Below are positions 1-64,000 of a stretch of 64,000 nt of DNA, piece after piece. Both the position numbers and the translations under genes were made by a program. This DNA is from Salinicola tamaricis (GTDB lineage Bacteria; Pseudomonadota; Gammaproteobacteria; Pseudomonadales; Halomonadaceae): positions 3,720,001-3,784,000 of the forward strand of contig NZ_CP023559.1 of NCBI RefSeq assembly GCF_003006155.1, in the 5' to 3' direction. The notes beneath the pieces are model-generated. The model did no database searches. It was not told the DNA's origin and worked only from the letters and a program-made list of their open reading frames with translations. How positions within the stretch are numbered: the stretch's first letter is position 1; each line of letters begins with the position of its first letter.

Positions 1-99
1 GCCACCCAGTCATTCAGTCTCGGTAAACCGCTGCTATCCCCGCAAGGGCTGCACCCCGACCCCTGGGTCGTCTATTGGCAAGCCAGTTTCACCCTGTAG
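1..99 (+). CDS. TpsB/CdiB outer-membrane transporter, C-terminal end only
   Basis: The first 32 codons of the window are an open frame ending in TAG at 97-99. The peptide ends GKPLLSPQGLHPDPWVVYWQ followed by ASFTL. A G-(K/R)-P-L-x-x-P-x-G motif followed by a last beta strand with a terminal aromatic/aliphatic pattern is typical of the end of FhaC/ShlB/CdiB-type 16-stranded TpsB barrels, which export TpsA exoproteins across the outer membrane. The adjacent downstream gene, 47 bases away, is a TpsA exoprotein, which supports the assignment. The rest of the gene lies outside the window. Assignment rests on this short tail plus context. Confidence 0.7.
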   Translation, partial: ATQSFSLGKPLLSPQGLHPDPWVVYWQASFTL

Positions 100-146
100 C
101 ACCGCAAGGACCTTCCTAACGCGTAAATCACTCGAGGAAACATCCG

Positions 147-3100
147 ATGAAAAGGTCGGGACCTGTTACCCGCTGGACCTGCTGGGCAGTCATCGCCACC
201 TGGATTTTACAGCCGCTGCAACCGGTCTGGGCTGCCGGCATCGCAACTGCCGACAAGCGCACTACGGTCACCACGCGTCACGGCGTACCGGTGGTCGAGA
301 TCGCCAGACCCAATGCCAGCGGCGTCTCGCACAACCGTTACAGAGAATTCAGCGTTGGCCAATCTGGCGCCGTACTCAACAACGCCACGAGCACTACCAA
401 ATCAGAACTGGCGGGAAAGCTCCGCGCCAACGGCCACCTGAAAGGCACGCCAGCGGAGTTGATCATCAACGAAGTCACAGGCAAACGTCGCTCTCAGCTC
501 GCTGGCCAGTTGGAAGTGGCCGGCCACCGAGCTGAGGTGATGATTGCCAACCCCAATGGCATTACCTGTAACGGTTGCAGTTTTCTCAACGCGCCCGGCA
601 TCACACTGACCACCGGTAAGCCGGGGTTCGACCGTCATGGGGCGCTCAGCTCACTGACCGTAGACAAGGGCGATATCCGGATCGGCAGTCAAGGCCTGGA
701 TAGCCGGTCACAGGATTACACGGCGTTGATCAGCCGTACGGCGACCTTGGAAGGCAAATTGCAAGCCAAGGCGCTGGAAGTCACGCTCGGGCGCAACCGC
801 CTGGATATCACCAACGGTACACTCGACCCGCTCGCAGCGAAAAGAAAGGAGACGCCACCCACGCTGGCACTCGATAGCCGCGAACTCGGCGGTATGTACG
901 CCAATCGCATCCGTCTAATCGCAACCGAAGCGGGCGTCGGCGTCAATGCCGGCAACCTTCGTAGCAGCAGCGGTGACATCCTGCTCGATGCCAAAGGGCA
1001 ATGAGCGTCAATAAGGCCAACTCCGCGCGGGATATCGGTATGCGCGCTGGCGCCATCACTCTGGCCAAGGGCGCCAAGCTCGAGGCACAGCGCGACGTCA
1101 CGCTGGTCACCCCCAGGCTCGACAACGCGGGGGCCATCACGACTCAGCGGGATATGCGAGTCTTCGCCAATCGGGTCGACAACCACGGCAACACCGCTCG
1201 CCTCCAGGCCGGTCAGGATCTCTGGATTCAGAAAAACCCCAAAGGTGACAAGAGCGCTCTGGTCAGCAACCGCTCGGCGACCATCAAGACCCGTCCGGCA
1301 ATCTGGTGATCCGTACCCAGCAGTTGAGTAACACCCGAGAGCACGTGATAACCAAGGCGCGCACGCTTTCGCCCAACTCGACGAGCATTAACAACAATGT
1401 GGGTGCTCAGATGATGAAGAGGCACAATCATGGGCCCCACGTTTTTTACATCAACAACCAGGTCGATCTGCCCAAACTCGGTATCAATAAGTGGTTCGGC
1501 AAACCCGATCTCGCCAAAGACTCCAATGTCAATGTCGGGAAAAGAAGGGATGAGGCACATGCGATCTCTGACCCAGCGGTTATCGATTCGGGCAAGAGCC
1601 TTTATATCAATGCACACAATCTGGACAACCGCGGCAGCGTTATTCGTGCCAAACAGGATATGTTCCTCGCCGGAGAAACGCTCAAGAGCAACGCGGCCAG
1701 GGTATTAGGAGAACGCAACCACTACATTACATTGGATGGCTATCGTGGCGAGAGTGAAGCCGCGCTACGAGCAAAACGCGTCCCGGGCCCATTCGGAGCG
1801 GCCGACGTCACAAAATGGTGGAGAAAGGTCGACGAGTATAATATCTGGCATCCGACGAGGATCCTGTCCGCGACGCTCGCCGCCGGCCGGCGGCTGGTAA
1901 TGGACTTCGACAAAACGATCGAGTTGCAGACCATTCCCGAGCTGGACACATATGAGCGTCACCTGCCCACACTCCCCACCAGCGTCAGCGGCAAAGATAT
2001 TTTCGCAACCAGCCATCACTTCTCGCTATCGAGCGTTATATCGGCCAAGCATGACCTGAGTTTGGTCTCCAGCGGCAATATCAGAACGAGAAATGCGACA
2101 CTACATGCCGGCAATCATCTAGCGCTCGCCGCCGCCAAGAGCATTTCCCTATATCAAACCAGCGCGACAGGTGGTGATATATCGCTGCTCGCCCGCAGCG
2201 GCAGTATCAATCTCGGCCGCCCCTATGTTTACGATACGCGAGGCAACGCCCGAGTCCCGCTGCTGGCTGCCAAGCGCGGCCTCGACCTGATCGCCGGTAG
2301 TGATATCAAAGCCAGGGACATGGGTAACCTGAAAGCTGCCGATATTGCCCTTCAGGCTGGACGAGACATTAGATTCCTGGTCACTTCTCGGCACCTGGCA
2401 ACCTGGGGCCGTGCCAATGACAAGCTCGCCAGCCGCGCCCCTATCCGGCGTGATGTCCTGACGCAGCGCCTCGCGCAGACGAACCATGTCACTGCGGCCC
2501 AGTCAATGTCGATGGTTGCTGGTCGAAATATCGATATCCCGCTTGCGCGTCTCGACGCCGGCACCAGTCTCTCGCTCCAGGCCGGGCAAGATATTCAGCT
2601 CGACGCTTACTCCCTAAGCAATCGCTTCGCTGCGCTATTCGATGTCACCCGCTCCGATGAGCTCACCGCGCGTCTCGCCGCTGGTGGCGATCTACTGCTC
2701 AATGCCGGCCGCGACATCGATACGGAAGCCGGCAAACTCGCAGCCAAGCGTAACCTGACACTGCTATCCGGCCGTGACATGGCCTTCGACCACCTCGGCT
2801 ATCGTGTCGGGTCCGACCAGGCCTACCAGGACCATGATATTGTCACCCGCCTCGGTGCCGGGCGAGACCTCATCCTGGCTGCCAATGGCAAGATCGACAC
2901 GCTGGGCAGCGACCTCAGCGCCAGACGCGACCTGCGCATCGCCTCGCTCGGCAATCTCTCTTTCCGCGCGCTGGAACAAACTTTTCACCGGCCTATCAAG
3001 CATGGCCATCAGGAAGGCACCAACCAGCGCGAGTCCACGCTGAAAAGCGGCCGGCATACCGTACTCGACAGCCACGGCAGCATGCTGTTCCAGGCTTCCC

Positions 3101-5294
3101 GACTCAACGCCGGCGGCAACCTGAATGCCGCCGCCAGGGGCGGATTCCTATTCGCTCAGGCGATGGAAGAAAACACGAGCTACCAGACCAAGAAGAAGAA
3201 GAGAAGCTGGCTCGGTCTGCGCAAGAAGACCGTCAAACGTACCGGGCACAGCGTCACCCACAAGGTGGTCTCATTCACCGCCAAGCAGAATATCGACCTG
3301 CTCAGTCGCGACGACAGCACCTATCAGGCCAGCCGTATCAGTGCCGGCAAGAATGCCAAACTGACCAGCCAGAAGGGTAAGGTACGCTTCGAGGCAGTCA
3401 AGGACAGCCGCCTGGAGCAGCGCATCAGTCAATCCCGCGGGTTTTATATCAAGACCAGCGACAAGGGATATCGGAAGGACACCTGGCGGCTACCCAGCCT
3501 GCAGTTCGGCGGTAAGTTGCGGATCGATGCCGCCAAAGGCATCGGTGCTGACTACAAGAAGCAACAGGGCCAGCAGCTCGATCGGGCCTTGGCCCAGTTG
3601 GCCAGCACACCGGGGACCGAGTGGCTCAAGGCACTCAGAGGCAACAAGAAGGTCCACTGGCGCGAAGTCCAGGACGCCTACGCCAAGTGGCATCACACAG
3701 AAAAACATCTCAACCCGACCGTCAGCGCTGTCATCGCCATCGCGGTGGCGGCTGCGACCAGTGGCAGTGGTCTTGCCGCCTGGGCCGGCAACGCCGCCGC
3801 CGGTAGTGTCACTGGTACAGCGGGTGCAGCGTTATATGGCATGGGCGCTGCCGGCATGAGTGCACTCACCTCGCAAGCGGCGGTCACACTCGCAGACAAC
3901 CAGGGCAACCTGTCCAAGACCTTCAAGAGCCTGGGCAGTAGCGCCACGGTGAAGTCCATCGCCACAGCGATGTTGGTCAGTGGCGCCATGGCCGGGTTCG
4001 ACCAAGGCGTGCTGGCCAAGGCGCCCACCCCCGACTCCCCTCGCCTACCGGTACTCAGCGACGGTGACTGGACCCGAGTCGCCCAGCGTGTCGGTGCCGA
4101 GAGTCTGATCAATGCTGGCGTCAACCAGGCCGCCTATGGTGGCAGCTTCAACGACCGCTTCAGAGACGCACTGCTGGGCAACATCGGCGCACAGGTCCAG
4201 GCCCAGGGCGCCAATCTCATTGGCGACAACGGCCAGATTCTCGGCACTGGCGGCAAGGCCATTTCCCACGCGGCACTCGCAGGGCTGGCCGCCGAGATCG
4301 GCCGCGGCAGCGCCAAAGGCGCCGTCGCCGGTGCACTCGCCGCGGAAGTGATGGCCACCAGCATGGGCAACGATGCCGTCGCCCCCGAACAGTGGAACCG
4401 CTACGCCATAAACAGGCCCAGATTGCCCGCTTACTCGGCGGCGTCGCTGGCGCCGTCTTCACCGGCGATGCCAAGGGCGCCTACAGCGGTGCAGATAGTG
4501 GCGAGCGGGTGCATCGTTACAATTTTCTAAAACACGAACAGGTCGCTGAGTATGTTCAGGAAGCAAAACAATGCGAAGCACGCGGAAATTGCGACGAAGT
4601 GCAGGAAAAATACCGCGAGATAAGCCTTGCGCAGCAAGACAAGCTGATTGCCATCTGTGCAACAGATAGCAAGAAATGCCATGCTCAATATCAAGATTTG
4701 ATAAGAGACCATGATAAATTTCGCGCGGAACTGGATAAGCTGGCTGGCGGTGAGGTGCCCTGGAGAATCAGCCTAGACACTGGCCCCCTACTCCTACAGT
4801 ATACGGATGCTGAAGGCGCGGTTTCTCAAGCCGGGTTCGCTCAAGCAATCAAACAAAAGTATGGCTTAGACGATGAGCAAGCTTCGATCGTATCGGCCGC
4901 TGCCCTCTCGGCAATGGGTGGAGTCGGGTTTAACAGCAGGATACGGCCTGTAAATGGCAGAGCGCCAATCAATAGCAAATACGCCAACACGACAATTCCT
5001 TTGAAAGATTTGCCAGAGAAAATAAGAGAAAAATACCCGCACAGCATTCATTTTAACGGCGCAGGCTTTCCCGACTTCTCTCGATACTCAATCAAAAATG
5101 TTGTCATAGAACCTGGAAGATCAAGAAAAGTTGATTATCGAAGAGCAGATATAGCAGCAGGCTATAACTCAGAAAAACCACGACCCAAAGGCTATGTCTG
5201 GCATCACAATGAGCATGTCGGGTATATGCAACTAGTTCCAAGTGATCTTCACGAAGCTGTTAAGCATACAGGTGGTATAGCTAAGCAAAAATAG
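147..5294 (+). CDS. CdiA/FhaB-type TpsA exoprotein with C-terminal WHH (HNH/Endo VII) nuclease toxin; interrupted by three 1-base deletions
   Basis: Secreted contact-dependent inhibition effector, about 1716 residues once frames are joined. It starts at ATG 147 with a signal peptide (residues 1-29, cleavage after VWAA). A TPS secretion domain follows, with the NPNGI motif and a CNGC cysteine pair. Next are long stretches of filamentous-hemagglutinin repeats (LxAGxDI patterns), a glycine/alanine-rich hydrophobic segment near 3710-4000, and a pretoxin domain beginning YNFLKHEQ with paired cysteines near 4530-4700. The toxin tip carries FPDFSRYS, WHHNEH, MQLVP and HTGG, the signature of the WHH branch of HNH/Endonuclease VII nucleases. 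The frame changes near 1000, 1290 and 4409; each is repaired by adding one base, so I read it as an intact gene with sequence errors. The toxin-coding part is clearly more AT-rich than the body, as expected for exchangeable CDI tips. Confidence 0.88.
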
Positions 5295-5304
5295 GAGCGC
5301 CATC

Positions 5305-5765
5305 ATGTTAAAAATAGTTGACCAGGGCCCAAAGGCCGATGATTTTTCATTAACCACCTTGGAAAAAAAAATAAGAGCACAGCTCCCTTCAGAGTATAGA
5401 AGATTTTTAAAAGAAAACAACGGGGGGAAACCCATTCCGGATACTTTTAAATTTTACAACACTATATCTGAAAGAGAAGATGAATCCGATGTTCATCTAT
5501 TCTTCTCTTTAGAAAAAAACGAATATGATTCAATCTTCAACATGCTAGAGGTATTTGAAAACAGAATTCCACAGAGCTTTTTGCCAATTGCAAGAGACTC
5601 AGGGGGGGAGTGATCATTATGGATCTGACCGGCAAAGAGGAAATATGCTTCTGGGATCCAGATTACGAGGCTGAAGACGGAGAAGAGCCAAGGCAGGACA
5701 ACATCTATCATATCAGCAACAATTTCTCGGAATTTCTCACAGAGCTTTATGAGCTAGAGGATTAA
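5305..5765 (+). CDS. SMI1/KNR4-family immunity protein (cognate of the upstream nuclease tip), frameshifted in a G run
   Basis: It begins 10 bases after the toxin stop with a GGAG site before ATG 5305. The sequence shows an SMI1/KNR4 (SUKH) fold pattern: LPSEYRRFLKENNGGKP near residue 30, FLPIARDSGG near 95, then after the G run IIMDLTGKEEICFWD and an acidic end SEFLTELYELED. SUKH proteins are common immunity partners of HNH/WHH toxins in polymorphic toxin systems. The frame breaks in a seven-G run at 5608-5614; one extra G joins both halves into a protein of about 153 residues. As written, translation would stop at 5613 and remove the C-terminal third. AT-rich like the toxin tip, so the two probably moved together. 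Confidence 0.8.
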
Positions 5766-5803
5766 GGAGGCTGCAGAGTTATTTCTCAACACTAACCATA
5801 TGA

Positions 5804-5926
5804 GCCGCACTCGTTGCCCGCGACATATTCGCACTTGGGCTCTCATATAAAGAGGCCGAATATGCGAATGAGCTTGGCTTTTTTAGGATAGACATAGAAG
5901 CAAACCTCTTCGCTCACGGCGGGTAA
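5804..5926 (+). pseudogene. Fragment of a displaced CDI toxin or immunity module
   Basis: A 40-codon open stretch without its own start codon (it follows an in-frame TGA) encodes AALVARDIFALGLSYKEAEY, then ANELGFFRIDIEANLFAHGG and TAA. Its composition is protein-like and AT-rich, matching the adjacent toxin and immunity genes and unlike the following high-GC region. CDI loci often carry orphan toxin or immunity remnants downstream of the active pair. I do not recognise the family, so the assignment is by position, composition and coherent peptide only. Confidence 0.4.
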
Positions 5927-6127
5927 TGTGATTAGTATCTTCATCGAGGTTTCGAACTCGTAGCCGACGCTGTTGGCGCCGGCTACGACCTAAGGGTAAT
6001 TTTTCAGCACGGCACCGCCGCATAGGCGTCCAATCATTCCATTCAACGTCCTTTCCGTGACGGCGTCCACTATACGCATCGCCGAATCGGCTGACTAGCT
6101 GCTACATGGCCCCCTGCCTGACGCTAT
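5927..6127. other. Non-coding gap between CDI locus and SnoaL-like gene
   Basis: No open frame with a start is visible. A nine-base inverted repeat (TCGTAGCCG / CGGCTACGA) around 5959-5990, followed about 15 bases later by TAATTTTT, could serve as a weak transcription terminator for the CDI operon. The right part is the 3' flank of the minus-strand gene that ends at 6128. The composition changes here from AT-rich to GC-rich, marking the probable edge of the acquired CDI module. Confidence 0.4.
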
Positions 6128-6526
6128 TCAGCCCACCTGTGCCACCCACTCATTGAGGTTGTAGTAGTTGCTGATGCGCGCGACCTTGCCGTTTTTGATC
6201 TCGAAGAAGGCGCCGGCCGGCAGGACGTAGGTTTGGCCGTTGGCCGGAGGTAATCCTTCGTCGTCGGCCAGGTATTCGCCGTGCACCACGAACTCGGCAG
6301 CAGCGCGGTCGCCGGCGGCGTTCTGCAGCACCACGATATCGGCCAGGCGCTCGCGGTAGCAGCGGTTCATCTTGTCCATGAAGGCGGCGAAGGTAGCCTT
6401 GCCGATCTGGCGCTCGCCCTGATTGATGTCGTGCACCACGTCCTCGTCCAGCAGGTCGAGAAAGGCGGGCATGTCGCCGGCGTTGAAGGCGGCGTAGTAG
6501 GCCTGAACCAGTTCGGTGGTGGTCAT
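6128..6526 (-). CDS. SnoaL/NTF2-like protein (ketosteroid-isomerase-related)
   Basis: 132 residues, start ATG at 6526 preceded by AAGGAA at good spacing. The pattern MTTTELVQAYYAAFNAGDMP followed by FLDLLDEDVVHDINQGERQ and a later GAFFEIKNGKVARISNYYNL is characteristic of the NTF2-like fold, specifically the ketosteroid-isomerase-related group. Members form cone-shaped dimers with a hydrophobic pocket; substrate cannot be told from sequence. It stands alone, divergent from the GNAT/nitrilase pair, with a MITE-like element in its upstream region. Confidence 0.8.
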   Translation of the reverse strand: MTTTELVQAYYAAFNAGDMPAFLDLLDEDVVHDINQGERQIGKATFAAFMDKMNRCYRERLADIVVLQNAAGDRAAAEFVVHGEYLADDEGLPPANGQTYVLPAGAFFEIKNGKVARISNYYNLNEWVAQVG

Positions 6527-6550
6527 GGCTAGGTTCCTTGCGTAGCGTGG

Positions 6551-6785
6551 TTAGGGAACCACTGCATAAATGCCTGCGCGAGCGAATCGCTGCGTTGCGT
6601 GGTACTGGGGCGCCAGCCCGGTCGAACACTCGCCTAACCCCACGTTATGTCTCGTGTGACGCGTTGCCTTCGGCAACTTGCCCTGACGGGCCGCCCTACG
6701 GGCGTTCTCTACGCGTTGCTTCGAGTCTGTGTGCCATGCGCCTTGCGCTTCATCTCGCTCGTCGATTTATTCAGCGCTTCCTTAG
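6551..6785. mobile_element. MITE-like element with imperfect terminal inverted repeats
   Basis: This 235-base segment fills most of the gap between the divergent genes at 6526 and 6870. Its ends are inverted relatives: the left end carries GGAACCACTGCATAAAT and the right end, read on the minus strand, GGAAGCGCTGAATAAAT, 16 of 21 positions matching over 6551-6571 and 6765-6785. The similarity continues inward (GCGAGCG and GTTGCGTGG on the left; GAGCGAG and GGCGCATGG on the right, minus strand). The interior has further small palindromes and no convincing gene. The architecture is that of a non-autonomous miniature inverted-repeat element; I cannot see its transposase here. Confidence 0.55.
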
Positions 6786-6869
6786 TGATGGGTTGGCTCG
6801 CATGATAAGTTCGCGCCTTCCAGCCGGCATAGCCGCCGGCGTCACCCTGCTGCTGGCGAACGACTCCAG

Positions 6870-7460
6870 ATGGATATCGAACTGCTCCGGGGGCCGCAGA
6901 TTGCACCCCATGTCGAAGACCTGGCGCATTTGCGGATCACGGTCTTCCGCGAATTTCCCTACCTCTACGACGGCAGCCTCGACTACGAGGCCGAGTATCT
7001 CGACACCTACGTGCGCAGCGCGGACAGCCTGTGCGTGCTGGTACGGGACGCGGGTCGCGTGGTCGGCGCCTCCACGGCGCTGCCGCTGACCGATGAAACC
7101 GTGGAATTCCAGCAGCCGTTCCTTGCCGCGAGCTGGAATCCTGCGCGCATCTTCTACTGCGCCGAGTCGGTGGTGTTGCCGACCTGGCGCGGGCGTGGTC
7201 TGGGCGTGCGCTTCTTCGCCGAGCGCGAGGCGCATGCGCGCCGGCTGGGTCGCTTCGACTGGTGCGCCTTCTGCGCCGTGCAGCGCCCGGCCGACCACCC
7301 GCGGCGGCCCGCCGACTACCAGCCGCTGGACGCCTTCTGGGCACGCCGCGGCTATCGTCATCATCCCGAACTGCACACCCAGTATCATTGGCGCGATCTG
7401 GACGAAGCCGAGGAGTCGGCCAAGCCCATGTCGTTCTGGTTGAAGGAACTCACCGCATGA
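6870..7460 (+). CDS. GNAT-family N-acetyltransferase coupled to a nitrilase-family gene
   Basis: 196 residues. The acetyl-CoA binding motif A region reads FYCAESVVLPTWRGRGLGVR (residues about 92-111), with the R-G-x-G-x-G/A-type RGRGLG loop. The N-terminal part (FREFPYLYDGSLDYE) resembles the acetyltransferase half of bifunctional GNAT/carbon-nitrogen hydrolase proteins. Its stop codon overlaps the start of the next gene (ATGA at 7457-7460), so the two are translationally coupled and probably act in one pathway. The acceptor substrate is unknown. The ribosome-binding site is weak, so the exact start is moderately certain. Confidence 0.85.
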   Translation: MDIELLRGPQIAPHVEDLAHLRITVFREFPYLYDGSLDYEAEYLDTYVRSADSLCVLVRDAGRVVGASTALPLTDETVEFQQPFLAASWNPARIFYCAESVVLPTWRGRGLGVRFFAEREAHARRLGRFDWCAFCAVQRPADHPRRPADYQPLDAFWARRGYRHHPELHTQYHWRDLDEAEESAKPMSFWLKELTA

Positions 7461-8341
7461 TCAAGGTTGCCGCCTGCCAATATCACATCGACCTGCTGAC
7501 GAGTTGGGACGCCTATGCCGAACACCTGACCGAGCTATGCGAGGCCGCCGCCGGCCAGGGTGCCGAGCTGCTGCTGCTGCCGGAATACGCCGGCATGGTG
7601 CTCACGGGCCAGTTGCCAGAGGCCCAACGCAGCGACCTGCACGGCTCCATCGCCGGCATCCAGCCACTGCTGCCGCGCTGGTTGGAACTGTGCGAGAGCC
7701 TGGCGCGGCGGCTGCAGATTCATCTGCAACCTGGTTCGGTGGCCGTACTGGATGATGATGGCCTCTACCGCAACCGCGCCTGGCTGTTCGGCCCGGACGG
7801 CTGCCTGGGCAGCCAGGACAAGCTGATGATGACCCGCTTCGAGCTGGAGCAGTGGCAGATCGCCGCCGGCAGCGGGCTCAAGGTGTTCGACACGGTATTG
7901 GGCAAGCTGGGCATCCTGATCTGCTACGACAACGAGTTTCCGCTGCTGGCGCGCACCCTGGCCGAGGCCGGGGTGGATCTAATCCTGGCGCCCAGTTGCA
8001 CGGACACCGAAGCGGGTTTCTATCGCGTGCGCATCGGTGCTCAGGCGCGAGCGCTGGAGAACCAGATCGCCGTACTGCAGTCGCCCACGGTCGGCCTGGC
8101 GCCCTGGTCGCCAGCGCTGGACGAGAATATCGGCCGCGCCGCGCTCTACGTACCCTCTGACTACGGCATGCCGGCCACTGGCGTGATCGCCGAGAGCGAG
8201 GCGCTGTGCCCTACCCACAGCCGCTGGCTGATCGCCGAGCTGGATCTGGACGAGGTGCGCCGGGTGCGTGAAACCGGCCAGGTATTCACCCGACGCGACT
8301 GGCCAAAGCAGTTCGACGACAGCCGGCTGGTACTGCGTTGA
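7457..8341 (+). CDS. Carbon-nitrogen hydrolase (nitrilase superfamily)
   Basis: 294 residues from ATG 7457. The catalytic triad of the nitrilase/amidase superfamily is visible in order: Glu in LLLLPEYAG, Lys in GSQDKLMMTRFE and the nucleophile Cys in LICYDNEFP. Such enzymes hydrolyse amide or nitrile C-N bonds, or condense N-carbamoyl groups; substrate cannot be given from sequence. The ATGA overlap with the preceding acetyltransferase mirrors the gene fusions known from other bacteria, suggesting that an acetylated or amide intermediate is shared. No frameshift. Confidence 0.88.
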   Translation: MIKVAACQYHIDLLTSWDAYAEHLTELCEAAAGQGAELLLLPEYAGMVLTGQLPEAQRSDLHGSIAGIQPLLPRWLELCESLARRLQIHLQPGSVAVLDDDGLYRNRAWLFGPDGCLGSQDKLMMTRFELEQWQIAAGSGLKVFDTVLGKLGILICYDNEFPLLARTLAEAGVDLILAPSCTDTEAGFYRVRIGAQARALENQIAVLQSPTVGLAPWSPALDENIGRAALYVPSDYGMPATGVIAESEALCPTHSRWLIAELDLDEVRRVRETGQVFTRRDWPKQFDDSRLVLR

Positions 8342-9456
8342 ACGCGCCAGAGGCATTACCGGAGTCGCCGCTGGCTGCTTATGAGCAGGCGCTGGCAGGT
8401 GGCTTCGTCGTCGATGTCGCACAGCGCCGTACGGTTCAGGCGTTGCAGCGCTGCTTCGAGGCCGTGCATCGCGGTGAATGCCCGCCCGGCGTGTACCTCT
8501 GGGGGCCAGTGGGACGCGGCAAGACCTGGCTCATGGATAGCTTCTACAACAGCCTGCGAGTACCGGCGCGGCGCCAGCACTTCCATCACTTCATGCAGTG
8601 GGTGCATCGGCGTCAGTTCCAGCTAACCGGTAATGCTGATCCACTGCGTCTGTTGGCCGAGGAGCTGGGACGCGAGGTGCGTGTGCTGTGCTTCGACGAG
8701 CTGTTCGTCACTGACATCGGCGATGCCATGTTGCTGGGTCGCCTGCTCAGCCTGATGCTGGCGCAGCGCGTGGTGCTGGTGGCCACCTCCAACCAGCCGC
8801 CGGATCAGCTTTATGCCGATGGTTTCAACCGCGAACGCTTCCTGCCGGCCATCGCCGCGCTCGAAGCGCACATGCAGGTGGTGGCCGTGGATGGCGAGCA
8901 GGATCATCGCCTGCACCCCGGCGCTGAGGTACAGCGTTACTGGGTGCAGCAGCCGCAGGCGCTGTTTGAGCTGTTCGCCCGCCTGAGCGCGGGCCAGGTG
9001 GTCAGCCATGAGCCGGTCGCGCTGGGTCATCGGCGTATCGCCAATCTGGGCCACAGCCCGGCAGCGCTGTGGTGCCGGTTCAGTGAACTGTGCGAACGGC
9101 CGCTGGCCGCGTCGGACTTCATCGCGCTGTGCGAACGCTTTCCGGCCATTCTGCTTGCGGAAGTACCGCGCCTGGGCGGTGAGCCACGTGAAGGGCGCAT
9201 CGCCCGCGGCACCGAGGATGGCGCCGAGCGGGTCGACGCCGGCGACAGACAGTTGCCGACACTGTCGCGCAACGACGATGCGGTGCGCCGTTTCATCGCT
9301 CTGGTCGACGAGTGCTACGATCGCCGCGTGCCGCTGTATATCGAGGCCGAGGTCGCACTGGATGAGCTTTACACCCAAGGCTACCTCGATTTTGTCTTTC
9401 GCCGCACGCTCAGCCGTCTGCGCGAGATGCAGTTGGAGCGCTTCGGCCGCTCATAG
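8338..9456 (+). CDS. zapE: AFG1/ZapE-family ATPase
   Basis: 372 residues. Walker A is GPVGRGKTWLMDSFY (about residues 57-71), Walker B VLCFDELFVTDIGDA, followed by ATSNQPPDQLY (sensor 1 region) and an arginine-rich end FVFRRTLSRLREMQ, all diagnostic of AFG1-like P-loop ATPases. E. coli ZapE associates with the Z-ring during constriction. The proposed start is TTG 8338, overlapping the nitrilase stop (TTGA); no ATG lies at a better position, and the product then has normal family length. It converges with ruvC. Confidence 0.85.
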   Translation: MNAPEALPESPLAAYEQALAGGFVVDVAQRRTVQALQRCFEAVHRGECPPGVYLWGPVGRGKTWLMDSFYNSLRVPARRQHFHHFMQWVHRRQFQLTGNADPLRLLAEELGREVRVLCFDELFVTDIGDAMLLGRLLSLMLAQRVVLVATSNQPPDQLYADGFNRERFLPAIAALEAHMQVVAVDGEQDHRLHPGAEVQRYWVQQPQALFELFARLSAGQVVSHEPVALGHRRIANLGHSPAALWCRFSELCERPLAASDFIALCERFPAILLAEVPRLGGEPREGRIARGTEDGAERVDAGDRQLPTLSRNDDAVRRFIALVDECYDRRVPLYIEAEVALDELYTQGYLDFVFRRTLSRLREMQLERFGRS

Positions 9457-9510
9457 CAGCGTGCCTGTCACTCGTGGATTGGACTGGCACATTGGATTCC
9501 TCCCCGTCTC

Positions 9511-10053
9511 TCACTCCGGCCTGAAGTCGCGCCAACGATTGCGGCCAGCGCTGCCGCTACTACGCCGGCGACTGCTGGTCGCTACCAGCCCCTGACGCGC
9601 GTAGGCGTGGGTGAGCGCGATGGCCAGCGCGTCGGCAGCATCTTCGGGGGGTGACGCGTCCAGCGTGAGTAGCGCCGTTACCATATGCTGGACTTGGGCC
9701 TTTTCGGCGCCGCCGGTGCCCGTGACCGCCTGCTTGATCTGGCGTGCGGCGTATTCGTGCACCGGGATACCGTGGTTGGCGGCACATACGATCGCGGTGC
9801 CGCGGGCTTGGCCCAGCTTGAGCGCGGAGTCAGGGTTCTTGGCCATGAACACGCGCTCGATGGCGAACTCCTGGGGTCGGTGGAGCCCGATCAGTTCAGC
9901 GACGCCGGCATAGACCTGGGCCAGTTTCTGCGCCAAGTCGTCACCGGAGATGCGAATACAGCCGCTGGCGACGTAGCGGGGCCGCGCCGCACCGACGTCG
10001 ATCACGCCATAGCCGGTAATCCGCGAGCCCGGATCGATACCCAACAGGATCAT
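9511..10053 (-). CDS. ruvC: Crossover junction endodeoxyribonuclease RuvC
   Basis: 180 residues. RNase H-like resolvase of Holliday junctions, working with the RuvAB branch-migration motor. Catalytic acidic residues are visible: Asp in [15 protein letters not shown] at the N-terminus, Glu in [14 protein letters not shown], and the [16 protein letters not shown] cluster near the end. The C-terminal tail is arginine/serine-rich. The gene lies downstream of aspS, as is common in gammaproteobacteria, but yebC is not between them and ruvA/ruvB do not follow: zapE lies convergently 54 bases away. Confidence 0.93.
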
Positions 10054-10202
10054 CGTCTCGGCTCCGGTGTCGTGCGGATGATCATCGTTGGCTCAGTCAT
10101 GCGTTTCATGCTTGCTCGACCTTTCTGCTCGGCGGGCTGTACGATACGCCTGGAGCGCGCCGTGGGGGTGTCTTCGGCAGACTATCCCCTAGCCGCCGCA
10201 CA

Positions 10203-10236
10203 TAAAAGAACCGGCGCCTCGCGGGGCGCCGGTTCG
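10203..10236 (-). terminator. Rho-independent terminator of aspS
   Basis: Perfect ten-base stem AACCGGCGCC / GGCGCCGGTT (10209-10218 and 10225-10234), followed on the minus strand by TCTTTTATG. It lies just downstream of the aspS stop, so ruvC probably has its own promoter or is reached by read-through. Confidence 0.75.
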
Positions 10237-10260
10237 GGTCAGGCTGAACGCCAGGCGATG

Positions 10261-12033
10261 TTATTCGCCGGCACTCTCCGGCTTGGCCTTGGGACGCAGA
10301 CGGATGTGCAGATCGCGCAGCTGCTCCTTGCTCACCTCACCCGGGGCGTCGGTCATCAGGTCCGCGGCGCTCTGGGTCTTGGGGAAGGCGATGACGTCGC
10401 GAATGGTGCGCGAACCGGTCATCAGCATCACCAGACGGTCGAGACCGAAGGCCAGGCCACCGTGGGGCGGCGCACCGAACTTGAGCGCGTCGAGCAGGAA
10501 GCCGAACTTCTCTTCCGCCTCTTCCTTGCCGATGCCGAGCACGTCGAAGACCACACGCTGCATCTCCTGATCGTGGATACGGATCGAGCCGCCACCCAGC
10601 TCGGTGCCGTTGAGCACCATGTCATAGGCCCGCGACAGCGCCGTAGCCGGCGAGGCCTTGAGCGCTTCCGGCGAGCAGGAAGGCGCGGTGAACGGTGGTG
10701 CAGCGCAGCCAGGCGGCCGTTGTCGTCGGCTTCGAACATGGGGAAGTCGACCACCCACAGCGGTGCCCAGTCGGCGGTATAGAGGTCGAGATCCTCGCCC
10801 AGCTTGACGCGCAGCGCGCCCAGCGCCTCGTTGACCACCCGCGTCTTGTCGGCACCGAAGAAGACAATGTCGCCGTCCGCCGCGCCACGCGGTCGAGCAG
10901 CTCCTCGATCACGCCTTCCATGAACTTGACGATCGGCGACTGCAGCCCGTCGAGCCCCTTGGCGCGCTCGTTGACCTTGATCCAGGCCAGCCCCTTGGCG
11001 CCGTAGATACCCACGAACTTGGTGTAGTCGTCGATCTCCTTGCGCGAGAGCTTGGCACCGCCGCTGACCTTGAGCGCAGCGACGCGGCCGTCCTCAGCCT
11101 TGGCCGGGCCGGAGAAGACCTTGAAGTCGACCGACTGCATCAGGTCGTCGACGTCGACCAGCTCCAGCGGAATGCGCAGGTCCGGCTTGTCGGAACCGTA
11201 ACGCTGCATCGCCTCGCTGTAGGGCATGCGCGGGAACTCGGGCAGCGACACGTCGAGCACGTCCTGGAACAGCTGACGCACCATGGTCTCGGTCATGCCA
11301 TGATATCGCGTTCTTCGATGAACGATGCTTCGATGTCGATCTGGGTGAACTCGGGCTGGCGATCGCGCGCAGGTCCTCGTCACGGAAACACTTGGCGAGC
11401 TGGTAATAGCGATCGAAGCCCGACACCATCAGCAGCTGCTTGAACAGCTGTGGCGACTGCGGCAGCGCGAAGAAGTGGCCTTCGTGGGTACGGCTGGGCA
11501 CCAGATAGTCGCGTGCCCCTTCAGGGGTGGCACGGGTCAGGATCGGAGTCTCGATGTCGAGAAAGCCCTCGCCCTCCAGATAGGCACGCACGCTGTGGGT
11601 GATCCGCGAACGCAGGCGCAGCTTCTCGATCATCTCCGGACGGCGCAGATCGACGTAGCGATACTTGAACGCACCTCTTCGCCGACCTTGCCATGCTCGT
11701 CGAGCTGGAACGGCGGCGTGGCGGCAGTGTTGAGCACCTCCACGTCCTTGGCCACACTTCGATCATGCCGGTGGGCATGTTGGGTTCTGGGTGCCTTCGG
11801 GGCGGCAGGCGATGCGCCCGCGAATCCGCAGCACGTATTCGCTGCGTGCGCGATCGGCGGTGGCGAAAGCCTCCGCCGTATCGGGATCCACCACCACCGA
11901 GCGACACCGTCTCGATCGCGCATATCGAGGAAGATAACCCCACCGTGATCGCGGCGGCGATGCACCCACCCGCAAAGCGTGACTTCTTGATCGATCAATG
12001 ACTCGTTCAACTGGCCGCAATAATGACTGCCAT
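10261..12033 (-). CDS. aspS: Aspartyl-tRNA synthetase; at least seven indels in this sequence
   Basis: Class II synthetase charging tRNA-Asp (or Asp and Asn tRNAs). The total span, 1773 bases, is the size of a bacterial-type AspRS. Recognisable pieces in order on the minus strand: SHYCGQL and [20 protein letters not shown] (OB-fold start), [40 protein letters not shown] (motif 1 region), [20 protein letters not shown] and CFRDEDLRA (motif 2), the GAD insertion, and [20 protein letters not shown] (motif 3). The start ATG is 12033; one base is missing within the next five bases (ATGGCAGT, expected ATGGCCAGT). Frame changes also lie near 11895, 11787, 11755, 11665, 11360 and 11300. An essential gene cannot be this broken, so these are read or assembly errors. 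Confidence 0.93.
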
Positions 12034-12055
12034 GAGGGATCCTGTGTTATGAATG

Positions 12056-12338
12056 CTATGGCTCAGGCCGAAGCCTTCTCTCACCGGCAGGCTTGGCACT
12101 ACCGCTCTCGCTCGACGCTGGCTTGCTGGCGCTGTCACCGGCGAGGTTCTTCTTGCTGCCCGACTTGAAATCGGTCTCGTACCAGCCGCCACCCGCGAGC
12201 CGGAACCCGCAGGCGACACCAGGCGCGACAGCGTCGCTCGGTACAGGCGGGGCAGTCGGTCAACGGCGCGGCGCTGATCTTCTGGAGCTTCTCCAGGCGA
12301 TGGCCGCAGGCTTTGCACTCGTACTCGTAGATGGGCAT
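12056..12338 (-). CDS. FmdB-family zinc-ribbon regulatory protein; two 1-base deletions
   Basis: Small protein starting [20 protein letters not shown], with a second CPAC knuckle 20 residues on: a four-cysteine zinc ribbon of the FmdB/CxxC type. After the knuckle the frame changes twice; the joined sequence continues [30 protein letters not shown] and ends with a serine/lysine-rich tail and TAG at 12056-12058, about 94 residues. This protein is commonly encoded just upstream of aspS in gammaproteobacteria, as here (22 bases between them), and probably shares its promoter. Function unproven; early FmdB was proposed as a transcription regulator of formamidase genes. Confidence 0.8.
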
Positions 12339-12708
12339 GTCGTGTACTCTCTCAAAGATGCGCGATCGAGTCGCGCCACGTCGCAGCAGTATCACAGCAT
12401 CGATGATCGCGATGCGTCGCCGCTGCGCCCCTTGCGTTCGCCCAGGCCATTCCGACACGCATCCCGGCAGCCGGGCGATCTTTCAGGCAAATAGGGGCGA
12501 TGCACGGGCTTTCCAAGCCGGAATCGATACGCACTGCCGCGCGCCCTTTCCAAGCCGTGTTCGAAAGCCGCATAGTATAGCGCGCAGCGGCCGGTCGCGG
12601 GCAATATTACCGGCTCAGGAAATCGCTGTCGCCCGCCGCGACGTGGCGACTGTGGCCCCAGCCGGGAAAGATGGCGCGGGGCCCATACGCTGGAGAGAGG
12701 AAGCCTGC
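12339..12708. other. Divergent intergenic region between fmdB-aspS and the hydroxyacid dehydrogenase operon
   Basis: No gene is supported. On the minus strand a TATACT hexamer (12574-12579) with TTGCCC 19 bases upstream (12599-12604) is a possible but imperfect promoter for fmdB-aspS. On the plus strand a purine-rich GAGAGAGGA site precedes the start at 12709. Confidence 0.4.
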
Positions 12709-13641
12709 ATGAAAGCCGTTCTTCTGGACGCCGCGTCACTCGGTGACGATATCGATCTCAGCCCTTTGCGCGCGCTGGTCGACGACCTGGAGGTCCACGC
12801 GCTGACCGCCCCCGAGCAGCGCCACGAGCGCCTCGCCGGCGCCCAGGTGGCACTGGTCAACAAGGTGGTGCTCGACGCCGAGCTGATCGACGCCCTGCCC
12901 GATCTCGCGCTGATCTGCGTACTCGCCACCGGCACCAACAATATCGACATGCAGGCCGCCGAGCGGCGTGGCATCGCCGTGCGTAACGTCACCGCCTACG
13001 GTACCGACAGCGTCGCTCAGCACACCCTGATGCTGATGCTGGCGCTGGCCGCCCGCCTGCCGCACTATCAATCCGCGCTGCGCGACGGCGCCTGGCAGCG
13101 CAGCGAGATTTTCTGCCTGCTCGATCAGCCCACCCTGCAGCTCGCCGACAAGCACCTGGTGATCGTCGGCAGCGGCGAGCTGGGCTCCGCGGTGGCCCGG
13201 CTGGGTGAAGCCTTCGGCATGCGCGTGACCTTTGCGGCGCGCCCCGGCAACGAGGCCAATGACACGCGCCCGACGCTTGCCGACCTGCTGGGCGAGCTGG
13301 ACGTGCTCAGCCTGCACTGCCCGCTGACAGAGGCCACCCGCGGCCTGATCGACGCCCAGGCACTGGCGACGATGAAACCCGAGGCGCTGCTGATCAACTG
13401 CGCCCGCGGCGGTATCATCGACGAGCACGCCGCGCTCGAGGCGCTGCGCCAGGGCCGGCTCGGCGGGCTCGCCGTGGATAGCCTGCCGAGCGAGCCGCCG
13501 CGGGAGGGCCATGCCCTGCTCGACGCCTTGCACGAGCCGCTCAATCTCATCGTCACCCCGCACAATGCCTGGATCAGCCCCGAGGCACGTCAGCGCGTGG
13601 TGACCCTGACCGCCGACAACCTCCGCGCCTGGCGGCATTGA
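12709..13641 (+). CDS. D-2-hydroxyacid dehydrogenase (glycerate/hydroxypyruvate reductase type)
   Basis: 310 residues. The Rossmann dinucleotide loop is VIVGSGELGSAVARLGEAFG (about residues 148-167) followed by AARPG instead of an acidic residue. Catalytic Arg in NCARGGIIDEHAAL, Glu in SLPSEPP and His in VTPHNAWIS are all present, as is the upstream LATGTNNIDMQAAERRGI substrate loop. Family enzymes reduce 2-oxoacids such as hydroxypyruvate or glyoxylate with NAD(P)H. It leads an apparent operon with a PfkB kinase 27 bases downstream and a nucleoside hydrolase. Sequence is free of indels. Confidence 0.88.
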   Translation: MKAVLLDAASLGDDIDLSPLRALVDDLEVHALTAPEQRHERLAGAQVALVNKVVLDAELIDALPDLALICVLATGTNNIDMQAAERRGIAVRNVTAYGTDSVAQHTLMLMLALAARLPHYQSALRDGAWQRSEIFCLLDQPTLQLADKHLVIVGSGELGSAVARLGEAFGMRVTFAARPGNEANDTRPTLADLLGELDVLSLHCPLTEATRGLIDAQALATMKPEALLINCARGGIIDEHAALEALRQGRLGGLAVDSLPSEPPREGHALLDALHEPLNLIVTPHNAWISPEARQRVVTLTADNLRAWRH

Positions 13642-13668
13642 CCCAGATTCTCCAGCAGTGAGTTAGCC

Positions 13669-14588
13669 ATGATCTACAACTACGGCTCGATCAATATCGA
13701 CTACGTCTATCGCGTGCCGCACCTGGTGCGCCCCGGCGAAACGCTGTCCAGTACCGGCTTTCGTCGGTGCTCGGCGGCAAGGGGGCCAACCAGTCACTGG
13801 CGCTGGCCCGCGCCGGTGGCCAGGTGGCCCACTGGGGCCGCCTGGGACAGGCCGATCGCTGGGCGCTGGAGCCGCTGACCAAGGCGGGCGTCGACACCGC
13901 CCATGTGGAGCTGACCGCCGAGGCCAGCGGTCACGCGCTGATTCAGGTCGACGACGCCGCCGAGAATGCGATCATTCTCTATCCCGGCGCCAACCACGGC
14001 TTCAGCGACAAGCATCTCGAGGCGCTCATTGGCGCCGCTGACGACGACAGCTGGCTGTTGATGCAGAACGAGTGCAACGCCGCCGAACGCATTATCCGCT
14101 TGGCCAGCGAGCGAGGCCTGGCGATCGCCTTCAATCCGGCGCCGCTGGGCCCTGAAGTGGCCGCCCTGCCACTGTCGCTGTGCCGTATCCTGTTTCTCAA
14201 CCGCGGCGAGGCAGCAGCGCTGGTCGAACTCGACGAAGAGAGCGAGGTCGATACGCTGCTCAGCGCCCTGGCCGAGCGCCTGCCGGAGGTGGAGATCGTG
14301 CTCACCCTGGGGCGCGACGGCGTCTGCCATCAGCTCGCCGGCGAGCGCATCAGCGCCTCGGCGCACCAGGTCGAGGCAGTCGACACCACCGCGGCCGGCG
14401 ATACCTTCATCGGCTACTTCATGGCCGCACGCCAGCGCGGCGACGATATCGAACAGGCCCTGCGACTGGCCAGCGCGGCCTCGGCTTTGTGCGTGCAGCA
14501 GGCCGGCGCGGCGCCGAGCATTCCACTGGCCGACGCGGTCGAGGCGGCCCTCGACAGCCTGCCGCCGCTTAGCGTCGAGCGCACCTGA
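13669..14588 (+). CDS. PfkB-family carbohydrate kinase, ribokinase-like; one 1-base deletion
   Basis: About 306 residues. The N-terminus MIYNYGSINIDYVYRVPHLV and LGGKGANQSLALARAG carry the first PfkB signature; the second is DTTAAGDTFIGYFMAARQ near the end, with the catalytic Asp of the DTxxAGD motif. The frame changes near 13761 (TTTCGTCGGTGC; one added T restores FRSVLGGKG). Ribokinase phosphorylates ribose to ribose-5-phosphate. Since a nucleoside hydrolase, which releases ribose, follows 61 bases downstream, ribose is the likely substrate, though other sugars cannot be excluded. Confidence 0.85.
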
Positions 14589-14649
14589 TCCCGTGTTCCC
14601 GGCATCGGTCGCCGGGGCCAGTCCATCGTTATCCGTATCGAGAGAGAGC

Positions 14650-15600
14650 ATGACCACGCCTATCATTTTCGACACCGACCCGGGTGTCGACGACGCCCAG
14701 GCCATCGCCATCGCCCTGGCCCACCCGGAGATCGAGCTGCTGGGGATGACGACCACGTTCGGCAACGTCACCATCGAGGTCGCGACCCACAACGCCCTGC
14801 TGCTGGCCGAGCTGGGCGGGCAGCAGATCCCCGTCGCCCAGGGCGCCGCCACGCCCATGGTCAAACCCAAGAACCCGCCGCCGGGGCATATCCACGGTGA
14901 CAACGGCCTGGGCAACATCGCCCTGCCCGAGATCGGCACCCAGGCGCTGGCCCAGAGTGCCCCCCAGTTCATCGTCGAGCAGGTCAACGCGCGTCCGGGC
15001 GAAGTGGTGCTGGTGGCGGTCGGGCCGCTGGGCAACCTGGCCGCGGCGCTGCAGCTCGACCCCTCGCTGGTGGACAAGGTCAAGCAAGTGGTGGTGATGG
15101 GCGGTTCGATCCGCGAGGGCGGCAACGTGACGCCGGTCGCCGAGGCCAATATCTTCAACGATCCGCACGCTGCTAAGGCGGTCCTGGAGGCGCGCTGGCC
15201 GCTGACGCTGGTCGGTCTCGACGCCACCCATCGCTGCGTGCTGGACCCCGATAGCATGGCGCGGATCGTCGAGGCTCAAGGCAAACTGGGGCGGGTGCTG
15301 GGAGAGAGCTACGCCTTCTATCGCGCCTTCTATCAGCAGGCGCTGGGTATCGATGGCTGCTGCCCCCACGACAGCTGTGCCCTGGCCTGGCTGCTGCGTC
15401 CGGAGCTGTTCACCACCACCCGCGGTACGCTCAGCGTGGTCACCGAAGGGCTGGCCGAAGGACAGACGATCCTGGCCCCGCAGACACGAGAATTCGTGGA
15501 TGCACGCTGGACGCGCGACGCCACCGCCGAAGTCTGCATGAACGCCGATGGCACGGCAGTGGTCGAGTGGATCGTCGAGACCCTGACCGCCGGCGCCTGA
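14650..15600 (+). CDS. Inosine-uridine preferring nucleoside hydrolase
   Basis: 316 residues from ATG 14650 (AGAGAGAGC upstream). The calcium-binding signature IIFDTDPGVDDAQAIAIAL opens the protein; VVVMGGSIREGGNVTPVAEAN and IFNDPHAAKAVLE follow, and HDSCALAWLL provides the second conserved cluster. The family cleaves the N-glycosidic bond of ribonucleosides to base and ribose. With the ribokinase-like gene upstream this forms a nucleoside salvage unit. It resembles RihA/RihB/RihC; the exact base preference is unknown. Confidence 0.9.
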   Translation: MTTPIIFDTDPGVDDAQAIAIALAHPEIELLGMTTTFGNVTIEVATHNALLLAELGGQQIPVAQGAATPMVKPKNPPPGHIHGDNGLGNIALPEIGTQALAQSAPQFIVEQVNARPGEVVLVAVGPLGNLAAALQLDPSLVDKVKQVVVMGGSIREGGNVTPVAEANIFNDPHAAKAVLEARWPLTLVGLDATHRCVLDPDSMARIVEAQGKLGRVLGESYAFYRAFYQQALGIDGCCPHDSCALAWLLRPELFTTTRGTLSVVTEGLAEGQTILAPQTREFVDARWTRDATAEVCMNADGTAVVEWIVETLTAGA

Positions 15601-15663
15601 ACGCCTAAGTCTCAGGACTCGCAGCCGGCGGCCGTCTCCCAGACGCCGCCGGCTGCCGCGCCT

Positions 15664-15936
15664 TCAGCCGGTGGTGAAACTCGCCGGGGCGATCAGCGTG
15701 GCCTCCTCCACGCTCACCTCGGTCACATCCGCTGCCGGCGGCCCTTCCCACAGCAGATCGATCAGCTCGGCGATGGCGTTCGCCTCGCCGCAGGCGATCA
15801 CCTCGACCGCGCCGTCGTCCTGATTGATGGCATGCCCCGTTAGCCCCCAGCGCTCGGCGTGGCGGCGCACGAACTCACGATAACCCACGCCCTGCACGTG
15901 ACCGCTCACCCGGGCTCGAATCGTGCGCTTGGTCAT
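15664..15936 (-). CDS. acyP: Acylphosphatase
   Basis: 90 residues, the normal size of this family. The catalytic arginine sits in the loop GHVQGVGYREFVRRHA (residues 10-25) and the catalytic asparagine in GHAINQDDGAVEV. The enzyme hydrolyses carboxyl-phosphate bonds such as acetyl phosphate or carbamoyl phosphate in the cytoplasm. Start ATG 15936 is preceded by GGAGGAGACCTCAC. The upstream yihY frame as written overlaps this start; a single missing base in yihY would instead give a usual ATGA coupling. Confidence 0.9.
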   Translation of the reverse strand: MTKRTIRARVSGHVQGVGYREFVRRHAERWGLTGHAINQDDGAVEVIACGEANAIAELIDLLWEGPPAADVTEVSVEEATLIAPASFTTG

Positions 15937-16903
15937 GTGAGGTCTCCTCCTGCTGCTTGCGCATTGGCGTTGATGTTGGTGGCGCCTCCTGCTCCACGGT
16001 CTCCTTGTGCAATACCTCATGACGTACCAGAACCGCGGTATTGCGGGGAATTATCCGGCGGCCCTTCGACACCACGTGGGTTCGCGTGAAAGCCGCACCA
16101 TAGAGCAGGATCAGCGACGAGTAGTAGACCCACAGCAGCACCAGGACCACCGACCCAGCGGCCCCATAGGTGGATGCCGTGGCAGTGTGGGCGAGATAGG
16201 CGGCGATCGCGTTGCGCCCCAGCATGAACAGCACTGCGGTGACCAGGGCGCCGAGGAACACGTCACGGTAGGAGAGCACCACGTCCGGCAGCACCTTGAA
16301 GATGGCGGCGAAGAACAGCGTGACCACAGCGAGCGAGAGCGCGAACTGCGCCAGCTCGAGCAGCATCACGCTACCCGGCACCCAGCCACCGGCGTAGCTG
16401 AAGGTGGCCTGGACGATGACCCCGAGCACCAGCGACACCAGCAGCACGAAACCGATCGCCAGCACCACCGCCAGCGATAGCAGCCGCTTCTTGGCGAAAA
16501 GCCACAGGCTGTTGCGATCGGGATTGGGCGCCACTCCCCAAATGGTGTTGAGCGAGAACTGCATCTGGCCGAAGACCGTGGTCGCACCGATCAGCAGCGT
16601 GACGAAGCCGGCCACGGTCGGCAGAATGCCCGACGCCTGAATGCTCGACTGCGCCACCGCATCCTCGATCGCCTTGGCCGCCGCCGGGGCCGAGGGTATC
16701 CTGCAGGCGGGCGACGATCTCGCCGCGGGCGGCGTCCTCGCCCAGCCACAGCCCTACCACGGTGACCGCAATGATGACGGTCGGTGCCAGCGAGAACAGG
16801 GTGTAGAACGCCAGCGACCCGGCGTAGCTGAAGGCGTTACGATCGAGCCACAGCTTGATCGAATCGCGGATCACGTTGAACCAGTACTTGACGCTCTCAC
16901 CAT
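15875..16903 (-). CDS. yihY: YihY/BrkB-family inner-membrane protein; two or three indels
   Basis: Polytopic membrane protein of the UPF0761/BrkB family. Conserved stretches: NAFSYAGSLAFYTLFSLAP, GATTVFGQMQFSLNTIWGV, ALVTAVLFMLGRNAIAAYLA and TYGAAGSVVLVLLWVYYSSL; about six transmembrane helices. The ATG at 16903 is one base out of phase with the following codons (a deletion within ATGGTGAGAGC), and an extra C in CCCC near 16690 shifts the frame back. The frame as given stops at 15875, 62 bases inside acyP; another missing base would move the stop to 15933-15935 in the usual ATGA overlap. Function unclear in the literature; once wrongly proposed as RNase BN. Confidence 0.82.
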
Positions 16904-17066
16904 CGTTACGGCATCCTTTCCCGTCTTCGTCGTGTGGGCGCCTCGGCGTCGCCCCACCACCCTGCCCGGTTGCCGGCCGGCGCCGGCACACTCGTCAGCG
17001 CAGAGCACAGCTCTCGTTCCGCCAGTCTAGCAGTCCGGGCGGCCCGAGCGTGCCTCCCGCCGTCGG

Positions 17067-17977
17067 TCAGGCGCGCAGGAAGTCCTCGGCAGCTCATCAT
17101 GCGCCTTCCACAGCTTCTTCTGACGCCCGGCTTGTGCACCAGCGAGCAGCGGTAGGACGGATCTCCAGCGGAATGTCCCAGCTCTCACCCGCGGCGCGCA
17201 CCAGCTTGCCGTTGGCCAGCTCCTCGCGAATGCAGAAATCGGGAATCCAGGCCAGCCCCACCCCCTGCAGCGCCATGCCCTTCAGCCCTCCGCCATCGCG
17301 GTCTCGTAGACCGTCTTGAGGCGCATGCGCGCAGGTTCGTTCTTCAGCAGCATACGCACGCTGCGGCCGAGAAAGGCCCTGGGTAGAGGCGAGAAACGGG
17401 ATCGAGCCCTCGCCGTCGAACGAGAACTTGGCCTCGCCGTTGGTCTTGGGCACGCTCACCGCAGCATCTTGACCTGCCCGATCGAGAACGAGGGGAAGAT
17501 CTCGGCATCCAACTGCATGGTGGCGTAGGGGTCGTGATAGGCCAGCATCAGATCGCAGTTGCCCTCGCGCCAGGACGTGGATGGCATCCCCACGTTCATC
17601 GCCACCAGCCGCGTGGCAGCTCACCCACGCCCTTCTGCAGGCGCGAGATCCATTGCGGGTAGAAGGCCAGCGCCAGGGAGTGGGCGGCAACGATATCGAG
17701 CGCCTCGTTGTCCATCGCCAGGCCACGCAGGTGAGCCAGGCTGTCGTTGAGCTGCTCGACCATGTTGCGCGCCGTCACCAGGAACAGCTGCCCTTCCGGG
17801 GTCAGGCTGACCGGTGTGGTCGAGCGTCGACCAGGGTCGCGCCGACCGCCTGCTCCAGCGAGCGGATACGGGGCTGAAGGCGGGCTGGGTCACATGGCGC
17901 TGGCGCGCCGAGGCGGAGAAACTGCGCGTATTGGCGAGCGCCACGAAATCTTCCAGCCATTTGGTCTCTAGGTTCAA
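17067..17977 (-). CDS. LysR-family regulator, HypT (YjiE)-like; many indels
   Basis: The start is TTG 17977, preceded by AAGGAG, giving NLETKWLEDFVALANTRSFS then QRHVTQPAFS, the winged-helix reader head; the N-terminus NxETKWLxDFxxL resembles E. coli HypT, a hypochlorite-responsive regulator. In the effector domain FYPQWISRLQKGVGELP, SVPKTNGEAKFSFDGEG and GMALQGVGLAWIPDFCIREE are readable, but the frame changes at least eight times. The joined sequence ends KLWKAHD, AAEDFLRA and TGA at 17067-17069, about 305 residues. I read it as a normal gene with poor sequence rather than a pseudogene, because neighbouring essential genes show the same defects. The cls gene lies upstream on the same strand. 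Confidence 0.72.
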
Positions 17978-18056
17978 GGGGACTCCTTGACGATGGATTT
18001 TCCGCGCCGGCCCCGGCCGACGCGGCTGCGCTCGAGTGTCATAAACGGCCAGGCCT

Positions 18057-19478
18057 TCACTGGATCGGCGACAGCAGGTAGGTCGCCCGCGACACCACCT
18101 TGCGCCACAGCGGGCGCGCCGCCAGCTCACGCTCGGTCACCTCGCGGCTGTGCGTGAAATCGTGCTCCAGCATGGCTGCCACTTCGGCGGCGAAGGTCTT
18201 ATCGGGCACGTAGGCGGTCACCTCGAAGTTGAGCCGGAACGAGCGATTGTCCAGGTTCACGGTACCGACCATGGCAGTGTGATCGTCGACCAGCAGCGTC
18301 TTCTGATGCAGAAAACCCGGCTGATAGCGATAGATCTTGACGCCGTTACGGATCATCTCGGGCAGGAAGGCGAACGCCGACAGGAACACCAGCAGATGAT
18401 CCGGCCGCTCGGGGATCAGCACGCGCACGTCGACACCGCGCAGCGCGGCCAGGATCAGCGCGTCCTGGACCCCGTGATCGGGTACGAAATAGGGGCTTGT
18501 AACCCACAGCCGATGGCGCGCGCCGTGAATGGCGTGCTGGACCAGCAGGCTAGCGGTCTCGCGACCGTCGGCGGGGCCAGAGGGCACGATCGCCACGTGC
18601 TGGGACGCCTCCGCGACATGATGGATGCGCCAGCCGAGGGCGAGAATATCACCGGTGGCCCAGTACCAGTCTTCCCAGAACGCCTCTTGCAGCGCCAGTA
18701 CGCTCGGCCCTTCCAGCTTGAGATGGGTATCGCGCCAGGCACCGTAGCGCTCGACCCGGCCCAGGTACTCGTCGGCGACATTGAGCCCGCCGGTCCAGCC
18801 GGCACGACCGTCGACCACCACGATCTTGCGATGATTGCGGAAATTGACCTGGAAGCGATGGCGCCAGCCCCTCGAGGAGTTGAATGCCGAGACCCGCACC
18901 CCGGCCTCCTCCAGGTCACGCAGATAGCCGCCGGGCAGGCCGCGGCTGCCGATCTCGTCATACAGGAAATAGACGTTGAGCCCGTGCTCGGCCTGATGGA
19001 TCAGCTTGCGCTTGAAGGCGAGACCGATCTCATCGGCGCGGACGATGAAGAACTGCACCAGAATGTACTCTTCGGCCTGGTCTATGCCGGCGAAGAGACT
19101 CTCGAAGGTGCGCTCGCCGTCGATCAGCAGCTCGACCCGGTTGCCGCGGGTCATCGGCATCATCGCCAGCTGCTCCACCGCGCGGATACGCCCGCTCACC
19201 GCCTCCGGGCGCGAGACGTAATCCTCCATGTGCGGGCGGTAGCGCTTGAGCACCTGGCGCAGCACGGTATCGCGCTCGCCGCGAGCCGAGACGTAGCCGT
19301 AGAAGCGCGGCCGGCCGAAGATCCAGAAGATGGGTACGCTGAAGTAGGGAAACAGCACCAGCGTGATGATCCAGGCCACCGCGCCCTGGGAGGTACGGCT
19401 GGACATCAGCGCGAAGACAGCGGTGATGGTGCCCAACACGTGGCACAGAAACAGCAGTGTGCCGATGATCCATGTCAT
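18057..19478 (-). CDS. cls: Cardiolipin synthase (phospholipase D type)
   Basis: 473 residues from ATG 19478 (GGAG upstream; an in-frame ATG 33 bases earlier lacks a site). Two N-terminal transmembrane helices (IIGTLLFLCHVLGTITAVFA and AWIITLVLFPYFSVPIFWIF) precede two HKD motifs: NHRKIVVVDGRAGWTGG and LHQKTLLVDDHTAMVGTVN, the two halves of a phospholipase D active site. The enzyme condenses two phosphatidylglycerols to cardiolipin in the inner membrane. The stop is 79 bases before the LysR gene. No indels. Confidence 0.93.
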   Translation of the reverse strand: MTWIIGTLLFLCHVLGTITAVFALMSSRTSQGAVAWIITLVLFPYFSVPIFWIFGRPRFYGYVSARGERDTVLRQVLKRYRPHMEDYVSRPEAVSGRIRAVEQLAMMPMTRGNRVELLIDGERTFESLFAGIDQAEEYILVQFFIVRADEIGLAFKRKLIHQAEHGLNVYFLYDEIGSRGLPGGYLRDLEEAGVRVSAFNSSRGWRHRFQVNFRNHRKIVVVDGRAGWTGGLNVADEYLGRVERYGAWRDTHLKLEGPSVLALQEAFWEDWYWATGDILALGWRIHHVAEASQHVAIVPSGPADGRETASLLVQHAIHGARHRLWVTSPYFVPDHGVQDALILAALRGVDVRVLIPERPDHLLVFLSAFAFLPEMIRNGVKIYRYQPGFLHQKTLLVDDHTAMVGTVNLDNRSFRLNFEVTAYVPDKTFAAEVAAMLEHDFTHSREVTERELAARPLWRKVVSRATYLLSPIQ

Positions 19479-19548
19479 TGCCGAGACTCCACGCTGCCCT
19501 GCGCCATGCACCGACTCCTGTCGAATTGATCGATCCGGCCATCATACC

Positions 19549-19581
19549 CAAAAAAAACGAGAGAGCCCCAGGGCCCTCTCG
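19549..19581 (-). terminator. Rho-independent terminator of fumA
   Basis: Hairpin built from CGAGAGGGCCC and its near complement (19558-19581), followed on the minus strand by eight T residues (19550-19557). Located 51 bases after the fumA stop, upstream of cls. Confidence 0.85.
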
Positions 19582-19632
19582 TCATCGGGACAGGCGCCAT
19601 CGCGGCGCCCCCCCGCGCTGCCTCGCGCTCGC

Positions 19633-21136
19633 TCAGCCCCGCGCGGCAATGATCTCCTTCCACTTGGCCGGGCCGGTCTGGTGCACCGAGGTGCCGAGAT
19701 GATCGACCGCCACCGTGACCGGCATGTCCTCGACTTCGAACTCGTAGATCGCTTCCATGCCCAAATCGTCGAACGCGATTACCTCGGCCTTCTTGATCGC
19801 CTGGGCGACCAGATAGGCAGCACCGCCGACGGCCATCAGATAGACCGCCTGATTGTCGCGGATCGCCTCGATCGCCAGCGGGCCACGCTCGGCCTTACCG
19901 ACCATCCCCAGCAGACCGGTCTGCTCGAGCAGGGTGCGGGTGAACTTGTCCATGCGTGTCGCCGTGGTGGGACCTGCCGGACCGACCACCTCGTCACCCA
20001 CCGGGTCGACCGGGCCGACGTAGTAGATGAAGCGATTCTTCAGATCCACCGGCAGCGACTCGCCCTTGGCCAGCATGTCGATCATGCGCTTGTGCGCTGC
20101 ATCACGCCCGGTCAACAGCTTGCCCGAGAGCAGCACGGTATCGCCCGGCTGCCACTCGCGCACCATCTCTGGGGTCAGCGTATCCAGATCGACCCGGCGC
20201 ACGCCCTCACCCACTTCCCAGGTGATTTCGGGCCAGTCGTCGAGCTTGGGTGCCGGCAGCACGGCCGCCCCACTGCCATCCAACGTAAAGTGCACATGAC
20301 GCGTGGCGGCGCAGTTGGGGATGATCGCCACCGGCTTGTTGGCGGCATGTGTCGGATAATCCTTGACCTTGATGTCGAGCACCGTGGTCAAGCCCCCCCC
20401 CCTGGGCGCCGATGCCACTCTGATTGACCTTGTCGAACAGCTCAAGACGCAGCTCCTCGGCACGGTTGCCGGCACCACGCGCCTGCAGCGCCTGGATGTC
20501 GATGGGATCGAGCAGTGCCTCCTTGGCCAGCGCCATCGCCTTCTCCGCGGTGCCGCCGATGCCGATGCCCAGCATGCCCGGCGGGCACCAGCCGGCGCCC
20601 ATCTTGGGTAGCTGCTCGAGCACCCAGTCGACCACGCTGTCGGACGGGTTGAGCATGGCGAACTTGGACTTGGCCTCGCTGCCGCCGCCCTTGGCCGCCA
20701 CGTGCACCTCGACGGTGTCGCCCGGCACCAGCTTGTGGTGAATCACCGCCGGGGTGTTGTCGCCGGTGTTCTTGCGCTTGCCGTCCGGGTCCGCCAGCAC
20801 CGAGGCGCGCAGGACGTTGTCCGGCAGCGTATAGGCGCGCCGCACGCCTTCGTTGATCATGTCATCGAGGCTCAGCTCGCACGCCCAGCGCACGTCCATG
20901 CCGACGTGAACGAAGACGGTGACGATGCCGGTGTCCTGGCAGATCGGACGATGCCCGGTGGCACACATGCGCGAGTTGATCAGGATCTGGGCGATGGCAT
21001 CGCGCGCCGCGGGATTCTCTTCCCGCTCGTAGGCCGCGTTCATGGCATCGATGAAATCCTTGGGATGGTAGTAAGAGATGTACTGCAGCGCATCGGCCAC
21101 GCTCTGGATGAGATCCTCCTGGCGGATCACGGTCAT
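19633..21136 (-). CDS. fumA: Class I fumarate hydratase (4Fe-4S); frameshift in a G10 run
   Basis: About 500 residues. Fumarate/malate interconversion in the TCA cycle with an oxygen-sensitive 4Fe-4S cluster. The three cysteine ligands are visible: RPICQDTGIVTVFVHV, GAGWCPPGMLGIGIGG and IIPNCAATRHVHFTLDGSG. The C-terminal beta domain (VLLSGKLLTGRDAAHKRMID, PVGDEVVGPAGPTTATRMDK) follows. The frame changes inside ten consecutive C (plus strand, 20393-20402), where the family normally has Q-G-L-G-G-L; so the run itself is probably miscalled. The start ATG 21136 has AGGAGTGCC upstream. Monocistronic with its own terminator. Confidence 0.92.
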
Positions 21137-21321
21137 CACGGCACTCCTGCTCTCACGGTGACTGCCCCCACTGTTCGGCGTGGGTAGCGGGTATTCGGGT
21201 GGCCGGCATCTTACCGCAATTGATGACAATCGGCAGGCAAGATCCTATTTCAAGCAGTCAAGATAACGGTATAAATCTGAGTCCTGACAGGTCTCCACTC
21301 GGCCGCGTAGGCCGGGCGACA

Positions 21322-22155
21322 TCAGGCAGCCGGCGTATCGGGCTGGCAGTGCGGGCAACGGTAGAGCCGCCTGGAGGTGACCATGAGCTTGACAATCTCG
21401 CTGCCACAGGCGTGGCAAGACAGGCCAGCGCGGTTGAACACCGCATGCCGCCAGCGCGCCCGCTTGAGCCCCTGGCGCTGCAGACGTCGGCGCCAGGTCG
21501 GCCGATTGGTTACCCCGGCCTCGTGATACGCTTGGGCGACGGTGCGCAGCATCATCTGGGCGAGACGCCGGCGCTTGCGTGGCGACAGCCGCTCGGCAGT
21601 GATCTTGGGCGATAGCCCGGCATAGAACAGGATTTCCGAACGCAAATAGTTGCCGATACCGGCGTAGAAGCCCTGATCCAGCAGCAGCCCGCCCAGCCCA
21701 CGGCGGCGAAACGCCGGCAGCATCAAGCGCTCGACGATCTGCTCCGGACTGACGTCATGGGTGAGCAGATCCGGCCCCAGGCGCGCCAGGAACGGCTGCT
21801 GACCGAGGGTATCGCGGGTCCACAGCGAGATGTCCGACGCGCTATAGAGGCTGGCGGCGTGGGTCGGCGTGACCAATCTCGCCCGCAAGACACGGCCCGT
21901 GGCCGGCTCGCGCTCGCGCCGGTGCACCTTCCACACCCCATAGAGCTGGTTGTGAGAGTAGAGCACCTGGTCATCGGCGAAGGTGATCAGCAGCGCCTTG
22001 CCCCAGCTATCCACCGCCACCACACGGCTCTCGGTCAACCTGGGTGCCTGCCGCGCGAGGTCGGCGTAAGCAAACCACACCTCACATAGCGGCGCATCGA
22101 TCAGCAGCTTGCCGAGGCGGTCGGCAACGCGCCGAATCTCCGGACCTTCCGGCAT
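21322..22155 (-). CDS. nei: Endonuclease VIII / formamidopyrimidine-DNA glycosylase family
   Basis: 277 residues, intact. MPEGPEIRRVADRLGKLL provides the catalytic N-terminal Pro2-Glu3. GFYAGIGNYLRSEILFYAGL is the H2TH region and SCHACGSEIVKLMVTSRRLY plus RCPHCQ the four-cysteine zinc finger. The PEGPEIRR start and lack of a Fpg-type PELPEVE identify the Nei branch, which removes oxidised pyrimidines. It follows uvrB by 16 bases on the same strand, so the two repair genes may be cotranscribed. Confidence 0.92.
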   Translation of the reverse strand: MPEGPEIRRVADRLGKLLIDAPLCEVWFAYADLARQAPRLTESRVVAVDSWGKALLITFADDQVLYSHNQLYGVWKVHRREREPATGRVLRARLVTPTHAASLYSASDISLWTRDTLGQQPFLARLGPDLLTHDVSPEQIVERLMLPAFRRRGLGGLLLDQGFYAGIGNYLRSEILFYAGLSPKITAERLSPRKRRRLAQMMLRTVAQAYHEAGVTNRPTWRRRLQRQGLKRARWRHAVFNRAGLSCHACGSEIVKLMVTSRRLYRCPHCQPDTPAA

Positions 22156-22171
22156 GCGCTGCCCTCGCCTC

Positions 22172-24201
22172 TCAACCCAGCTCGAGCAGACGCGCCTTGA
22201 GCGTCTGCAGTTGATCGCGCAGCTTGGCGGCCTGCTCGAACTCCAGGTTCTGCGCCGCCTCGAACATGCGATCCTCGAGCTTGCCGATCTCCTTGGTCAG
22301 CTGCGGCGCGCTCATTGCGCTCAGCTCGTCGCGGGTATAGCTGCCGGGCGCTTCCGCCACGCGCTGCTCGGCGCGCTTGCGGCCACCCTTGCGACCCGGG
22401 GCCTGGGCCCCTTCCATGATGTCGGCGACCGACTTGGTCACCGTACGCGGGACGATGCCATGCGCCTCGTTGTGCGCCACCTGCTTGGCGCGACGACGCT
22501 CGGTCTCGTCGATCGCCCGGCGCATCGAGTCGGTGACCCGGTCGCCATAAAGGATCGCCTTGCCGTGGGCGTTACGTGCGGCGCGGCCGATGGTCTGGAT
22601 CAGCGAGCGCTCGGCGCGCAGGAAGCCCTCCTTGTCGGCATCCAGAATCGCCACCAACGACACCTCGGGGATATCCAGGCCCTCACGCAGCAGGTTGATC
22701 CCCACCAGCACATCGAACTTGCCCAGGCGCAGATCGCGGATGATCTCGACCCGCTCCACGGTATCGATGTCCGAGTGCAGATAGCGTACGCGCACGTCGT
22801 GCTCGTCGAGATACTCGGTGAGGTCCTCGGCCATGCGCTTGGTCAGGGTGGTCACCAGCACCCGCTCCTCGACCTCGATGCGCAGGCGAATCTCGGAGAG
22901 CAGGTCGTCGACCTGGGTCGATGCCGGGCGCACCTCGATCTCCGGGTCGACCAGCCCGGTGGGGCGCACCACCTGCTCCACCACCTGCCCGGCGTGGGCC
23001 TGCTCGTAGGGGCCGGGCGTGGCCGAGACGAACACCGTCTGCGGCAGGATGTTTTCCCACTCTTCGAACTGCATCGGCCGGTTGTCGAGCGCCGAAGGCA
23101 GGCGAAAACCGTACTCCACCAGCGTCTCCTTGCGCGAGCGGTCGCCTTTGTACATGCCGCCCACCTGGGGCACGCTGACGTGGGATTCGTCGATGAACAG
23201 CAGCGCATCGTCGGGCAGATAGTCGAAAAAGGTCGGCGGCGCCTGCCCCGGTTCGCGGCCGGAGAGATAGCGCGAGTAGTTCTCGATACCGTTGCAGTAG
23301 CCCAGCTCCAGCATCATCTCGATGTCGTAGAGGGTACGCTGCTCGAGGCGCTGCGCTTCGACCAGCCGCTCGTGCTTGCGTAGATAGTCGAGCCTTTCGG
23401 CAAGCTCCTGCTTGATCGCGTCGATCGCCGAGAGAATGGTGTCGCGCGGGGTGACGTAGTGGGTCTTGGGGTAGATGGTCATGCGCGGCACCTGGCCGCG
23501 CACTTCACCGGTGAGCGGATCGAACAGTCGGATCGAGTCGATCTCGTCGTCGAACAGCTCCACCCGCACGCCCTCGTCCTCGGCGTCCGCCGGGAAGATA
23601 TCGATCACGTCACCGCGCACACGATAGGTACCGCGGCGAAAGTCGGCGTCGTTGCGGGTGTACTGCAGCTCGGCGAGACGGCGCAGGAACTGGCGCTGGT
23701 CGATCTGCTCGCCGCGGTTGAAGTGCAGCCGCATCTTCATGTACTGCTCGGGGTCGCCCAGGCCGTAGATCGCCGAGACCGAGACCACGATCAACGCATC
23801 GCGGCGTTCGAGCAGCGCCTTGGTCGCCGACAGTCGCATCTGCTCGATATGGTCGTTGATGGAAGCATCCTTCTCGATGAAGGTGTCCGATGAAGGCACA
23901 TAGGCTTCCGGCTGGTAGTATCGTAGTAGGAGACGAAGTATTCGATGGCGTTGTCGGGGAAGAAGCTCTTGAACTCACCGTAGAGCTGGGCTGCCAGCGT
24001 CTTGTTGGGCGCCAGCACGATGGTCGGACGCTGCAGCGTCTCGACCACGTTGGCCATGGTGAAGGTCTTGCCCGACCCGGTGACCCCGAGCAGCGTCTGG
24101 TGCGACAGCCCCCGCCCCGAGCCACGTACCAGCCCCTCGATGGCGGCCGGCTGGTCACCTGCGGGGCGGTACTTGGAGTGAATCTTGAAGGGTTTGTTCA
24201 T
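22172..24201 (-). CDS. uvrB: Excinuclease ABC subunit B; one 1-base deletion
   Basis: About 676 residues. UvrB verifies DNA damage delivered by UvrA and positions UvrC. Walker [19 protein letters not shown] lies near residue 40; the beta-hairpin region [20 protein letters not shown] is interrupted near 23922, where GATAC should read GATTAC. DEAD-like [40 protein letters not shown] (motif VI) and the C-terminal UVR domain [20 protein letters not shown] are present. Start ATG 24201. No LexA-type CTGT-N8-ACAG box was seen just upstream. Confidence 0.94.
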
Positions 24202-24270
24202 GATCGTTAGGTAGGGTCCAGAGCCGGTCGCTTCAAGGGCGGCGCGCGCGATGATCGCGATGATGGAATC

Positions 24271-24468
24271 TCAGCGGGCGACGTAGCCCTGTCCCAGCTC
24301 GCTGACGGCTTTGATCAGCGCGCTGCGAGAGGCACTGCCTTCGACCTCGGCCCAGTCACGGCCGATATCGACGCTCTCGACGCCGTCGACCATCATCAGC
24401 GCCGTGGTGACACGATTGAGATCCTCGGGGGTGGTGACGCCCTCGAGGGCCAGATTGATTCGGGACAT
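24271..24468 (-). CDS. Small heavy-metal-associated-like (ferredoxin-like fold) protein without the CxxC
   Basis: 65 residues: MSRINLALEGVTTPEDLNRV, then TTALMMVDGVESVDIGRDWA and EVEGSASRSALIKAVSELGQ. The beta-alpha-beta pattern and VDGVxSVDIGRDWAEVEG spacing match HMA domains of CopZ/MerP type, but the metal-binding CxxC is absent, so metal transfer is unlikely by the usual route. It lies 69 bases upstream of uvrB on the same strand. Function unknown. Confidence 0.65.
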   Translation of the reverse strand: MSRINLALEGVTTPEDLNRVTTALMMVDGVESVDIGRDWAEVEGSASRSALIKAVSELGQGYVAR

Positions 24469-24670
24469 GGATGACTCGCTAACCGCGGGATGAATTCGAA
24501 ACCGTTGATGAGAATAGCACCTCAGCGCCCGCCTGCCAGCTTGCAATGTGCCACCATCGCCCCATGTTGGGGCCATTGTCGGGCGGCGCGCCACGCACGC
24601 TAAAGCGCGCTGATCATCACCGACGCTCCCCACTCACCATGATACCCACCCTGATCACCGGAGTGACCCG

Positions 24671-25707
24671 ATGCACGACTGGATGGCGCTCTCGAAACCC
24701 AGGGCGGCCAGCCCCGCGACGCGCTGCATTGGCAGTTCCCCGACGACGCACGTCGAGCGGATGACGCCCCCACTGATTCCGCTGACCCATCTGGCGGTGC
24801 TCGAGTGTCGCGGCGCCGACGCCGCGCGCTTTCTGCAGGGGCAGACCAGCGCCAACGTCGAGCACGCCAATGGCACCCTGGCACCGTTGACGGTGTTCTG
24901 TACCCCCAAGGGCCGGTGCTGGCCAATGCCGAGCTGCTTAAGGTGGCACCCGAGCACACGCTGGTGCTGCACGCCTCGTTGGTCACGCCGCTCAAGCAGC
25001 AACTCGACAAGTACGCCCCCTTCTACAAGATGACCCTGGCCGCCCGCGACGATCTGGTGCTGCTCGGCGTGATCGGTGACACCCCGGCCACGACCGCGTG
25101 GCCTTCGACCGCCTGGCACATGACGCATGACCAGGACGCCGTGGTGGTACGCCACCCCGGGCCTCAGCCGCGCTGGCTACTGGCGCTGCCCACGGAGCAG
25201 GCCGAGCAGCGATGGACGGCACTGGCCGCCGAGCTGGCGCTGAACGGCACGGCCCGCTGGCTGCGCGCCGATATCGCCGCCGGCCTGGCCTGGCTGACCC
25301 AGGCACACAGCGACAGCTATCTGCCGCAGATGATCAACTGGGAGGCGCTGGGTGGCATCAGCTTCCGCAAGGGCTGCTATACCGGGCAGGAGGTGGTGGC
25401 GCGCGCGCACTTCCGCGGCCAGGTGAAGCGCCGTCTGGGAGTGGCACGGCTCGCCGGTGACACGCCGCCGGTACTCGGCAGCGAGATTCGCGATACTCAG
25501 GAGAAGCGTGTCGGCGAGGTGTGCCAGGCAGAGACCGACCCCAGCGGCGATGGCTGCCAGCTGCTGATCGTGATCAACACCGCGGTGGCGGACGACGAGC
25601 CGCTCCAGATCGAGGGCCGCGAGCTGACACGCGCACCGCTGCCCTATCCCCTCGAACGCCTCGACCCGGAGACCTTGGCCGCCGCCAGCGAGCCCGCCCA
25701 GGCGTGA
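24671..25707 (+). CDS. ygfZ: YgfZ/GcvT-fold folate-binding protein; two or three indels
   Basis: Tetrahydrofolate-dependent protein that assists repair and assembly of certain Fe-S enzymes. Diagnostic pieces: FLQGQTSANVEHANG near residue 55, FCTPKGR (broken near 24915, restored by one base) followed by VLANAELLKVAPEHTLVLH, YLPQMINWEALGGISF and the YgfZ signature KGCYTGQEVVARAHFRGQVK. Near the N-terminus the reading switches twice (after 24699 and near 24770); with corrections it reads SKPQGGQPRDALHWQFPDDA. Final length about 345 residues. It stands divergent to uvrB with tatD convergent. Confidence 0.87.
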
Positions 25708-25729
25708 CGCCGTTCAACGCCGTGGATCA

Positions 25730-26502
25730 TTACCTCGTGGGCTCGGCGCGGGCGAACAGGCGACAGGCATTGGCATAGGTCTGGGCGGCAACCTCGGTCT
25801 CGGGTCGGCGGCGCAGCGCGGCGACCCGGGTCAACACTTCGGTGAGATTGGCCGGCTCGTTGCGCTGCCCCTGGCGCCCGGCCGGTGGCATGTCGGGGCT
25901 GTCGGTCTCGAGCACGAAGGCATCGTCGGGCAACCCGGCAATGACTCGCTGCAATCGCTGGGCGCGGGCGTGAGTGGCGCCACCCCCCAAACCCAGCTGG
26001 TAGCCGAGATCGACGAAGCGCCGAGCCTGCTGTGCACTGCCAGCAAAGGCATGAATCAACCCTCCCGCAGGCAGTGCCAGCTGCCGCAGCCGCTTGGCCA
26101 CCTGGTCATTGGCATGCACGCAGTGGATTACCAGCGGTAGCCGATGCTGCTTGGCCAGCTGCAGCTGGGCCTCGAACAGCTGCCACTGGCGTGGCAGCGT
26201 CTCTTCGAAGCGGGCATCGATACCGCACTCGCCGATGGAACCACCTCGCCTGGCTTTGCCAGCGCCTCTTCCAGCGCGTCGAGATCCTCGTCGCGGTGGT
26301 CATCGATGAAATAAGGGTGCAGCCCCAGCCCGATCACCACGTCGTCGCGTGCCGCCAGTGCGCTGACTGCCGGCCAGCGTGTGCGCGTCGTGCCGGGTAT
26401 CATGAAACGCCTGACGCCGGCCTCGTGGGCTCTTGCGAAAACAGCCCCGCGGTCGGCGTCGAAAGCGGCGAAATCGAGATGACAGTGAGCGTCGAACAGC
26501 AT
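25730..26502 (-). CDS. tatD: TatD-family metal-dependent deoxyribonuclease; one 1-base deletion
   Basis: About 257 residues. TIM-barrel hydrolase with the two-metal set: DAHCHLDFAAFDADRG (HxH) at the start, HRLPLVIHCVHAND, GLIHAFAGSAQQARRFVDLG and the acid ETDSPDMPPAGRQGQRNEP. The central part containing the ECGID glutamate is disrupted near 26235, where the frame changes (AKPGEVV, then GIDARFEETLPRQWQLFEAQ). TatD proteins are 3'-5' exonucleases linked to DNA repair and quality control. Ends close to ygfZ (convergent, 22 bases). Confidence 0.87.
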
Positions 26503-26504
26503 CG

Positions 26505-26987
26505 TCAGGGCGTGGCGTGCTCCTCGCTGGGCAGGTCAGCGGTGCAGTGGCCGCAGCGAGTCGCCTTGATCGGGATGGTCATGAAGCAGTAGGGGCAGGC
26601 CTTGTCGGTGGGTGCCTTGGGGGCCACCGCTTCCTCGCGCTTGAGCCGGTTGATGGTGCGCACCAGCAGAAAGACCGCAAAGGCGACGATGACGAAGCTG
26701 ATCACGGCGTTGAGGAACAGCCCGTAGTCCAGGGTCACTGCCCCCGCCTGCTGCGCCGCCGCCAGCGACAGATAGGGCCCGGGCGTGGCGCCCTCCTTGA
26801 GCACGACGAAAAAGTTGGAGAAATCCACGCCGCCGATCAGCAGCCCCAGCAGCGGGTTCATGACGTTCTTGACCAGGCTCTGCACGATCAGCGTGAAGGC
26901 GCCACCGATGATGATGCCCACGGCCATGTCGACGACATTGCCCTTCACCGCGAATTCGCGGAACTCCTTGAGAAATCTGGAAGCCAT
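26505..26987 (-). CDS. mscL: Large-conductance mechanosensitive channel with C-terminal zinc ribbon
   Basis: 160 residues. Homopentameric safety valve opened by membrane tension on hypo-osmotic shock, important for an osmotolerant organism. [20 protein letters not shown] (N-terminal amphipathic helix), [20 protein letters not shown] (TM1 pore helix) and [20 protein letters not shown] (TM2) are clear. In place of the helical bundle that ends E. coli MscL, this protein ends [20 protein letters not shown], a CxxC-x12-CxxC zinc ribbon. The start has a GGAACG upstream. Nearly adjacent to tatD (2 bases). Confidence 0.94.
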
Positions 26988-27180
26988 CGACGTTCCCTTT
27001 GACTGAGTCGATTACGCGCTACGAGGCGCACCCGCCGGCCGAGCGCGCCCTCCCCTTGTTGCGTGTCCCACGCCGACAGCATGGCCCAGGCGCCTGCGGG
27101 CGACAAGCGAGCTGCCGCGGCCCGGCCGAGGCCCCCTGATGGCTCAGCGCTGCCGACACCTGGCGCTGCCAGCGGCTCGC

Positions 27181-27255
27181 ACTATCGGTTCTCGAGCCAT
27201 CAGTGCTCAAGCCATCAGTGCTCAAACCATTGGTTCTAGGACTATCAGTGCTCGC
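27181..27255. repeat. Five tandem 15-bp units at the 3' end of prfC
   Basis: Units: ACTATCGGTTCTCGA, GCCATCAGTGCTCAA (twice, identical), ACCATTGGTTCTAGG and ACTATCAGTGCTCGC. The last unit (27241-27255) contains the prfC stop codon, so the array looks like outward duplication of the gene end by slippage. The unit length is a multiple of three. No gene is supported in the remaining gap to mscL (26988-27180). Confidence 0.8.
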
Positions 27256-28833
27256 GCGTGGCGCGGAAAGTGATATCCGGCCAGCGCTCCTGGGTCATCT
27301 GCAGGTTGACCCGGGTCGGCGCCAGATAGGTGAGATAGTGGCCGCCGTCATAGGCCAGGTTGAGGCTCGCCTTGCGCTTGAACTCGTCGAGTTTGCGGGC
27401 ATCGTCACAGTAGATCCAGCGTGCGGTATGGACATTGACCGGCTCATAGAGGCAGTCGACCTTGTACTCCTCCTTGAGCCGATGGGCGACCACGTCGAAC
27501 TGCAGCGTGCCCACCGCACCGACGATCAGGTCGTTGTTGTCCAGCGGTAGAAAGACCTGGGTCGCGCCCTCCTCGGAGAGCTGTTGCAGCCCTTTTTGTA
27601 GCGCCTTCATCTTGAGCGGATCCCGCAGCCGCACGCGGCGGAACAGCTCCGGGGCGAAATGCGGGATGCCGAGAAAGCGCATGTCCTCGCCGGCGGTGAA
27701 GGTATCGCCGATCTGGATCGTGCCGTGGTTGTGCAGACCGATGATGTCACCAGGCCAGGCCTCCTCGACGTGGGCCCGATCGGAAGCCATGAAGGTCAGG
27801 GCGTCGGCGATCTTGACATCCTTGCCGATGCGTACGTGACGCATCTTCATGTTGCGCTCGTACTTGCCCGAGCAGATGCGCAGGAAGGCGACCCGGTCGC
27901 GGTGCTTGGGATCCATGTTGGCCTGGATCTTGAACACGAAGCCGGAGAAGCGGCCATCGTCGGAGACCACTTCACGGGCGTCGGTCTCCCGCGGCTGGGG
28001 TGCCGGAGCGAACTCGACGAACCCGTTGAGCATCTCGCGCACACCGAAATTGCCCATGGCGGTCCCGAAGTAGACCGGCGTCAGCTCGCCGCGGCGATAG
28101 GCCTCGAGATCGAATTCGTGCGAAGCGCCGCGCACCAGCTCCACCTCCATGCGCAGCTCTTCGGCCACGCTCGCGCCCAGCACCCGATCCACCTCTTCGC
28201 TGTCGAGGCCTTCGATGCGCTTGTCCTCGGGAATCCGGTTGCCCTGACCCTGGGTATAGAGATGCACGACATCGTCATAGAGGTGGTAGACACCCTTGAA
28301 CGCCCGGCCCATGCCGATCGGCCAGGTCATCGGGGCGCACTGATATTGAGTACCGTCTCGACCTCGTCCATCACCTCGACCGGATCGCGAGTCTCGCGGT
28401 CCATCTTGTTGACGAAGGTCAGGATCGGCGTGGTACGCAGGCGGCATACGTCCATCAGCTTGATGGTGCGGTCCTCGACGCCCTTGGCGCCGTCGATCAC
28501 CATCAGCGCCGAGTCGACCGCGGTCAGCGTGCGGTAGGTGTCCTCGGAGAAATCCTCGTGCCCCGGGGTATCGAGCAGGTTGACCACCCGCCCGTTGTAG
28601 GGAAACTGCATCACCGAGGTGGTCACCGAGATGCCGCGCTCCTGCTCCATCTTCATCCAGTCGGAAGTGGCGTGACGCTCGGCGCGCTTGCTCTTGACCG
28701 AGCCCGCCAGCTGGATCGCGTTGCCGAACAGCAGCATCTTCTCGGTGATGGTGGTCTTGCCCGCGTCGGGGTGGCTGATGATGGCGAAGGTGCGCCGCAG
28801 TGCCGCTTCCTGGGCTATTTGAATGTCTGACAT
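27245..28833 (-). CDS. prfC: Peptide chain release factor 3; one 1-base deletion
   Basis: About 529 residues. GTPase that recycles RF1/RF2 after termination. G1 [21 protein letters not shown]2 [19 protein letters not shown]3 [20 protein letters not shown] and G4 [18 protein letters not shown] are visible. The frame shifts near 28345: ATCAGTGCGCC should read ATCCAGTGCGCC, giving [20 protein letters not shown]. The C-terminal domain ([33 protein letters not shown]) is complete. Divergent from regB. Confidence 0.94.
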
Positions 28834-29095
28834 GAAGAGTTCGCTGACCGAAACAGGGCACGTCGGCCGGTGGACCGCGCGTGCGAGAGTGTAGAAAGGG
28901 TATAGAGAGGTTCAGAATGGGCGCGATTGTACGCGCTGGCGGCGGCGAGTTGTAGCGGCTGAGGTACGCCACTCCCGGCGCGCCCTGACGATACCGGCAC
29001 AGCGCGCGCTCACGCCAGCTCGCCGGCTGCGTTACCATAGGCGAGTATTCGACCACCGGCGCGGCGACATCGCCGATCGCGATTGCGGAGAGATC

Positions 29096-30367
29096 ATGTT
29101 GCAGGCGCTACCCCTTTCGACCCCGAATCGCAATCTGGTGCGCCTGACGATCGTGCGCGGCATTACCTGGACCGGCTTCCTGGCGGCGATCATCTTCGGC
29201 ATCGAAGTGCTCAAGTTCCAGCTCCACGTGCTACCGATCATCAGCGTGATCGTCGCCATGGGGCTGTGCAACGTGGCCACCTGGTGGCGCCTGGGACGCC
29301 CGCTGGCGGTGACCGACACCGAGTATCTGCTGCACTGGCTGCTGGATATCGCCGGCCTGAGCCTGCTGTTCTACTACACTGGCGGCTCGACCAACCCCTT
29401 CATCACCTATCTGCTGGTACCGCTGGCGATCGCCGCTTCCACCCTGCCCTGGTCCTACGCCTGGATCATCGCCTTCGCCGCCACCGCCAGCTACACCTTC
29501 ATGATGCTGTTCTACGAGCCGGTTCCGCAGCTCGCCAGCGCCGAGCTGGTCTCGGGCATCCAGCTGCACACCGTGGGCATGTGGCTCAACTTCATCCTCT
29601 CCGGCGGCCTGCTCAGCTTCTTCATCTTCAAGATGGCTCACGCCCTACGCCGGCGTGACCTGACACTCTCGCGGACCCGCGAGGCGGCGCTGCGCAACGA
29701 GCAGATTCTCGCCGTGGCGACCCAGGCCGCCGGCACCGCCCACGAGCTGGGCACGCCGCTATCGACCATGGCGGTGCTGCTCAACGAAATGCGCCACGAC
29801 GCCGCCGACCAGCCGCAGCTGCTCGAGGACGTCGAGCTGCTGCGCCGTCAGGTCGACACCTGCAAGCAGCGCCTGCAGACCCTTGTCGCCAATGCCGACC
29901 GCCGCCGTCTGGAGAAGCCCGAGACGCTGCGCGCGATACCCTGGATGGAGTCGCTGATTCAGCGCTGGCTGGTACTGCGCCCGGACGTCAACCATCAACT
30001 GGAGATCATCGGCCGCCGCGGTCAGCCCTGGATCGCGGTCGACACCACGCTGGAGCAGGCGCTGATCAACCTGCTCAACAACGCCGCCGATGCCAGCCCG
30101 GACGCGGTCGTGACCAGCCTCGACTGGAACGTCGAGGAGCTGATCATCGATATCCGCGACCACGGTCCCGGCGTGCCGATGTCGATCGCCGATCAGCTCG
30201 GCGACACCTTCGTCTCGACCAAGAGCAAGGGCATGGGCATCGGCCTGTTTCTGAGCCACGCCACCATCAATCGCTTCGGTGGCGGCGTGAGTCTCTACAA
30301 TCACGAGGAGGGCGGCACCCTGACCGAGGTCAAGCTGCCGCGGGTCAGCGCCGGCGAGCTACCCTGA
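29096..30367 (+). CDS. regB: RegB/PrrB/RoxS-type redox-sensing histidine kinase
   Basis: 423 residues. Six N-terminal membrane helices include the quinone-site motif GGSTNPF (residues 96-102). The H-box is [20 protein letters not shown] with phospho-acceptor His216. [13 protein letters not shown] places a cysteine (Cys256) where the redox-active Cys265 of Rhodobacter RegB lies. N-box [14 protein letters not shown] and G-boxes [20 protein letters not shown] and [18 protein letters not shown] are intact. The family senses quinone pool and thiol redox state and controls respiratory, carbon and nitrogen genes through RegA, encoded 78 bases downstream. Confidence 0.9.
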
Positions 30368-30445
30368 GCGCCCGCCGCTCGCCCCGACGGCCATGCCGTC
30401 GCTCTCTGCATCAACTGGCAAGGAAAGTATCGAGGACGGATAGCC

Positions 30446-30982
30446 ATGAGTGATCAGGAACGTCTGCTGATCGTCGACGACGACGATCAGTTCTGCTTCG
30501 TGATGGAGCGCGCCATGCGCCGGCGCGGCTATGAGGTGAGCGTCGCCCACACCCAGGCCGAGGCGCTGGAGGCCGCGCGCCTGACGCCACCGGATCTGGC
30601 CACCCTGGATCTCAAGCTGGAGTCGGACTCCGGGCTCAAGCTGTTGCCGGAGCTGCTGGCGGTGGCCCCCGAGTGCCGGGTCATCGTGCTCACCGGCTAC
30701 TCGAGCATCGCCACCGCGGTCGAGGCGATCAAGCTCGGCGCGGTCAACTATCTGTGCAAGCCGGCCGACGCCGACGAGATCCTGCATGCGCTGGATCGCG
30801 ACAGCGGTGACGTCGACGTCGAGATCGCCGACAACCCGCCCTCGGTCAACCGCGTGACCTGGGAGCACATCCAGAAGGTGCTGCAGGAGCACGACGGCAA
30901 TATCTCGGCCACCGCGCGGGCGCTCGGCATGCACCGGCGTACGCTGCAACGCAAGCTGCAGAAGCGCCCGGTGCGTCACTAA
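30446..30982 (+). CDS. regA: RegA/PrrA/RoxR-type response regulator
   Basis: 178 residues. Receiver domain: LLIVDDDDQFCFVMERAMRR acidic pocket, phospho-acceptor Asp55 in LATLDLKLESDSGLKLLPEL, VIVLTGYSSIATAVEAIKLG and the lysine in YLCKPADADE. A proline-containing linker joins a Fis-type DNA-binding helix-turn-helix, NISATARALGMHRRTLQRKL, at the C-terminus, which is nearly invariant in this family. It forms a two-component pair with regB just upstream, same strand. Confidence 0.92.
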   Translation: MSDQERLLIVDDDDQFCFVMERAMRRRGYEVSVAHTQAEALEAARLTPPDLATLDLKLESDSGLKLLPELLAVAPECRVIVLTGYSSIATAVEAIKLGAVNYLCKPADADEILHALDRDSGDVDVEIADNPPSVNRVTWEHIQKVLQEHDGNISATARALGMHRRTLQRKLQKRPVRH

Positions 30983-31035
30983 GCACCGCTCAGATCTTCG
31001 CCTTAACCCGCTTTAGACCCCCACAGGAGTTTCAC

Positions 31036-31857
31036 TTGGATCACACCCAGCGTCTGGAACAGATGACTCGCATTGCCCATCAGGCCGGCGAGCGCATCAA
31101 AGAAGCCCGCCGCGCTCAGGACTACGCCCACCGCTACAAGGGCGGCGACGAACTGGTCACCGACGTCGACGTCGCCGTCGACCAGCTGATTGCCGACGAG
31201 CTGGAGGCGAACTTTCCCGGCGAGGCACGTCTGACCGAAGAGCTATCCCCCGACCGCAGCCAGCTCGAACGCGAGGGGCCGCTGTGGGTCGTCGACCCCA
31301 TCGACGGCACGGTCAACTTCGCCTACGACCACGTCCACGTGGCCGTCTCCATCGCCTGGGCGGTGGATGGCGAACTCGAGCTGGGCGTGGTCCACGCCCC
31401 TTTCATGGACGAGACCTTCAGCGCGGTACGTGGCCAGGGCGCCTGGTGCAACGGCCAAGCGATCCGCTGCAGCCAGGCCGACAGCCTAGCGCGTAGCCTG
31501 GTCGCCACTGGCTTCCCCTACGGTCGCGACAAACGCGAGCCGCTGGTGCGCCGTCTCAGCCACGTTCTCGGCGCCTGCCGCGACATCCGCCGTAATGGCT
31601 CCGCCGCACTCGACCTCTGCCATGTCGCCTGCGCACGCCTGGATGCCTACTACGAGAGCGTCTCGCCCTGGGATTTCGCCGCCGGACTGCTGATCGCCCG
31701 CGAGGCGGGTGCGCGCACCGGCCACCTCTACACCTGCCCGGACAACCTGCCTGTCGATCTCTATGGCGAGAACCTGCTGGTGAGCGCTCCGGACATCCAC
31801 CGCGAACTGGGCGAGCTGCTGCGCCACGCCGACGAAGGTGGCCGACTCCGGCACTGA
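31036..31857 (+). CDS. Inositol monophosphatase family protein
   Basis: 273 residues from TTG 31036, preceded by an excellent ACAGGAGTTTCAC site. Metal-binding and catalytic motifs: KGGDELVTDVDVAVDQLIAD, TEELSP, WVVDPIDGTVNFAYDHVHVA and SVSPWDFAAGLLIAREAGAR. Relatives include SuhB and histidinol-phosphate/CysQ-like phosphatases; substrate is not determined. The gene follows regA by 53 bases and may be in the same transcript. Confidence 0.88.
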   Translation: MDHTQRLEQMTRIAHQAGERIKEARRAQDYAHRYKGGDELVTDVDVAVDQLIADELEANFPGEARLTEELSPDRSQLEREGPLWVVDPIDGTVNFAYDHVHVAVSIAWAVDGELELGVVHAPFMDETFSAVRGQGAWCNGQAIRCSQADSLARSLVATGFPYGRDKREPLVRRLSHVLGACRDIRRNGSAALDLCHVACARLDAYYESVSPWDFAAGLLIAREAGARTGHLYTCPDNLPVDLYGENLLVSAPDIHRELGELLRHADEGGRLRH

Positions 31858-32030
31858 GCCGCGCCCCGGGACGCAATAGCAGCCCACGGAGATAGCGCCG
31901 GATGAAATATAGTCCCGCGCAATGGGCCGAGTAGACTGACGCTATTGGCGACCCGGGGTTTAATACGAAAGAATAAGGCCCCACTAACTATTCAGATTCG
32001 TGTCATTCCCTTCTCACAGGAGACCGCTCG

Positions 32031-32300
32031 ATGTTGACCGTCATTTTTGGCCGTCCCGGCTGCCCCTTCTGCGTGCGTGCCAAGGAGCTCTCCGAACAGC
32101 TCAAACAGGCGCGTGACGATTTCGACTTCCGCTATATCGACATCCACGCCGAGGGCATCACCAAGGCGGATATGGAGAAGACCATCGGCAAGCCGGTGGA
32201 GACCGTACCGCAGATCTTCGTCGACCAGACCCATATCGGCGGTTTCACCGAGTTCGATCAGTACGTCCGCGATCACGCCCTGATGCCGGAGAACGCCTGA
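32031..32300 (+). CDS. grxA: Glutaredoxin 1
   Basis: 89 residues. Dithiol glutaredoxin: MLTVIFGRPGCPFCVRAKEL contains the CPFC active site; VETVPQIFVDQTHIGGFTEF has the cis-proline loop and GG glutathione site. The extra residues DIHAEGITKADMEKTIGKP match the GrxA (85-89 residue) subgroup rather than GrxC. Reduces ribonucleotide reductase and protein disulphides using glutathione. Start has AGGAGACCGCTCG upstream; followed by its own terminator. Confidence 0.93.
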   Translation: MLTVIFGRPGCPFCVRAKELSEQLKQARDDFDFRYIDIHAEGITKADMEKTIGKPVETVPQIFVDQTHIGGFTEFDQYVRDHALMPENA

Positions 32301-32363
32301 GTCGAAACGTCCTTAACCAGCCTGCTATTGGCGCCGGCTCCGAACGACGACTCAGATAGGAAG

Positions 32364-32396
32364 ACGCCCGCGACCTCATCGGTCGCGGGCGTTTTT
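32364..32396 (+). terminator. Rho-independent terminator of grxA
   Basis: Twelve-base stem ACGCCCGCGACC / GGTCGCGGGCGT (32364-32375 and 32381-32392), five-base loop, then TTTTT on the plus strand. The MFS gene converges from the other side. Confidence 0.88.
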
Positions 32397-32417
32397 GCGT
32401 CCAGCCGTTTAGCTGAC

Positions 32418-33717
32418 TCAGGCCGCCTCGGTGCCCCAGTCGTGGCCGTCTAGGTCGAGCTCGTACTGGATCGGCCCATGACGTGGATCGAGCTCGTTGA
32501 TGTAGTGGGTCGACTCCACCAGGGGCACCAGCGGGGTATAGGGCTCCTGCTCCTGCGGCGTCTTGACCGGCTCGCGCCGCCACAGACGGTAGAGAATGAA
32601 TATAGCCAACAATAGAGCTGCACTGCCGAGGAAGTACCACAGCCCGTCGGGCCCAGTGAGGTCCATCAGCAGCGAGGCGCTGAACGGACCGATCACCGAA
32701 CCCACGCCGTAGCACATCAGGATCTTGCCATTGGCCTGGATCGTCTCCTCCGGCGCCAGCCAGTCGTGGGTATGGGCCAGGCTCAATGAATAGAGCGTGT
32801 GCAGCATGGCGGTGTGGAAACTGGCCACGAACACCAGCAGCCAGAAGCTGGAGCGCGCGGCAAAGGTGATCAACACCCCGGAGATCGTCATCACGATCGC
32901 CATGCACAGGATCACCTTGCGCCGGTCGAAACGGTCCGAGACCCGGCCGAGCGTCCACTGGGCCACCAGCGCCACCAGCGTGGTGATCGACATGAACTGA
33001 GCGGTCTGGCCGGTGCTCAGGCCGATCTCCTGGCCATAGAAAGGCGTCATGGCAAAAAACGCCTGGACCATCAGCCCAGCGACGAAGGCCCCTGTCAGCC
33101 CCACCGGAGCACGCTTGAACAGCTGCGCCAGCGAGATCTTCGCCGCCGCGCTGTGCTGGCCGCGCAGCGGGCCGTGGATACGGTGGATCGAGAGCGGCAC
33201 CAATGACAGTGCGAACAGAATGCCTGCGACCGAGAACAGCACGAAGGTGCCGGGATCGGCGGCGTTGAGCATCCACTGGCCGCCGGCCAGCGACAGCGTC
33301 GAGATCACCAGATACCAACCCAGCACCCGGCCCCGATTCTCGTTGGTCGACTCCCCCGAGACCCACGACTCCATCACCATCAGCAGGCCGGCGGTCGCCG
33401 CGCCGCCGAATAGCCGCCACACCAGCCAGGCCCACGGGTTGACCCACAGGCCGTGGAGGATCGCGGTCGCCGCCAGCAGCGCCGCGCAGGCGGCAAAGAC
33501 GCGGATATGCCCGACGCTGCGGATGCGCTTCTCGAGCCAGTAGCTGCCGGCGACGAAGCCCAGCGAGAAGCAAGACATCAGCAGCCCCCCGCATCTGCGA
33601 CGGAAACGACTCGAGCGACATCCGCACGCCGAGCAGCGTCATGATCAGGCCGTGGCCGAGCAGGAAACTGATTTCGCACAGGAACAAAATGGGCAGTGTC
33701 GCAGGCAGTGAGCGCAA
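32418..33717 (-). CDS. Major facilitator superfamily transporter (YcaD-like); one extra base
   Basis: About 433 residues, twelve predicted helices. Start TTG 33717 with GGAGGAC upstream gives LRSLPATLPILFLCEISFLL. The cytoplasmic loop 2-3 region reads MSCFSLGFVAGSYWLEKRIR; RVSDRFDRRKVILCMAIVMT is the equivalent loop 8-9. Between the two frames, six G (33587-33592, minus strand) should be five: SQMRGLLMSC results. The tail is acidic and hydrophilic (ELDLDGHDWGTEAA). Resembles the YcaD/UPF0226 subgroup; substrate unknown. Confidence 0.82.
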
Positions 33718-34108
33718 GACGTCCTCCGATAGATGACGACACGGCGCGACGGCAGCACACGTCCGCCACCGCGCCGAATCCCGCCGCACGCAGGGCGAAG
33801 CAGGCAAAAGCAGGCAAAAGGAGCGGCATTCTAACAACTTGCCTCCCCTATTCCGACTCACGAAAGGCCCCCAACGCGGCGTGCCACGAATTATTCACAT
33901 CTTCTGTGGATAACGCTGTGCATTTCCGGTGGCCTGCCGCGATGCTCGCCGAGCCTCTCGGCATTGCACTCGGATTGATCAGTTTTTCGGCACTCGCTCC
34001 CCCCGACGGCATGACGATTTTGGCCCTTGACCCGGGCACCCTCATGGTCATCTGGGCAGTACGACGACATTCCAGTAACATTACCCCAAGTCTTTGATGG
34101 AGCATGGC
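33718..34108. other. 391-bp divergent intergenic region without a gene
   Basis: Open frames here lack ribosome-binding sites and coding character. The region holds the DnaA-box pair listed separately and must contain the promoters of both the MFS gene (minus) and the acyltransferase (plus); I cannot place those confidently. Confidence 0.5.
33891..33913. promoter_or_regulatory. Inverted pair of consensus DnaA boxes
   Basis: TTATTCACA at 33891-33899 (plus) and TTATCCACA at 33905-33913 (minus) face each other across a five-base spacer. Both match the TTATNCACA consensus exactly, and TTATCCACA is the strongest known box. Paired boxes occur in oriC, in DnaA-titrating or reactivating sites and in DnaA-controlled promoters. 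No other oriC features (AT-rich unwinding region, dnaA, gidA) are present, so a regulatory or titration role is more likely. Confidence 0.6.
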
Positions 34109-34980
34109 ATGTCGACCCTCAAGGGGCTCGTCAGCGTACTGCTGTTGATCGCCAACACCCTGTTATGGGGCCTGCCGCTGATCGCGCTCACCGCGATCAA
34201 GCTGGTCACGCCCACCCGCCGGGCGCGGCTCTACGTGCTTGGTGGGCTGCATTGGCTCGCCCTGGCCTGGATTCGCACCAACAACGTCTGGATCCGCCAC
34301 TGGGTGCGCCCGCGCATTCACCACGAGCTGCCGGAGGGCCTTTCGCCAGCGCAGTGGTGGCTGGTGATCGCCAACCACCGCAGCTGGACCGACATCATCG
34401 TCATGCTCTACGTGCTCACCGACCGCTTGCCGATGCCCAAGTTCTTCCTCAAACGCGAGCTGATTCTGGTACCCATCGTCGGCCTTGCCTGGTGGGCGCT
34501 GGAGTTCCCTTCATGCGCCGCTACAGCCGAGAGCGCCTGGCGCGCAACCCCAGGCTCGCCGAGCGTGACCGTCAGGCGACCCAGCGCATGTGCGACCACG
34601 CCCGTGAGATGCCGATGACGATCTACAACTTCGTCGAGGGTACCCGCTTCACCGCAGCCAAGCGCCACGCCCAGTCGAGCCCGTTCGAGCATCTGCGGCC
34701 CAAGGCCGGCGGCGTGGCCCAGGTGATCGGCCTGCTCGGTGAGCGCCTCGACGGCATTCTCGATGCGACCCTGCACTACCGGCGACAGCAGCCCAACTTC
34801 TGGGACTTCCTGTGCGGCCGTGAGGAGCAGATCGCGCTGGTGGTCAAACGGATAGCGCAGCCGGATTGGATGCTCGAGGGCCGTTACGACGACGCCCAAT
34901 ACAAGGAACGTTTTTATTCATGGCTCAACACCCTGTGGCAGGAAAAAGACGCGGCGCTCTCCTCCTACTCCTGGTCCTGA
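34109..34980 (+). CDS. 1-acyl-glycerol-3-phosphate-type acyltransferase (YihG-like); one 1-base deletion
   Basis: About 290 residues. Start ATG 34109 has GGAG at 34099-34102. N-terminal membrane helix GLVSVLLLIANTLLWGLPLI; acyltransferase motif I VIANHRSWTDIIVMLYVL (HxxxxD) and motif III FVEGTRFTAAKR. The frame changes near 34507 (GAGTTCCCTTC should be GAGTTCCCCTTC), giving LEFPFMRRYSRERLARNP. Family members esterify the sn-2 position of lysophosphatidic acid or related lipids at the inner membrane. Its 3' end overlaps the next gene by 61 bases. Confidence 0.85.
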
Positions 34981-35810
34981 CCCTGCTGCTCGGCGGCTGC
35001 GCCAGTAGTGGGGGCGGCAGCGGTCGGGGCGGCCAAGGCTGGATCACGGTGCAGCGCGGAGACACCCTGGGCAAGATCGCCAGTCAGGCGGACATTCCGC
35101 TGCTGCGCCTGCAGCGCTTCAACCCCGGCGTCGATGCACGTCGCCTGGCGGTGGGCCAGCGCCTGATGCTGCCCTCGCGCCAGGAGCGCGCCCCCGGCGG
35201 CGGCCCTTACCGCTATCAAGTGCGCCGCGGTGACACCCTCTACGGCGTTGCACGCTACTTCGGTGCTGACCCGCAGCGAGTCCAGGCGGCCAATCCTGGT
35301 CTCGATCCGAGCAACCTCGCCGTGGGCCAGCTGATTCAGGTACCGCTCAGCGGCGCCAGCAGCCGCAGCAGCAGCGCTCATACCAGCACGCCCGCCGCTC
35401 GCCGCAGCCTGCCCGACCCGGGCCCGCTGCCGCGTACGGCGCACGGTTGGGCATGGCCGCTGTCCAATTACCGTATCGCGCGACCCTTCGGCCGTGACGC
35501 CAACGGCACGCTGCAACCGATGCTGCTCTCCACCACCGGGCCCGCCCAGGCCAAGGCGACCAATGCCGGTAAGGTACGCTTCGCCAGCGGCATGCGTCAG
35601 CTCGGCCAGGTGGTGATCCTCCACCACGCCGACAACATGCAGAGCGTCTACGCTTTCTGCGGCAAATTGCTGGTGAGCGAGGGCCAGAGCGTGGGCCGCG
35701 GCGACCCCGTGTGCGATATCGCCCACGACGACAACGCCAACAACTACCATCTGCTGTTCGATCTACGTCACGGCGGCAAACCCATCGATCCCGCGCGCGT
35801 GCTACGCTGA
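34920..35810 (+). CDS. LysM/degenerate LytM-domain lipoprotein (NlpD/EnvC-like)
   Basis: 296 residues. A lipoprotein signal LLLLLVLTLLLGGCASS gives an acylated Cys. Two LysM peptidoglycan-binding repeats follow (WITVQRGDTLGKIASQADIP and YRYQVRRGDTLYGVARYFGA, each ending with VGQRLMLP or VGQLIQVP). The C-terminal M23/LytM domain has lost zinc ligands: the HxxxD region reads LSTTGPAQAKATNAGKVRF, and the second HxH is YHLLFDLRHGGKPIDP. Such inactive LytM proteins usually activate amidases for septal peptidoglycan splitting. Start ATG 34920 lies inside the acyltransferase gene. Confidence 0.85.
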   Translation: MAQHPVAGKRRGALLLLLVLTLLLGGCASSGGGSGRGGQGWITVQRGDTLGKIASQADIPLLRLQRFNPGVDARRLAVGQRLMLPSRQERAPGGGPYRYQVRRGDTLYGVARYFGADPQRVQAANPGLDPSNLAVGQLIQVPLSGASSRSSSAHTSTPAARRSLPDPGPLPRTAHGWAWPLSNYRIARPFGRDANGTLQPMLLSTTGPAQAKATNAGKVRFASGMRQLGQVVILHHADNMQSVYAFCGKLLVSEGQSVGRGDPVCDIAHDDNANNYHLLFDLRHGGKPIDPARVLR

Positions 35811-35947
35811 TCGACAACGGGGTTTGTCATGGAACCGTCATCGCTTTGACGCATTGACGTCACTGCCGATACGCAGGATCTAGGAAGGGTCAACACGGTC
35901 GCATACGCCGCCAACGCGGTCGTGCGCCGTGCAAGGGAGTGATCGTG

Positions 35948-37104
35948 ATGCGGATAGCCCTGGTCAGCGAAACCTGGTCTCCGGAAGTCAACGGTGTGGC
36001 GCACACGCTGCGCCACCTGGCCAACCACCTCGTCGCCAAAGGCGTCATCTGCAGGTGGTCCGCCCGCAGCCGGTCGGCGGCGAGCGTGACCAGCTAGCCG
36101 AGCGCGACTTCCATGTCAGAGGCATGTCACTGCCGATCTATGCCGACGTGCATATCGGCTTGCCGTGCCGGCGACGGCTGCTGAAGCTGTGGCGCCAGGA
36201 GCGCCCGGATGCGGTCTATATCGCTACCGAGGGCCCGCTCGGCTGGTCGGCGCTCAACGCCGCCCGCGATCTGCAGATTCCCGTGGTCAGCGGTTTTCAC
36301 ACCAATTTCGACCAATACGCCGGCAACTATCATCTGGGTTGGAGCATCCCCATCGCACGGCGCGGCCTGCGCTACTTTCACAATCGCTGCGAAGCGACGC
36401 TGGTGCCCACCCAGGCTCAGCGCCAGCATCTCGAACGCCAGGGCTACCAGCGCGTCTCGGTGCTCGCCCGCGGTGTCGATGCCCGCCGCTACACCCCCGA
36501 CAAGCGCAGCGCCGAGCTGCGCCGCCAGTGGGGGGTCGGCCCGCATCAGCCAGTGGCGCTGTATGTCGGCCGCCTCGCCTCGGAAAAGAACATCGAACTG
36601 CTCGCCGATAGCATGGCAGCGATGCAGCGCAGCAATCCGGCCCTGACCCAGGTTCTGGTGGGTGATGGCCCGGCACGCAAGACACTGGCCCGACGTCTGC
36701 CGGAGGCGATCTTCACTGGTTTTCAGACCGGCGAGGCGTTGGCCGCACACTACGCCAGCGCGGATCTGTTCGTGTTTCCCTCGCTCTCCGAGACCTTCGG
36801 CAACGTCGTGCCCGAGGCCATGGCCAGCGGCCTGGCCGTGGTCGCCTTCGAGCACGCCGCCGCTCAGGAACTGATCACCGATGGCGTCGACGGGCGCCTG
36901 ATCGCCGCCGATGATCGCCACGGCTTCATTCAAGCTGCCAGCGAACTGAGTGGCCAGCCAGCGCTCTATGCCCAGCTCGGGCGTCAAGCGCGGCGCCGCG
37001 CCGCCGCCCTGAGCTGGGCCAACATCGGTGATCGCTTCCTCGCCCACATGATCCAGGTCCAGAGGCCACAGCATGCTGCCGCGCACTACACGTCTCACGT
37101 TTGA
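35948..37104 (+). CDS. GT4-family glycosyltransferase; one 1-base deletion
   Basis: About 385 residues. GT-B fold: N-terminal MRIALVSETWSPEVNGVAHT with the glycine-rich acceptor loop, SGFHTNFDQYAGNYHLGW, then donor-site motifs ALYVGRLASEKNIELLADSM, VGDGPARKTLARRLPEAIFT and FPSLSETFGNVVPEAMASGL (the EX7E region). Start ATG 35948; the frame changes near 36045 (LVAKG, then HLQVVRPQPVGGERDQLAER). Similar enzymes transfer mannose, glucuronate or sulfoquinovose from nucleotide sugars to lipid acceptors. It overlaps a PAP2 phosphatase gene by 32 bases, favouring a lipid acceptor such as diacylglycerol (inference). Confidence 0.83.
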
Positions 37105-37633
37105 ACGTCTCGACCGCTTCGAGAGCCGACTCAGCCACCGCTTCGCCGAACTCTCGCGCCACTCGCCGACGCTGTGGCTATTCCGGCTGGTCAGCCGTCT
37201 GGGCGACTGGCCGGCGTGGGTGCTGCTGTGCCTGTGTCAGCCATTGTGGCATGGCACCCGTGGCTGGCTGATCGCCATCTACTGGGGGCTGACCACAGCG
37301 GTCGCCGCTCTGCTCTATCGGCTGCTCAAGACCCGCCTGTGCCGCGAGCGCCCCTACATCACCTTCTCGACCATCCGCTGCAGCATGCCGCCGGTGGACC
37401 GCTACAGCTTTCCCAGCGGGCACACCCTGCATGCGGTGATGTTCACCCTGCTCACGGCCACCACCACGCCCAGCCTGCTGCCGGTGGTCTTCCCCCTGGC
37501 CTGCCTGATCGCCGCCTCACGAGTGATACTGGGGCTGCACTACCTGAGCGATGTCCTGATCGGCGGCCTGATCGGCGCTGGGCTCGCCTGGTCCAGCCAG
37601 GCGCTGGCAACGCTGATCTTCCCCCCGCTTTGA
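37073..37633 (+). CDS. PAP2-family membrane phosphatase
   Basis: 186 residues with about five membrane helices. The tripartite PAP2 active site is complete: KTRLCRERPY, FPSGHTLHAVMF and SRVILGLHYLSDVLIGG. Such enzymes dephosphorylate phosphatidate, phosphatidylglycerol phosphate or undecaprenyl diphosphate at the membrane. Start ATG 37073 overlaps the glycosyltransferase 3' end, and its TGA overlaps the TTG start of the AlkB gene, so the three are translationally coupled. Confidence 0.88.
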   Translation: MLPRTTRLTFERLDRFESRLSHRFAELSRHSPTLWLFRLVSRLGDWPAWVLLCLCQPLWHGTRGWLIAIYWGLTTAVAALLYRLLKTRLCRERPYITFSTIRCSMPPVDRYSFPSGHTLHAVMFTLLTATTTPSLLPVVFPLACLIAASRVILGLHYLSDVLIGGLIGAGLAWSSQALATLIFPPL

Positions 37634-38259
37634 GCGACCGCGCACCATCGCGCGAGGCCTGGCAGTGGCTCGAGACCCAGCCGCTGCTGGCGCGGCTGGA
37701 CACCTTTATCGCCCCGGCGGCGGCCAGTGCGCTGTTCGAGACACTGCTTCACGAGGTCGCGTGGGAGAGCCCGGCCATCCGCGTCTACGGGCGCGACCAT
37801 ATCATCCCCCGCGCCCAGTGCTGGATGGGTGACCCCGAAGCCGGCTACCGCTACTCCGGCAGCCAGCTGGTGCCGACACCCTGGCATCCGGCGGTGGCCG
37901 AACTGGCCACTCGGGTGCAGCAAGCCCTGGCCCAGGCCGAGCTGCCGACCACCGAGTTCAACAGCGTTCTGCTCAATCGCTATCAGGATGGCCAGCAGCG
38001 CATGGGCTGGCACAGCGACGACGAGCCGGAGCTGGGCCCGGACCCGATCGTCGCTGCGGTCTCGCTCGGCGCCGAGCGCCCGCTACGCTTCCGCGAGCGT
38101 CACAGGGATTCCGGGCAGCGAGCATTCAACGTCTGGCTGCCCCACGGCAGCCTGCTGTTGATGGGCCCCGGCGTCCAGTCTCGCTGGCAGCATGCCCTGG
38201 CCCCGCGGGCAATCCCCGGACCTCGTATCAGCCTCACCTTTCGCCGCATCCACAGGTGA
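37630..38259 (+). CDS. AlkB-family 2-oxoglutarate/Fe(II) dioxygenase (ALKBH2-like)
   Basis: 209 residues. Oxidative dealkylation of 1-methyladenine and 3-methylcytosine in nucleic acids. Iron ligands are visible: HxD in MGWHSDDEPELG and His in QSRWQHALAPRAI; the 2-oxoglutarate-binding arginines lie in GPRISLTFRRIH. FNSVLLNRYQDGQQRMGWH is typical of the ALKBH2/3 branch rather than classic E. coli AlkB. Start TTG 37630 overlaps the PAP2 stop (TTGA). Indel-free. Confidence 0.87.
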   Translation: MSDRAPSREAWQWLETQPLLARLDTFIAPAAASALFETLLHEVAWESPAIRVYGRDHIIPRAQCWMGDPEAGYRYSGSQLVPTPWHPAVAELATRVQQALAQAELPTTEFNSVLLNRYQDGQQRMGWHSDDEPELGPDPIVAAVSLGAERPLRFRERHRDSGQRAFNVWLPHGSLLLMGPGVQSRWQHALAPRAIPGPRISLTFRRIHR

Positions 38260-38348
38260 GTCGCTACCACACGCATCACGTCTGCCCGCGATCGAGAAGC
38301 TTTCCTGATTACGTCGCCTGTCACTCTGCTTGCCGCTTCTGATCAACC

Positions 38349-38374
38349 AAAAAAGCCTCCCGCATGGGAGGCTT
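38349..38374 (-). terminator. Rho-independent terminator of gcvT
   Basis: Nine-base stem AAGCCTCCC / GGGAGGCTT (38353-38361 and 38366-38374) with loop GCAT, followed on the minus strand by TTTTTT. Lies about 80 bases after the gcvT stop and close to the AlkB gene end, which converges. Confidence 0.85.
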
Positions 38375-38454
38375 CAAAGCGCTATCTACGGCGAAACAAG
38401 ATAACGGTATAAATAGGGCAAGACGCAGTCGTGAAACGACCTCACCGACAGCGC

Positions 38455-39568
38455 TCAACGCTGATAGTTGGCCTTGACGAACGGCATCCGGCTGACGCGC
38501 ATCGGCAAGCGTTTGCCACGCACATCCGCATAGAGCGTGGTCTCGAGCTGCGCTACCTCGGGTTTGACGTATGCCATCGCCACCGGCGCGCCGACACTCG
38601 GGCCGAAGCTGCCGGAGGTGACCTCGCCGACGGCGTTGTCGTCGGCATCGTAGAGCGCGCACCCTTCGCGCACCGGTGCCCGCCCCTCGCCGACCAGCCC
38701 GACCCGCTTGCGCCGGTGGTCCTTGGCCTGCATCTGGTGCAGGATGATATCCGCGCCGGGGAAGCCCGCTTCGCGGTCGCCGCCAATCCGGCGCGCCTTG
38801 CCCACCGCCCAGATGAGACTCGCCTCTACCGGTGTAGTGGTGGCGTCGATATCGTGGCCGTAGAGGCATAGTCCCGCCTCCAGACGCAGCGAATCGCGCG
38901 CCCCCAGACCGATCGGCGCGACTTCTGCCTGAGCCAGGAACCAGCGAGCCAGCTTTTCGGCGGCCTCGGCGGCGACCGAGATCTCGAAGCCATCCTCACC
39001 GGTGTAACCGCTACGGCTGATCCACAGAGTGTCGCCGTCGACCTCGAAACGCCCATGCTGCATGAAGCTGAGCTCGCAGGCCGCCGGGCACAGCCGCGCC
39101 ATCACCTGGCGCGCCTGCGGCCCCTGCAGCGCAGCGCCAGCAGTGCGCGGTCGAGCACCTCCACCTCATGCTCAGTGCCCAGACCGACACGCATCAGCGC
39201 CACGTCCGCGTCCTTGCAGGCAGCGTTGACCACCACATAGAGGGCGTCGCCCTGGTTGGCGATCATCATATCGTCGAGGATACCTCCCTCGCTGTTGGTG
39301 AACAGCGCATAGCGCTGGCCGCCCTCGGGGATACCCACCACGTCCGCACACACCAGGGTCTCCATCGCCTGCGCCGGCGACGGCCCGGTCACCCGACCTG
39401 CCCCATGTGGGAGACGTCGAACAGGCCGCAGGCTTGACGGGTGTGCTCGTGCTCCTTCTTGACCCCGAGCGGGAACTGGACCGGCATGCTGTAGCCGGCG
39501 AAGGGCACCATCTTGCCACCCAGCTCTTGATGCAGAGCGTGAAGCGGCGTCTGTTTGAGATCGGACAT
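38455..39568 (-). CDS. gcvT: Glycine cleavage system T protein (aminomethyltransferase); two 1-base deletions
   Basis: About 371 residues. Transfers the aminomethyl carbon from lipoyl-GcvH to tetrahydrofolate, releasing ammonia. N-terminus MSDLKQTPLHALHQELGGKM, then CGLFDVSHMGQVRVTGPSPA, ILDDMMIANQGDALYVVVNA, ISRSGYTGEDGFEI, RDSLRLEAGLCLYGHDIDAT and TSGSFGPSVGAPVAMAYVKP. Frames join after adding one base near 39393 (HMGQV-R) and one near 39127. Stop at 38455. It lies on the strand opposite to gcvH-gcvP and 75 bases downstream of an AGCS transporter gene with the same orientation... the transporter stop is at 39644, so the two probably share a transcript. Confidence 0.92.
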
Positions 39569-39643
39569 GGGGATTCTCCAGATCGGGTCGAGAGGGAAAC
39601 CGCACCGCGGGCCGCTGCGCGTGACAGCGGCCCGCCTGCGGCA

Positions 39644-41026
39644 TCAGTCGCGGTGGCGTTCGAGATCCTCGCCCGGCAGCACCGTCTTGCCGGCGAAGTG
39701 ATCGCGGGTCAGCTTGAACACTACGGGTGACAGCAGTGCCAGCGCGATCAGGTTGGGGATCGCCATCATGGCGTTGAAGGTGTCCGCCACCAGCCAGATG
39801 AAATCGAGCTTGGCCATGGCCCCCACCGGCACCGCCAGCACGAAGACGATGCGATAGAGCATGATCGGCTTGTCACCGAACAGATACTGGAAGCACTTCT
39901 CGCCATAGAACGACCAGCCGAGAATGGTGGTGAAGGCGAAGACCGCCAGCGCGATGGCGACCACGTGCTGGCCACACCCGGCAGCGCGCTGTCGAAGGAG
40001 AGCGAGGTCAAGCCGGCACCGCTCTCGCCATCCAGCCAGTGGGTCGAGGTGAGAATCACCAGCGCGGTCATGGTGCACACCACCAGGGTGTCGATGAAGG
40101 TACCGAGCATCGCGATCAGCCCCTGACGCACCGGATTGCGGGTCTGGGCCGCGGCGTGGCGATCGGCGCACTACCCAGACCCGCCTCGTTGGAGAAGATC
40201 CCGCGGGCCACGCCGAAGCGGATCGCTGCGGCCACGGCGGCGCCGGCGAAACCGCCGGTGGCGGCGATTGGATTGAAGGCGTGGTTGAAGATCAGGGCGA
40301 AGGCGTTACCGATCTGATCGACGTTGATGGCCAGGATGATCAGCCCCGAGACCACGTAGGCCACCGCCATCAGCGGTACCAGCTTGCCCGCCACCTGGGA
40401 GATACGCTTGATACCGCCGAGAATCACGGCGCCCGCCAGCAGCATGATGATCACCCCGGTCAGCCACGCCGGCACGCCGAAGGAGGTGGTCAACGCGTCC
40501 GCGACCGAGTTGGCCTGTACCGTATTGCCGATCCCGAATGCGGCCACCGCACCGAAGAAGGCGAACAGCCCGCCGAGCCAGGCCCAGCGCCGGCCGAGGC
40601 CGTTACGGATGTAGTACATCGGCCACCGACATGGTTGCCCTGGGAATCGGTCTCACGGTAGCGCACCGCCAGCACCGCCTCCGCGAACTTGGTCGCCATG
40701 CCGACCAAGGCGGTGAGCCACATCCAGAACACCGCCCCGGGGCCGCCGAGCGCGATCGCCGTCGCCACGCCGGCGATTGCCCGTGCCGATGGTCGCCGAG
40801 AGCGCGGTCATCAGCGCGTTGAACGGCGAGATCTCGCCATCGTTGCGGTCGTCGTCGGCACTCCGGCGCCCTGCCAGAGCAAGCTGAAGCCGAGCCCGAG
40901 CTTGCGGATCGGCAGCAGCTTGAGGCCCAGTTGGAGGTAGATACCCACCCCGAACAGCAGTATCAGCATCAACGGGCCCCATACGACCCCGTTGATGGAT
41001 CCGAAGATATTGGTCAAAAGTTCCAT
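39644..41026 (-). CDS. AGCS-family alanine/glycine:sodium symporter; several indels
   Basis: About 460 residues. Sodium-coupled uptake of alanine or glycine. Readable pieces: [113 protein letters not shown] and [20 protein letters not shown], all hallmark AGCS stretches. At least four frame changes (near 40860, 40785, 40625 and 40160-39985). The location next to gcvT and divergent from gcvHP suggests glycine import feeding the glycine cleavage system. Confidence 0.9.
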
Positions 41027-41091
41027 GGCAACCCCCTGTTGAGATTGTTATTGCCCAGCGCCCCGCAGGTGAGCCTTGGGGCGACCGTCCC

Positions 41092-41142
41092 AGGATTTGC
41101 ACAAAATGTCGGCGAGTGCAGGCAGTTTCGTACAAAACCTAG
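41092..41142. repeat. Short derivative of the palindromic repeat seen at 49015-49157
   Basis: The left part AGGATTTGCACAAAA and continuing GTCGGCGAGTGCAGGCA match the left end of the longer element (AGGGTTTGTACGAAAA, GTCAGCGAGCGAAGGCA), and the right end TTTCGTACAAAACCT matches its right end TTTCGCACAAAGCCT. The whole interior is missing, so the termini lie almost back to back. Confidence 0.6.
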
Positions 41143-41290
41143 GCGCTTGTGTCGAAAAAAACCCCGCAACGATAGAGGATTATGCTGCAACTCCACAATC
41201 AGACCCATGGAGGGTCGGACGGTGCAGCGGCAACGACACAAGGGATGCCGCTAACCTTATGCGAAAAGGTGCGGCGCGAAAAGCGCTCGT

Positions 41291-41306
41291 GTTTCCAATA
41301 AGAAAC
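41291..41306. promoter_or_regulatory. Candidate operator, copy 1 (GTTTCCAATAAGAAAC)
   Basis: Palindromic 16-mer. It matches the reverse complement of the copy at 41595-41610 in 15 of 16 positions. GTTTC half-sites are separated by six bases. It lies about 310 bases upstream of gcvH and 265 bases upstream of the AGCS start. A regulator for it is not encoded in the window. Confidence 0.5.
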
Positions 41307-41594
41307 AGAAGCGCCGATCAGAAACGCACCTTCCGGCCACCAAGCGCGCGGGAGCCGAGCATGCGGCCCACCTCGATCCCTCTCGCCTTCCCCCCACGCC
41401 GCGGACTCGGCAGGCGCAAGCCGCCAGTGGCGCGACCCACGGCTCGAGCGGGCGGTTGTCACTGGACGCCGGCGCATTCTCGCCCCAACCTAGGAGCGTG
41501 GCGACGGCGATCGTGGCCATGGCGGTCGCGGGCCTATGCCAATTGACGAAACATTGATGCATAATGCTCGCCAGAATCTCTTGTGCCGAAACAC

Positions 41595-41610
41595 GTTTCT
41601 TATAGGAAAC
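41595..41610. promoter_or_regulatory. Candidate operator, copy 2, at the gcvH start (GTTTCTTATAGGAAAC)
   Basis: Same GTTTC-N6-GAAAC palindrome, ending four bases before the gcvH ATG and covering its ribosome-binding site (AGGAAAC). A bound repressor here would block transcript initiation or elongation; as RNA it could also fold over the site. Confidence 0.5.
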
Positions 41611-41614
41611 CCTC

Positions 41615-42019
41615 ATGAGCGATATCCCCAACAACCTGCTCTATACCGATAGCCACGAATGGGTGCTGGACAACGGCGACGGCAGCGTCACCGTCGGCAT
41701 CACCGACCATGCCCAGGAAGCGCTGGGCGACGTCGTCTTCGTCGAACTGCCCGAGCCGGGCAAGAGCCTCGACGCCGGTGATGAATTCGGCGTCATCGAG
41801 TCGGTCAAGGCGGCCTCCGACCTCTACGCGCCGCTGGCCGGTGAGATCCTCGAGGTCAACGAAGCGCTGGAGGATGCCCCCGAGACCGTCAACGACTCGC
41901 CCTACAGCGATGGCTGGATTCTCAAGCTCAAGCTGGCCGATCAGGGTGAACTCGAGTCACTGCTCTCCGCCGAGGCCTACGCAGACCTGGTCGCCGCCGA
42001 GGAAGATCAGGACGGCTGA
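41615..42019 (+). CDS. gcvH: Glycine cleavage system H protein
   Basis: 134 residues. Lipoylated carrier shuttling the aminomethyl group between P, T and L proteins. [20 protein letters not shown] opens the protein; the lipoylation lysine is in [20 protein letters not shown], with [20 protein letters not shown] after it. Intact and 73 bases upstream of gcvP, forming an operon without gcvT. Confidence 0.96.
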
Positions 42020-42092
42020 CCCACCCGCCCCAGTCGCGGCCACCCGCCCCGCCGGGTGGCCTCTCTCCCACCGCCGATCCGCTGGACGCACC

Positions 42093-44994
42093 ATGCCTAC
42101 CGATACCCGCACCCTGGCCGAGCTGGCCAACCACGACGATTTCCTCAAGCGACACAACGGCCCGAGCGGTGAAGACATCACCGCCATGCTCGAGGCGCTC
42201 GGCATGAGCTCGCTGCCGACGCTGATCGAACAGACCGTGCCCCAGGGCATCCGTCTGAACCGGGAGCTGGCGCTGGATGGCCCCAAGGGTGAGGCGGAGG
42301 CGCTCGACTATCTCAAGGGCCTGGCGCGTCAGAATCGGGTATTCAAGAGCTACATCGGCCAGGGCTACTACCCCACTCATCTGCCGCCGGTGATCCAGCG
42401 CAACGTGCTCGAGAATCCGGGCTGGTACACCGCCTACACGCCGTATCAGCCGGAGATCGCCCAGGGGCGCCTCGAAGGCCTGCTCAACTTCCAGCAGATG
42501 GTGATGGATCTGACCGGCATGGCGATCGCCAACGCCTCACTGCTCGACGAGGCAACCGCCGCCGCTGAAGCGATGGCGCTGTGCCGGCGCGCCAACAAGA
42601 AGAACAAGAGCGAGCGCTTCTTCGTCGCCGACGACGTACTGCCGCAGACCCTCGACGTGCTGCGCACGCGGGCGGCGTATCTCGGCTTCGAGCTGGTCGT
42701 CGCCCCGCGTGCGCGCCTGGCCGAGGAGGAGGTGTTCGGGGCCCTGCTGCAGTATCCCGGGGTCGATGGTGAAGTCCCGGCGGATCTCGAAGCGCTGATC
42801 GCGGCCGCCGGCGAGCGCCAGATCATGACCTGCGTCGCCGCCGACCTGATGAGCCTGGTGCTGCTCAAGCCGCCGGGCGAGATGGGCGCCGATATCGTGC
42901 TCGGCAACTCCCAGCGCTTCGGCGTGCCGATGGGCTACGGCGGCCCGCACGCGGCCTACTTCGCCGCCAGCGATGCGCTCAAGCGCTCGCTGCCGGGACG
43001 TGTGATTGGCGTCTCCAGGGACAGCCGCGGCCGCCCGGCGCTGCGCATGGCGATGCAGACCCGCGAGCAGCATATCCGGCGCGAGAAGGCGACCTCCAAC
43101 ATCTGTACCGCCCAGGCGCTACTGGCCAACATCGCCGGCTTCTACGCCACCTATCACGGTGCCGAGGGGCTGCGCACCATCGCCACGCGCATCCACCGTC
43201 TCACCTCGCTGCTGGCGACGGGCCTGGCTCAGCACGGCATCGCGCTCAAGCACGACAGCTGGTTCGACACCCTGACCCTGTGCGGCGTCGACAGCCACCG
43301 CATCCAGGGACGCGCCCTGACCCGCGAGCTCAACCTGCGCTACCCCGGCGACGGCGAAGTCGGCGTGAGTCTCAACGAGACCACCACCGCGGCCGATCTG
43401 GCCGAGCTGTTCGATGTCCTGCTGGGCGACGAGCACGGTCTCTCGGTAAGCGAGCTCGATCGCCAGGCCCAGCGCGAGGCGATCACCGGCGTTCCCGCAG
43501 CGCTTGCACGCCACAGTGACTTCCTGACCCACCCCAACTTCCAGCGCTTTCGCAGCGAGACAGAGATGCTGCGCTATCTCAAGCGGCTGGAGAATCGCGA
43601 CCTGTCGCTGACCCATGCGATGATCCCGCTGGGTTCGTGCACCATGAAGCTCAACGCCACCAGCGAGATGATCCCGATCACCTGGCCCGAGTTCGCCAAC
43701 ATCCACCCCTTCGCGCCCGCCGAGCAGGTCGCCGGCTACCGCCAGATGATCACCGAACTGAGCGACTTCCTGGTCGAGATCACCGGCTACGACGCCATCT
43801 CGATGCAGCCGAACTCGGGGGCCCAGGGCGAGTACGCGGGCCTGGTGGCGATTCGCCGCTACCAGCAGGCCAACGGCGAGGGGCATCGCGATATCTGTCT
43901 GATCCCCAGCTCGGCCCACGGCACCAACCCGGCCTCGGCGGCGATGGCGCAGATGCAGGTGGTGGTGGTGGAGTGCGACCGCGACGGCAATATCGACCTG
44001 AGCGACCTGCAGGCCAAGGCAGAGAAGTACAGTGAGCGCCTGTCGGCGATCATGCTCACCTACCCCTCCACCCACGGCGTGTTCGAGGAGAGCGTCCGCG
44101 ACGCCTGCCAGATCGTCCATGAGCATGGCGGCCAGGTCTATATCGATGGCGCCAACATGAACGCCCAGGTCGGGCTCTGCCGCCCCGGCGACTACGGCGG
44201 CGACGTCTCGCACCTCAATCTGCACAAGACGTTCTGCATCCCCCACGGCGGCGGTGGCCCGGGTATGGGGCCGATCGGGGTCAAGGCGCACCTGGCGCAT
44301 CATCTGCCCAACCACGTCGTGACCCCGCAGGAGGGGATCGATCCGGCTGCCGGTGCGGTCTCCGCGGCGGCCTTCGGCAGCGCCTCGATCCTGCCGATCT
44401 CGTGGGCCTACATCAAGATGATGGGCGCGCGCGGGCTGCGCGAGGCGACCGAGCTGGCGATCCTCAACGCCAACTACATCGCCAAGCGGCTCGAGCATCA
44501 CTATCCGGTGCTCTATCGGGGCGCCAACGGCACCGTGGCCCACGAGTGCATTCTCGACATCCGTCCGCTCAAGGCGGCGTCGGGGATCGGTGAGGGATAT
44601 CGCCAAGCGTCTGATGGATTACGGCTTCCACGCCCCGACCATGTCCTTCCCGGTCGCGGGCACACTGATGGTCGAGCCGACCGAGTCCGAGTCGCGCTAT
44701 GAGATCGACCGTTTCTGCGACGCCATGATCGCGATTCGCGAAGAGATCGCCCAGGTCGAGAACGGCACCTGGACCAAGGATGACAACCCGCTGGTGATGG
44801 CGCCCCACACCATGGCCGATCTGGCTGAAGACCACTGGGAACGCGCCTACTCCCGCGAACTCGGCGCCTTCCCCTCCCAGGCATCCCGGGAAGCCAAGTA
44901 CTGGCCGGCGGTCAATCGGGTCGACAACGTCTTCGGCGACCGCAACCTGATCTGCAGCTGCCCGCCGATGGATGCCTACCGCGACGCCGTCTGA
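42093..44994 (+). CDS. gcvP: Glycine dehydrogenase (decarboxylating), P protein; 2-base deletion
   Basis: 967 residues once repaired. PLP enzyme decarboxylating glycine and loading GcvH. Homodimer-type single-chain P protein: [37 protein letters not shown] in the N-terminal half, [16 protein letters not shown] and [18 protein letters not shown] in the C-terminal half. The PLP lysine is in [20 protein letters not shown]. Near 44596 GGTGAGGG should read GGTGTGAGGG (one GT unit lost), giving [21 protein letters not shown]-terminus [16 protein letters not shown]. Confidence 0.95.
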
Positions 44995-45034
44995 GATACG
45001 CGCAAAAGTGACAGGCGCATAAGAGCCACGCGTG

Positions 45035-45068
45035 AAAAAGCAACGGCCGCTCATTGAGCGGCCGTTGC
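45035..45068 (-). terminator. Hairpin terminator between gcvP and LysR gene
   Basis: Thirteen-base stem GCAACGGCCGCTC / GAGCGGCCGTTGC (45040-45068). On the minus strand it is followed by TTTTT, so it terminates the LysR gene; it also lies 45 bases after the gcvP stop and may act on both. Confidence 0.8.
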
Positions 45069-45151
45069 CTTGTCTGGGGAGCGCATCGACCCGGTGTAGG
45101 GCTATGCCCCCTGTCTTCCAGCGAGATACCCGCTTCTCGCTAGCCCCCCTA

Positions 45152-46094
45152 TCAGGCCTCCTCCAGAGACGGCAACTCGCTGTAGCCGTAGAGCGAGTTG
45201 AGCCGCTGCTGACGGAAGGTCTCGAGCAACTGCCGGTAGCGCTTGGGCAGCTCGACGTCGCTTCGGGTGACCAGATAGAGCGTATCGTAGACCGGCTGCG
45301 CCAGTGGCAACTCGCGGACCTGGCGCTGCCAGGGCGAAGTCTCCAGCACCGGTCGCGAGACCACGGTAAAGCCCAGTCCACGGGCGACCGCATCCAGCAC
45401 CTGCCCCACCTCATTGGTGAATCCCTGGCGCGGGAAGTGCGTCATGCTGCGGAACTCGCCGCCGAAATTATTGCGCAGCACCAGGCTGGCGTTGGTGTTG
45501 CCATCGGTGTAATTGACGAAGCCCAGCGCCTGCAGCTCAGCAAAGGTAGTACCGGCGAAGTCGGCCGGTACTACCAGGCAGGCTAACCTCCTGGTGCCAC
45601 GCCTCGACATGCAGATCCGGCTGCTTGCCCGCCTCGGTGACGATGCCCACGTCATAGCGCCCCGCCAGCACGTCGGCGGCGATCTCTTGATTGAAGGCGA
45701 AGCTGTAGTTGACCGTGAGCCCTGGGTGCATCTGCTGATAGCCGAGCAGAAACGGATAGAACATCAGCCCCACGCTGCCTGGAGAGGCGATACGGCACTC
45801 ACCGCTGTCAGGGGAATCATCGTCCAGCGAATGGCGAAAGTGTTCGTGCTCGGCAAACAGCTTGACCGCATAGTCGTAGGCGCGGCGGCCGGCATCGGTC
45901 AGCGAGAACTTGCGCCCCTGGCGGTTGAGCAGCGAGCGCCCGAGGTACTCCTCAAGCTTGCGCACATGCTGACTGACCCCAGGCTGGGTCATGTCGAGCT
46001 TGCCCGCGGTCTGGGTGAAGCTGCCGGTCTCGACGAGCATCATGAAAGTACGAAAATACTGGGCGTTGAACATGGAAGAACGCGATTCACTCAC
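45152..46094 (-). CDS. LysR-family transcriptional regulator; one extra base
   Basis: About 314 residues. Winged HTH: FRTFMMLVETGSFTQTAGKL and MTQPGVSQHVRKLEEYLGRS; the effector domain includes GLMFYPFLLGYQQMHPGLTV and QGFTNEVGQVLDAVARGLGF. The frame shifts near 45586 where GAGGTTAG appears to hold one G too many (corrected: QELACLVVPADFAG). The start could be 46094 or the methionine 7 codons later (MFNAQYF). It is divergent from yfcL with a strong inverted repeat between. Target unknown. Confidence 0.85.
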
Positions 46095-46150
46095 GCAGAC
46101 AGAGCAGAAGAGCGCGAGAACGTCGCGCCACCGTGGCTGGATAACGGCTG

Positions 46151-46184
46151 ATTGCTATCAAAGCCTCTTGATCATCATAGCAAT
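46151..46184. promoter_or_regulatory. Inverted repeat in the divergent LysR-yfcL region
   Basis: ATTGCTAT (46151-46158) and ATAGCAAT (46177-46184) form a perfect eight-base inverted repeat with an 18-base spacer, 57 bases upstream of the LysR start. LysR regulators commonly bind such dyads over their own promoters; autoregulation is the likely role. Confidence 0.45.
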
Positions 46185-46278
46185 TTATACCCCGAGACGC
46201 ACCGCCGCCGGCGTCGCTGCGCCGCTACAGCACCCGTGTTAGCATGCGTAATCCCCTTTTTGGATAGTTCAGAGCCCT

Positions 46279-46566
46279 ATGTCAGATCCCTTCGCGCAAC
46301 GCGCCCAAGCCGTCCAGCGCACCCTGCTCGAGATGGAAGAGAACGCCGCGGAGAACGACCTGTTCGCCCTCGGCTACATGATTCCGCAGATCGGTCTGGT
46401 CCAGGAGATGGCCGACTACGACCCTGCCGAGGTGGTGGCGGAAGATTTCGACGCCACCTACTGGCAGTGGCTCGAGAGCACGTTCGCTCAGGACGGCATG
46501 AGCGACGCCGACCGCGCACAAATCGCCGCGCTGTGGCAACGCGCCACCGACCAGACATCCGATTAA
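46279..46566 (+). CDS. yfcL: YfcL-family protein
   Basis: 95 residues, all-helical acidic protein. LEMEENAAENDLFALGYMIP and QIGLVQEMADYD correspond to the conserved core of E. coli YfcL ([20 protein letters not shown]). Function is unknown. It lies 48 bases upstream of ppnN and is probably cotranscribed. Confidence 0.75.
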   Translation: MSDPFAQRAQAVQRTLLEMEENAAENDLFALGYMIPQIGLVQEMADYDPAEVVAEDFDATYWQWLESTFAQDGMSDADRAQIAALWQRATDQTSD

Positions 46567-46614
46567 TTTCACCGCGCTCGCTCCGGCGGGCGCTCTCTGC
46601 GCAAGGAAACGGCC

Positions 46615-47987
46615 ATGCCCGAGACGCTCTCCACCATCGTCTCCCCCGAAGGAAGCCTCGAAGTTCTCTCCCAGTCCGAAGTCAATCGCCTGCGCGACAC
46701 CTCTGGCAGCGGCCTGCACGATCTGCTGCGGCGCTGCGCGCTGGCGATCCTCAACTGCGATACTCCCCCGACGACGGTCTGGCGGTGATGCAGGCGTATC
46801 ACGACTTCGATATCGAGGTGCTGCAGCAGGATCGCGGCATCCGTCTGAAGCTCTCCAACGCCCCGGCCTGCGCCTTCGTCGACGGTCGCATGATCCGCGG
46901 CATCCGTGAGCAGCTCTCCTCGGTCCTGCGCGACATCGTCTACGTCTACAACGAGATTCAGAACAACCCGCGCTTCGACCTCGACACCAACGAGGGCGCC
47001 ACCAACGCGGTATTCCATATCCTGCGCAACGCCAGCGCTCTGCGTACCGCCCACGAGCCGAGTCTGGTGGTGTGCTGGGGCGGCCACTCGATCAGCCGCG
47101 AGGAGTACGACTACACCAAGGCGGTGGGCTATCACCTGGGGCTGCGCGAACTCGATATCTGCACCGGCTGTGGCCCGGGAGCGATGAAAGGCCCGATGAA
47201 GGGCGCCAACCTGGCCCACGCCAAGCAGCGCCGGCGCGGCGGTCGCTACCTGGGCATCTCCGAACCCGGCATCATCGCTGCGGAGTCGCCCAACCCGATC
47301 GTCAACGAGCTGGTGATCATGCCGGACATCGAGAAGCGCCTCGAGGCCTTCGTGCGCGTGGGTCACGGCATCGTGGTGTTCCCCGGCGGGGTCGGCACCG
47401 CCGAGGAGATTCTCTATCTGCTCGGCATCCTGATGCACCCGGACAATCGCGATATTCCCTTCCCGGTGATCCTGACCGGGCCGGCCAGCGCCAGTGACTA
47501 CTTCCAGCGTATCGACGAGTTCCTCTGCTATACCCTGGGCGAGTCGGTGCGTCGCCACTACCGCATCATCGTCGACGATCCGGTCAGCGTGGCCCGCGAG
47601 ATGCGCCGCGGCATCGACGATGTCGCCGAATTCCGCCGCAACCAGAACGACGCCTTCTATTTCAACTGGCGTCTCAATATCGAGCGCGGCTTCCAACAGA
47701 CGTTCGAACCGACCCACCAGGCCATGGCGAACCTGGCGCTGCATCGCGATCAGCCGCGCCACGAGCTGGCCGCCAACCTGCGCCGGGCGTTTTCCGGCAT
47801 CGTCGCCGGCAACGTCAAAGAGCCGGGGGTGCGCGCGATCGCCGAGCATGGTCCGTTCCGCCTGCATGCCGAGCCCGAGCTGATGGAACGCCTCGACACC
47901 CTGCTCACCTCCTTCGTGGCCCAAGGGCGCATGAAGCTACCAGGTAGCGAGTACGTGCCCTGCTATACGCTGGCCGCGCCGCACTGA
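46615..47987 (+). CDS. ppnN: Pyrimidine/purine nucleotide 5'-monophosphate nucleosidase; one 1-base deletion
   Basis: About 457 residues. Hydrolyses nucleoside monophosphates to base and ribose-5-phosphate; E. coli PpnN is controlled by (p)ppGpp. Start ATG 46615 with AAGGAAACGGCC; MPETLSTIVSPEGSLEVLSQ. The frame changes near 46765 after LAILNC. The LOG-like core: CWGGHSISREEYDYTKAVGY, CTGCGPGAMKGPMKGANLAH and VFPGGVGTAEEILYLLGILM (PGGxGTxxE). N- and C-terminal PpnN-specific domains are present (C-terminus YVPCYTLAAPH). Confidence 0.92.
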
Positions 47988-47993
47988 GTCGGC

Positions 47994-48071
47994 CCCGCGC
48001 GGCGCACGCCGCGCGGGCAGCAACCCTAACGCCAACGGGCGACGGGATCTCTCCCGTCGCCCGTTGGCGTT
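47994..48071. terminator. Tandem hairpins between convergent ppnN and membrane-protein genes
   Basis: First hairpin: CCCGCGCGGCG / CGCCGCGCGGG (47994-48017). Second: a perfect 20-base stem (48028-48047 with 48052-48071) and a TCTC loop. Neither is followed by a U tract, so they may work as bidirectional Rho-assisted stops or protect mRNA 3' ends. Confidence 0.55.
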
Positions 48072-48109
48072 GGTATCAGCGCTGGCGCCTGCGCCGTCTC
48101 AGACGGCGT

Positions 48110-48489
48110 TCAGCGGCGCCGCCATAGCCGCAGCACCACGTGCAACACCAGCCCCAACGCCATGCCCTGGGAGAGCGTCACCGCCCAGATCGCGCCGGCT
48201 CCGCTGAGCAGATGCCAGCCGGCTACCACCGCCAGCGCCACCAACAGGCAGATCAGCAGATGGCGTATGGCTCGCGGACAGCGGCCACGCTCTGCCACCG
48301 ACATCAGCCGCCAGATCGCCGCCAGCGCCACACTCACCGCGACCACGAAGGCGCCCAGCAGGGCCAGACGCGTCTGATCGCCGAGCAGCCAGTAGCGCGG
48401 CAGCGAGAGCATCACACCAGCCACAGCCCCAGCAGCGTACTGAAGCGGGTCGCGGTCAGCGCCCGCGCCGAGGTGGGTGGGTCGCTCAT
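48110..48489 (-). CDS. Small integral membrane protein of unknown function; one 1-base deletion
   Basis: About 126 residues. Start ATG 48489 overlaps the stop of the flavodoxin gene (ATGA). MSDPPTSARALTATRFSTLL, GLWLV, then after a one-base repair near 48418 MLSLPRYWLLGDQTRLALLG, AFVVAVSVALAAIWRLMSVA, HLLICLLVALAVVAGWHLLS and LSQGMALGLVLHVVLRLWRR: about four membrane helices with a basic end. I do not recognise the family. Translational coupling to the flavodoxin suggests a shared process. Confidence 0.65.
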
Positions 48490-48947
48490 GTGCCCAGCCC
48501 CTGCTCGGCAATCCACGCCTCGGCCCAAGGCAGCGCGGCATCATCCGCCATGAAGGTCTCCATGGCATCGATCTCCAGCCGCTCACCCAGGCGCTGCGCG
48601 CCGAGGTCGGCAAGAATCTCGTCGAGTGCCCGGCCGGAGCCGCAGAAGGTATCCCCATAGGAGCTGTCGCCCAGCGCGATCAGGCCGTAGCGCAGCCCGT
48701 TCAGCGCCGGCGGCGTCTCCTTGAGGGCACGCACGAAGGCGACGAAATCGCCGGGGAAATCCCCACTGCCGGTGGTCGAGAGGCAGAACAGCGCCAGATC
48801 GGGGCGGTCGTCGACCAGATCGGCCAGCGTCGGCTGCTCGATCACGGCGACCTCGTAGCCGGCCTGCTCGAATAGCGGCGAGATTTGCTCGGCGACATCG
48901 AGCGCGCCGCCGTAGACGGTTCCTACGTAGATCTTCAGTCTGGGCAT
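48486..48947 (-). CDS. yqcA: Flavodoxin (YqcA/MioC-type)
   Basis: 153 residues. FMN-binding electron carrier with IYVGTVYGGALDVAEQI (phosphate loop), LFCLSTTGSGDFPGDF (isoalloxazine loop 1) and YGLIALGDSSYGDTFCGSGR. The arrangement is closest to E. coli YqcA, a short-chain flavodoxin. Intact. Its stop overlaps the next gene. Confidence 0.85.
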   Translation of the reverse strand: MPRLKIYVGTVYGGALDVAEQISPLFEQAGYEVAVIEQPTLADLVDDRPDLALFCLSTTGSGDFPGDFVAFVRALKETPPALNGLRYGLIALGDSSYGDTFCGSGRALDEILADLGAQRLGERLEIDAMETFMADDAALPWAEAWIAEQGLGT

Positions 48948-49014
48948 ATGGGTTCGGTCTAGAGTGGGTGAAAAGCACGGGCTAACGGCCGCCGCCCGCC
49001 CTGGGCGCGAGATT

Positions 49015-49157
49015 AGGGTTTGTACGAAAAGTCAGCGAGCGAAGGCAAGACAAGGCAAAAATCGGCGAAAACGCGGAGTTTACAGGGTGTAAATGAGCAT
49101 TTTAAGCCGATTTTTAACGCCGTATTGCCGAGCGCAGGCATTTTTCGCACAAAGCCT
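49015..49157. repeat. 143-bp palindromic intergenic repeat
   Basis: Ends are inverted repeats: AGGGTTTGTACGAAAA on the left, and AGGCTTTGTGCGAAAA when the right end is read on the minus strand. The interior contains AAAAATCGGC ... GCCGATTTTT (49058-49067, 49106-49115) and TTTACAGGGTGTAAA at its centre. Similar long palindromes recur in intergenic regions of Pseudomonas/Halomonas-type genomes. A truncated relative lies at 41092-41142. It occupies about half of the 305-bp gap 48948-49252, which holds no gene. Confidence 0.7.
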
Positions 49158-49200
49158 AACACACCCGCCCGGGGCGGCTCATCCGGCGCCGGCCCAACGC

Positions 49201-49235
49201 AAGACCGCCTGCCGGGGTCGCCGGCAGGCGGTCTT
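49201..49235 (-). terminator. Hairpin downstream of ihfA
   Basis: Perfect 15-base stem AAGACCGCCTGCCGG / CCGGCAGGCGGTCTT with a five-base loop, 18 bases after the ihfA stop. No clear U tract follows on the minus strand, but position and strength fit the end of the thrS-ihfA operon. Confidence 0.6.
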
Positions 49236-49252
49236 GGATGTGCGGGTCGCGC

Positions 49253-49564
49253 TCAGGGGTCCTGCAGCTCGCCGTCGAAGCTCTCGACCTTGGCCTTCAG
49301 CTTCTGCCCGGGTCGAAAGGTGACGACGCGTCGGGCGGAGATCGGTATCTCCTCACCCGTCTTCGGGTTGCGTCCCGGCCGCTCGCGCTTGTCGCGCAGA
49401 TCGAAGTTGCCGAACCCCGACAGCTTCACCTGCTCGTTTTCGCGTAGGCAGCCACGAATCTCCTCGAAGAACGTCTCCACCATGTACTTGGCTTCCCGCT
49501 TGGAGAAGCCGAGCTCCGTATGCAGGTGCTCGGCGAGTTCAGCCTTGGTCAGCGCTCCCATCAT
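49253..49564 (-). CDS. ihfA: Integration host factor subunit alpha
   Basis: 103 residues. DNA-bending heterodimer partner of Ihf[21 protein letters not shown] and [20 protein letters not shown] carry the beta-arm with the intercalating proline; [20 protein letters not shown] completes it. As in other gammaproteobacteria it directly follows pheT (24 bases). No indels. Confidence 0.96.
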
Positions 49565-49588
49565 CGCTCCTTCGCACAGGACGACAGA

Positions 49589-51970
49589 TCAACTGCGCAG
49601 CCTGGCGCCGAAACGGGACTCGGCTTCGTCCACCACGGCTGCAATTAACTGATTGATTTCATCGTCATTGAGAGTGCGCGAAGGATGCTGCCAGGTCAAG
49701 CCCAGGGCGATGCTCTTGTGCCCCTCGGCGACCCCCTGCCCCTGGTAGACATCGAACAGCTGCCATTGGGTGAGCCACTCGCCGGCACGCGCGCGGATCG
49801 CTTCCAGCAGCGGCGCCACGCCCACCTCGGCATCGACCACGAAGGCCAGATCGCGACGCACCTCGGGGTAGCGCGACAGCGGTTGGAAGGCCGCAATCCG
49901 CCCTTCGAGTACCGCCTGCTGGGCGACTTCGAAGAGATAGACCTCCGGCTTGATGCCCAACTGCGCCCGGATCGACGGGTGCAGCGCGCCGATCCAGCCC
50001 TGAGCCTGCTCCCCTCGATAGAGTTGGGCGGTACGTCCCGGGTGCAGCGCGGGGTGGCTGGCGGCGACGAACTGCCACTCGTCGGCGCAGCCGCCAAGCG
50101 CCAGCAGGCTCTCGAGATCGCCCTTGAGGTCGAAGAAGTCGACGCTCTCACGTCCCGCGGCCCAGCCCTCCACGTCGCGGCTACCACACACCAGCCCGCC
50201 GATCATCGGCGTCTGCACCAGCGCATCGAGCTCGCCCTGGAACACCAGCCCGGTCTCGAACAGACGCACCCGCTGCTGCTGGCGATTGAGGTTGTGCATC
50301 AGCGCCTTGAGCAGCCCCGGGAAGAGGCTGTGACGCATCACCGACATGTCGCTGGAGATGGGGTTGGCCAGGGTCGGCGACACCGCCTCCGGCAGCAGCA
50401 ACGACTGCAGCTCGGGGGAGACGAAGCTGTAGGTCACCGCCTCCTGATAGCCACGCGAGACCAGGTGACGGCGCACCCGGCGCAGCGGCTGCAGCGCCTC
50501 GTCGGCCGGCTTCAGGCTCAGCCGCGCCTGGGGCCGCCGCACCGGCAACCGGTTGTAGCCGTGGACGCGCGCCAGCTCCTCGATCAGATCCTCTTCGATG
50601 GCGATGTCGAAGCGCCAGCTCGGGATCTGCACCCGCCAGCGGTCGCCGGGCGCCGACGCGGTCATGCCCAGGCCGCGGAAGATGCGCTGAATCTCCTCGT
50701 CGGGCAGGCGCACGTCGAGGCAGGCGGCGAGGCGTTCGCGACTCAGTGCGACATCGTCGCGCTGGGGCAGGTGCACCGGCTTGCGCACCTCGGAGATCGG
50801 GCCCGGCGTACCCCCGACGATCGCCAGCAGCAGCTCGGTGGCACGCTCCATCGCCGGACGCGTGATGTCCGGGTCGACGCCGCGCTCGAAGCGGTGGGAG
50901 GCATCGGTGTGCAACCCGAACTCACGCGCCTTGCCCGCCACCGCGAGCGGCGCGAAGAAGGCGGCCTCGAGGAACAGGTGGCGGGTGTCGGCGCCGACGC
51001 CGCTGTCCTCGCCCCCCATGACGCCGGCGATCGCCAGCGCCTTGGCCTGATCCGCGATCACCAGGGTAGTGCCATCCAGCACGACTTCCTGGCCGTCGAG
51101 CAGGGTCAGCCGCTCGCCGTCGTGGGCCCGGCGCACCTCGATGCCCCCTTCGAGCACGTCGAGATCGAAGGCGTGCATCGGCTGCCCCAGCTCGAGCATC
51201 ACGTAGTTGGTGACGTCGACCGCCGGATCGATGCTGCGAATACCGCTGCGACGCAGGCGTTCGCGCATCCACAGCGGCGTCTGCGCGCTCAGGTCGACGT
51301 CGCGGATCACCCGGCCGAGATAGCGCGGGCAACCCGCTTCGTCGCTCACCGCGATCGGGAACTGGGCATTGCTGCGCGCCACCACCGGCGCGATGTTCGG
51401 CTCCACCACCCGGGTCGCGGTGACGCAGCCGACTTCACGGGCGATACCGCGCAGACTGAGACAGTCGCCGCGATTCGGAGTCAGATCGACGTCGATGGTG
51501 CTGTCGTCCAGCGTCATCCAGGCACGGAAGTCCTTACCGACCGGCGCATCCGCGGGCAGCACGTAGATGCCTTCGGAGTGCCCTTCCTCCAGCCCCAGCT
51601 CGGAGGCGGAGCAAATCATGCCGTGGGACTCGACACCCCGCAGCTTAGCTCGCTTGATCTTGAAATCCTCGGGCAGCACCGCGCCGACCCGGGCGAACGG
51701 CACCTTCTGGCCCACGGCGACGTTGGGCGCGCCACACACCACCTGCACCGGTTCGCCGCTACCGTCCTGAACCTGGCACACATTGAGCTTGTCGGCGTCC
51801 GGATGCGGCGCCTTGGCCACCACTTCCGCAACCACCACGCCTGCGAACACCGCCCCGACCGGCTCGATCGCATCGACCTCCAGGCCGGCCATGGTGATGG
51901 CATCCGCCAGGGCCTGGGTATCGAGCTGAGGAGAGACCCACTCGCGCAGCCACGCTTCGGAAAACTTCAT
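49589..51970 (-). CDS. pheT: Phenylalanyl-tRNA synthetase beta subunit
   Basis: 793 residues, intact. Large subunit of the alpha2beta2 enzyme. N-terminal tRNA-binding fold (GVVVAEVVAKAPHPDADKLN; VVCGAPNVAVGQKVPFARVG), B3/B4 editing region, B5 domain, catalytic-like domain and the C-terminal anticodon-binding FDX-ACB domain (FQPLSRYPEVRRDLAFVVDA). Located 27 bases after pheS. Start ATG 51970 preceded by AAGGAGTATCAAG. Confidence 0.97.
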   Translation of the reverse strand: MKFSEAWLREWVSPQLDTQALADAITMAGLEVDAIEPVGAVFAGVVVAEVVAKAPHPDADKLNVCQVQDGSGEPVQVVCGAPNVAVGQKVPFARVGAVLPEDFKIKRAKLRGVESHGMICSASELGLEEGHSEGIYVLPADAPVGKDFRAWMTLDDSTIDVDLTPNRGDCLSLRGIAREVGCVTATRVVEPNIAPVVARSNAQFPIAVSDEAGCPRYLGRVIRDVDLSAQTPLWMRERLRRSGIRSIDPAVDVTNYVMLELGQPMHAFDLDVLEGGIEVRRAHDGERLTLLDGQEVVLDGTTLVIADQAKALAIAGVMGGEDSGVGADTRHLFLEAAFFAPLAVAGKAREFGLHTDASHRFERGVDPDITRPAMERATELLLAIVGGTPGPISEVRKPVHLPQRDDVALSRERLAACLDVRLPDEEIQRIFRGLGMTASAPGDRWRVQIPSWRFDIAIEEDLIEELARVHGYNRLPVRRPQARLSLKPADEALQPLRRVRRHLVSRGYQEAVTYSFVSPELQSLLLPEAVSPTLANPISSDMSVMRHSLFPGLLKALMHNLNRQQQRVRLFETGLVFQGELDALVQTPMIGGLVCGSRDVEGWAAGRESVDFFDLKGDLESLLALGGCADEWQFVAASHPALHPGRTAQLYRGEQAQGWIGALHPSIRAQLGIKPEVYLFEVAQQAVLEGRIAAFQPLSRYPEVRRDLAFVVDAEVGVAPLLEAIRARAGEWLTQWQLFDVYQGQGVAEGHKSIALGLTWQHPSRTLNDDEINQLIAAVVDEAESRFGARLRS

Positions 51971-51997
51971 CTTGATACTCCTTGACTGGCGAAGAAC

Positions 51998-53137
<1,140 letters not shown>

Positions 53138-53172
53138 TTACCTCGACCCGCGAAGGGTCAGGAATGACCGGT

Positions 53173-53523
53173 TTATGCAGCCTTGGCTTTCTCGACGAGC
53201 GCCGTGAAAGCGGCCTTCTCGTGAACGGCCAGATCGGCCAGCACCTTGCGGTCGATCTCGATACCCGCCTTCTTGAGACCGGCGACGAAACGGCTGTAGG
53301 ACAGGCCGTTGTTGCGTGCCGCCGCATTGATACGGGTGATCCACAGCGCGCGGAACTGACGCTTGCGCTGACGACGGTCACGATAGGCATACTGACCGGC
53401 TTTGATGACCGCCTGCTTGGCTACGCGGAAGACGCGCGAGCGCGCACCGTAGTAACCCTTGGCCTGCTTCATGATCTTCTTGTGACGACGACGTGCGACG
53501 ACACCACGCTTGACGCGAGACAT
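53173..53523 (-). CDS. rplT: 50S ribosomal protein L20
   Basis: 116 residues, near normal family length. [20 protein letters not shown] and [20 protein letters not shown] are diagnostic of the long basic N-terminal extension. In E. coli, L20 represses rpmI-rplT translation by binding the mRNA. Start ATG 53523 with AGGAGAGTACT. Confidence 0.97.
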
Positions 53524-53562
53524 AGTACTCTCCTGACGTTAAAAAAGGTCGACCAAAGGGGC

Positions 53563-53757
53563 TCAGAGGTTCGGCAGCATGCGGGCCACGAGCTGCTTGT
53601 CGGCAGCGTGAACCTGCTTCATACCGCGCAGCTGACGCTTACGCTTGGTGGACTTCTTGGTCAGGATGTGACTACGGAAAGACTGCTTGTGCTTGAAGCC
53701 ATTGGCGGTCTTCTTGAAGCGCTTGGCAGCGCCGCTGTTGCTCTTGATTTTCGGCAT
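53563..53757 (-). CDS. rpmI: 50S ribosomal protein L35
   Basis: 64 residues, basic: [20 protein letters not shown], then [20 protein letters not shown] and [20 protein letters not shown]. Thirty-nine bases upstream of rplT and 87 downstream of infC. Confidence 0.96.
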
Positions 53758-53844
53758 GAGTAGAAACTCCGATCCGATTTCTTTAGAAAACCCGAGGCCG
53801 GGCGTGGCGCATCGGCGCCACACCCCGTTCGACTTGCCCGCGGA

Positions 53845-54384
53845 TCACTTCTTCTTGGGCGCAAGGATCATGATCATCTGCCGACCTTCCATCTTGGGGA
53901 AGGATTCGACAGCGGCCATCTCCTCGAGATCGCCGGCGATCCGTTCCATCAGTCGACGACCGATGTCCTGGTGCGCCATCTCGCGACCGCGGAAGCGGAG
54001 CGTGACCTTGCCCTTGTCGCCACCTTCGAGGAAACGTATCAGGTTCTTGAGCTTCACCTGATAGTCGCCCTCGTCCGTGCCAGGCCGGAATTTCACTTCC
54101 TTGACCTGAATCTGCTTGGTCTTCTTCTTCTGAGCCGATTTCTGCTTCTTCTGCTCGAAGAGGAATTTACCGTAGTCCATGATCTTGCAGACGATGGGGT
54201 CGGCATTGGAAATCTGCACGAGGTCCATACCGGCTTCCTCGGCACGCTCCAGCGCCTCTTGCATGGGGACGACCCCCACCTGCTCACCCTCGGCATCGAT
54301 GAGGCGAACTTCGTCTGCACGAATACGGTCATTGATGGGCGCGCGCTTTTCCTGAGGACGCCCGCGCTGATTATTACGCTTGAT
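53845..54384 (-). CDS. infC: Translation initiation factor IF-3, ATC start codon
   Basis: 179 residues. The frame extends to ATC at 54384 (minus strand), with GGAG eight bases upstream (GGAGATCTAACG). It gives [20 protein letters not shown] followed by [20 protein letters not shown], the normal N-domain; no ATG or GTG lies upstream of the N-domain. The C-domain has [20 protein letters not shown] and [20 protein letters not shown]. In E. coli infC starts with AUU and IF3 represses its own translation by discriminating against it; an AUC start would serve in the same way. Lies 34 bases after thrS. Confidence 0.95.
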
Positions 54385-54418
54385 CGTTAGATCTCCGTTT
54401 GGCGATTCACGTTGCTGC

Positions 54419-56329
54419 TCAGTGCTGATCCGGCTTGCCTGCCTGCTCGAGCTGCGCCAACAGCGCCTCTACCGACAGGGAGCCCAGATCCTCGCCGGAC
54501 CGAGTACGCACGGCAACGGCACCCGATTCGACTTCCTTATCTCCGACAACCAGCAGATAAGGGATCTTCTGCAGCGTATGTTCGCGAATTTTAAAGCCGA
54601 TCTTCTCATTCCTCAAGTCCGCTTCGACACGGAAGCCCGCTTCACGCAAGCGCTTCAGGAGATTGTCGGCATATTCGCGCTGTGCATCGGTGATGTTCAA
54701 CACCACCGCCTGGACCGGCGCCAGCCACAGCGGCAGGGCTCCGGCGTAGTGCTCGATCAGGATACCCACGAAACGCTCCATCGAGCCAACGATGGCACGG
54801 TGCAGCATGACCGGGGTCTGGCGCGAGCCATCCTCGGCCACATACTGGGCACCGAGGCGACCGGGCATCATGAAGTCGACCTGCATGGTGCCGACCTGCC
54901 ACTCGCGACCCAGGCAGTCCTTCATATGGTACTCGATCTTGGGACCATAGAAAGCACCTTCGCCGGGCAACTCCTGCCATTCGACATCACAGTTGCCGAG
55001 CGCGGCACGCAGCGCACCTTCTGCCCTGTCCCAGGTCTCATCGCTGCCCAGGCGCTTGTCCGGGCGCAACGCGATCTTCACCGCGATGTCGTCGAAGCCG
55101 AAGTCCGCGTAGACCTTGAGCGCCTGACGATGGAAGGCGGTCACCTCGGGCTCGATCTGCTCGGGCGTACAGAAGACGTGACCGTCGTCCTGGGTGAAGG
55201 CACGCACGCGCATGATACCGTGTAGCGCACCGGAAGGCTCGTTGCGATGACAGCCGCCGAACTCACCATAACGGATCGGCAGCTCGCGATAGCTTCGCAG
55301 ACCCGAATTGAAGACCTGGACATGGCCCGGGCAGTTCATCGGCTTGAGCGCATACTCGCGCTTCTCCGACTCGGTGAAGAACATGTTCTCGGCGTAGTTG
55401 TCCCAGTGGCCAGACTTCTTCCACAGCGACACGTCCATCACCTGAGGACACTTGATCTCCTGGTAGCCGCCGCTCTTGTAGACCTTACGCATGTACTGCT
55501 CGACGACCTGCCACAGGGTCCAACCGCGGGGGTGCCAGAACACCATGCCAGGCGCCTCTTCCTGCATGTGGAAGAAGTCGAAACGACGCGCCAGCTTGCG
55601 ATGGTCGCGCTTCTCGGCCTCTTCCAGACGCTGCAGATAGGCCTTGAGCGCTTTCTTGTCGGCCCAGGCCGTGCCGTAGATACGGGTCAGCATGGGGTTG
55701 GCGGAGTCACCCCGCCAGTAGGCGCCAGCCAGCTTGGTCAGCTTGAACGCCTTGAGGTGCCGAGTGTTGGGCACATGAGGCCCGCGGCACATGTCGATGT
55801 ACTCCTGGTGATGGTAGAGACGAATCGTCTCGCCATCGGGAATCCCTTCGACGATCTGCTGCTTGTAGGGCTCGTCGCGGGAGACGAAGGTCGCCAGCGC
55901 CTTAGCCTTGTCGACGTATTCGCGCTCGACGTCGTAATCCTGGTCGATCAGCGCCTTCATGCGCGCCTCGATCTGCTCCAGATCCTCCGACGAGATCGAC
56001 TCGCCGAAGTCGATGTCGTAATAGAAGCCGTCTTCGATGACCGGACCGATCGCCATCTTCGCTGCCGGGTAGAGCTGCTTGATCGCATGCCCCATCAGGT
56101 GAGCGCAGGAGTGGCGTATGATATCCACCCCTTCCGGGTCGCGCGCGGTGATGATGGCGACCTCGGCATCGTGTTCGATCAGATCCGCGGCATCGACCTC
56201 GACCCCATCGATCTTGCCGGCAATGCACGCTTTGGCCAGACCCGGCCCAATGGACTTGGCCAGCGCCATGATGCTGATGGGATGTTCGAAGGTTCTCTGA
56301 CTGCCGTCGGGCAGCGTGACAATAGGCAT
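54419..56329 (-). CDS. thrS: Threonyl-tRNA synthetase
   Basis: 636 residues, intact. TGS domain [19 protein letters not shown], editing domain with [19 protein letters not shown], class II core with the zinc ligands Cys in [10 protein letters not shown], His in [20 protein letters not shown] and His in [20 protein letters not shown], and the C-terminal anticodon domain ([20 protein letters not shown]). Start ATG 56329 with AAGGA seven bases upstream. First gene of the translation operon; a tRNA-like hairpin precedes its ribosome-binding site. Confidence 0.97.
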
Positions 56330-56343
56330 GAAGACATCCTTAT

Positions 56344-56378
56344 GTTCAGTGGTGGTCCACACCAAGGACCACATGAAC
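56344..56378 (-). promoter_or_regulatory. Probable thrS translational operator: anticodon-arm mimic of tRNA-Thr(GGU)
   Basis: On the minus strand an outer stem GTTCA / TGAAC (56374-56378, 56344-56348) encloses a seven-base-pair stem GTGGTCC / GGACCAC (56366-56372, 56352-56358) with the seven-base loop TTGGTGT. The loop has U at position 33 and GGU at positions 34-36, as in the tRNA-Thr(GGU) anticodon loop. The hairpin ends two bases before the AAGGA ribosome-binding site of thrS. In E. coli, ThrRS binds a comparable anticodon-like hairpin in its own mRNA leader and blocks ribosome entry. Confidence 0.7.
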
Positions 56379-56582
56379 GGTTCGATACGGTGACGTCGCT
56401 ATCCACGATCAGCCTGCATACGGGCAGGCCAATGTTCGGCGGAAAGGCGTCGGCTTGACGATATCGCCGTGAGGCGAGTTTGGGGGCACTAGCGTAGCAG
56501 CGCCGGGAGACCGACGCCATCGATTACGCGGTCGCCCGAGCAGACGTGGCAGGAGAAGTCGTCGCTGGAGCGGACAGGATTG
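56379..56582. other. Upstream region of the thrS operon
   Basis: No gene seen. Together with the operator above it fills the 314-bp gap between thrS and the OmpA-family gene, and must contain the operon promoter on the minus strand; I could not place the promoter with confidence. Confidence 0.4.
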
Positions 56583-56618
56583 CCCTAAAACGACAGAGGG
56601 CGCCCGAAGGCGCCCTCT
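56583..56618 (-). terminator. Rho-independent terminator of the OmpA-family gene
   Basis: Ten-base stem AGAGGGCGCC / GGCGCCCTCT (56595-56604 and 56609-56618) with a tetraloop, followed on the minus strand by GTCGTTTTAG. Confidence 0.78.
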
Positions 56619-56643
56619 TGATCACATCGATCTGGTGGCGAGC

Positions 56644-57537
56644 TTACTTCCACTCGTCCAGTTCGACGCGACGGTTCTGGGCACGACCTTCAGCGGTGTC
56701 GTTGCTGGCGATCGGATCGCTCTCACCGTGACCGTAGGTCATGATGTTGTCAGCATTGAAGCCCTTGTTGACCAGGTACGCTTTGACGGAGTCGGCGCGA
56801 CGCTGGGACAGCTTCTGGTTGTAGTCAGCCGGACCCACGGAGTCAGTGTAGCCGTCGAGACGGATACGCAGCTTGGCGTTGGTGTTGGAGCTGGCCATCA
56901 GCTTCTGGGAGATACCGTCGAGGATCGACTCGGCCTGCGGAGTCAGCTCAGCGGAATCGAACTTGAAGTTGACGTCACGCAGAATGACGCTCTCTTCACA
57001 GCCCAGGGAGTTGACCTTGGCACCAGCCGGGGTGTTCGGGCACTGGTCCTGGTAGTCAGGCACGCCGTCACCGTCGGAATCCAGCGGGCAGCCCTGAGCG
57101 TTGACTTCGACGCCAGCCGGGGTACCCGGGCACTGGTCCATGTAGTCCGGCACGCCGTCACCGTCGGTGTCCAGCGGGCAGCCTACCGCATCAACCGCGA
57201 CGCCGGCCGGGGTGTTCGGGCACTGGTCACGATCGTCCGGCACGCCGTCGCCGTCGCTGTCGACGACATTGGAGGAGTAGTCGGCACACAGCAGAGCACC
57301 TGCCGTCGCGCCGGCAACGCCACCCACGGCTGCGCCAGTGTCTTCGTCGGAACTACCGCTGGTTGCGTAGCCCAGACCACCGCCGATCAGACCGCCAGCG
57401 ATGCCACAGACGAACGGCGAGTTGTACCACGCCTGATCGGAAGAGCTACCGGTGGACTCCATGCCAGAACTGGCACAACCAGAAAGACCGACTACCAGAG
57501 CAGAGCCCAGCAGCAGGCCAGTCGTTGATTTTTTCAT
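56644..57537 (-). CDS. OmpA-family lipoprotein with thrombospondin type 3 repeats
   Basis: 297 residues. Lipoprotein signal LLLGSALVVGLSGCASS; glycine-rich membrane-interacting segment CGIAGGLIGGGLGYATSG; three calcium-binding DxDGDGVPD repeats; and a C-terminal OmpA peptidoglycan-binding domain (VNFKFDSAELTPQAESILDG, LDGYTDSVGPADYNQKLSQR, RRADSVKAYLVNKGFNADNI, AEGRAQNRRVELDEW). Probably anchors the outer membrane to peptidoglycan. Intact, monocistronic, with a terminator. Start ATG 57537 preceded by GAAGGAGTCTTAC. Confidence 0.92.
   Translation of the reverse strand: MKKSTTGLLLGSALVVGLSGCASSGMESTGSSSDQAWYNSPFVCGIAGGLIGGGLGYATSGSSDEDTGAAVGGVAGATAGALLCADYSSNVVDSDGDGVPDDRDQCPNTPAGVAVDAVGCPLDTDGDGVPDYMDQCPGTPAGVEVNAQGCPLDSDGDGVPDYQDQCPNTPAGAKVNSLGCEESVILRDVNFKFDSAELTPQAESILDGISQKLMASSNTNAKLRIRLDGYTDSVGPADYNQKLSQRRADSVKAYLVNKGFNADNIMTYGHGESDPIASNDTAEGRAQNRRVELDEWK
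57022..57269 (-). repeat. Three 90-bp tandem repeats coding the calcium-binding repeats
   Basis: Repeats start at 57022, 57112 and 57202 (plus coordinates), 30 codons each, encoding DSDGDGVPDYQDQCPNTPAG-type units. DNA identity between copies is high, so this is a likely site for copy-number change. Confidence 0.75.
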
Positions 57538-57623
57538 GTAAGACTCCTTCTTAACACAGCGCTAGTCGTAACGGGCGTTACCCAGCGGCTTCGAGTATAG
57601 AAGCCGATTTCGTTGGGAGAAAG

Positions 57624-57830
57624 TCATTCCCCTCCCTCAACGACAAAGAAATCTCTCGCGATGGGAACCCATCGAGTCGAGTAGCGGTCAATGTTCCCAT
57701 TGTCCCTTTTTCTTTGCAGCTCCGTAACAGCATTGTCGATTCCTTGCCGGTATGCAAACCCGCGTCGGAAACACTGTTCTTTTTTAGCATCATTTACGAG
57801 ATTGGCAAAGCGTAGCCGCGAAAAGTTCAC
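57624..57830 (-). CDS. Hypothetical 68-residue protein coupled to the DUF2489 gene
   Basis: The GTG start at 57830 overlaps the stop of the upstream gene (GTGA), the usual sign of translational coupling. Product: VNFSRLRFANLVNDAKKEQC, FRRGFAYRQGIDNAVTELQR, KRDNGNIDRYSTRWVPIARD, FFVVEGGE. It is basic and has no recognisable domain. Base composition is lower in GC than its neighbours. No strong independent ribosome-binding site, so its reality is uncertain. No other gene is seen in 57538-57623. Confidence 0.35.
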   Translation of the reverse strand: MNFSRLRFANLVNDAKKEQCFRRGFAYRQGIDNAVTELQRKRDNGNIDRYSTRWVPIARDFFVVEGGE

Positions 57831-58310
57831 GCCACTTGCGTGATTGCCGCCCCCTTGTCGGGCCAGTCGGCACACAGCGCCTGCAGCGCCCGGGCAGCAT
57901 CGTCCAGCCGCGTCTCGTACTGCTCGGCGATCGCCACCCGAGCGAGATCCTCCCTGTGGCGCTGACGCGGCGTCAACTCGCTCCGGGCGGCATGCGTACG
58001 CAGATGCGCCGCCTGCGCCTGGACCTCGGCGATCACTTTGAAGCGCTCCTGCGTCACCAGCTGATGGTCGACGATGTCCAGTAGGACCTTGCAGCGCAGG
58101 GCGCCCTCGACCAGGTCTACCTGGCGTTCGAGCATCGCTTGCGAGATCGCCGCCAGACTATCGATGCAGTTGCGATTGGCACGCGCGATCTCGTCACGAC
58201 GAAACGTCTCGCGTCGCCGCACCTCGCGCCACAGCCGGCGGGCGTAGAGGGACAGTCCCACCACCACGGCCAGCCACCAGCGCCAGCGCGCTCACTCCCC
58301 ATGCAGACAT
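57827..58310 (-). CDS. DUF2489 membrane-anchored protein; one indel event
   Basis: About 161 residues. Start ATG 58310 (GAGAGTGTG upstream) gives MSAWGVSALALVA and, after an out-of-frame base near 58270, VVVGLSLYARRLWREVRRRE: one N-terminal membrane helix followed by a cytoplasmic helical domain. NRNCIDSLAAISQAMLERQV and DLVEGALRCKVLLDIVDHQL are typical of DUF2489. Function unknown. It lies 46 bases downstream of cysQ on the same strand. Confidence 0.7.
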
Positions 58311-58356
58311 CACACTCTCCTGAACCGATCGATTGTCTTCGCAGACGTCGTCACAC

Positions 58357-59169
58357 TCACGGCGCCTCGTGCCACACCCTCCGCCAGGTTCCCTGGGGGT
58401 CGGCACAGGCGACGAAGTCCGGATTGAGCAGCGACGCCTTGGTGTTGTAATGCAGCGGTTGCCAGTCACGCGGATCGACCAAGGCTCCGCCTGCACCTTC
58501 CAAAATCGCTTGCGCCGCCGCCGTGTCCCACTCGCTGGTCGGGCCGAAGCGCGGGTAGAGATCCGCCTCGCCAGCAGCGATGCGACAGCACTTGAGAGAA
58601 CTGCCGAGGGCTTCCACCCGGGCCCCAGGCAACCGCTCGAGGAACGCCTGGGTGCGCGCATCGCAGTGATGGCGACTCACCATCACCCGCGGTGGCGTAC
58701 GTGAGGCGCAGCCGAGCCGGACCCAGGATGCGCCGCTGGCCGCCTGGTACCAGGCGCCCGATTCACCGCCGCCAGCCCACACCTCGCCACTGCCGGGCTT
58801 GGCGATCACCCCCAGTACCGTGCGCTGATCACGAATCAGGGCGACATTGACACTGTACTCGTCGGAGCCGCGGATGAACTCCTTGGTGCCATCCAGCGGA
58901 TCGATCAGCCAGTAGCGAGACCAGCGTCGGCGCGTCTCCCAGGGGGTCGCCGCCGCCTCCTCGGAGAGCACCGGCAAGCGGGCATCGCCCAGCGTCGGCA
59001 ACCCCTCCATCAATACCCGGTGGGCGGCGAGATCGGCGTCGGTCACCGGGCTGGCGTCGGTCTTGAAGCGCGTCCCCAGACCGTCAGCAGCGGCGCTCAG
59101 GATCGCCTCACCGGCGCGCCTGCAGAGCGACGCCAGGGCGTCGAAAGAAGGGTAGAGAGAAGCGCTCAT
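58357..59169 (-). CDS. cysQ: 3'(2'),5'-bisphosphate nucleotidase
   Basis: 270 residues. Inositol-monophosphatase fold enzyme that degrades 3'-phosphoadenosine 5'-phosphate from sulfate assimilation. KTDASPVTDADLAAHRVLME, VLSEEAAATPW, YWLIDPLDGTKEFIRGSDEY (DPLDGT with the CysQ-typical KEFI) and GPTSEWDTAAAQAILEGAGG (WDTAA) are present. Na/Li-sensitive in other bacteria, relevant to a halophile. Intact. Confidence 0.93.
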   Translation of the reverse strand: MSASLYPSFDALASLCRRAGEAILSAAADGLGTRFKTDASPVTDADLAAHRVLMEGLPTLGDARLPVLSEEAAATPWETRRRWSRYWLIDPLDGTKEFIRGSDEYSVNVALIRDQRTVLGVIAKPGSGEVWAGGGESGAWYQAASGASWVRLGCASRTPPRVMVSRHHCDARTQAFLERLPGARVEALGSSLKCCRIAAGEADLYPRFGPTSEWDTAAAQAILEGAGGALVDPRDWQPLHYNTKASLLNPDFVACADPQGTWRRVWHEAP

Positions 59170-59447
59170 GCAGTCATCCTAGGTCACCGGCGGCGCTACC
59201 GCCGTCGCCGCGCAGCGGGTGGACGGCCAATCCAGTGACGGCCGCAGCGTGCGCGCATGATATTAGACCCGTGCACCTGCCGCACCCTCGCCGGCGATGA
59301 GCACGGCAAGTGCAGCGTGCAGATCTGTTGATAGACTGGGGTTCATGGTGATGTGGCGCATGCCCGGCGCTGGGTCATACGCCGCATCGCCAGGCCCTCA
59401 CCAGTCACCATCGCTCGGCCCATCGCCTCGTCAAACGGAGAGACGTC

Positions 59448-60944
59448 ATGACCACCACCCGCACGGATGCGCATTCGCCCCCCTCCCTCGCCGCCAGGAT
59501 CGGCCTGATCCTGGGACCGCTCTGGGTGCTGGCGACGCTAGTGCTGCCATCGCCTGCCGGGATGTCGCCCGCCGCCTGGCACTGTGTCGGCCTGGCGCTG
59601 CTGCTGGCGACCTGGTGGGCCACCGAGGCAATCCCTATACCCGCGACATCGCTACTGCCGATTCCGCTGGCACCCGCGCTGGGCATCGCCGAGCTCAAGG
59701 GTACCGCCGCCAGCTACGCTAACCCGACCATCTACCTGTTCCTGGGCGGTTTTCTGCTCGGCATTGCGATGCAGCGCTGGAATCTGCACCGCCGGATCGC
59801 CCTGCGCATCCTCGATCTGGTGGGCCAGAAGCCGCGGCAGCAGATCGCTGGCTTCATGCTCGCCACGGGGTTCATCAGCATGTGGGTCTCCAATACCGCG
59901 ACTGCGATCATGATGCTGCCGATCGGCATGTCGGTGGTATCGCTGTTCGCCAGCGCCGACGCCCGCGAGGTGCAACGCTACGCCACCGCCCTGCTGCTGG
60001 CAATCGCCTACGCGGCGAGCATCGGCGGCATCGCCACCCTGATCGGCACGCCACCCAACGCCATCCTCGCCGGCTACCTCGCCAGCGAGCAGAACATCGA
60101 ACTGGGCTTCGCCGAGTGGATGACCGTGGGGCTACCAGTGAGCCTTGCCATGATGGCCGTGGCCTGGTGGTGGCTGACCCGCGGCGGCTTCGATCTGCGC
60201 CTGCAGGACAGTGAGAACAGCAGCGAGAACGATGACGAGGACAAACACAGTCAGGACGGCAACGTGATTCGCGACGAGCTGGGCAAGCTGGGCCCGCTGA
60301 GTGCCGCAGAGATGCGTGTCGGCGTGGTCTTCCTGCTCGCTGCGCTGGCCTGGATCACCCGGCCGCTGCTCAACGACATGGGCGTGGACTGGCTCTCCGA
60401 CACCTCGATCGCGCTGATCGCCGGAGTGGGCCTGTTCCTGATCCCCAGCGGCAACGAGCCGCATCGCCCGCTGCTGCTGTGGGAAGACACCCAGGATCTC
60501 CCCTGGGGTATCCTGCTGCTGTTCGGCGGCGGCCTGGCACTGGCCAGCAGCATCAGCAGCTCGGGGCTCGCCGATTGGATCGCCAATCAGCTGAGCCTGT
60601 TCGACGTCCTGCCGCTACTGCTGCTGATCGGCGCCGTGGTGCTGGTGATCATCTTTCTCACCGAACTGACCTCCAACACCGCCACCGCCGCGGCCTTTCT
60701 GCCGCTGCTCGGCGCGCTGGCGATCTCGCTAGGCATCGACCCGCTGCTGATCACCGTGCCCGCGGCGATCGCTGCCAGCTGCGCCTTCATGATGCCGGTG
60801 GCAACGCCGCCCAATGCCATCGTCTTCGCCACCGGGAAGATGAAGATCCAGTCGATGATCCAGGCCGGCTTCCTGCTCAATCTGGTCGGCGCCGTGCTGG
60901 TGACCTTGATCAGTGTGGCGGTGGTCGAGGCCTTCTGGCTCTAG
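59448..60944 (+). CDS. DASS/SLC13-family sodium-coupled anion transporter
   Basis: 498 residues, 11 or more membrane helices. The two inverted structural repeats each show SNT and TPPNA motifs: MWVSNTATAIMMLPIGMSV with LIGTPPNAILAGYLASEQ, and LTELTSNTATAAAFLPLLGA with MPVATPPNAIVFATGKMKIQ. A hydrophilic acidic loop (SENSSENDDEDKHSQD) lies between halves. Members import di- or tricarboxylates, or sulfate/phosphate; the double SNT points to a carboxylate transporter. Intact, followed by a bidirectional terminator shared with tRNA-Pro. Confidence 0.9.
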   Translation: MTTTRTDAHSPPSLAARIGLILGPLWVLATLVLPSPAGMSPAAWHCVGLALLLATWWATEAIPIPATSLLPIPLAPALGIAELKGTAASYANPTIYLFLGGFLLGIAMQRWNLHRRIALRILDLVGQKPRQQIAGFMLATGFISMWVSNTATAIMMLPIGMSVVSLFASADAREVQRYATALLLAIAYAASIGGIATLIGTPPNAILAGYLASEQNIELGFAEWMTVGLPVSLAMMAVAWWWLTRGGFDLRLQDSENSSENDDEDKHSQDGNVIRDELGKLGPLSAAEMRVGVVFLLAALAWITRPLLNDMGVDWLSDTSIALIAGVGLFLIPSGNEPHRPLLLWEDTQDLPWGILLLFGGGLALASSISSSGLADWIANQLSLFDVLPLLLLIGAVVLVIIFLTELTSNTATAAAFLPLLGALAISLGIDPLLITVPAAIAASCAFMMPVATPPNAIVFATGKMKIQSMIQAGFLLNLVGAVLVTLISVAVVEAFWL

Positions 60945-61038
60945 CACGACACGACCCGCGCAGGCTGACGGCCGGTGCCTCGAAGACAGGCGAGCAGAAA
61001 GATAGGCGCACAGAAAGACGGACAAAAAATCGGGGCAT

Positions 61039-61078
61039 AAAAAAATGGCCAATCGGAGCGAATCCGATTGGCCATTTT
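61039..61078. terminator. Bidirectional terminator between transporter and tRNA-Pro
   Basis: Fourteen-base stem AATGGCCAATCGGA / TCCGATTGGCCATT (61044-61057 and 61063-61076), flanked by seven A on the left and TTTT on the right, so it can stop transcription from both sides. Confidence 0.88.
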
Positions 61079-61085
61079 CTCGATC

Positions 61086-61161
61086 TGGTCGGAGCGACAG
61101 GATTCGAACCTGCGACCTCTGCAACCCATTGCAGCGCGCTACCAAGCTGCGCCACGCTCCG
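61086..61161 (-). tRNA. tRNA-Pro, most likely anticodon GGG, one base missing in the anticodon loop
   Basis: Acceptor stem CGGAGCG / CGCTCCG, discriminator A and encoded CCA; D arm GCGC-AGCTTGGTA-GCGC; T arm GCAGG-TTCGAAT-CCTGT; variable loop AGGTC. The anticodon stem CTGCA / TGCAG encloses only six bases (ATGGGT) where seven are needed. Restoring ATGGGGT gives U33, anticodon GGG and G37, exactly tRNA-Pro(GGG), and the normal length of 77. The rest is canonical, so this is a working gene with a sequencing error. Confidence 0.92.
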
Positions 61162-61206
61162 GCTTCGCCCAGGCTTGCCCGTGGGCTACCCTGCGAAACG
61201 ACGCGT

Positions 61207-61235
61207 ATACTACCTCGCGTTCCCGGAAATGAAAA
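61207..61235 (-). promoter_or_regulatory. Probable promoter of tRNA-Pro
   Basis: TTTTCA (-35, 61230-61235) and TAGTAT (-10, 61207-61212) on the minus strand with 17-base spacing, followed by a GC-rich discriminator region (ACGCG), as usual for stringently controlled stable-RNA promoters. Ends 45 bases before the tRNA. Confidence 0.5.
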
Positions 61236-61288
61236 GCGCTTCTTTCATCTTTTTTATCAATCGCTTGCAGGACAGTGTCGGGACGCAC

Positions 61289-61316
61289 TTGGTGATCGCC
61301 GCAATCGACGTACAAT
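61289..61316 (+). promoter_or_regulatory. Possible promoter of lrgAB
   Basis: TTGGTG (61289-61294) and TACAAT (61311-61316), 16-base spacing, on the plus strand, 65 bases before the lrgA start. Confidence 0.4.
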
Positions 61317-61380
61317 AGCCCGCTTTCTGGGCGCTCCGCCGGCTCCCCTTACTTAATACGCACACGCGCAAGAGGTCACC

Positions 61381-61749
61381 ATGTCCCTGATCATCGGCAT
61401 GAGCATTCTGCTCGGCTGTCAATTTCTCGGTGAGGTGCTGAGTCTGGCACTGTCACTGCCGATTCCCGGCCCGGTCATCGGCATGCTGATCCTGCTCGTC
61501 GGTCTCGTCATTCGCGGCAGCGTCCCGCCCAGCCTGCGCAGCATGGGTGAAGGCCTGCTCAAGTATCTCACGCTGCTGTTCGTGCCCGCCGGCGTCGGAC
61601 TGATCGAGCACGTCGGGCTGATCCGGCAGGAGTTCTGGATCCTGCTGATCACGCTAGTGCTATCGGCGGCGGTGACCCTGTGGGTGACCAGTCAGGTGAT
61701 GCAGCGGCTCGCCCAGCGCAGCGGCACAGCGCAGGAGGAAGACGCATGA
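61381..61749 (+). CDS. lrgA: CidA/LrgA-family membrane protein
   Basis: 122 residues, four membrane helices. LGCQFLGEVLSLALSLPIPG then PVIGMLILLVGLVIRG and GLLKYLTLLFVPAGVGLIEH are the family signature. Holin-like or transport component paired with LrgB. The stop overlaps the lrgB start (ATGA). Confidence 0.88.
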   Translation: MSLIIGMSILLGCQFLGEVLSLALSLPIPGPVIGMLILLVGLVIRGSVPPSLRSMGEGLLKYLTLLFVPAGVGLIEHVGLIRQEFWILLITLVLSAAVTLWVTSQVMQRLAQRSGTAQEEDA

Positions 61750-62474
61750 GCCCGCTGCCTCTCGGCCAGGTATGGGTCTATCTGGCCGCCAGCCCGCTGC
61801 TGCATCTGTTCGCCACCCTGATCGCCTTCGTCATCGCCAGCCGCATCAACCGCTGGGCCGGCGGTACGCCACTGTTGCACCCGGTGATCCTGTCGATCGC
61901 GCTGCTGATCGCCTTTCTGCTACTCACCCATACCGACTACCCTACCTACTTCGCTGGCGCGCAGTTCCTGCACTTCCTGCTCGGCCCTGCCACTGTGGCA
62001 CTGGCGATCCCGCTGTTCGACCAGCGCGAACGCGTACGCCGCCTGCTGTGGCCGGTGTGTGCCGGCACCCTCGCCGGTGTCGCCACCGCGGTAGTGTCGG
62101 CGGTGGGTATCAGTCTGGTACTGGGTGCCGACCACGCGACCGTGCTGTCGCTGGCGCCCAAGTCGGTGACCTCGCCGATCGCCATGGGCATCGCCGAGAA
62201 GATCGGCGGTATTCCGTCGCTGACCGCAGGGCTGGTTCTGCTCACCGGGGTCATCGGCTGCATCATCGGCCCCTGGGTCCTGCGCCTGGGCCGTATCACC
62301 GATCCTGCCATCCGCGGCTTCTCCATGGGCTTGGCCGCCCACGGCTTCGGTACCGCTTACTGTTTCTCCACCTACGGCGCCATCGCCGGGGCCTTCTCCG
62401 GCCTGGCCATGGGGCTGTCGGGGCTGGTCACCGCCTTCGTGCTGCCGCCACTGGTACAGCTGTTCGGCCTCTGA
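61746..62474 (+). CDS. lrgB: CidB/LrgB-family membrane protein
   Basis: 242 residues. HTDYPTYFAGAQFLHFLLGP then ATVALAIPLFDQRERVRRLL, LAPKSVTSPIAMGIAEKIGG and MGLAAHGFGTAY are conserved in the LrgB/PlsE family. With LrgA it may form a cell-lysis regulator or a transporter for small carboxylates such as glycolate or pyruvate, as shown for other members. Intact and coupled to lrgA. Confidence 0.9.
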   Translation: MSPLPLGQVWVYLAASPLLHLFATLIAFVIASRINRWAGGTPLLHPVILSIALLIAFLLLTHTDYPTYFAGAQFLHFLLGPATVALAIPLFDQRERVRRLLWPVCAGTLAGVATAVVSAVGISLVLGADHATVLSLAPKSVTSPIAMGIAEKIGGIPSLTAGLVLLTGVIGCIIGPWVLRLGRITDPAIRGFSMGLAAHGFGTAYCFSTYGAIAGAFSGLAMGLSGLVTAFVLPPLVQLFGL

Positions 62475-62608
62475 TTCCCCAGCGGTAGCGCCGGTGGCGG
62501 ATACGCACCTCCACCGCCGGCTGACAAAACCACACCAAGTCGCAAAAGAGCGCGGGCGGCGAGTCGCGGATAATGCTCGGCGAGTTCACGACGCGAGAGT
62601 GCGCCCCC

Positions 62609-64000
62609 ATGGAAGTCAAAACCTTCTTCGCTCAGCGCGCCGACGGTCGAGCGCTGCCACGCGCAGCCGTCAGCGTTCTGCCCCAGGGCGAGGAGACGCT
62701 GGCAGCCGGCCTCGAGGATGGCCGTGGCCAGCCGCTGTCCAACCCGTTCCACGCCGATGCGGACGGTCGCATCCAGTTCGCCGCCCCCAACGGCCACTAT
62801 GTAGTGGAAGTAGGCGATGGCACCCAGCAGCAGCGCTTGCACGCCCAGTTCTTCGATCAGGGCGAGATTCATTCCGCCTCGGGCACCCAGCCGCTGTCCC
62901 AGGCGCTCGATCAGCGCCTGGTGGTGGTCGACAGCGTGGATACCCTGCGCGAGTGGCCGGGCGGTCGCGTCGCCGACGGCTGCTGGCTGGTCTGCCGCAG
63001 TTTCTACCACGACCGCCCCTTCGAACTGGATATCCAGCTACAGCGTGTCACCGCCCTTGACGACCCCGCGCAGGCCAACCAGATGGCGTGGCTACCCAGC
63101 GCCCACCCGCTTCGCGATGACTTCCATCGTTTCACCCTGTGGGCCGCCGATGGCGCCGCCTATGTCCAGCCCGGCGACGACATCGATCTGCTCAAGGTCG
63201 GCTTTCGCGCCGACTATACCGACGCCGAGGGCCGCGGCAGCGACGAGTCGGCCTGGTTCCAGGAGACGCTGGACAAGACCCCCTACCGCACCAAGTATCT
63301 GCCCGATCTGCCCCAGGGCCGTGCGCTCTATCTGGGCAAGCGGCGTATCACACTACGTTCGGGCACCCGTCTGGTGGGCGCCGGCGCGCGCGCCAACAGC
63401 CGCCTGGTCAGCGATTATGTCGCCAGCGGTTTCCGCGACGGCTTGTTCCTGCTGCGCGAACCCCACGTGATCGCCGCCTGGGCCGAGGGACGGCCGCAGG
63501 GCGATTTAGACGCCGCCTTCAGCCACGATATCCATATCAGCGGCCTCACCCTGGAAGCGCGCGACTTCTGCCGCGGCGCAGTGACCCTGGTCTGCGCCCG
63601 CGACGTGATCTACCGCGATATCCATCATGTGCGCTGCGGCGGGCTGAAAGTGTTCCATGAGCTGGAGCTCAACGGGCGCTATTCCACCCGGGAGGAGGAC
63701 CCGGAGAGCGATAACGCCGTGACCGCGGGCTTCAACCCCGAGGTGCCCGATGACCTGAGCGAGCGCATCCGTATCAGTGACCTCTCCGGCGGTGCCGGCC
63801 GCTATACCCTCTCCCCAGGAGACAGCAGGCGCGCTGGCGCCGTGCGCCTCAACTTCGTGCGCGATTTCAGCATCTCCCACGTGCACATGGACTACTGCAA
63901 CGTCTCCGGCTGGGGCGGCTCGGCGCGCCCGGGCAAGGGTGGCGAACTCAAGTGGATGCGGCGCCTGCGCGACGGCTTCATCCAGGACGTCCACTGCCGC
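62609..64000 (+). CDS. Large tail-spike-like / beta-helix protein, truncated by the window end
   Basis: Open from ATG 62609 to the last base (464 codons, no stop). MEVKTFFAQRADGRALPRAA begins a small domain ending SNPFHADADGRIQFAAPNGH YVVEV-like, a beta-rich N-terminal module (xTLAAGLxDGxGxPLxNPxxADxxGxxxFxxxxGxY) common to phage tail-spike and tail-fibre proteins. Later repeats with HDIHISGLTLEARDF, ARDVIYRDIHHVRCGGLKVF and FSISHVHMDYCNVSGWGG suggest a right-handed parallel beta-helix of the pectate-lyase type. It could be a prophage depolymerase or a chromosomal polysaccharide-binding protein; the downstream genes would decide. Confidence 0.6.
   Translation, partial: MEVKTFFAQRADGRALPRAAVSVLPQGEETLAAGLEDGRGQPLSNPFHADADGRIQFAAPNGHYVVEVGDGTQQQRLHAQFFDQGEIHSASGTQPLSQALDQRLVVVDSVDTLREWPGGRVADGCWLVCRSFYHDRPFELDIQLQRVTALDDPAQANQMAWLPSAHPLRDDFHRFTLWAADGAAYVQPGDDIDLLKVGFRADYTDAEGRGSDESAWFQETLDKTPYRTKYLPDLPQGRALYLGKRRITLRSGTRLVGAGARANSRLVSDYVASGFRDGLFLLREPHVIAAWAEGRPQGDLDAAFSHDIHISGLTLEARDFCRGAVTLVCARDVIYRDIHHVRCGGLKVFHELELNGRYSTREEDPESDNAVTAGFNPEVPDDLSERIRISDLSGGAGRYTLSPGDSRRAGAVRLNFVRDFSISHVHMDYCNVSGWGGSARPGKGGELKWMRRLRDGFIQDVHCR

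Follow-up and report, generated by a model that had tools for sequence, protein, structure and literature searches.

The thrS leader of Salinicola tamaricis carries two hairpins with covarying stems, i.e., arm 1 beside the ribosome-binding site and arm 2 further upstream, and base 34 of their anticodon-like loops is variable. Judged from sequence and from analogy with Escherichia coli, the leader is very probably a two-arm translational operator. Threonyl-tRNA synthetase (ThrRS) would use both arms to repress its own translation, and tRNA-Thr would compete with them for the enzyme. The thrS operator is known from E. coli, and its predicted counterparts are found here in many distant relatives.

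The window, i.e., the whole stretch of 64,000 nucleotides that was analysed, contains the following features.

54419..56329, minus strand: thrS, threonyl-tRNA synthetase of 636 aa, start ATG at 56329 (translation, Pfam, PDB)
56337..56341, minus strand: Shine-Dalgarno (SD) sequence AAGGA, 7 nt before the thrS AUG (sequence)
56344..56378, minus strand: putative operator arm 1, with a 7-bp stem, 7-nt loop, CAC internal loop and 5-bp lower stem (fold, leaders, covariation, model)
56349..56351, minus strand: unpaired CAC opposite one unpaired U (56373), near-invariant in relatives
56359..56365, minus strand: anticodon-like loop UUGGUGU of arm 1, with U33 at 56364, G34 at 56363, G35 at 56362 and U36 at 56361
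56409..56432, minus strand: putative operator arm 2, UUGGCCUGC-CCGUAU-GCAGGCUGA, 6-nt loop with CGU (genus alignment and covariation)
56418..56423, minus strand: loop CCGUAU of arm 2 (C34, G35, U36); 1/18 genus genomes has CAGUAU
56491..56499, minus strand: candidate extended -10 box TGCTACGCT of an inferred thrS promoter (genus conservation)

thrS Gene and Arm 1 Hairpin

The Pfam domains TGS, tRNA_SAD, tRNA-synt_2b and HGTP_anticodon were found in the thrS product. With TGS and SAD at the N-terminus, a catalytic core and a domain that binds the anticodon, the product has the make-up of the repressor of an E. coli-type operator. The protein matched PDB 1qf6, which we take to be the E. coli ThrRS, with an E value of 7.6e-278, and 1kog, presumably the operator complex, was also among its PDB relatives. 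A consensus promoter scan of the thrS leader gave no match, and TGNTANNNT was present in the candidate -10 stretch in 17/18 genomes of the genus. The adjoining infC (window 54384-54367, minus strand) has an apparent start at a rare AUC codon, comparable to AUU, presumably the start codon of E. coli infC. A 47-base stretch of thrS coding sequence (L002 1501-1548, genome 3196703-3196750) was 85% matched elsewhere in the genome.

Arm 1 reads GUUCA-U-GUGGUCC-UUGGUGU-GGACCAC-CAC-UGAAC on the minus strand from 56378 to 56344. The inner stem is GUGGUCC/GGACCAC (7 bp), and the lower stem, GUUCA/UGAAC (5 bp), is separated from it by a single U in the 5' strand and by CAC in the 3' strand. Two bases 3' of the arm, the SD sequence begins. 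The 7-bp stem, the loop UUGGUGU, the 5-bp second stem and the distance of two bases are thus present as the initial annotation had described them. It had also read the loop as reproducing U33 and the GGU anticodon, which agrees with the tRNA of the same genome, since UUGGU is the first five bases of the tRNA-Thr(GGU) loop UUGGUAA. The description of arm 1 stands, but it was incomplete, as a second covarying NGU hairpin upstream had been missed.

The minimum free energy fold of a 61-nt piece contained exactly the arm 1 hairpin, at -18.5 kcal/mol. This energy is unremarkable (z -1.31), and 24/200 shuffles folded equally well. The z-scores of the leader folds were weak, i.e., -1.31 and -1.70, and were left out as proof. 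Fold energy by itself proves nothing for arm 1, and it is the conservation that proves the hairpin. In Rfam 15, window positions 56300-56520 were hit only by DicF, with 14.4 bits and E 0.9, where the gathering score is 48. No Rfam model fits this leader, and the only match in the window above the gathering score was a tRNA gene elsewhere. The thrS leader of E. coli K-12 likewise matched no Rfam model up to E 1.

Conservation and Covariation of Arm 1 in the Family

ThrRS was found in 151/151 genomes of the GTDB family sample, and the leaders of 150 were read. AGGA or AGGG was located at most 25 nt from the thrS start in all 150. A strict motif, xANGTG...CACCACT, fitted 134/150 leaders, and the remaining 16 were inspected by eye. 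Eight of them had GUC/GAC replacing GUG/CAC, one (L220) had GCG/CGC, and six, all from genus g4, had an NGU hairpin but no CAC loop. In the last one (L203, G020; the same sequence as that of Halomonas sp. NO4, L036), the 5' half of arm 1 was degenerate. In genus g4 (L219, L223, L224, L225, L228 and L232), the NGU hairpin before thrS was kept and the CAC loop lost in 6/6 leaders, as judged by eye. Together with the degenerate 5' half in Halomonas sp. NO4, this indicates that arm 1 can decay.

Arm 1 was present in its 29-nt form in 140/150 family leaders. The other ten scored below 11, and by eye NGU was seen in each of them, nine times in a hairpin and once, in L203, with a broken stem. The motif score (maximum 13), which was devised after the motif had been seen, reached at least 12 in 139/150 family leaders against 0/3000 mononucleotide-shuffled leaders, the best shuffle scoring 11.

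The alignment (A1) comprised 101 distinct sequences, i.e., 65 from the family and 36 from named relatives including E. coli K-12. Family leaders scoring below 11 (10/150), named loci below 12 (32/81) and duplicates were left out. In the inner stem 96.5% of the cells were paired, and 7/7 pairs showed double changes. Pairing in the lower stem was 69.1%, a value lowered at least in part by an additional base that many halomonads carry at this place. Covariation over the whole structure was 0.355; shuffled alignments gave 0.166 (0/500), and slid ones did not exceed 0.135. All five covariation measures exceeded each of the 500 shuffles, which ignore relatedness, as well as the slid controls.

The CAC internal loop was constant in the 101 rows of A1, although this is partly selection, as the score by which the rows were chosen rewards CACT. 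Among the class and phylum leaders, CACU was found in 70/73, CUCU in 2 and CGCU in 1. A plain anticodon arm has no counterpart of this loop.

Second Arm of the Leader

By aligning 18 genomes of the genus, the own genome included, arm 2 was found 30 nt upstream of arm 1. It was present in 18/18 genomes, with the core GCCCGUAUGC in 17 and GCCAGUAUGC in one. The loop of arm 2 is 6 nt long in the window, with no U33. Among 15 distinct rows the stem was 88.3% paired, with double changes at 6/8 pairs, and four of the five covariation measures were above every shuffle, the fifth being equalled by 11/500.

Arm 2 is clear in the own genus, in Pseudomonas and in some others. In Pseudomonas it reads CCUGCC-ACUGUGA-GGCAGG, with variants carrying U, C or A at position 34, and several leaders of genus g20 have CGCCCA-NNGUAR-UGGG. 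In one genome (G503, leader L295), two tandem hairpins of the arm 1 type, both with CGU, stand at thrS, and these two arms look like duplicates. A search for 7-nt-loop hairpins upstream of arm 1 was positive in 28/122 leaders, against a shuffled mean of 2.15 and a maximum of 6 in 100 rounds. This test is inflated because kin dominate the matches, i.e., 16 named Pseudomonas and three leaders of family f3 (L275, L320 and L331), of which L320 and L331 are Pseudomonas-like. By the same 7-nt-loop criterion, no arm 2 was found in 94/122 leaders. When leaders were aligned genus by genus, in nine other genera and in Pseudomonas, no arm 2 shared by all was seen in the output listed.

Distribution beyond the Family

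The 101 rows of A1, the window sequence and K-12 among them, served to build a covariance model (R1). In the own genome, R1 scored 51.8 bits at arm 1 of thrS and 15.6 bits at the next best site. Of 81 named thrS loci (80 relatives and K-12), 49 were matched, by construction, as those 49 supplied model rows. They belong to halomonads, Pseudomonas, Marinomonas, Acinetobacter, Enterobacterales, Photobacterium, Shewanella, Aeromonas, Halioglobus and others. R1 gave no match at the other 32/81 named loci, including Burkholderia, Paraburkholderia, Massilia, Xanthomonas, Lysobacter, Moraxella and Halomonas sp. NO4.

In the class sample, which consists mostly of genomes outside the R1 rows, 117/369 genomes were matched under stricter filters, 115 of them once each (119 matches), and 252/369 had no match under the same filters. 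Among the more complete class genomes, 104/314 were matched. The phylum sample gave 52/299. The class and phylum samples include a few family genomes, which match by construction. The initial annotation had suggested that the element was kept over a large evolutionary distance. This is borne out by the matches in the class and by the arm being alignable to K-12.

The neighbors of 78 matches were inspected, a part of the overlapping 119 class and 52 phylum matches, i.e., the 30 best, 21 further ones including the weakest, and 27 others picked by hand. thrS lay directly downstream in 76/78 (30/30, 20/21 and 26/27, respectively). The two matches away from thrS were of different kinds. One, in G745, is the sole listed phylum match outside the class; it has no adjacent thrS, reads as coding by eye and was rejected as chance. 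The other, in G454 (L296 492-526), is a detached near-copy of the genome's own thrS arm 1, located just past what looks like the 3' end of a tRNA; the 2.1 kb read contain no thrS match.

Loop Base 34 and the Question of the Isoacceptor

Base 34 of arm 1 was G in 127, C in 12 and A in 1 of the family leaders scored (140/150). At the named loci (49/81) the counts were G 31, C 12, A 4 and U 2. In the class and phylum leaders with thrS (73/73, none dropped by score), C was the commonest base (42), followed by G (24), U (4) and A (3). Within genera g2 and g20 the base also differs. G35-U36 was present in 262/262 scored leaders, a constancy that is partly selection since the score favors both bases, and U33 was present in 249/262. 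The window leader itself carries two different triplets, GGU (arm 1) and CGU (arm 2). The own genome encodes tRNA-Thr with GGU, UGU and CGU, among 15 scanned of 30 loci (71 tRNA matches).

It was considered whether the loop imitates tRNA-Thr(GGU) specifically, with a control answering to that isoacceptor, as the initial annotation had supposed. The identity of UUGGU with the tRNA loop, the G34 of most family leaders and the GGU of arm 1 in 18/18 genomes of the own genus all speak for it. So does a review, in whose table the threonine determinants of bacteria include G34 along with G35 and U36 (PMC9976931); the listing gives G34 some weight in tRNA charging. Nevertheless, this specificity is very improbable. 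G is conserved at base 34 in the own genus but not in the family and beyond, where C34 is the commonest in the class and phylum set, and the base changes even inside g2 and g20. In the same leader, CGU stands in arm 2, and one genome (G025) carries AGU in arm 1 where its tRNA-Thr, in 30 of 58 tRNA matches and flanks read, are only GGU, UGU and CGU. G34 was therefore rejected as an isoacceptor signal, and the idea of a different isoacceptor being imitated here is not supported: relatives have G, C, A or U, and G35-U36 stay. Free variation of the loop, which the initial annotation had named as an argument against its reading, concerned G34 alone and did not extend to the genomes of the own genus. 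The GGU loop is best read as a mimic of the threonine anticodon, not of one isoacceptor, because ThrRS would read the G35-U36 common to threonine anticodons and not base 34.

Proposed Mechanism and Alternative Explanations

In the proposed operator, each arm would imitate the anticodon arm of tRNA-Thr, and a ThrRS dimer may use its two anticodon-binding domains to hold arm 1 and arm 2. In the loops it would read G35-U36, with U33 usual, and not base 34. The bound enzyme would lie over the ribosome-binding site, which begins two bases past arm 1, so that an excess of ThrRS would shut down its further synthesis. With tRNA-Thr abundant compared with the enzyme, ThrRS would be displaced and translation would resume. 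The binding, the use of both arms by the dimer, the repression and the competition by tRNA are what we infer from E. coli. A further, tentative idea is that of an old gammaproteobacterial operator whose recognition code is not plain anticodon mimicry and in which base 34 is free in each arm independently (even AGU). The near-invariant CAC might then serve ThrRS as an additional determinant, present in the mRNA and not in the tRNA, for telling operator from tRNA, which for now we doubt more than we believe.

Because the hairpin adjoins the SD sequence, it could also shape ribosome standby, mRNA stability or a cold response without binding ThrRS. Such a role is very unlikely as an explanation, for it accounts neither for G35-U36 being constant in both loops, on stems that covary, nor for the restriction to thrS. 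An inverted repeat upstream of a gene may equally be a DNA palindrome bound by a transcription factor. This has hardly any probability, since the conserved loop is not palindromic, the stem often contains G-U pairs (in 19, 21 and 34 of 101 rows for three of its pairs), the element stands next to the SD sequence, and its matches are nearly confined to thrS. Nor is it credible that the region is coding and the hairpin incidental, with ThrRS starting at the in-frame ATG at 56374. The frame is open as far as 56374 and an ATG stands at this position in 11/18 genomes of the genus, but the codon is ACG in 4/18 and AAG in 3/18. Moreover, the spacer from arm 1 to the thrS AUG, 15 to 21 nt in most family leaders, varies by one or two bases between leaders and so breaks the frame. 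The alternative start was rejected on both grounds, i.e., a codon not kept in the genus and a spacer length that shifts the frame.

Comparison with Known Systems

The putative two-arm operator most resembles that of E. coli K-12, whose leader has TATGTGATCTTTCGTGTGGGTCACCACTG, with 23/29 bases as in the arm 1 core of the window. The same stem, 7-nt loop, CAC loop and lower stem are found at the same gene and beside the SD sequence, with an NGU loop and a second NGU hairpin upstream. The K-12 leader matches R1 at 46.1 bits, being itself one of the 101 model rows. There are also differences. Arm 1 has CGU in K-12 and GGU here, and arm 2 has UGU in an 8-nt loop, AUUUGUUG (predicted fold), in K-12 and CGU in a 6-nt loop here. 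The linker differs as well. The initial annotation had placed the hairpin with the ThrRS operator arm of E. coli, and the identity, topology, place and covariation agree with this. Arm 1 presumably corresponds to domain 2 and arm 2 to domain 4 of the E. coli operator. A dimer model with one operator arm per ThrRS subunit was reportedly put forward by Romby in 1996.

The T-box leader of Gram-positive thrS genes also controls a threonyl-tRNA synthetase gene, and it binds tRNA and acts on transcription. The likeness is that of a leader RNA governing this gene; in contrast, no Rfam model scored above its gathering score at the thrS leader of the window. The B. subtilis thrS leader undergoes processing (PMC3997798). 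In three papers (PMC9976931, PMC7373986, PMC3858243), the E. coli operator is described as two anticodon-arm mimics with tRNA-Thr competition and 30S exclusion, and a loop change is said to switch it to MetRS control. The yeast AspRS mRNA element, which has a tRNA-Asp anticodon-like domain, is similar in that the synthetase binds a part of its own mRNA resembling an anticodon (PMC9976931). It belongs to a eukaryote and to another synthetase, and is likened by description, not by sequence.

Described for E. coli, the autoregulation of ThrRS is a standard example of mimicry of tRNA. No published survey of the distribution of the thrS operator was found in a literature search, subscription papers lying outside its reach. 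The spread of the operator has a meaning as a natural mutagenesis experiment, in which G35-U36, stem pairing and the CAC loop were kept and base 34, stem sequence and linker were let go, all of which are directly testable. R1 can be used for annotating thrS leaders, which match no Rfam family.

Elsewhere in the window, at 61086-61161 (minus strand), lies a tRNA-Pro(GGG)-like gene, as identified by eye, with a 6-nt anticodon loop. It is one G short in a GGGG run that is intact in 17/17 other genomes of the genus, and the missing G is possibly an assembly indel. The own genome, a single contig, has a listed completeness of 93.25%.
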